Of a stretch of 20,343 nucleotides of DNA, positions 1 through 20,343 are shown in pieces. The translations under genes were made by a program, and so were the position numbers. The notes below the pieces were generated by a model that was given only the letters and a program-made list of their open reading frames with translations, did no database searches and was not told the DNA's origin. Source of the stretch: a virus. The stretch spans positions 1 through 20,343 of IMG/VR virus record IMGVR_UViG_3300025889_001206, one strand, 5' to 3'. Position 1 is the stretch's first letter. Each line of letters begins with the position of its first letter.

Positions 1-3000
1 TGAGCTTATGTCAGCGTCGCTAGAGTTCTGCTCGTTAGAGAAATACGTCAACGCTTCCTCTACTTTAGGCAGGTATTTTAAGTCCGCCAACTTTCTTGCC
101 CATTTAGGCATTGTAGTAGCGTAGGCTCTTATAATGTCTGTCGACATACCCGGTATGTTTTCTGAGCGCATGAAGTTTTTAACGATTGACTGCGCAGGGA
201 ACATGGTCAAGTACGCTTGGTATATGGAGTCTTTTACTTCTTGGCTAGTGTCGGCTGGCAGCTCTGCCATTAACTTACCCACCAAGGAACCAGCGGGTAT
301 GCTACTTGGATTGAACTTTACGTCACTTAGCCGCTCGTAAAATTTATAGCTATTAGGTTTTAACCCCAAAACTTGTACGGCTTTTTCCCGTATAGCCGGA
401 GTTTCAAACTGCAACACAACGCGCTTCATGTTTTGGAAGTCGTTTATGTCTAACACGTATTCCCCAAATCTGAGATTAGGTACGTAACCCTCAACCGGCA
501 TGACTTTCTCAAACTCTTTGCGTAACCGTATTACAGCTTTCTTGCCGTCCCTAAGCTCGGATTCTAACGTAGACCAATATGTATTATACGCAGCGTCAAA
601 ATCTTTGCGCATAGTAAGGTACATATCTCGGACTGGTTTAGGTAAGTTATTAAATATATTGTTTAAACGCTTGTAGTCTTTATTGTTCTTGTAGCGTTCT
701 GCTCTTGTTTTCTCGTCAAGCAAGAAATTTATTTTCGCGAGTCGTGCATCCCTTGCGAGTACACCTGCACGTTTAACTGCTTCTCTGTACTTACCTTCAA
801 GTTTTTCAAACGCCCTTACATTTTTATTGCCTTGGTCAATAATTTTTTCACCGTAGCCCATGCGCTGTTCTTCAGCGTCTATGAGTTTCTTTAGCTCTTC
901 AACTGGCTTTGCAAAGGTTGAATCTGTTGCTGCCCGCAGCTTAAACCTGTCGTATATATGCTCGAGCCTAGCCCCTTTCCACAGTAATTGTTTGATGTTG
1001 TTAGGTGCGCGTTTTAGGAATTGCTCGGCTTCAGCTTTTAGTCTGCCATCAACCTTGTACCTGCCGCTGGCTAGGTCATCCAATACTTCTTGTGCTGTCT
1101 GCGGGGTGCCAAAGAATAGCAGGTCAGGCAACGTAGCTTCTGCTGTACCTGTTACTTCAATCAAGTCTTTTATGTGCTTGTAAGCCGCATCGTAGGCTGT
1201 CTGTTCTTTGCGTATACCAATAAACCGTAGGATAGAGTCGATGATAGTACCTAAGAATGTCTTCTCTCCCTTTGGCGCTTTTATCCTGTTTAGCAACGCC
1301 CTAAACTCAAAATTACCCATGAACTCTGCAACGAACTCTTGCACATCTTGCGCACCGTAAGCATCCCCCATACTGTCTTTAATCTGGGCAAAGAATTTAG
1401 CAAAGTCTTTAGCTATCTGAGAGTTAGGATCGGCAACGGCTTTGGCTAGTCCGGCGTGAGCAAACTCATGTATCAGCACACCTTCGTTTAATCCGTTTTC
1501 AGAACTCAACACGATTGTGTCGTTGACAGTATCGTAGTACCCGCCTGAACCAACCGGCACAGCACGCATAGGCGCTTTAGTCAATAGTGCTTTAGTAGTA
1601 GCAGTCGACACAGCCTTTGCGCCCAACAATACTTGAGAAACTCTTAGTAGCTCGGATAACGCAGTATCTTCAGCAGGGGACAAGCCTAGCAACTTACGTA
1701 TTGCTTGGGTAAATACTGACCATAAAGTGCCTTCTCCTTGGCGATAAGGAATGCTATCAAGCAGTTTTTGGGATTCTTTACTGGAAAGACCCCATGCTAA
1801 TATTTCCTGCTCGTTATCTAAAAAGTTGGCTCTACGTGATACTAGGGTTGCTTCAAAAGGAGTAAGACGCTGCCCGTTTTTCCTTTTTTGTTCTATGCTT
1901 TGTACAACAGCGTTACCCACTTTTATCAAATCATTACGCGCTTGTACGTAATTTTCAGGCCCGACCCCCGCACGTGCTTGCAACAAAATCGCAGAAGTTA
2001 CAGCATGGACAAACTCGTGCGTAATAACTTCAAACGAAGTTCCGGGGTTTCCGGTGTCAACTGCTTTTAAGTATACATAGGTAGGTACGCCTGCTCTTAT
2101 CTTATTATCAACAATCAGGTCTGGATAAGAATAAGCTCCTCTTACCGAAGGGCTAGCTATCTTAGGTATACTAGGAGGAACAGGGTCACCGGCATGAAGT
2201 ATTTTAACTTCTATTGGCCCAAGGCCGTCGCTGTTCAACTCCGCTAGGCGCTGTTTTACGGCAGTTGCAATAACTCGAAGGTCGGGGTCAGGCGCTTTGT
2301 TTATTACAAAGTCAAGAATCCCATCCGTAGTCCCTATACGTTCTATTTCATCCTGCACATATTGGTATTCTTCTTGACTAATCTCGCGATTATTTATACC
2401 CCCGCGCTCGTCTATTACTACTTTGGTAGCCAGATTGAGGGCTAGTAGTTTGTTTAACAGCTTCTGTATATCTTTAGGCTGGTTGGGCAGGGCGTCGCGT
2501 ATCGCTGCGCTTAAGTTGCCACGCTCTAGGTTGGTCTTAGCTTTGTCAGATAGTTTCCGGCCTACATTTTGTGGGCCTGGCAGATTTTCAACATTCCGCA
2601 AACCGCCTATGTTTCCGCCTACAACTGCCCTGAACGTTGTAGGGTCATCGGGCAACTTTGTTATCTTCCCACCCCTTTGCTCAAATTCTTCTAGTTGCTT
2701 TGCTAGTTCTTCGAGAGACTGCTTTTCTTCTACTTGCTCGGCTTTTATTTTCTTTTTGGCGGTACTCGTTTTACTTTTATCTGACTCAATGGTCTCCCCT
2801 TCTGCTAACATTTGTTCTGCTGGCGTGGGTTCCGCAGAAAACTCTTCGAATACTCTGTCAATCTTTACGGCTTTAGCATCAGCTTTGGCTTTAGCTCTAG
2901 CTTGTTTTTCCGTCATGTCTGGGAAGCGACGTTGTATATCCGCCACTTCCGCATCTTCTGCCGCCTTAGCTATTTTGCGCTTGTCTGCTTTGGTTAGTTT

Positions 3001-5280
3001 TGCTTTCTTCTGCCCACGGGAACGTCCCTCAGCGAGTCTCTTTAGGCGCTCTTCTATACGTTTTTGGTTACGTTTGTGGTTAGCCAGTTTTTCTAAAGTG
3101 CCTTCTACATCTGCATTAACTCTATCAACAACACTTCTCCCCCTATCAGATAGTTTAGGAAGCAAGAAGTCTAATACAGCTTGGGCTTCACCTTGGGAGG
3201 CTGTAAACTCACGCTCGGTGTAAGTAGGAGTTGATTCTGCAACCAATACCTCAATAGCAGAGGATGGCTCAAACACATTTAATATTTCTTGCAGCTTCCT
3301 TGCCTGTGGGCTTTCTTCGGTAGTATTCCGGTAGGCGGTCATTACTTCTGCGCTAGCAGTATCTATAGGTCTTGCATTCTCGAACTCAACAAATTCAGGG
3401 GCGGCTTTACCCCGCTCTGCCGTTTCTTCTTTTGCGAAGACTAGACCTGTACCTTCTTCGGTTTCTTCTTCTGGGTCTTCCTCTACTGTCTCTTCGACAA
3501 CGAGTTCTTCGTCTAGCGGGGCTTCCTCTACAGGTTTTTCAGCGACCACCGGCTTTTCCACCGGGGGCACTGTTTCTTCAGCGACCACCGGCTTTTCCAC
3601 CGGGGGCACTGTTTCTTCTTCGACCTGTGTTTCAGCTTGAGGGGCACGGGACTGTATTTCATTCTCTACATTACGGATAGCGTCTTCTACAAGACTTTTT
3701 TGCTGTTGCGGTATTGTTTTTAGAAGTTCTGGTAGTTCAGTCTGGAATCTAAGCAGTTCTTCTTCAGTGCTCCCACGGAGTTCTTCTGGTGTGAACATAG
3801 ACCGGAAAGACTCTTCACTGCTTTGAGTAGGAATCTCTTCGCCTTCTTCTTCAGTCTTAGCCCGTTCTTCTGCGGCTATATCATAAATAGTCCTTTCGTC
3901 GGTCTCAGGCGCAGCTTCGGTAGTGGTTTCTGGTTCGGCAGCGGTAGTAGTGGTTTCTGTAGGCGCAGCTTTCGCCCCTACTTTGTCAACCCCGGGGAAT
4001 TCCGGTGCCTGCCTACCTTGTACGGCGTAACCATAACCCCAAATATCTTCTATTAGTTTGTCGGTTTTGGCTTTGCTTTTTGGGTGCGTCTTCTGGTACT
4101 GCTTAACCGCTTCTATAGCTTGTACGTTCTGGGCAGGATCACTCAAGTCTAGCCCTACTAAAGCACCAGTACCTTTGAACAGTGCAGGAATATTTACACG
4201 GTTCTGGTCTGTCCACTTCTTCCATCCGGCTTCTGAAGTATCTCTAAGGTCTGTGGCAGTTATAGTTTCTGCGGGTGCAGCTTCTTCTGTGGTTGTCTCG
4301 CCCTCAAACAGACTCTTAACTTCAGCATCTTCCTCTACCGTTTGCTGTAGTCTCGGGTCTTGGGGTCTTGTAATACGCTCACCAACACCACGAACAGTAC
4401 CAATACCACCACCGACAAGCCCAGCTAAATACCCAGCTTCAAGGTATTCGGACATAGCTTCATCGCTGTCCACTGGCAAGCCAGCTTGATACCGCTCTAT
4501 AACCTGCTGGGCTATTTCTGTAGGCATTTCTACTAGCGCTGCGCCAGTAGCTCTCTGCGTTACACCACCTAGCAACGAACGGTTGGCAGCGCGTATTAAC
4601 TGATTTCTGGAAAGTTCTGCTGGGGTAGTACCTAATAAGCGGCTAAGTAACCTTCTACCCAGCACAGCCGCACCCCCAACTGCTTCTAACCCTGTCTGGG
4701 CAGCGGCGGCTTTTGCTGCTCTGGCTACATCTACGTCGACTTCTTCACCCCGTGCAATTTGCTCGGCGGCTTGTCTTTCTACGTTGGGGCCAAACAGTTG
4801 GGGATAAATTGCAGCTAGACCACCTATGGTGCCAGCAATAGGTTTGAGTTGTGGTATGGGCATAGCCATTGCGCCCAGCCTACCGCCAGCTATTAAGCTA
4901 GCCAGTACGCCACTTTGACTAGCTCCTGCTCTAGGCGCTTCACTTAGTGCTTGTTTTATAGCGGCAGGTAGACCTTCGGTTCGGTGCGTTTCTCTAATAC
5001 CTTCAAAACTTGGCGCGATTCCGTAGTCTTCTGCTATCTCTTGTCCACGTTGTATACCTTCAACTGCGGCTACGTCTTTGTCACCGAACAAAGATTCAAA
5101 TGCAGTACGATACGCAGAACCCGTAGTGCGTAAACCACGGGCTACTTCTTCCCCGAACGTAGATTTTTTAGGGGCAAATGCTTCAGGAAACTTATCTTGT
5201 ATGAAAGATGAAATTTGCTCTGGAGGCATTGAGTCGGGGAACCGCACTAAATCCCCGTTTGGCATACGTACTACTGGCAT
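1..5280 (-). CDS. Giant polyvalent virion protein with two tandem zincin metallopeptidase-like domains (3' end beyond window)
   Basis: An uninterrupted frame of 1760 codons runs from the ATG at 5280 to the left edge with no stop, so the C-terminus is missing. The start has a good Shine-Dalgarno (AAGGG, 8 nt upstream) that follows the stop of the preceding gene. Visible parts: a short N-terminal conserved stretch (MPVVRMPNGDLVRFPD, 1-45); hydrophobic Gly/Ala helices at about 121-160, 200-215 and 281-300; an acidic, proline/threonine-rich linker at about 300-620 with a perfect 13-residue repeat; a Lys/Glu/Ala-rich helical region at about 700-860; zincin 1 with HEFVHA at 1088-1093 and QEILA at 1158-1162; zincin 2 with HEFAHA at 1271-1276 and QEFVAE at 1314-1319; then a helical region with PNLRFG at 1601-1606, which resembles the PLxRFG motif of giant phage and bacterial proteins. 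Known families: large polyvalent proteins of phages and mobile elements carry such mixed domains and are thought to enter the host with the DNA. That role here is inference. Being last in a virion operon fits it. Confidence 0.88.
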   Translation of the reverse strand, partial: MPVVRMPNGDLVRFPDSMPPEQISSFIQDKFPEAFAPKKSTFGEEVARGLRTTGSAYRTAFESLFGDKDVAAVEGIQRGQEIAEDYGIAPSFEGIRETHRTEGLPAAIKQALSEAPRAGASQSGVLASLIAGGRLGAMAMPIPQLKPIAGTIGGLAAIYPQLFGPNVERQAAEQIARGEEVDVDVARAAKAAAAQTGLEAVGGAAVLGRRLLSRLLGTTPAELSRNQLIRAANRSLLGGVTQRATGAALVEMPTEIAQQVIERYQAGLPVDSDEAMSEYLEAGYLAGLVGGGIGTVRGVGERITRPQDPRLQQTVEEDAEVKSLFEGETTTEEAAPAETITATDLRDTSEAGWKKWTDQNRVNIPALFKGTGALVGLDLSDPAQNVQAIEAVKQYQKTHPKSKAKTDKLIEDIWGYGYAVQGRQAPEFPGVDKVGAKAAPTETTTTAAEPETTTEAAPETDERTIYDIAAEERAKTEEEGEEIPTQSSEESFRSMFTPEELRGSTEEELLRFQTELPELLKTIPQQQKSLVEDAIRNVENEIQSRAPQAETQVEEETVPPVEKPVVAEETVPPVEKPVVAEKPVEEAPLDEELVVEETVEEDPEEETEEGTGLVFAKEETAERGKAAPEFVEFENARPIDTASAEVMTAYRNTTEESPQARKLQEILNVFEPSSAIEVLVAESTPTYTEREFTASQGEAQAVLDFLLPKLSDRGRSVVDRVNADVEGTLEKLANHKRNQKRIEERLKRLAEGRSRGQKKAKLTKADKRKIAKAAEDAEVADIQRRFPDMTEKQARAKAKADAKAVKIDRVFEEFSAEPTPAEQMLAEGETIESDKSKTSTAKKKIKAEQVEEKQSLEELAKQLEEFEQRGGKITKLPDDPTTFRAVVGGNIGGLRNVENLPGPQNVGRKLSDKAKTNLERGNLSAAIRDALPNQPKDIQKLLNKLLALNLATKVVIDERGGINNREISQEEYQYVQDEIERIGTTDGILDFVINKAPDPDLRVIATAVKQRLAELNSDGLGPIEVKILHAGDPVPPSIPKIASPSVRGAYSYPDLIVDNKIRAGVPTYVYLKAVDTGNPGTSFEVITHEFVHAVTSAILLQARAGVGPENYVQARNDLIKVGNAVVQSIEQKRKNGQRLTPFEATLVSRRANFLDNEQEILAWGLSSKESQKLLDSIPYRQGEGTLWSVFTQAIRKLLGLSPAEDTALSELLRVSQVLLGAKAVSTATTKALLTKAPMRAVPVGSGGYYDTVNDTIVLSSENGLNEGVLIHEFAHAGLAKAVADPNSQIAKDFAKFFAQIKDSMGDAYGAQDVQEFVAEFMGNFEFRALLNRIKAPKGEKTFLGTIIDSILRFIGIRKEQTAYDAAYKHIKDLIEVTGTAEATLPDLLFFGTPQTAQEVLDDLASGRYKVDGRLKAEAEQFLKRAPNNIKQLLWKGARLEHIYDRFKLRAATDSTFAKPVEELKKLIDAEEQRMGYGEKIIDQGNKNVRAFEKLEGKYREAVKRAGVLARDARLAKINFLLDEKTRAERYKNNKDYKRLNNIFNNLPKPVRDMYLTMRKDFDAAYNTYWSTLESELRDGKKAVIRLRKEFEKVMPVEGYVPNLRFGEYVLDINDFQNMKRVVLQFETPAIREKAVQVLGLKPNSYKFYERLSDVKFNPSSIPAGSLVGKLMAELPADTSQEVKDSIYQAYLTMFPAQSIVKNFMRSENIPGMSTDIIRAYATTMPKWARKLADLKYLPKVEEALTYFSNEQNSSDADISS
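1150..1560 (-). other. Zincin-like metallopeptidase domain 2 of the giant protein
   Basis: This covers residues about 1241-1377. GGYYDTVNDTIVLS (1246-1259) is followed by GVLIHEFAHAGLA (H1271, E1272, H1275), then DVQEFVAEFMGN, with E1315 as candidate third zinc ligand. The order (beta strand, HExxH helix, E-x-x-A-E helix) matches zincin domains in phage and mobile-element polyvalent proteins. Spacing from HExxH to the third ligand is about 44 residues, against 71 in domain 1, so domain 1 carries an insertion. Confidence 0.72.
1680..2160 (-). other. Zincin-like metallopeptidase domain 1 of the giant protein
   Basis: This covers residues about 1041-1200. It has GAYSYPDLIVDN (1048-1059), as in the strand before the active helix of many zincins, then T-HEFVHAV (H1088, E1089, H1092), which gives two zinc ligands and the catalytic glutamate. 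About 70 residues later comes NEQEILAW, where E1159 is a candidate third ligand. A hydrophobic helical tail follows (about 1187-1220). All expected catalytic residues are present, so nothing suggests decay. The assignment rests on motifs only. Confidence 0.7.
3541..3618 (-). repeat. Perfect 39-bp tandem duplication in the giant gene
   Basis: Two identical 39-base units (3541-3579 and 3580-3618) encode two copies of a 13-residue unit EETVPPVEKPVVA in the acidic linker. Further degenerate VEE/EET units lie beside it. Perfect identity suggests a recent slippage or recombination event that kept frame. Confidence 0.95.
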
Positions 5281-5292
5281 GGCTTACCCTTG

Positions 5293-7128
5293 TTACGAAG
5301 GATTATAGCTACTAAAGTCTTGTATTGCTTCGCTTACAGTCCCTTTCCCACCTAGCCCCATACTTCGAGTTTTGTTCTGTATGTAATCGTTCATAAATTG
5401 TATTTTGCTAGCTTCTATTGCCTCTGCTTCAGAACGCCAGAATATACCTGTATTCCAAAACCCCTTGCCTGCTTCCTTTTCAAGTTTAGCTTTTTCTATA
5501 GCCCAAGCCGCTTCTGCTTCCGCAGCTATGCTGGGATAAAGGTCAGCTAGCGCCCTAAGCCTATTTTCTTCCTCCATTAATTCTCTACGTATTTCCAGTT
5601 CCTCGCGTTGTAACTGCAAGCCTTCCCGCTTAGCGGCCATTTCTTCCCGACGTTGTTTTTCTGCCCTCAAGCCTCGCGAGCCACCGGCAAGAGCAGCGGC
5701 GGTAGAGGTTTGTCCAGCACCACCGGACAGGAACGCGGTAAGGGCATCCCAGTCAATCTCGCGGCCTCCGCCCTCACCACTACCTGACTCCCCGGTAGTT
5801 GGGGTTGTAGGTGTTTCTGTGGTTGTAGTCGGTGCAGTACTCACTGGTGTGGTAGCTGGTGTATCTCTACGCTCTACGAAGTTTTCAGTAGGAGCAGGTG
5901 TACCGGCACCAAGACCTTTAATGAGTGCCATAACGTCGTCTAAGGCTTCACCCCCAGAAAGAGCGTCTTTTAACATGGCGTAGCCACGCTCACCAGTACC
6001 TTCAGGCATCCCAATGGCCCCTGCTACGATCTCGGCTCCGGTAGGAATTACTACATCTGCGGTTCCCTCTGCTGCTCTCTTTGTAATACCTGCACCTCTT
6101 TTGGCCGCATTAAGCACACCACTGGCGGTTCCTCCGAAAATCTGACCAACATCGTATGCGCTCGGTGCGCCGCCCTTCTCTAATATAAGTTCGCGTGTTT
6201 CTGGGGCAAACTCCTTATACAAGCGGTCAAGCACCGCTCCTACACCAACCAAAGGAACTCTGTAAAGATTCCCGGGGGTGAACAAATCTTCTGTCTCAGC
6301 CTGCTCTCTGGTGCTAGCCCTATCCACCATGCGCTGACGCATTAGGCGTTCCTCTAGTTCCCGGCTTTCTTCCGCTGTCGGGCCAGACTCTACCCTTTTC
6401 AGTATCTCTTCAAATTCAGCTTGGGTAATGGGAGTACCATCGGCAAGCTCTCCTACAATTATAGGATTACCTTCTTCGTCATGTGTAGATGTATACTCAT
6501 CAATCTCAACTAAGTCGCCTGTCTGGTAGCGTTTAACTTCCCCACCGCCATACATACCTTGTTCCTGCATTGAGCGTTCGTATTCTTCAGCAGGGTCAAA
6601 ACCGCGAGCACGTTCTACATCTAGCATAAACCGGGACGGGTCTTGTGCCTGACGCTTCATATCTTCCAACATCATGCTGATAGCCTGTGCGGCCTCGGGT
6701 GTTATGTTAGGGTCTTTAAGTTTTTCGCGCAGCCGGATGTATTCCCGTACTGCGGCTACATCGCCACCTTCTTGGAAAGCAACGATGCCGCCGCCCGCCA
6801 TACGGGCCATGTTAGGGGCGGGTTGAGACGGGATACCGGCGGCTTGGGCTTGGGCCATACGCTGCCCCTGCATCTGAATACCCGGCATCATGGAAGCAAC
6901 TTCCTGCCTGCTAGACTCTAGTGCTTGTTGTTCAAGCTGGTCTTTTACTGTAGCAGGATTAGTCTGCATACTGGCTTGGACGGCACGAGCGGCTTCGGCT
7001 TTCTCTTTACTCAGTTTCTGTAGCGCGAGCAAATCTATAAGCTGTTGATTTTGCGCATACTCTTGCTGAAGGCGTTGTGCGCCCAACCCCATACGGGCTT
7101 GTATCTGTCTATCTATCCCCATAGCCAT
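5293..7128 (-). CDS. Putative virion-associated protein with coiled coils and glycine-rich motif (611 aa)
   Basis: I do not recognise a functional family. The start at 7128 is preferred over the internal ATG at 7122 because an AAAGG Shine-Dalgarno lies 9 nt before it. The N-terminal 80 residues are Gln/Ala/Leu-rich helix. Residues 111-122 are AGGGIVAFQEGG and 193-204 are YGGGEVKRYQTG, a short motif type shared with the next three genes upstream. Residues 365-373 and the glycine-rich stretches at about 330-345 are mildly hydrophobic. Residues 420-456 form a Pro/Thr/Gly linker. Residues 484-555 form a charged coiled coil (RREEMAAKREGLQLQREELE). The protein lies directly upstream of the giant gene (12-nt gap) and downstream of other structural genes, so a structural or ejected internal protein is the best guess by context. 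No signal peptide or catalytic motif is visible. Confidence 0.8.
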   Translation of the reverse strand: MAMGIDRQIQARMGLGAQRLQQEYAQNQQLIDLLALQKLSKEKAEAARAVQASMQTNPATVKDQLEQQALESSRQEVASMMPGIQMQGQRMAQAQAAGIPSQPAPNMARMAGGGIVAFQEGGDVAAVREYIRLREKLKDPNITPEAAQAISMMLEDMKRQAQDPSRFMLDVERARGFDPAEEYERSMQEQGMYGGGEVKRYQTGDLVEIDEYTSTHDEEGNPIIVGELADGTPITQAEFEEILKRVESGPTAEESRELEERLMRQRMVDRASTREQAETEDLFTPGNLYRVPLVGVGAVLDRLYKEFAPETRELILEKGGAPSAYDVGQIFGGTASGVLNAAKRGAGITKRAAEGTADVVIPTGAEIVAGAIGMPEGTGERGYAMLKDALSGGEALDDVMALIKGLGAGTPAPTENFVERRDTPATTPVSTAPTTTTETPTTPTTGESGSGEGGGREIDWDALTAFLSGGAGQTSTAAALAGGSRGLRAEKQRREEMAAKREGLQLQREELEIRRELMEEENRLRALADLYPSIAAEAEAAWAIEKAKLEKEAGKGFWNTGIFWRSEAEAIEASKIQFMNDYIQNKTRSMGLGGKGTVSEAIQDFSSYNPS

Positions 7129-7158
7129 CGTGTAATACCTTTATTGTCCAGATGATTG

Positions 7159-8682
7159 TTAGGTTTTGCCCAGCAAACCAAATTCTTTAAGGAAATCTAA
7201 AATACCGCCAGCACCACTCATAAAGTTACTTAATCCACTAGGTTCGGCATACTGGTAAGACTGCGTGGAAATCGGCAAGCCTTGTAGCAACGACTGCATA
7301 TACTGAACTTGCTTGTACGGATAGTCACGTTCTTCTTCAAACTGCGCAATGTCAGCCAGTATACCTTCTTGTTCGATAGCACGCTGCTGGGCACCACCTT
7401 GTTGCTGGGCTTGGAGCGCTTGCAAACCATACTGCCTTTCTTGGTTGAACATATCTGCGGCTTTGTCGTAGGCTTGCTGCATCCCTGTGCCGTATATATT
7501 GGCAAGGTTTCTTTGTAATGCACCGGATAGCTCAGATTCGGCTATGGCTTGGCGACTACCACCGTATGCACCTGCCCTGCCGTACCTGCTTTGGAGATTT
7601 TGCTGTTCTATCTGTGCCTGACGACGCGCCTCTTCCATTTGTGGACGAAGTGCTAAATCCATATACGGGTTCATATACTGCTGGGCTACAGACTGCTGTG
7701 CTTGCGGGGCTTGCATTCCTATAACTTGCCTAGCCATGCCATTACCCATATCGACTACTGGGCCTTCGTAGCCAAGGTTTCCTTGCTGTGGCGCTTGCGG
7801 GGCTTGCGGGGCTTGCATTCCCCAACTTTCAATCTGTTGACGCAGGGCACCGCCAATTGGCATAGAAGTGGCATAGTCCGGTTTTTGGGCTTCCGCACTC
7901 TCCATGAGCTGTTTGCGTATGGCATCAGTCATTCCCGGCGGACCTTTCCGACCGCCTTCAATCTGTTGACGCATGGCATCATCAACGTTACCAAATAGGC
8001 TGCCAGTTGGGACCATGTCCGCTGCAGTAATTGTGCCCGGCGGGAAAAGTGAACTTCTGGGGACATATTTTTGTCCAGTTCCGTCGGTATACCCACCTTG
8101 CGGTGCTTTTGGCTGGTTCTGCTGAATCCAATTAACAGATTCTTGAATAGACGCATTTGGGTTTGCTTCTTGCCACTTTTTAAACGAATCCTGAAAGGCG
8201 TCATCAGCGGCAGTACGCTCAACCACCATGTCGCCGCGCATCGAGATCGACGGGCCTTTCCGACCGCCTTCAATCTGTTGACGTAGGGCATCGCCAAAGT
8301 CACCGCCAACTGGCACCATGTCCATTGAAGTAATCGTGCCGGGCGGAGCAAGTGAACTTCTGGGGACATATTTTTGCCCGGTTGCATCGGTATACCCACC
8401 TTGAGGTGGTTGTGCTGGGCCATAACTAGGCATACTTCCCGCAAAAGACCCAACTCTATTGGCAGTTGGTATTGTAAGGTTAGCCAAACCTTGGAACGCC
8501 TGTCTTTGCAGCCCAGACGGGCCAGCAGTTAGCGGGCCTTGGTATGCCGTGTACGGCATACTACCAAGCGCGGCTCCTCTACCGAGCATTTCAGTGACAT
8601 ACGGGCCAACCCAAGGGGAAAGGGAGGAAGACTGCCCTAATTGAGGACCCGCTGTTGTGCCGCCTTCTTGGTATCTTTTCAT
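7159..8682 (-). CDS. Putative virion structural/ejection protein, Gln-rich with internal duplication (507 aa)
   Basis: The ATG at 8682 has GAGG 5 nt upstream, overlapping the TGA of the previous gene, so translation is probably coupled. The protein starts MKRYQEGG, much like the MKRFKRGG of the gene at 10767-12206. A unit of about 53 residues is repeated at 92-144 and 193-248 (GGYTDxTGQKYVPRSSL through RQQIEGGRKGP), and a partial third copy occurs at 276-287. The C-terminal half (about 335-507) is Gln/Ala-rich helix with RAGAYGGSRQAIAESEL and ERDYPYKQVQYMQSLLQGLP. From memory, the AYGGSRQ and EERDYPYKQ pattern is common in virion proteins of marine podovirus-like phages; the molecular role is not known to me. 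It ends in a short hydrophobic helix (ILDFLKEFGLLGKT). Confidence 0.82.
   Translation of the reverse strand: MKRYQEGGTTAGPQLGQSSSLSPWVGPYVTEMLGRGAALGSMPYTAYQGPLTAGPSGLQRQAFQGLANLTIPTANRVGSFAGSMPSYGPAQPPQGGYTDATGQKYVPRSSLAPPGTITSMDMVPVGGDFGDALRQQIEGGRKGPSISMRGDMVVERTAADDAFQDSFKKWQEANPNASIQESVNWIQQNQPKAPQGGYTDGTGQKYVPRSSLFPPGTITAADMVPTGSLFGNVDDAMRQQIEGGRKGPPGMTDAIRKQLMESAEAQKPDYATSMPIGGALRQQIESWGMQAPQAPQAPQQGNLGYEGPVVDMGNGMARQVIGMQAPQAQQSVAQQYMNPYMDLALRPQMEEARRQAQIEQQNLQSRYGRAGAYGGSRQAIAESELSGALQRNLANIYGTGMQQAYDKAADMFNQERQYGLQALQAQQQGGAQQRAIEQEGILADIAQFEEERDYPYKQVQYMQSLLQGLPISTQSYQYAEPSGLSNFMSGAGGILDFLKEFGLLGKT
7939..8409 (-). repeat. Duplicated 53-56-codon unit inside the 507-aa gene
   Basis: Copies lie at 8251-8409 and 7939-8106. 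They share exact blocks: 29 bases identical at 7943-7971 and 8255-8283, and 27 bases identical at 8047-8073 and 8350-8376. Between the copies is a unique segment of about 48 codons. A partial third copy of the LRQQIE end lies near 7820-7855. Confidence 0.9.
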
Positions 8683-8689
8683 ACTAACC

Positions 8690-10765
8690 TCACGCCAGAT
8701 ATTTTTGGGGATTTATCTGTCTCCCCTGTCTGGTTGTTCCTGTACGCGCCTTGCGCACCCTGTCCATCATAGAGTACAAGTTTCTTGCACCCGCGTCTGA
8801 ATTACCATTACCTAGATGACTTACTACGTCAGCCGGTATTACAAACTCACCATCACTAAGCCGAGCCGGTTCTCTACCATCTATTGTAGCCGGTACCTTG
8901 TCAGCCATACCATCAGTAGCGCCGCCCAAGTAATAACCACGACTTAATGAAGCTATTCCACCTTTAGCATAATACTTATTATATACACGTTGTACATTTG
9001 CTAACGGCATACCTGTAACTTCAGCTAGGCGTTCGGGAGATATTCCGTAGTTCTTCATAGCTTTTACAAGGCGCTCATAACCTTCAGGAGTGTTGCCGTA
9101 TGCGCTTTGTATTTTGCTTACTGCCGAAACTATATCTGCATCCGATACACCCCCAATACCCGCTGATGGTGCAGGTGTAGTCGTAGTTGTAGTAGGCGCA
9201 GGTGGTGGTGGCGGAGTCACCGGTTTAGCCACAGGTGTAGTAGGCGCAGGTGGTGGTGGAGTTACCGGTTTAGGTGGCGGAGTTACCGGTTTAGGTGGCG
9301 GAGTTGTAGCCGCAGGTGTAGTGGTCTTGGGCGGAGTAGTAGCCGCAGGTGTAGTGGTCTTGGGTGGAGCTTCCGGTTTAGCCGCAGGTGGTGGTGGCGG
9401 TGGGTCTGAAATTACCACAGGTGCCGGTGTAGGTGGTTTAGTAGGTGTAGGAGCAAACACACCAGTTTTATTGTAGTAGTCATCTACGTACTTACTAACC
9501 GTTTCTGCTGGCACACCAATAATTCCTGCAAGCCTGTCTGGGGATATACCATAGTTTGTCATGGCCTTTATCAGGCGCTCGTATCCAGCGGGGGTTGTAC
9601 CATACTGCTCTTTTATACCCTTTACGGCTGTACGTATTTCTGTATCCGTCGGGCCTGTAGGTGTAGTGGTCTTGGGTGGAGCTTCCGGTTTAGCCGCAGG
9701 TGGTGGTGGCGGTGGGTCTGAAATTACCACAGGTGCCGGTGGCGGCGGAGTTGTAGCCGCAGGTGTAGTGGTCTTGGGCGGAGTAGTAGCCGCAGGTGTA
9801 GTGGTCTTGGGTGCAGTAATAGCCGCAGTAGCTGTAGTGGTCTTGGGCGGAGTGCCTCTGTAGTATTTATCGTCAGTGCCTCGCCAAGCCCCGTCTTCGT
9901 TAATTAAAGGTTTACCGGTAAGGGGGCTAATGTAAGGTTTTATGTCGGCTCCTGCCTCTGGGTATTTTGCATTGAACGCATCAGTTTTAGCTTTTTCCGC
10001 TCTTGCTTCATCGGCTATTCTTTTGTTCTCAATGTTTTCGCGGGCTGTAACTAAATCGCTGACGGGTATGCCCAAATACTTAGCTGCTGTTGTGTCATCA
10101 ATATTAAACCGATCAAAGATTTCTATCTGTTCAGGCAGCGTATTTACCCCTGCCAGTATTTGGTTTAGTGTGTTATACGCTGGCTCGTACATATCAGTGC
10201 CGCTTCCGGGTATTACCCCGCCACTAATCGTTTGCGGGGGTTCAAAACCTTCTTTGTACGGGGTTAATGTAAGAGCAGGCAACCCTTCATCACGGGGTAC
10301 AATTTTATTGCCAGTTGCGGGATCAAAATACGGTTCGGTCGGTGTAGTCGGTGTAGTACTCGCAGCCGTTTTTGCCGCTTCAGCGCCAAAAAAACTCTTT
10401 AACAAGGCTTCGTTAATCATTGTTTGCTGTTGTTGTGCAGCAAGTGCGTCAGCATTTAGTTTGTCTAAATACTCTTGCCCCATTACTCTTGGGGTACCTG
10501 CCGCGTTCATACCGGGGGATGTATACTGCACATTGGTAAAATAACTTCTACCCGCTTCACCGGGACGCCTGCCTGTAGAATCAAATGCGTTCGGTACAAG
10601 ACTACGTTGCGCTGTGTACTCAGGTATACCACCGGTATAACCTTGAGAGCCTTGAGATTGCCCACTACCACCAGCAACACCGAGAAGGCCGCCAATACCG
10701 CCAGCTAAAGCTGCGCCTACGCCAGTTAGTTCACCGTCTTTGTAAAAAGTATCGTACCAAGGCAT
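8690..10765 (-). CDS. Putative virion protein with HTH-like helical modules in Pro/Thr-rich linkers (691 aa)
   Basis: The ATG at 10765 has a strong GGAG 8 nt upstream and begins 1 nt after the previous stop. The N-terminus has a hydrophobic Gly/Ala segment (VGAALAGGIGGLLGVAGG, 16-33). Two helical modules of about 61 residues (373-433 and 541-601) are about half identical. Each contains YGISPxRLAxxxGxPxxxV, which looks like a helix-turn-helix; a more diverged relative lies at 191-245 (NIDDTTAAKYLGIPVSDLV). Pro/Thr-rich repeats (304-371, 438-537) separate them. The C-terminal 90 residues (601-691) carry YAKGGIASLSRGYYLGG, ARLSDGEFVIPADVVSHLGN and MMDRVRKARTGTTRQG, which I recall as a conserved tail of structural-region proteins in marine phages. 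Function is unknown; scaffold, internal or fibre-like roles are all possible. Confidence 0.82.
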   Translation of the reverse strand: MPWYDTFYKDGELTGVGAALAGGIGGLLGVAGGSGQSQGSQGYTGGIPEYTAQRSLVPNAFDSTGRRPGEAGRSYFTNVQYTSPGMNAAGTPRVMGQEYLDKLNADALAAQQQQTMINEALLKSFFGAEAAKTAASTTPTTPTEPYFDPATGNKIVPRDEGLPALTLTPYKEGFEPPQTISGGVIPGSGTDMYEPAYNTLNQILAGVNTLPEQIEIFDRFNIDDTTAAKYLGIPVSDLVTARENIENKRIADEARAEKAKTDAFNAKYPEAGADIKPYISPLTGKPLINEDGAWRGTDDKYYRGTPPKTTTATAAITAPKTTTPAATTPPKTTTPAATTPPPPAPVVISDPPPPPPAAKPEAPPKTTTPTGPTDTEIRTAVKGIKEQYGTTPAGYERLIKAMTNYGISPDRLAGIIGVPAETVSKYVDDYYNKTGVFAPTPTKPPTPAPVVISDPPPPPPAAKPEAPPKTTTPAATTPPKTTTPAATTPPPKPVTPPPKPVTPPPPAPTTPVAKPVTPPPPPAPTTTTTTPAPSAGIGGVSDADIVSAVSKIQSAYGNTPEGYERLVKAMKNYGISPERLAEVTGMPLANVQRVYNKYYAKGGIASLSRGYYLGGATDGMADKVPATIDGREPARLSDGEFVIPADVVSHLGNGNSDAGARNLYSMMDRVRKARTGTTRQGRQINPQKYLA
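9297..9813 (-). repeat. Permuted exact direct repeats (70 bp and 83 bp) in Pro/Thr-rich coding region
   Basis: An 83-base block is identical at 9347-9429 and 9659-9741. A separate 70-base block is identical at 9297-9366 and 9744-9813. In the first site the blocks overlap by 20 bases with the 70-base block to the left; in the second site the order is reversed. They encode the P-A-A-T-T-P-P-K-T-T and PVVISDPPPPPPAAKPEAPPK stretches on either side of the first HTH-like module. Confidence 0.95.
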
Positions 10766-10766
10766 C

Positions 10767-12206
10767 TTATCTTCTCCGTAACAAACGCAAAATCTCGTTT
10801 GTCAAGTCGTAATCGTAATTATTCTGTATCATACCACCGCTACGTGCGTATACATAGGGGCCGCGTTTGTTCTTCTTGGCTTCTTCTTCTTCTTCTTCTT
10901 CAGTCCTACCCATAGCCGGGTTAAATATACTGCTCCCCGCAATATCGTATAGGTAATCTATATCTACAGTCGGCCCCGGCGCACCTTGGTGTACTGCTAC
11001 GCCCTGTGTGTATCCGGCCCCACCGCCGCCACCGCCGCCAGTCGGGGTTTCGTCCGGGGTTTCGTCCGGGGTTTCGTCCGAGGTAGTTTCATCCTTGTTT
11101 AAGTCTAAATACTCGTCCTCATCAGAAGTGGTGGTTGCTGGAGTTTTATTAAGGTCGGTTCCATCATCGACTTTAGTGGTTCCATCATTGACTTTAGTGG
11201 TTCCATCATCGACTTTAGTGGTTCCATCATTGACTTTAGTGGTTCCATCATCGACTTTAGTGGTTCCATCATTGACTTTAGTGGTTCCACCATTGGTTCC
11301 CTTGTTCGGGTCATCGGAAGTATTGTCACCTATAACAACCTTGGGGTCTTCTTCCACTTCTTCCTCTCCGGTAAGGCCGGTTTTTTCGTTTAACCCTTCT
11401 TGTCTTAGTATCTCAAGTATTTCTTCCATAGTGGGGTATCTATAAGTTATACCACCCTGCCCGTCGTCGACTTGTTCGACCCCACTTAAAATTAAATCAA
11501 TAACAGGATCGCCAGTCCTAACACCGACTCGCGCGGTTCCACCAGTCCAAGTAGAGCCAGCAGTTCCCGGCACCCCTATAGCCCCTACCGGTTTACCTTC
11601 AGGAACACCCCAAGTAAGAGTAGCGCCACCGGGGCCAACCGTTGTGAGATCAGGAAGAGGTATCCCGGTATAGCTGGATGCCCTAGACAACAATGTTCCT
11701 ACAGCATCAAGAGGCCCATCACCCGGTACGTTTAAACCAGCGTCTCTAGCTGCCTGCCGCGCTTGTCGTACATTTTCTCTAGCCTGAGCAACTTCACTGA
11801 AATATGCGTCTATATCGCTTGTGGTTTCATTTACTATTTCCCCCGTATCCGGGTCTATCTTTACATCTCTTTGTCGGTACAGCCCTTCCAGAACAGCTTC
11901 GGCTGTTTCTATGTCTGCTAATAAATCCAACTCGTCTTGTTTTTTAGCTTCCTCATCCAACTTTGCTTGTTGTTCGGGGGTGTAGTACGGCTTTCCAAGT
12001 TCATCAAGTATGTCACGCTGCACATCAGTAACAGCCCCTCTAGCGGCCTCGTCTGCCCATTGTCTTTCTCTAGCTGTTTGGGGGGTATATCCAAATAGCC
12101 CCACCGAAGGGTCTATATACTCTGGGAAGTAGCCCCCAAGTTGGTTAGAGTTATAGTTCACATCCATTGTGTATGAGGGTGCGCCCCCGCGTTTAAATCT
12201 CTTCAT
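10767..12206 (-). CDS. Putative virion protein with acidic Asp/Thr repeat array (479 aa)
   Basis: The ATG at 12206 has the Shine-Dalgarno AGGTGA, which includes part of the TAG stop of the previous gene. It starts MKRFKRGG, like the MKRYQEGG of the 507-aa protein. Residues 55-160 are charged helix (DVQRDILDELGKPYYTPEQQ and following). Residues 160-250 are Gly/Pro-rich with a possible beta region. Residues 308-349 are six 7-residue units alternating TKVNDGT and TKVDDGT, followed by DETP repeats (377-389), a run of seven glycines, a run of seven glutamates (436-442), and a tail YARSGGMIQNNYDYDLTNEILRLLRRR-like end that is basic. No known enzyme motif is seen. Context and composition suggest a structural or ejected virion protein. 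Confidence 0.8.
   Translation of the reverse strand: MKRFKRGGAPSYTMDVNYNSNQLGGYFPEYIDPSVGLFGYTPQTARERQWADEAARGAVTDVQRDILDELGKPYYTPEQQAKLDEEAKKQDELDLLADIETAEAVLEGLYRQRDVKIDPDTGEIVNETTSDIDAYFSEVAQARENVRQARQAARDAGLNVPGDGPLDAVGTLLSRASSYTGIPLPDLTTVGPGGATLTWGVPEGKPVGAIGVPGTAGSTWTGGTARVGVRTGDPVIDLILSGVEQVDDGQGGITYRYPTMEEILEILRQEGLNEKTGLTGEEEVEEDPKVVIGDNTSDDPNKGTNGGTTKVNDGTTKVDDGTTKVNDGTTKVDDGTTKVNDGTTKVDDGTDLNKTPATTTSDEDEYLDLNKDETTSDETPDETPDETPTGGGGGGGAGYTQGVAVHQGAPGPTVDIDYLYDIAGSSIFNPAMGRTEEEEEEEAKKNKRGPYVYARSGGMIQNNYDYDLTNEILRLLRRR
11044..11079 (-). repeat. Three 12-bp tandem units encoding DETP repeats
   Basis: Three perfect copies of ggggtttcgtcc encode a DETP-type tetrapeptide repeat just before a seven-glycine run. 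This is simple in-frame slippage material beside the 42-bp array. Confidence 0.93.
11157..11282 (-). repeat. Six 21-bp tandem units forming a 42-bp alternating repeat
   Basis: Six exact-length units of 21 bases differ at one base in strict alternation (atcatcg / atcattg), so the real repeating unit is 42 bases, present three times. The single change switches Asp (GAT) to Asn (AAT) in the encoded TKV[D/N]DGT unit. A degenerate seventh unit starts at 11283. Confidence 0.97.
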
Positions 12207-12209
12207 CTC

Positions 12210-12217
12210 ATCACCTA
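12210..12217 (-). promoter_or_regulatory. Shine-Dalgarno overlapping upstream stop codon
   Basis: Read on the minus strand, TAGGTGATGAG precedes the ATG at 12206. The TAG is the stop of the jelly-roll gene and its AGGTGA is the ribosome binding site of the 479-aa gene. This points to translational coupling. Confidence 0.75.
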
Positions 12218-12865
12218 CGGTGGGGTCGGCAGCGTGTCAGGCAACGCTGATACTAGACTAACCGCCATAACAGCAGACGGTATACCGGGGTGGGGGCTAG
12301 ACGGCGCGGCGGCTTCAAGAATGGCTGTCGTATCGGAAGTAGCCCATATCATCTCCAAATACTGTCCTGTGGTCATATCTATATTAAAGTTCCACGTTAC
12401 CGGGACGGCATCCCCAGAGCCGGACAATACGTACTGCTTAGTGGAGTAGCCAATATCAGTACCGTTACGCCTAATCCACAAGTACACATTCTTAGGCGAC
12501 GCAGAGACACTATACACAGACCCAGTAAACTGGAAATTATATATACCTGAGTATTCTACGGTTATCTGTGAGCTAGACCCGCCGTTTATTGTAACACCAT
12601 GATTTAAATAAGTATTCTCAAATTGAACCGGGTATCCTGTGTTTGTAGTGGCGGCTGTCTGGTCTACAATAGAGTAGAAAAGCGCGTTAGCTTGGTCTAG
12701 GAACCTACCGCCCAAGTGCCCCGTCACGCTGTTTACGGCGTTAGATGCGCTATTAAAATACAAGCGTAATACGTTATTAAGGTTGTCGTGGTGTGTTTTA
12801 TCCGGCCCCATACCCGCAACAGGCAGGGCGGGGGTAGCAACACGACCAAGGAGACCTTCTGGCAT
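12215..12865 (-). CDS. Small beta-rich structural protein, jelly-roll-like (216 aa)
   Basis: The ATG at 12865 overlaps the stop of the tail-nozzle-like gene as TAATG. The N-terminal part has HDNLNNVLRLYFNSASNAVNSV (26-46), a helix I recall from small structural proteins of marine podovirus-like phages. Residues about 70-205 alternate beta strands (QITVEYSGIYNFQFTGSVYS, NVYLWIRRNGTDIGYSTKQY, YLEMIWATSD), a pattern typical of a C1q/TNF-like jelly roll as used in phage fibre tips or decoration proteins. No signal peptide or enzyme motif is present. A receptor-binding, fibre or head-decoration role is inferred from fold pattern and position next to the tail protein. Confidence 0.78.
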   Translation of the reverse strand: MPEGLLGRVATPALPVAGMGPDKTHHDNLNNVLRLYFNSASNAVNSVTGHLGGRFLDQANALFYSIVDQTAATTNTGYPVQFENTYLNHGVTINGGSSSQITVEYSGIYNFQFTGSVYSVSASPKNVYLWIRRNGTDIGYSTKQYVLSGSGDAVPVTWNFNIDMTTGQYLEMIWATSDTTAILEAAAPSSPHPGIPSAVMAVSLVSALPDTLPTPP

Positions 12866-15045
12866 TACCCTCTCCTCCCATCAGGCCGCATATCAAAACG
12901 GGGCGAACCTAATTGCCAAGCCACTCCTTCAGCGGTAGACGCTACTTTAATAGCCATCTGCCTGCCACGAACTCGTATATATACTTGCCCTGTAAACTCC
13001 TCAATCGGCACTGTAGCAGAACGCGTTACAGAAGCTGAACTGTTACCCCCTTCGGACAACGGCGATTTATACCCGGAACCAGAATTATCCATTGGAGATA
13101 ACGTCATACTGATTGAGGGGCTAGGCGTAGTCGACCCCACAAAAGTAACATCTGGGAGCATACGGGTTATGAAATTGAATTGATGCCCATCGTCTAAGTC
13201 AAACTCAGAAGATGTTACGTAAGCCTCAATCGGCAGCGTAGAATCTGTTTCGTTATCGTCGTTACCAAGCTCATGGTAGACAAGATTATTGCTATAAGTA
13301 GCCGCTATAGGATAGTCACGTAGCCCGCTGTCTAACCACGCTGTACGCGCTAAAGTACCGTAATACCAGATGTTTTCCACATAGTTATAGACTGCGTATC
13401 TATCGTTTGTAGTTGCGCTAGAAGAACAGTAGAACCACCATATTTCGTGGAATCCTTCGTTTAGGCCGGCATAAACTTGTTCATACTGTTCGTTATTAAA
13501 ATCAGTAAATATATACTTTCTTATGTTGCAAACTAGGGGTTTTACTGTACCGTCGTACATATAAAATTTATCTTTCCCCATCCAAAACAATGTGTTACCA
13601 GCAAATATAGCTGCGTTTTGCCCGGCTATGGATATGTTAGTACCTAATAGCTGCGCCCCCCATACTTCCGGCGCACCGAGATATTGCAACCCGTAGACCG
13701 CAGAATTAGTTATAACAAATAATTCTTGCCTAGCCTGTAAAGCGGTGATGATTTCACTACCTTGTGACAAACGTAAACTACCTGCTTGGTTTAATGCTGT
13801 AGGTGTCCACTCGCTCAAATCTTCCTGTGCTGACCAACGTATTAACATCGGGTCTAATGTAGTTGTGTATATTTCGTTGCATCCAAAACAAAAAGCAAAA
13901 CGATAAATATCCGAAACTAGAGTAACATTAAGGACTTGCGGTACATTTAACCCTTGGTAAGCACCTACCACAGAAGCACCACCATTACCAACATCAGATG
14001 CGTTAGCCAATACCGGAGTTCCATCAGAATCGGTAGCTTCAACCGTATAACTATTAGCATCAATAACCGTAGCTATCTCGTACTGATGGTTAAGAACGGC
14101 GGCTGTTATGTTACCGCCGAGAGACACAGCCCCAGAGAAAGTCACTAACTGCCCAACTATGGCTCCGTGTGCGGTATCTGTAACGGTAAGGGTTGCGTCT
14201 CCATTAACGGCAGCAAAAGTAACGTCTCCAGCGGCTGTAGTGCTTACCGTAATATCTTTAACATAAACACCGCGTGTGCTGGTTCCGTTAGTAGCATCCC
14301 AATAAAACAACGCCCCACCACGGGGGGCAAAAACCAAATCTTCCCCGAAATTACCTTGACTCCATAGCCTTATATAATTAGCAGTAATAGTACCAAGACC
14401 CCAAGGGCCAAGACCGTATGCGCCGCCGCCCCAACCAATAAGCGGTACGGCGTAAGATTGTCCTGTGTTTATCTGGTAAGCACCTACTACGGAAGCCCCG
14501 CCATTACCGGTATCAGATGCGTTGGCGAGCACGGTAGCGCCAGACGTATCTTTGGCCTCTATGGTGTAATTATCGTCGTCAACTATTGTAGCGATGGCGT
14601 ATTCTTGGTTAAGAACAACGGCGGTTATGTTGCCACCTAAAGATACCGCACCGGAGAAAGTAACGTAATCACCAGCTATCGCCCCATGCGCAGTATCTGT
14701 AACGGTAAGGGTTGCGTCTCCATTAACGGCAGCAAAAGTAACGTCTCCAGCGGCTGTAGTTAGCCTAATAGGGGTAATATCTTTGTATAAACCGCCCTGC
14801 TCAATATAGAATTTAAGGTTAGTGCCGACGCCTAACAAATTTTTAGCTGACAGTGTCACCCAATTCCAAAGCGAGCGGCAAACTCCGAGGTAGGTATTAG
14901 TAGAGAAACGCTCCCAACCACCTATTTTTTCTGGAGAACCCTGCCGGAACCGGACTTTATCGGTTTCATACCAGCCGCCTTCAGTGGTATACCGAGTATT
15001 TTCTCTGTTTACGCCGGGACGTATTTGTATCTTTTTAAGCGGCAT
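12865..15045 (-). CDS. Tail nozzle/tubular-like structural protein with duplicated beta domain (726 aa)
   Basis: The start MPLKKIQIRPGVNRENTRYTTEGGW is typical, from memory, of a large structural protein in marine podovirus-like phages. Repeated short beta stretches (LVFAPRGGALFYWD, ALQARQELFVITNSAVYGLQ, AIFAGNTLFWMGKDKFYMYDG, RYAVYNYVENIWYYG) look like propeller blades, as in the podovirus tail proteins T7 gp12 and P22 gp10. A 95-residue module (DVTFAAVNGDATLTVTDTAHGA start, NGGASVVGAYQ end) occurs twice, at 97-191 and 269-363, inserted between the propeller-like strands. The gene overlaps the lysozyme gene by 11 nt and the jelly-roll gene by 1 nt. A tail hub or nozzle role is likely but not proven; an adhesin-like baseplate role is an alternative. 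Confidence 0.78.
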   Translation of the reverse strand: MPLKKIQIRPGVNRENTRYTTEGGWYETDKVRFRQGSPEKIGGWERFSTNTYLGVCRSLWNWVTLSAKNLLGVGTNLKFYIEQGGLYKDITPIRLTTAAGDVTFAAVNGDATLTVTDTAHGAIAGDYVTFSGAVSLGGNITAVVLNQEYAIATIVDDDNYTIEAKDTSGATVLANASDTGNGGASVVGAYQINTGQSYAVPLIGWGGGAYGLGPWGLGTITANYIRLWSQGNFGEDLVFAPRGGALFYWDATNGTSTRGVYVKDITVSTTAAGDVTFAAVNGDATLTVTDTAHGAIVGQLVTFSGAVSLGGNITAAVLNHQYEIATVIDANSYTVEATDSDGTPVLANASDVGNGGASVVGAYQGLNVPQVLNVTLVSDIYRFAFCFGCNEIYTTTLDPMLIRWSAQEDLSEWTPTALNQAGSLRLSQGSEIITALQARQELFVITNSAVYGLQYLGAPEVWGAQLLGTNISIAGQNAAIFAGNTLFWMGKDKFYMYDGTVKPLVCNIRKYIFTDFNNEQYEQVYAGLNEGFHEIWWFYCSSSATTNDRYAVYNYVENIWYYGTLARTAWLDSGLRDYPIAATYSNNLVYHELGNDDNETDSTLPIEAYVTSSEFDLDDGHQFNFITRMLPDVTFVGSTTPSPSISMTLSPMDNSGSGYKSPLSEGGNSSASVTRSATVPIEEFTGQVYIRVRGRQMAIKVASTAEGVAWQLGSPRFDMRPDGRRG
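13957..14757 (-). repeat. Duplicated 95-codon module in the tail-nozzle-like gene
   Basis: Copies lie at 14473-14757 and 13957-14241 (residues 97-191 and 269-363). Their 5' ends share 68 identical bases (14174-14241 and 14693-14760), while the rest has diverged at many third positions and some residues. The uneven divergence suggests gene conversion between copies. Confidence 0.92.
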
Positions 15046-15457
15046 ATTCCCCAGACCTAATCATGTCAGTTAGTTCGATAGCCCTACCTTTGACTTGCGT
15101 TGCCCACCTGCTGTCTAAAAAATGTTCAGCAGCCGCCTTAAAATCTCCAGAACTCATTGATTCTAAAGCGTTTTTAAACTGGAGCAATCTTGGCAAACCA
15201 AGGTTGAATCCTAACGAAATCATGGCATCTTTACGGGCTTCATTAAGCCCAGAAAACCAAGGAAATGCACCGCTTAACTCTTTGATTACGCGGGAAATAT
15301 CGTTCTGTAACAGGTAGTTTACCTCATCATCAGATAAACCCAAACCTGTTTTTGAAACGTTTCTGCCTACGCCAATAGTCTCAAGACCCTCGGTGTCTAG
15401 GTAAACGTGTTTCTCTACGCCTTCATGTCGACGTAGTAGTTCAATCAGCTTGTCCAT
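15035..15457 (-). CDS. T4-type lysozyme endolysin (glycoside hydrolase family 24)
   Basis: This enzyme hydrolyses the glycan strands of peptidoglycan at the end of infection. The catalytic set of T4 lysozyme is intact: E12 in RRHEG, D21 in YLDTEG and T27 in LETIGVG, against E11, D20 and T26 in T4. I chose the ATG at 15457 (140 aa, MDKLIELLRRHEG) because it aligns with the T4 N-terminus. The frame is open further to a TTG at 15478, but that start lacks a Shine-Dalgarno and adds 7 residues with no counterpart. The protein is a little shorter than T4 lysozyme (164). No signal peptide or SAR segment is seen, so export must depend on the holin encoded just upstream, whose 3' end it overlaps by 17 nt. 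Its own 3' end overlaps the tail-nozzle-like gene. Confidence 0.93.
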   Translation of the reverse strand: MDKLIELLRRHEGVEKHVYLDTEGLETIGVGRNVSKTGLGLSDDEVNYLLQNDISRVIKELSGAFPWFSGLNEARKDAMISLGFNLGLPRLLQFKNALESMSSGDFKAAAEHFLDSRWATQVKGRAIELTDMIRSGEYAA

Positions 15458-15926
15458 TGCTTGAATGGGATGCTCCAAAGTAGAAGCTAATTACAGCCGA
15501 AACCAACCCGCCAAGGTAGCCAAGGACAAGGTTAATCAATTCCATCGAGTTCTGCTCTGGCGGCATTATCGTTACCATAGAAATGTAGGAGCAGAAAAAT
15601 AGCACCATAATCAGGCCGATAGACTTGGCTGTCCAGTCACGGGCAAAGTGCTTACGGGCGTCCTGCTTGTCTTTTGTCTCCAAGGCGAACAAATCTACGT
15701 CGAGTTCCTTCATTTTGGCCTCGAACTTGAGTTCAGCCTTCTTGATCTCTGCAAGCTGTTCCGGGGTGACCGTCTCAAACGCCGTCTCGATGGCCTGTGG
15801 GGTCGGTTCACAACCCAGTACCCCTGCCAAGACTTGACCCGCCATGCCGCCCAGAGGGCCTCCCATAGCCGTACCGATGGTGGGCGCAATACCCCCTATC
15901 AGTCCTTTTAACTTGTCGAATTTCAT
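15441..15926 (-). CDS. Holin of the three-TM gene-transfer-agent type (161 aa)
   Basis: It probably forms the inner-membrane lesion that releases the lysozyme. The pattern matches the family of three-TM holins described for gene transfer agents (Pfam GTA_holin_3TM): an N-terminal Gly/Ala-rich hydrophobic segment with GTAMGGPLGGMAGQVLAGVLG (about 10-38), a charged helical middle (PEQLAEIKKAELKFEAKMKE, then TKDKQDARKHFARDW), two strong membrane helices (102-121 and 128-151) and a polar end after YFGASHSS. Its ATG overlaps the stop of the 40-aa peptide gene as ATGA. No clear Shine-Dalgarno precedes it, which fits translational coupling. Confidence 0.85.
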   Translation of the reverse strand: MKFDKLKGLIGGIAPTIGTAMGGPLGGMAGQVLAGVLGCEPTPQAIETAFETVTPEQLAEIKKAELKFEAKMKELDVDLFALETKDKQDARKHFARDWTAKSIGLIMVLFFCSYISMVTIMPPEQNSMELINLVLGYLGGLVSAVISFYFGASHSSNGQAD

Positions 15927-16045
15927 AGGACAGCCAGTACAAGCATAGCCAGTGCGATGCCGCTAACAGCCATACCTATTTGTTCAACGGTGGCGGTCTG
16001 CATATAACTCCAGCAATACTCACCTATCTTCTTGAATATAATCAT
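15923..16045 (-). CDS. 40-residue single-TM peptide upstream of the holin
   Basis: This small gene has an ATG at 16045 with AGGG 7 nt before it, begins 9 nt after the stop of the XhlA-like gene, and ends in TGA that overlaps the holin ATG (ATGA). The product starts MIIFKKIGEYCWSYMQ and has one hydrophobic helix (about 23-40: IGMAVSGIALAMLVLAVL). Exact packing between two genes plus ribosome site and overlap argue that it is real. It may be an accessory or antiholin-like peptide; that is inference from position. An alternative start is M15 (16003). Confidence 0.68.
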   Translation of the reverse strand: MIIFKKIGEYCWSYMQTATVEQIGMAVSGIALAMLVLAVL

Positions 16046-16054
16046 ATTTTTACC

Positions 16055-16303
16055 CTACCCGCCAAATTTCTCGACGACAAAAAGTAATAGGATGAAGGGG
16101 TAAACCCCCCAGACTAGTTTTTCTAACTTGTCGAATTTCTCACTGCCAGCGGATAACCGCTCTTCAATGGATTTATAGCGCAAAGCGCATTCATGTTCGT
16201 GCAGATTTAGTCGATTGAGGGCTTCCGCAACATCCTGTTGTACCGTTCTTTTTGGGGTTTTTACGGCTTTAGGGGGCACCTTTTTCTTTGCAGTAGCCAT
16301 CAT
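16055..16303 (-). CDS. XhlA-like one-TM lysis-associated protein (82 aa)
   Basis: There is a basic N-terminus (ATAKKKVPPKAVKTPKRT), a charged coiled-coil middle (NRLNLHEHECALRYKSIEERLSAG-type, 30-53), and a C-terminal membrane helix (about 63-77, LVWGVYPFILLLFVV). This layout resembles haemolysin XhlA, an accessory lysis protein, but identity is by layout only. Two ATGs are adjacent; AGGA lies 6 nt before the second (16300), which is the likelier start (81 aa). It is directly upstream of the 40-aa peptide and holin genes, so a lysis role is plausible. A spanin-like or unknown virion role cannot be excluded. Confidence 0.72.
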   Translation of the reverse strand: MMATAKKKVPPKAVKTPKRTVQQDVAEALNRLNLHEHECALRYKSIEERLSAGSEKFDKLEKLVWGVYPFILLLFVVEKFGG

Positions 16304-16308
16304 ACTTC

Positions 16309-16803
16309 CTATAAATAAAAATGTTGGTCGGCACTCGCCGCATTCACAAAAGTAGCCATAAATACAAGGACGCCCGTGGCAATCCCAATACCGACAAGAA
16401 TTATAACAAAATCAATCATGTCGCTTCTACGCTTGGCGATTGTCCTAGCCGCTTCGTACCGCCTTTGCCGGATAATCCTGCGTTGGCGCTCAAAATCCTT
16501 AAAAGTCTCGCCATTACCACTGTAGATGAACAATTCTCTCAAAGCCTTGTACTTCATGTCCATCTCGCGTTTTCGGAGGGCCAGTTCCATTGCCTCCTCC
16601 TCGACGCTTTTCCCGGCTAAAAACTTAACTGTAGCCGACGTTTCTTGGTTCTTTATCCGTGCTTCGTTTATTGTCTCATTCGCGTCAAAAAATTTCGATA
16701 GGGCGCCAGCCATTTCGTGCAGTTCCTTGCCACGATCTACACCAGCTTTGATGGCGTTGAAGGCCGCATTTGCTACGGACAACGCGGCGGCTACCTCTAT
16801 CAT
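16309..16803 (-). CDS. Unknown conserved membrane-anchored phage protein (164 aa)
   Basis: From memory this resembles a hypothetical protein seen in marine phages (IKAGVDRGKELHEMAGALSK near 18-37, FLAGKSVEEEAM near 61-72, ERQRRIIRQRR near 105-115). It has a mostly helical charged body (20-128) and one C-terminal membrane helix (about 129-152). An AGGT Shine-Dalgarno lies 8 nt before the ATG at 16803. The stop is followed 5 nt later by the first start of the XhlA-like gene. Function is unknown; its place at the head of the lysis cluster suggests a membrane-linked late role. Confidence 0.75.
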   Translation of the reverse strand: MIEVAAALSVANAAFNAIKAGVDRGKELHEMAGALSKFFDANETINEARIKNQETSATVKFLAGKSVEEEAMELALRKREMDMKYKALRELFIYSGNGETFKDFERQRRIIRQRRYEAARTIAKRRSDMIDFVIILVGIGIATGVLVFMATFVNAASADQHFYL

Positions 16804-16824
16804 TTCTAACTACCTGCATAAAAA

Positions 16825-17412
16825 CTAAAATGTGACCCAGCCAGTTGTGTTGTCTTCTTGGTACGCGTCTTCGTCCCATACAGCATTGCCATCCGGCTTT
16901 GGCAGGGGTGCTTCCCAGATAAAATCTGTAGAGTTATATGTCCAGCTTGCGAACGGCCTCTGGTCTGGGCCTTCGGGAAGGGCGTTGTTCGGGAACCCAG
17001 CCTGTGCCGGGACATCGCGCAGGGCAGTACGGTAGCTTGCCATTATGCCCTTGTCGTAGTCTATGAGAGGAGAGTCAGGCAGGATAGCCCAGTCAGTCTC
17101 AGCCAGTCGTGCGTTACGCTGTGCGCGAACCTGTGACTTCTTGTTAGCCAAGTCGTTTGCAATGGCTTCAGCACTGCGGTCTATGACGCTGTAGGTCTGG
17201 TAATAGGAACCACTGCGCTCCTCAACAGCACCCTCAATGACAGTCTGGGTGTCTGCATCGTAGCTGGGACGGACATCCTCCAGCAGTTTAGCCACGTTGA
17301 GTCCAGCCAGAGCCGCATCACTCAGAGGCAACGCAAAGCTGGTGTTCGGGTTAGCGTTGCGTATCTGCCTTTCGCTAATTATGGTTGAGTTGGTTATGTC
17401 GTAGTATCTCAT
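16825..17412 (-). CDS. Tail-fibre assembly chaperone-like protein (195 aa)
   Basis: Residues about 97-145 (RAQRNARLAETDWAILPD, then MASYRTALRDVPAQAGFP) match the pattern of the phage tail assembly chaperone domain (RNxLLxxTDWxxLPD...YRxxLRDIP). The last 45 residues (FASWTYNSTDFIWEAPLPKP, AVWDEDAYQE, WVTF) are the aromatic/proline tail common to such proteins. The gene follows the large fibre gene with a 6-nt gap, and AAGGT is its ribosome site. It probably helps fold or trimerise that fibre; this is inferred from family and order. Confidence 0.8.
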   Translation of the reverse strand: MRYYDITNSTIISERQIRNANPNTSFALPLSDAALAGLNVAKLLEDVRPSYDADTQTVIEGAVEERSGSYYQTYSVIDRSAEAIANDLANKKSQVRAQRNARLAETDWAILPDSPLIDYDKGIMASYRTALRDVPAQAGFPNNALPEGPDQRPFASWTYNSTDFIWEAPLPKPDGNAVWDEDAYQEDNTTGWVTF

Positions 17413-17418
17413 TGTCGT

Positions 17419-19854
17419 TTACCTTGCGTTTGAATACTTGAAGGGATTTTCTGCGAATGCAATTAGATAGTAGCTCCCACTTGAGTTTATTTGGCTGTTA
17501 GTGCTTCTAACTTTAACTCCATTTGAAAGAATATCTATAAAGTCATTCGCTGTGGACTCTGCCTGACCTACTTGTGAAATAAGCCAAGTATGGTCTGCTA
17601 CATTGTACGTGTCTCTTTCTACATCAAGTAAAAGCCAGTTCGTAGAGTTTAAATCCCTGCTTTTTATTAACACCCACTTTGGAAGAAACCCGCAGTAAAT
17701 AAATGGCCCATCTGTGGAAGCATTAGAGGTATATTTTGTAATTTTGCTAAAGTTTTCCTTCTCAGCAAAACACATAGCCTGAAATAATACCCCACTATCA
17801 TTTACACTGTAGTTTGTAGTAACAGGTATTGTTGACGTTGTAGGTTGTGCGTTCATGTATTGGGTATATCTACCGCTCGCAGTCGCATCGGTATAACTTA
17901 AATACAACATAGATGTTGGGTCTGAACTTAACCAAGTTAAATGCCCAGAGGCGGCAGAAGGTATTCTTTTGTAATCAACGAAATCTGGGACAACTCCAAG
18001 ACCATGACCTATAGTTCCTGCTACACCTGTTCCTGTCCATTCCATAATAGAAATGCCCGTGTCGGTGTTTACTGAAACATTTGATGTAATACTTCCGTCA
18101 GTATTACTTGATTCAGTGCCACCTTTCCACGCACAAGAGAAAAAGTTATTTCCACTAGCATTTACCTTACTATTACTACCCAATGTAAATCCTGTGCTTG
18201 TGAAAGAGGTTAAACTTTCGGTGTCAGTTGTTTCTGGCTCTCCACCATCTACATAAACGTAATTAGTTGGGCCTCTGGTTACAGTGAAGATTGGCCCCTG
18301 ACTTGAAGAGTTTCTATCTTTTATCCACACCATGTCAGGCTGAAAGTTGTAATCTGATACGGTCTTACCCCCACTGCCTATAGCTGTGCCGTTCCCTGTG
18401 TAAAGAACAACATCAAATACTTCGCTAGTTTTAGTCGTACTGTTCGGGCCTATGGCTGGCTCTGGGAGGTTGGTAGCATTTAACTGTAAAAAGTCTGTGG
18501 GGGCTGTACCAACAAAAGACTGTTGTCCGAAATTAACGCCAAACTTACTCCATCGCCCAGAGTCATTTGTCTGAGTCATAAGAATGGGAAAATAATCTTG
18601 TCCCGCCGACAATGCAGTAAGTGTTTTCCACGGATTTGTACCAGCAGACGGGTTACCAGAAGCAAGCCAAGCATTATCTCTTTGTGACCATAGCCACACT
18701 TTTCTTGTGTCAGCGTCATAGGCTATACCAAACCAATCACCATCTACTACAGCATTACTTAACGTAATGTTATTTCCCGATGTGTAGGCACCGTCTTGAT
18801 AAGCGTACAGCGTGGTACTTGCTGGCACAGACCCAAAAATAGCACCTTTCGTGTAACCGTAGTCTCCTATGCCATCATCATCAGAAACACCAATGCCAAA
18901 AGCAGTAGTGGGCGGATCAAAAGACCGTGCATCAATAAACTGCACTTCCCAGTACCATTTGCCCGTGGTCGGCAATGCAAAACTTGCGCGTGTGTGTTTA
19001 CCTGCGGCACTGTCTTGTTGAGCAACTAAATTGCCTTCCGAATAGGTAGTAGCACTTGTTGAAAAATTAAACTGTAAGGTCGGGTAATTTAGGGTCGGCG
19101 TATCCAGCATCTGATCAGAAGCAGTCAGCCCTGAAACAGTGAAGTTGTTGCCGTTGCCGCTAGAGTCTGTGCCTAATGCACCGGAGTTATCAAACTTTAA
19201 GTAGAAACCGTTATTTCCAAATGTTAAGCCTGTAATTTCCTTTGGAATCCATACGCCGTTTTTGGTTTCCGCAAAGTCTGATGGGGGTAACTGCTGACCG
19301 TCAATAAATACACACTCAGCTAAATATTGTTTGCTGTAAGAGGCTGTTTCACCAGACCTACCGATATAAAGCGTATATCCTGATTGGTTTATATCCGTAT
19401 TAAAGTTTAACGGCCATGCCCCATAGCTATATGTTTGTGCTTCTAAAACCCCATTCACATATATCTTTTGCCTATTACTAGCACTTGCTTGTGTTGAATC
19501 AAAAGCTACAACAACGTGATACCATGCGCTTGAGTCGCGATAATAGGCGGTATTGTCCATCTGCCCATAACTGACATGGTTTAATAAAAAATGATTACTG
19601 TTTAAGTAAAAGTTTGTATAGTCACTTCCGCTAGACCCCGCACCTAAAATACCGAGCCAGCTACTGGTCGGCCCCGTGTATTTATACCAGCAACTAAATG
19701 TCCATTTTTTATTATTTGTAGGCGTAGACTGCGCACGATATAGCGTTTCAGAACCAGCAAACCGCGCAGAGTTATCTATCGTATACGGATAAAAGTCTGC
19801 ACCACCAGCAGAGCCAGCGGCGGCTTGGATAGCTTTTAATGCGGTTCTGCCCAT
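17419..19854 (-). CDS. Large tail fibre with LamG-like, SPRY-like and three beta repeat modules (811 aa)
   Basis: Order of parts: a short N-terminus; a LamG/concanavalin-like domain at about 45-195 (KWTFSCWYK, AWYHVVVAFDS, RQKIYVNGVLE, YTLYIGRSG); a SPRY-like domain at about 295-445 (GKWYWEVQF, FGIGVSDDD, DGDWFGIAYDADTRKVWLW); then three related modules near 478-520, 600-635 and 702-750, each with a YTGNG-like strand followed by a Pd.VwiK.R strand. It ends YLIAFAENPFKYSNAR, a tail end I recall from marine phage fibres. These folds bind glycans or proteins, so host-receptor binding is the likely role. Its ATG overlaps the stop of the preceding gene as TAATG. Sampled GC content looks lower here than in flanking genes. 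Confidence 0.83.
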   Translation of the reverse strand: MGRTALKAIQAAAGSAGGADFYPYTIDNSARFAGSETLYRAQSTPTNNKKWTFSCWYKYTGPTSSWLGILGAGSSGSDYTNFYLNSNHFLLNHVSYGQMDNTAYYRDSSAWYHVVVAFDSTQASASNRQKIYVNGVLEAQTYSYGAWPLNFNTDINQSGYTLYIGRSGETASYSKQYLAECVFIDGQQLPPSDFAETKNGVWIPKEITGLTFGNNGFYLKFDNSGALGTDSSGNGNNFTVSGLTASDQMLDTPTLNYPTLQFNFSTSATTYSEGNLVAQQDSAAGKHTRASFALPTTGKWYWEVQFIDARSFDPPTTAFGIGVSDDDGIGDYGYTKGAIFGSVPASTTLYAYQDGAYTSGNNITLSNAVVDGDWFGIAYDADTRKVWLWSQRDNAWLASGNPSAGTNPWKTLTALSAGQDYFPILMTQTNDSGRWSKFGVNFGQQSFVGTAPTDFLQLNATNLPEPAIGPNSTTKTSEVFDVVLYTGNGTAIGSGGKTVSDYNFQPDMVWIKDRNSSSQGPIFTVTRGPTNYVYVDGGEPETTDTESLTSFTSTGFTLGSNSKVNASGNNFFSCAWKGGTESSNTDGSITSNVSVNTDTGISIMEWTGTGVAGTIGHGLGVVPDFVDYKRIPSAASGHLTWLSSDPTSMLYLSYTDATASGRYTQYMNAQPTTSTIPVTTNYSVNDSGVLFQAMCFAEKENFSKITKYTSNASTDGPFIYCGFLPKWVLIKSRDLNSTNWLLLDVERDTYNVADHTWLISQVGQAESTANDFIDILSNGVKVRSTNSQINSSGSYYLIAFAENPFKYSNAR

Positions 19855-20342
19855 TAGCCCATCGCCTGTCCAGCAGTGAAGCCGTACCAGTTAGTACCGC
19901 CATCAGAGGTTAAGAAAACAAAGTAGTCCACGGCTGACGCTGTAGCAGTCAGTGTCGGGGCAGTAGCAGAAGGCCAATCAACAGCGGCGGGCCATGTCAC
20001 GGTAAACCCGGAGGCACTTGCGTCCTGTATGATCTTGAGGGTAAAGCTAGACACCTTACCGCTTGCGGCGGGGTTGCTGAACGTGAACGTGGTGTTCTCT
20101 GTCAAGGTGTGGCTGAAGTTAGTGCCGTCCTGCATATTACAGGTAGTCGCATTGCTGGTAGAAGTAACAGCCGTAAACTCTTCGGTAAGCCCGTTGTCAA
20201 ACAGCACCACGCCATTAGCGTCAGCAGTAACCGCCTTAGAAGCCTCAGACGTACCCAACGTGGTTATGTCGGTGTAGTTTAACTCGGTAGCCGTAGCAGT
20301 AAGTCCTGAAGCTACGTTTGCAAAATCTCTAACCTTAGTCAT
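19854..20342 (-). CDS. Fibre-trunk-like structural protein, possibly 5'-truncated (162 aa)
   Basis: MTKVRDFANVASGL and TATELNYTDIT (about 15-26) form the short N-terminal segment often found at the start of marine phage tail-fibre proteins. Residues 70-162 (TNFSHTLTENTTFTFSNP, FTLKIIQDASASGFTVTWPA, TAPTLTATASAVDYFVFLTSDG) are the beta domain that commonly follows. The ATG lies 1 base from the window edge, so no Shine-Dalgarno can be seen and an upstream start cannot be ruled out. The stop overlaps the ATG of the next gene (TAATG), which suggests the two fibre proteins are made in step. Confidence 0.75.
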   Translation of the reverse strand: MTKVRDFANVASGLTATATELNYTDITTLGTSEASKAVTADANGVVLFDNGLTEEFTAVTSTSNATTCNMQDGTNFSHTLTENTTFTFSNPAASGKVSSFTLKIIQDASASGFTVTWPAAVDWPSATAPTLTATASAVDYFVFLTSDGGTNWYGFTAGQAMG

Positions 20343-20343
20343 T

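What the first reader, a model, noticed from the sequence alone, without database searches (positions are those of the whole stretch)
1150..2160. Two tandem, complete zincin domains in one giant phage protein
Within about 340 residues of one open frame there are two HExxH sites (HEFVHA at 1088, HEFAHA at 1271). Each is preceded by a G-[AG]-Y strand motif and followed by a Q-E-[IF]-[LV]-A helix and a similar hydrophobic helical tail. The shared order suggests an old domain duplication, with an insertion in the first copy (71 versus 44 residues from HExxH to the third ligand). Polyvalent phage proteins usually show one such metallopeptidase. Two intact copies could mean two substrates, for example self-processing of the polyprotein and a host target after injection. 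Motifs are seen; duplication and roles are inferred.
Basis: partly seen in the sequence, partly recalled or inferred. Interest (0 to 1): 0.75.

Follow-up and report, generated by a model that had tools for sequence, protein, structure and literature searches.

The report
Two proteases in phage injection protein
A giant protein that an environmental phage probably injects into its host carries two related zinc-protease domains, apparently one set inside the other; multi-protease phage proteins were already known, but this pairing was found only here and in one near-identical relative.

Summary
In detail: the 1760-residue open frame (window 1-5280, minus strand, cut by the window end) has HEFVH at 1088 and HEFAH at 1271, with glutamates 71 and 44 residues on. 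Both domains belong to one zincin family: their profiles match each other, and solved phage ejection proteins (phiKMV-type internal virion protein 9sfn for D1, phiM1 tetrameric ejection protein 8vb2 for D2), N4 virion RNA polymerase, lethal factor and Pro-Pro endopeptidase. HExxH is kept in 41 of 41 family domains collected without using that motif. The inference of a local duplication is wrong: a tree of 71 domains puts D1 with phiKMV-type and D2 with another branch, and a clade of the two is rejected (p 0.00014). Single-copy D2 relatives carry an N-terminal helix-strand segment; here its best match lies upstream of D1, so D1 was probably inserted inside D2 (moderate evidence). The protein is most likely an ejection protein ending in a PLxRFG domain. 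Polyvalent proteins with one to five such peptidases were described in 2017, so this is a new variant of a known kind. Substrates are unknown. By-product: the 'endolysin' domain of phiKMV- and phiM1-type ejection proteins is probably a zincin.

The parts
1..5280 (-). Giant gene (1760 aa in window, cut at the window end; complete relative L002 is 2305 aa): probable ejection / polyvalent virion protein
   Evidence: C-terminal PLxRFG family in L002 355 bits, cut-off 100
4291..5274 (-). N-terminal region, residues 3-330, parts of it shared (33-39% identity) with other giant phage proteins that carry a single D1- or D2-type domain
2413..2577 (-). Residues 902-956: helix-strand segment that matches the N-terminal segment of single-copy D2 modules (probable first part of D2)
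   Evidence: scan of all segments: +20 bits, next best +7.5; null maximum 16.0 in 24 proteins; z 5.9 with L068
1576..2358 (-). D1: complete phiKMV-type zincin module, residues 975-1235
   Evidence: 9sfn_G E 1.6e-80 by profile, N4 vRNAP 4e-16; AF2 pLDDT 71.5
2005..2019 (-). HEFVH of D1 (1088-1092)
1804..1806 (-). E1159, predicted third zinc ligand of D1
   Evidence: invariant in A1 and A4
1081..1572 (-). D2 core: zincin module, residues 1237-1400
   Evidence: 8vb2_A 3e-09, lethal factor 4.4e-05, Pro-Pro endopeptidase 0.025 by profile; AF2 pLDDT 73.2
1456..1470 (-). HEFAH of D2 (1271-1275)
1336..1338 (-). E1315, predicted third zinc ligand of D2
   Evidence: invariant in A2 and A5
16..489 (-). 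Start of the C-terminal PLxRFG (tail-700) domain, cut by the window end
   Evidence: NF032893 67.7 bits on the truncated frame
7159..8682 (-). Neighbour: weak match to 'DNA ejection protein' phrog_4287
   Evidence: E 1.7e-05
12865..15045 (-). Neighbour: virion structural (stabilization-type) protein phrog_3287; best relative in freshwater phage DSL-LC04, whose gene at the end of the same module is named DNA transfer protein
15035..15478 (-). Neighbour: separate phage lysozyme
   Evidence: PF00959 3.7e-13

Best explanation
The gene encodes the large ejection (pilot) protein of a short-tailed phage, in the role of T7 gp16 / phiKMV gp37 / phiM1 gp48, ending in a PLxRFG domain. It carries two zinc-peptidase domains of one lethal-factor/Pro-Pro-endopeptidase-like family. 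D2 is the usual module of this protein type. D1, of the branch found singly in phiKMV-type ejection proteins, was acquired later and most likely sits inside D2, in the variable loop between D2's first strand and its strand-HExxH core. Shown: both motifs, homology of the domains, separate ancestry, conservation. Moderately supported: the nested order. Inferred: both bind zinc and cut proteins, and act after ejection in the periplasm or cytoplasm on the ejected complex or on host proteins.
For: Motifs. D1 and D2 families homologous: hhalign E 4.9e-18; with all columns up to the third ligand removed E 1.2e-12, reversed control 0.11. D1 profile to 9sfn_G 1.6e-80 and N4 vRNAP 4e-16; D2 profile to 8vb2_A 3e-09, 9sfn_G 2.3e-08, lethal factor 4.4e-05, 23sg gp10 1.9e-04. 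Foldseek of D2: lethal factor, 8vb2 (prob 0.80), MATCAP, IrrE near the top, though all at E above 0.08. Foldseek of D1 in BFVD: phiKMV-type internal protein, TM 0.75, E 3.4e-11. 41 of 41 family domains found through a C-terminal motif keep HExxH. Tree and AU test p 0.00014. Nested order: segment scan, null and positive controls, pairwise z 5.9 against -0.4, first-strand-to-HExxH distance 313 residues here against 25-74 in 28 single-copy relatives. After ejection rather than in the capsid: phiM1 TEP was modelled through this domain in the mature virion (PMC11440229); N4 vRNAP is packaged unprocessed (PMC5512222).
Against: No protein data. D1's model has low-confidence strands and no zincin match in the PDB library. 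The nested order rests on a 55-residue segment; MAFFT on mixed rows put D2's N-terminal segments partly on D1's own N-terminal helices, and L068's own segment is not recovered by the same scan. The D2 model, cut without the upstream segment, formed a strand at 1230-1234 that could replace the first strand. The ejection role rests on homology and gene order.
Confidence: 0.58

Rival explanations
1. Plain head-to-tail pair: D1 was added before an intact D2, and residues 902-956 are a remnant of another module, not part of D2.
For: AF2 gave D2 a first strand at 1230-1234 just after D1; MAFFT places D2 N-terminal segments ambiguously.
Against: The stretch between D1 and D2 shows no similarity to D2 N-terminal segments (mean z -0.04) and adds nothing to the D2 profile score; 902-956 adds 20 bits, above every spurious maximum in 24 proteins.
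Confidence: 0.3
2. Private tandem duplication inside this protein.
For: D1 and D2 align over the domain with shared tail helices.
Against: Tree places them with different single-copy relatives; clade rejected, p-AU 0.00014.
Confidence: 0.04
3. The zincin folds are structural parts of the ejectosome, or bind zinc without cutting proteins.
For: Iyer et al. (PMC5512222) report that the N4 vRNAP region spanning this domain is needed for encapsidation and that the protein is packaged unprocessed; no activity has been reported in the papers read.
Against: HExxH including the catalytic Glu is kept in 41 of 41 unselected family domains and in the phage relatives found by tblastn; a purely structural role would not need the Glu.
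Confidence: 0.18
4. The peptidases process the giant protein itself before or inside the capsid, as proposed for P1 DdrB.
For: Proposed theme for polyvalent proteins (PMC5512222); a low-complexity linker region precedes the domains.
Against: Solved relatives were modelled or packaged as long chains (PMC11440229, PMC5512222).
Confidence: 0.2

Closest known systems
Zincin-like MPTase domains of polyvalent proteins (Iyer et al. 2017, PMC5512222)
   Same: HExxH plus Glu on a later helix; giant multidomain phage proteins; one to five copies per protein, about 8% with more than one
   Different: There, multiple copies are often separated by other domains; here two branches lie together and probably nested
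phiKMV gp37-type internal virion protein (PDB 9sfn_G)
   Same: D1 and its N-terminal helices align end to end, 1.6e-80
   Different: One domain only; different C-terminus; 1337 aa
phiM1 tetrameric ejection protein gp48 (PDB 8vb2) and relatives (Peat1, Axy09)
   Same: D2-type domain in a virion ejection protein
   Different: One domain; authors call it endolysin/exotransglycosidase-like; different C-terminus
N4-type virion RNA polymerase C1 domain (9pnr)
   Same: D1-type domain, 4e-16; Vibrio phage PG11 vRNAP has two HExxH domains
   Different: Fused to an RNA polymerase, absent here
PLxRFG (tail-700) proteins, e.g. L068 and about 40 IMG/VR relatives
   Same: D2 and the C-terminal 900 aa, in some also the N-terminal region
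   Different: They have D2 only; none of 63 sampled has two family domains

Membership tests
Zincin-like MPTase of polyvalent proteins | HExxH in an active-site helix | tested here: met
   Both sites; helices in both models
Zincin-like MPTase of polyvalent proteins | Third ligand Glu in a following helix | tested here: met
   E1159, E1315 in predicted helices and invariant
Zincin-like MPTase of polyvalent proteins | Three-stranded sheet with N-terminal helix before the active-site helix | tested here: inconclusive
   D2 model three strands; D1 model only two strands of three or more residues, low confidence between them; D1 no PDB zincin match
Zincin-like MPTase of polyvalent proteins | Similarity to lethal-factor-type zincins | tested here: met
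   D2 profile to lethal factor 4.4e-05 and PPEP 0.025; D1 only through D2 and 9sfn
Zincin-like MPTase of polyvalent proteins | Zinc-dependent proteolysis | not testable with these tools
   needs protein
Ejection protein (T7 gp16 / TEP type) | Homology to solved ejection proteins | tested here: met
   zincin domains only; the rest of the chain does not match them
Ejection protein (T7 gp16 / TEP type) | Gene position at the end of the virion module next to other ejection genes | tested here: met
   phrog_4287 ejection-type neighbour; DSL-LC04 synteny with DNA transfer protein
Ejection protein (T7 gp16 / TEP type) | Packaged in the capsid and ejected | not testable with these tools
   no virion proteomics
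PLxRFG domain protein (NF032893) | Score above curated cut-off | tested here: met
   complete relative L002 355 bits against cut-off 100; window copy truncated, 67.7 bits
Private tandem duplication | Two copies sister to each other | tested here: not met

The most novel reading that the evidence does not exclude
A zinc peptidase domain inserted inside another member of its own family, giving one ejected phage protein two active sites of separate ancestry that may open or position each other and cut different substrates during infection.
Probability: 0.4. Interest if true: 0.55.

Novelty: new variant of a known kind. Interest (0 to 1): 0.38.

Why it matters
What the peptidase domains in ejection proteins do is not settled in the papers read here. 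A natural protein with two branches side by side, and single-copy relatives of each in isolated phages, allows each to be removed and its effect compared. The same comparison indicates that the domain called endolysin in phiKMV- and phiM1-type ejection proteins is a zincin, which would change how those ejectosome structures are read.

Tried and rejected
Chance motif: rejected. Private duplication: rejected. Assembly chimera: rejected, second contig. Pfam gave no family above cut-off for either domain. Direct tblastn to phages found D1 relatives well, D2 only at 1e-2 to 1e-6. Patterns for the D1-D2 pair found no other case in viral contigs or genome contigs, within a narrow spacing range and a fixed motif. 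Joint alignment for one model of both domains misplaced rows, so the domains were modelled separately. Rfam: nothing.

Full report
What is there. The window is an IMG/VR virus record of 20,343 bases. The minus-strand frame 5280-1 encodes 1760 residues and runs off the window. It contains HEFVH at 1088 and HEFAH at 1271, the only HExxH in all six frames of the window; shuffles of the protein give 0.0072. The third-ligand candidates E1159 and E1315 follow at 71 and 44 residues. A second contig, L002, holds a complete 2305-residue version with the same pair, 98% identical over the two domains and 85% over the whole window frame.

What the domains are. Searched alone, D1 (residues 975-1235) matches the phiKMV-type internal virion protein in PDB 9sfn (1.4e-21 from one sequence; 1.6e-80 as a profile) and the HExxH-bearing C1 domain of N4 virion RNA polymerase (4e-16; HExxH there noted in PMC12633501). 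D2 (core 1237-1400) matches, as a profile, the phiM1 tetrameric ejection protein 8vb2 (3e-09), 9sfn (2.3e-08), lethal factor (4.4e-05), gp10 of 23sg (1.9e-04) and Pro-Pro endopeptidase (0.025). The two families are homologous: BLASTP 0.004 between the window's own domains, hhalign 4.9e-18, and 1.2e-12 for the helices after the third ligand alone, against 0.11 for a reversed control. Models show the same order of helices after HExxH, with an extra helix in D1. D2's model has zincins and 8vb2 near the top of the PDB list, with weak E-values. D1's model had no zincin match in the PDB library (9sfn does not appear there and may not be in that copy), but matched the phiKMV-type internal protein in BFVD at TM 0.75. 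So the zincin identity of D2 is supported by sequence and weakly by structure; that of D1 by sequence homology.

Are they active. HExxH-based patterns would make conservation circular, so relatives were also collected with a C-terminal motif only. Of 63 such proteins with enough upstream sequence, 41 carry a family domain and all 41 keep HExxH; none has two family domains, 6 have a second HExxH elsewhere. The phage relatives found by tblastn keep HExxH in the family domain and a Glu motif. Between window and L002, dN/dS is 0.08 in D2 and 0.38 in D1, the latter on only 22 changes. This indicates selection on the catalytic residues but does not show activity.

Where they came from. A tree of 71 domains groups window D1 with HESVHA, HELVHA and phiKMV-type single-copy domains (94/91) and window D2 with L068 (100/96) and the HExAHA branch (92/90). 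Holding window D1 and D2 together costs 76 log units, p-AU 0.00014. So the pair is not a private duplication. About 40 giant IMG/VR proteins share D2 and the C-terminal 900 residues with L002, some also the N-terminal region; L022, L023 and L037 share the N-terminal region and D1 instead. The window protein combines the two.

Nested order. Single-copy D2 modules begin with a helix-strand segment (consensus G-[DN]-L-x-x-A-L ... T-K-[VI]-x-V), 25-74 residues before HExxH. Joining every 55-residue stretch of the window protein to the D2 core in silico and scoring with a D2 profile gives a clear best at 902-956 (+20 bits; next +7.5), upstream of D1; the stretch just before the D2 core gives nothing. 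In 24 single-copy relatives the true segment gains 25-58 bits in 23, and the best spurious gain is 16.0. Pairwise, L068's segment matches 902-960 at z 5.9 and the stretch between D1 and D2 at -0.4. The distance from that segment to HEFAHA is 313 residues, longer than the single-copy median of 36 by about the size of D1. I read this as insertion of D1 into D2, at about 60%; the segment is short, and the failed L068 control are against.

How it probably works. The gene stands at the end of a virion module: stabilization-type protein, lysozyme, weak ejection-protein match, and in the nearest isolated phage, DSL-LC04, the last gene of the same module is named DNA transfer protein. The C-terminus is a PLxRFG domain. 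By homology it is packaged in the head and ejected. Because phiM1 TEP is modelled through this domain in the virion (PMC11440229) and N4 vRNAP is packaged unprocessed (PMC5512222), I favour action after ejection. Substrates are unknown.

What is known. Iyer et al. (PMC5512222) described zincin-like MPTase domains in polyvalent phage proteins, one to five per protein, about 8% with more than one, and proposed self-processing or host targets. Two in one protein is therefore not new; the combination and probable nesting are. The phiM1 paper (PMC11440229) calls residues 268-528 of gp48 endolysin/exotransglycosidase-like, and database records call phiKMV-type proteins 'internal virion protein with endolysin domain'; the sequences carry HEAAHA/HEAVHA plus Glu, and Pfam finds no lysozyme in phiKMV gp37. 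These domains are probably zincins.

Noticed in passing
PDB 8vb2_A about 377-514; phiKMV gp37 (L003 4999-9012): Domain annotated as endolysin/exotransglycosidase in ejection proteins carries HExxH plus Glu and matches zincin profiles; the name looks wrong.
   Followed up: partly
window about 2580-3120 (residues 720-900): Sharp drop to 44-59% nucleotide identity with L002 between blocks of about 97%: mosaic middle segment just before the zincin block.
   Followed up: partly
L014, L006, L005, L046: Other phage proteins with two HExxH domains: Vibrio phage PG11 virion RNA polymerase, Xanthomonas phage SAC 2341-aa protein, crAss-like cr10_1 open frame, IMG/VR L046.
   Followed up: partly
window 13955-14241 and 14474-14760: Direct repeat of 287 nt (77%) inside the stabilization-type gene.
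   Followed up: no
window 11136-11324: 21-nt tandem repeat coding for a (TTKVDDG/TTKVNDG) array in the 10767-12206 gene.
   Followed up: no
window 9180-9849: Proline/threonine-rich repeats between two helix-turn-helix-like segments (residues about 396-430 and 565-597) in the 8690-10765 gene.
   Followed up: no
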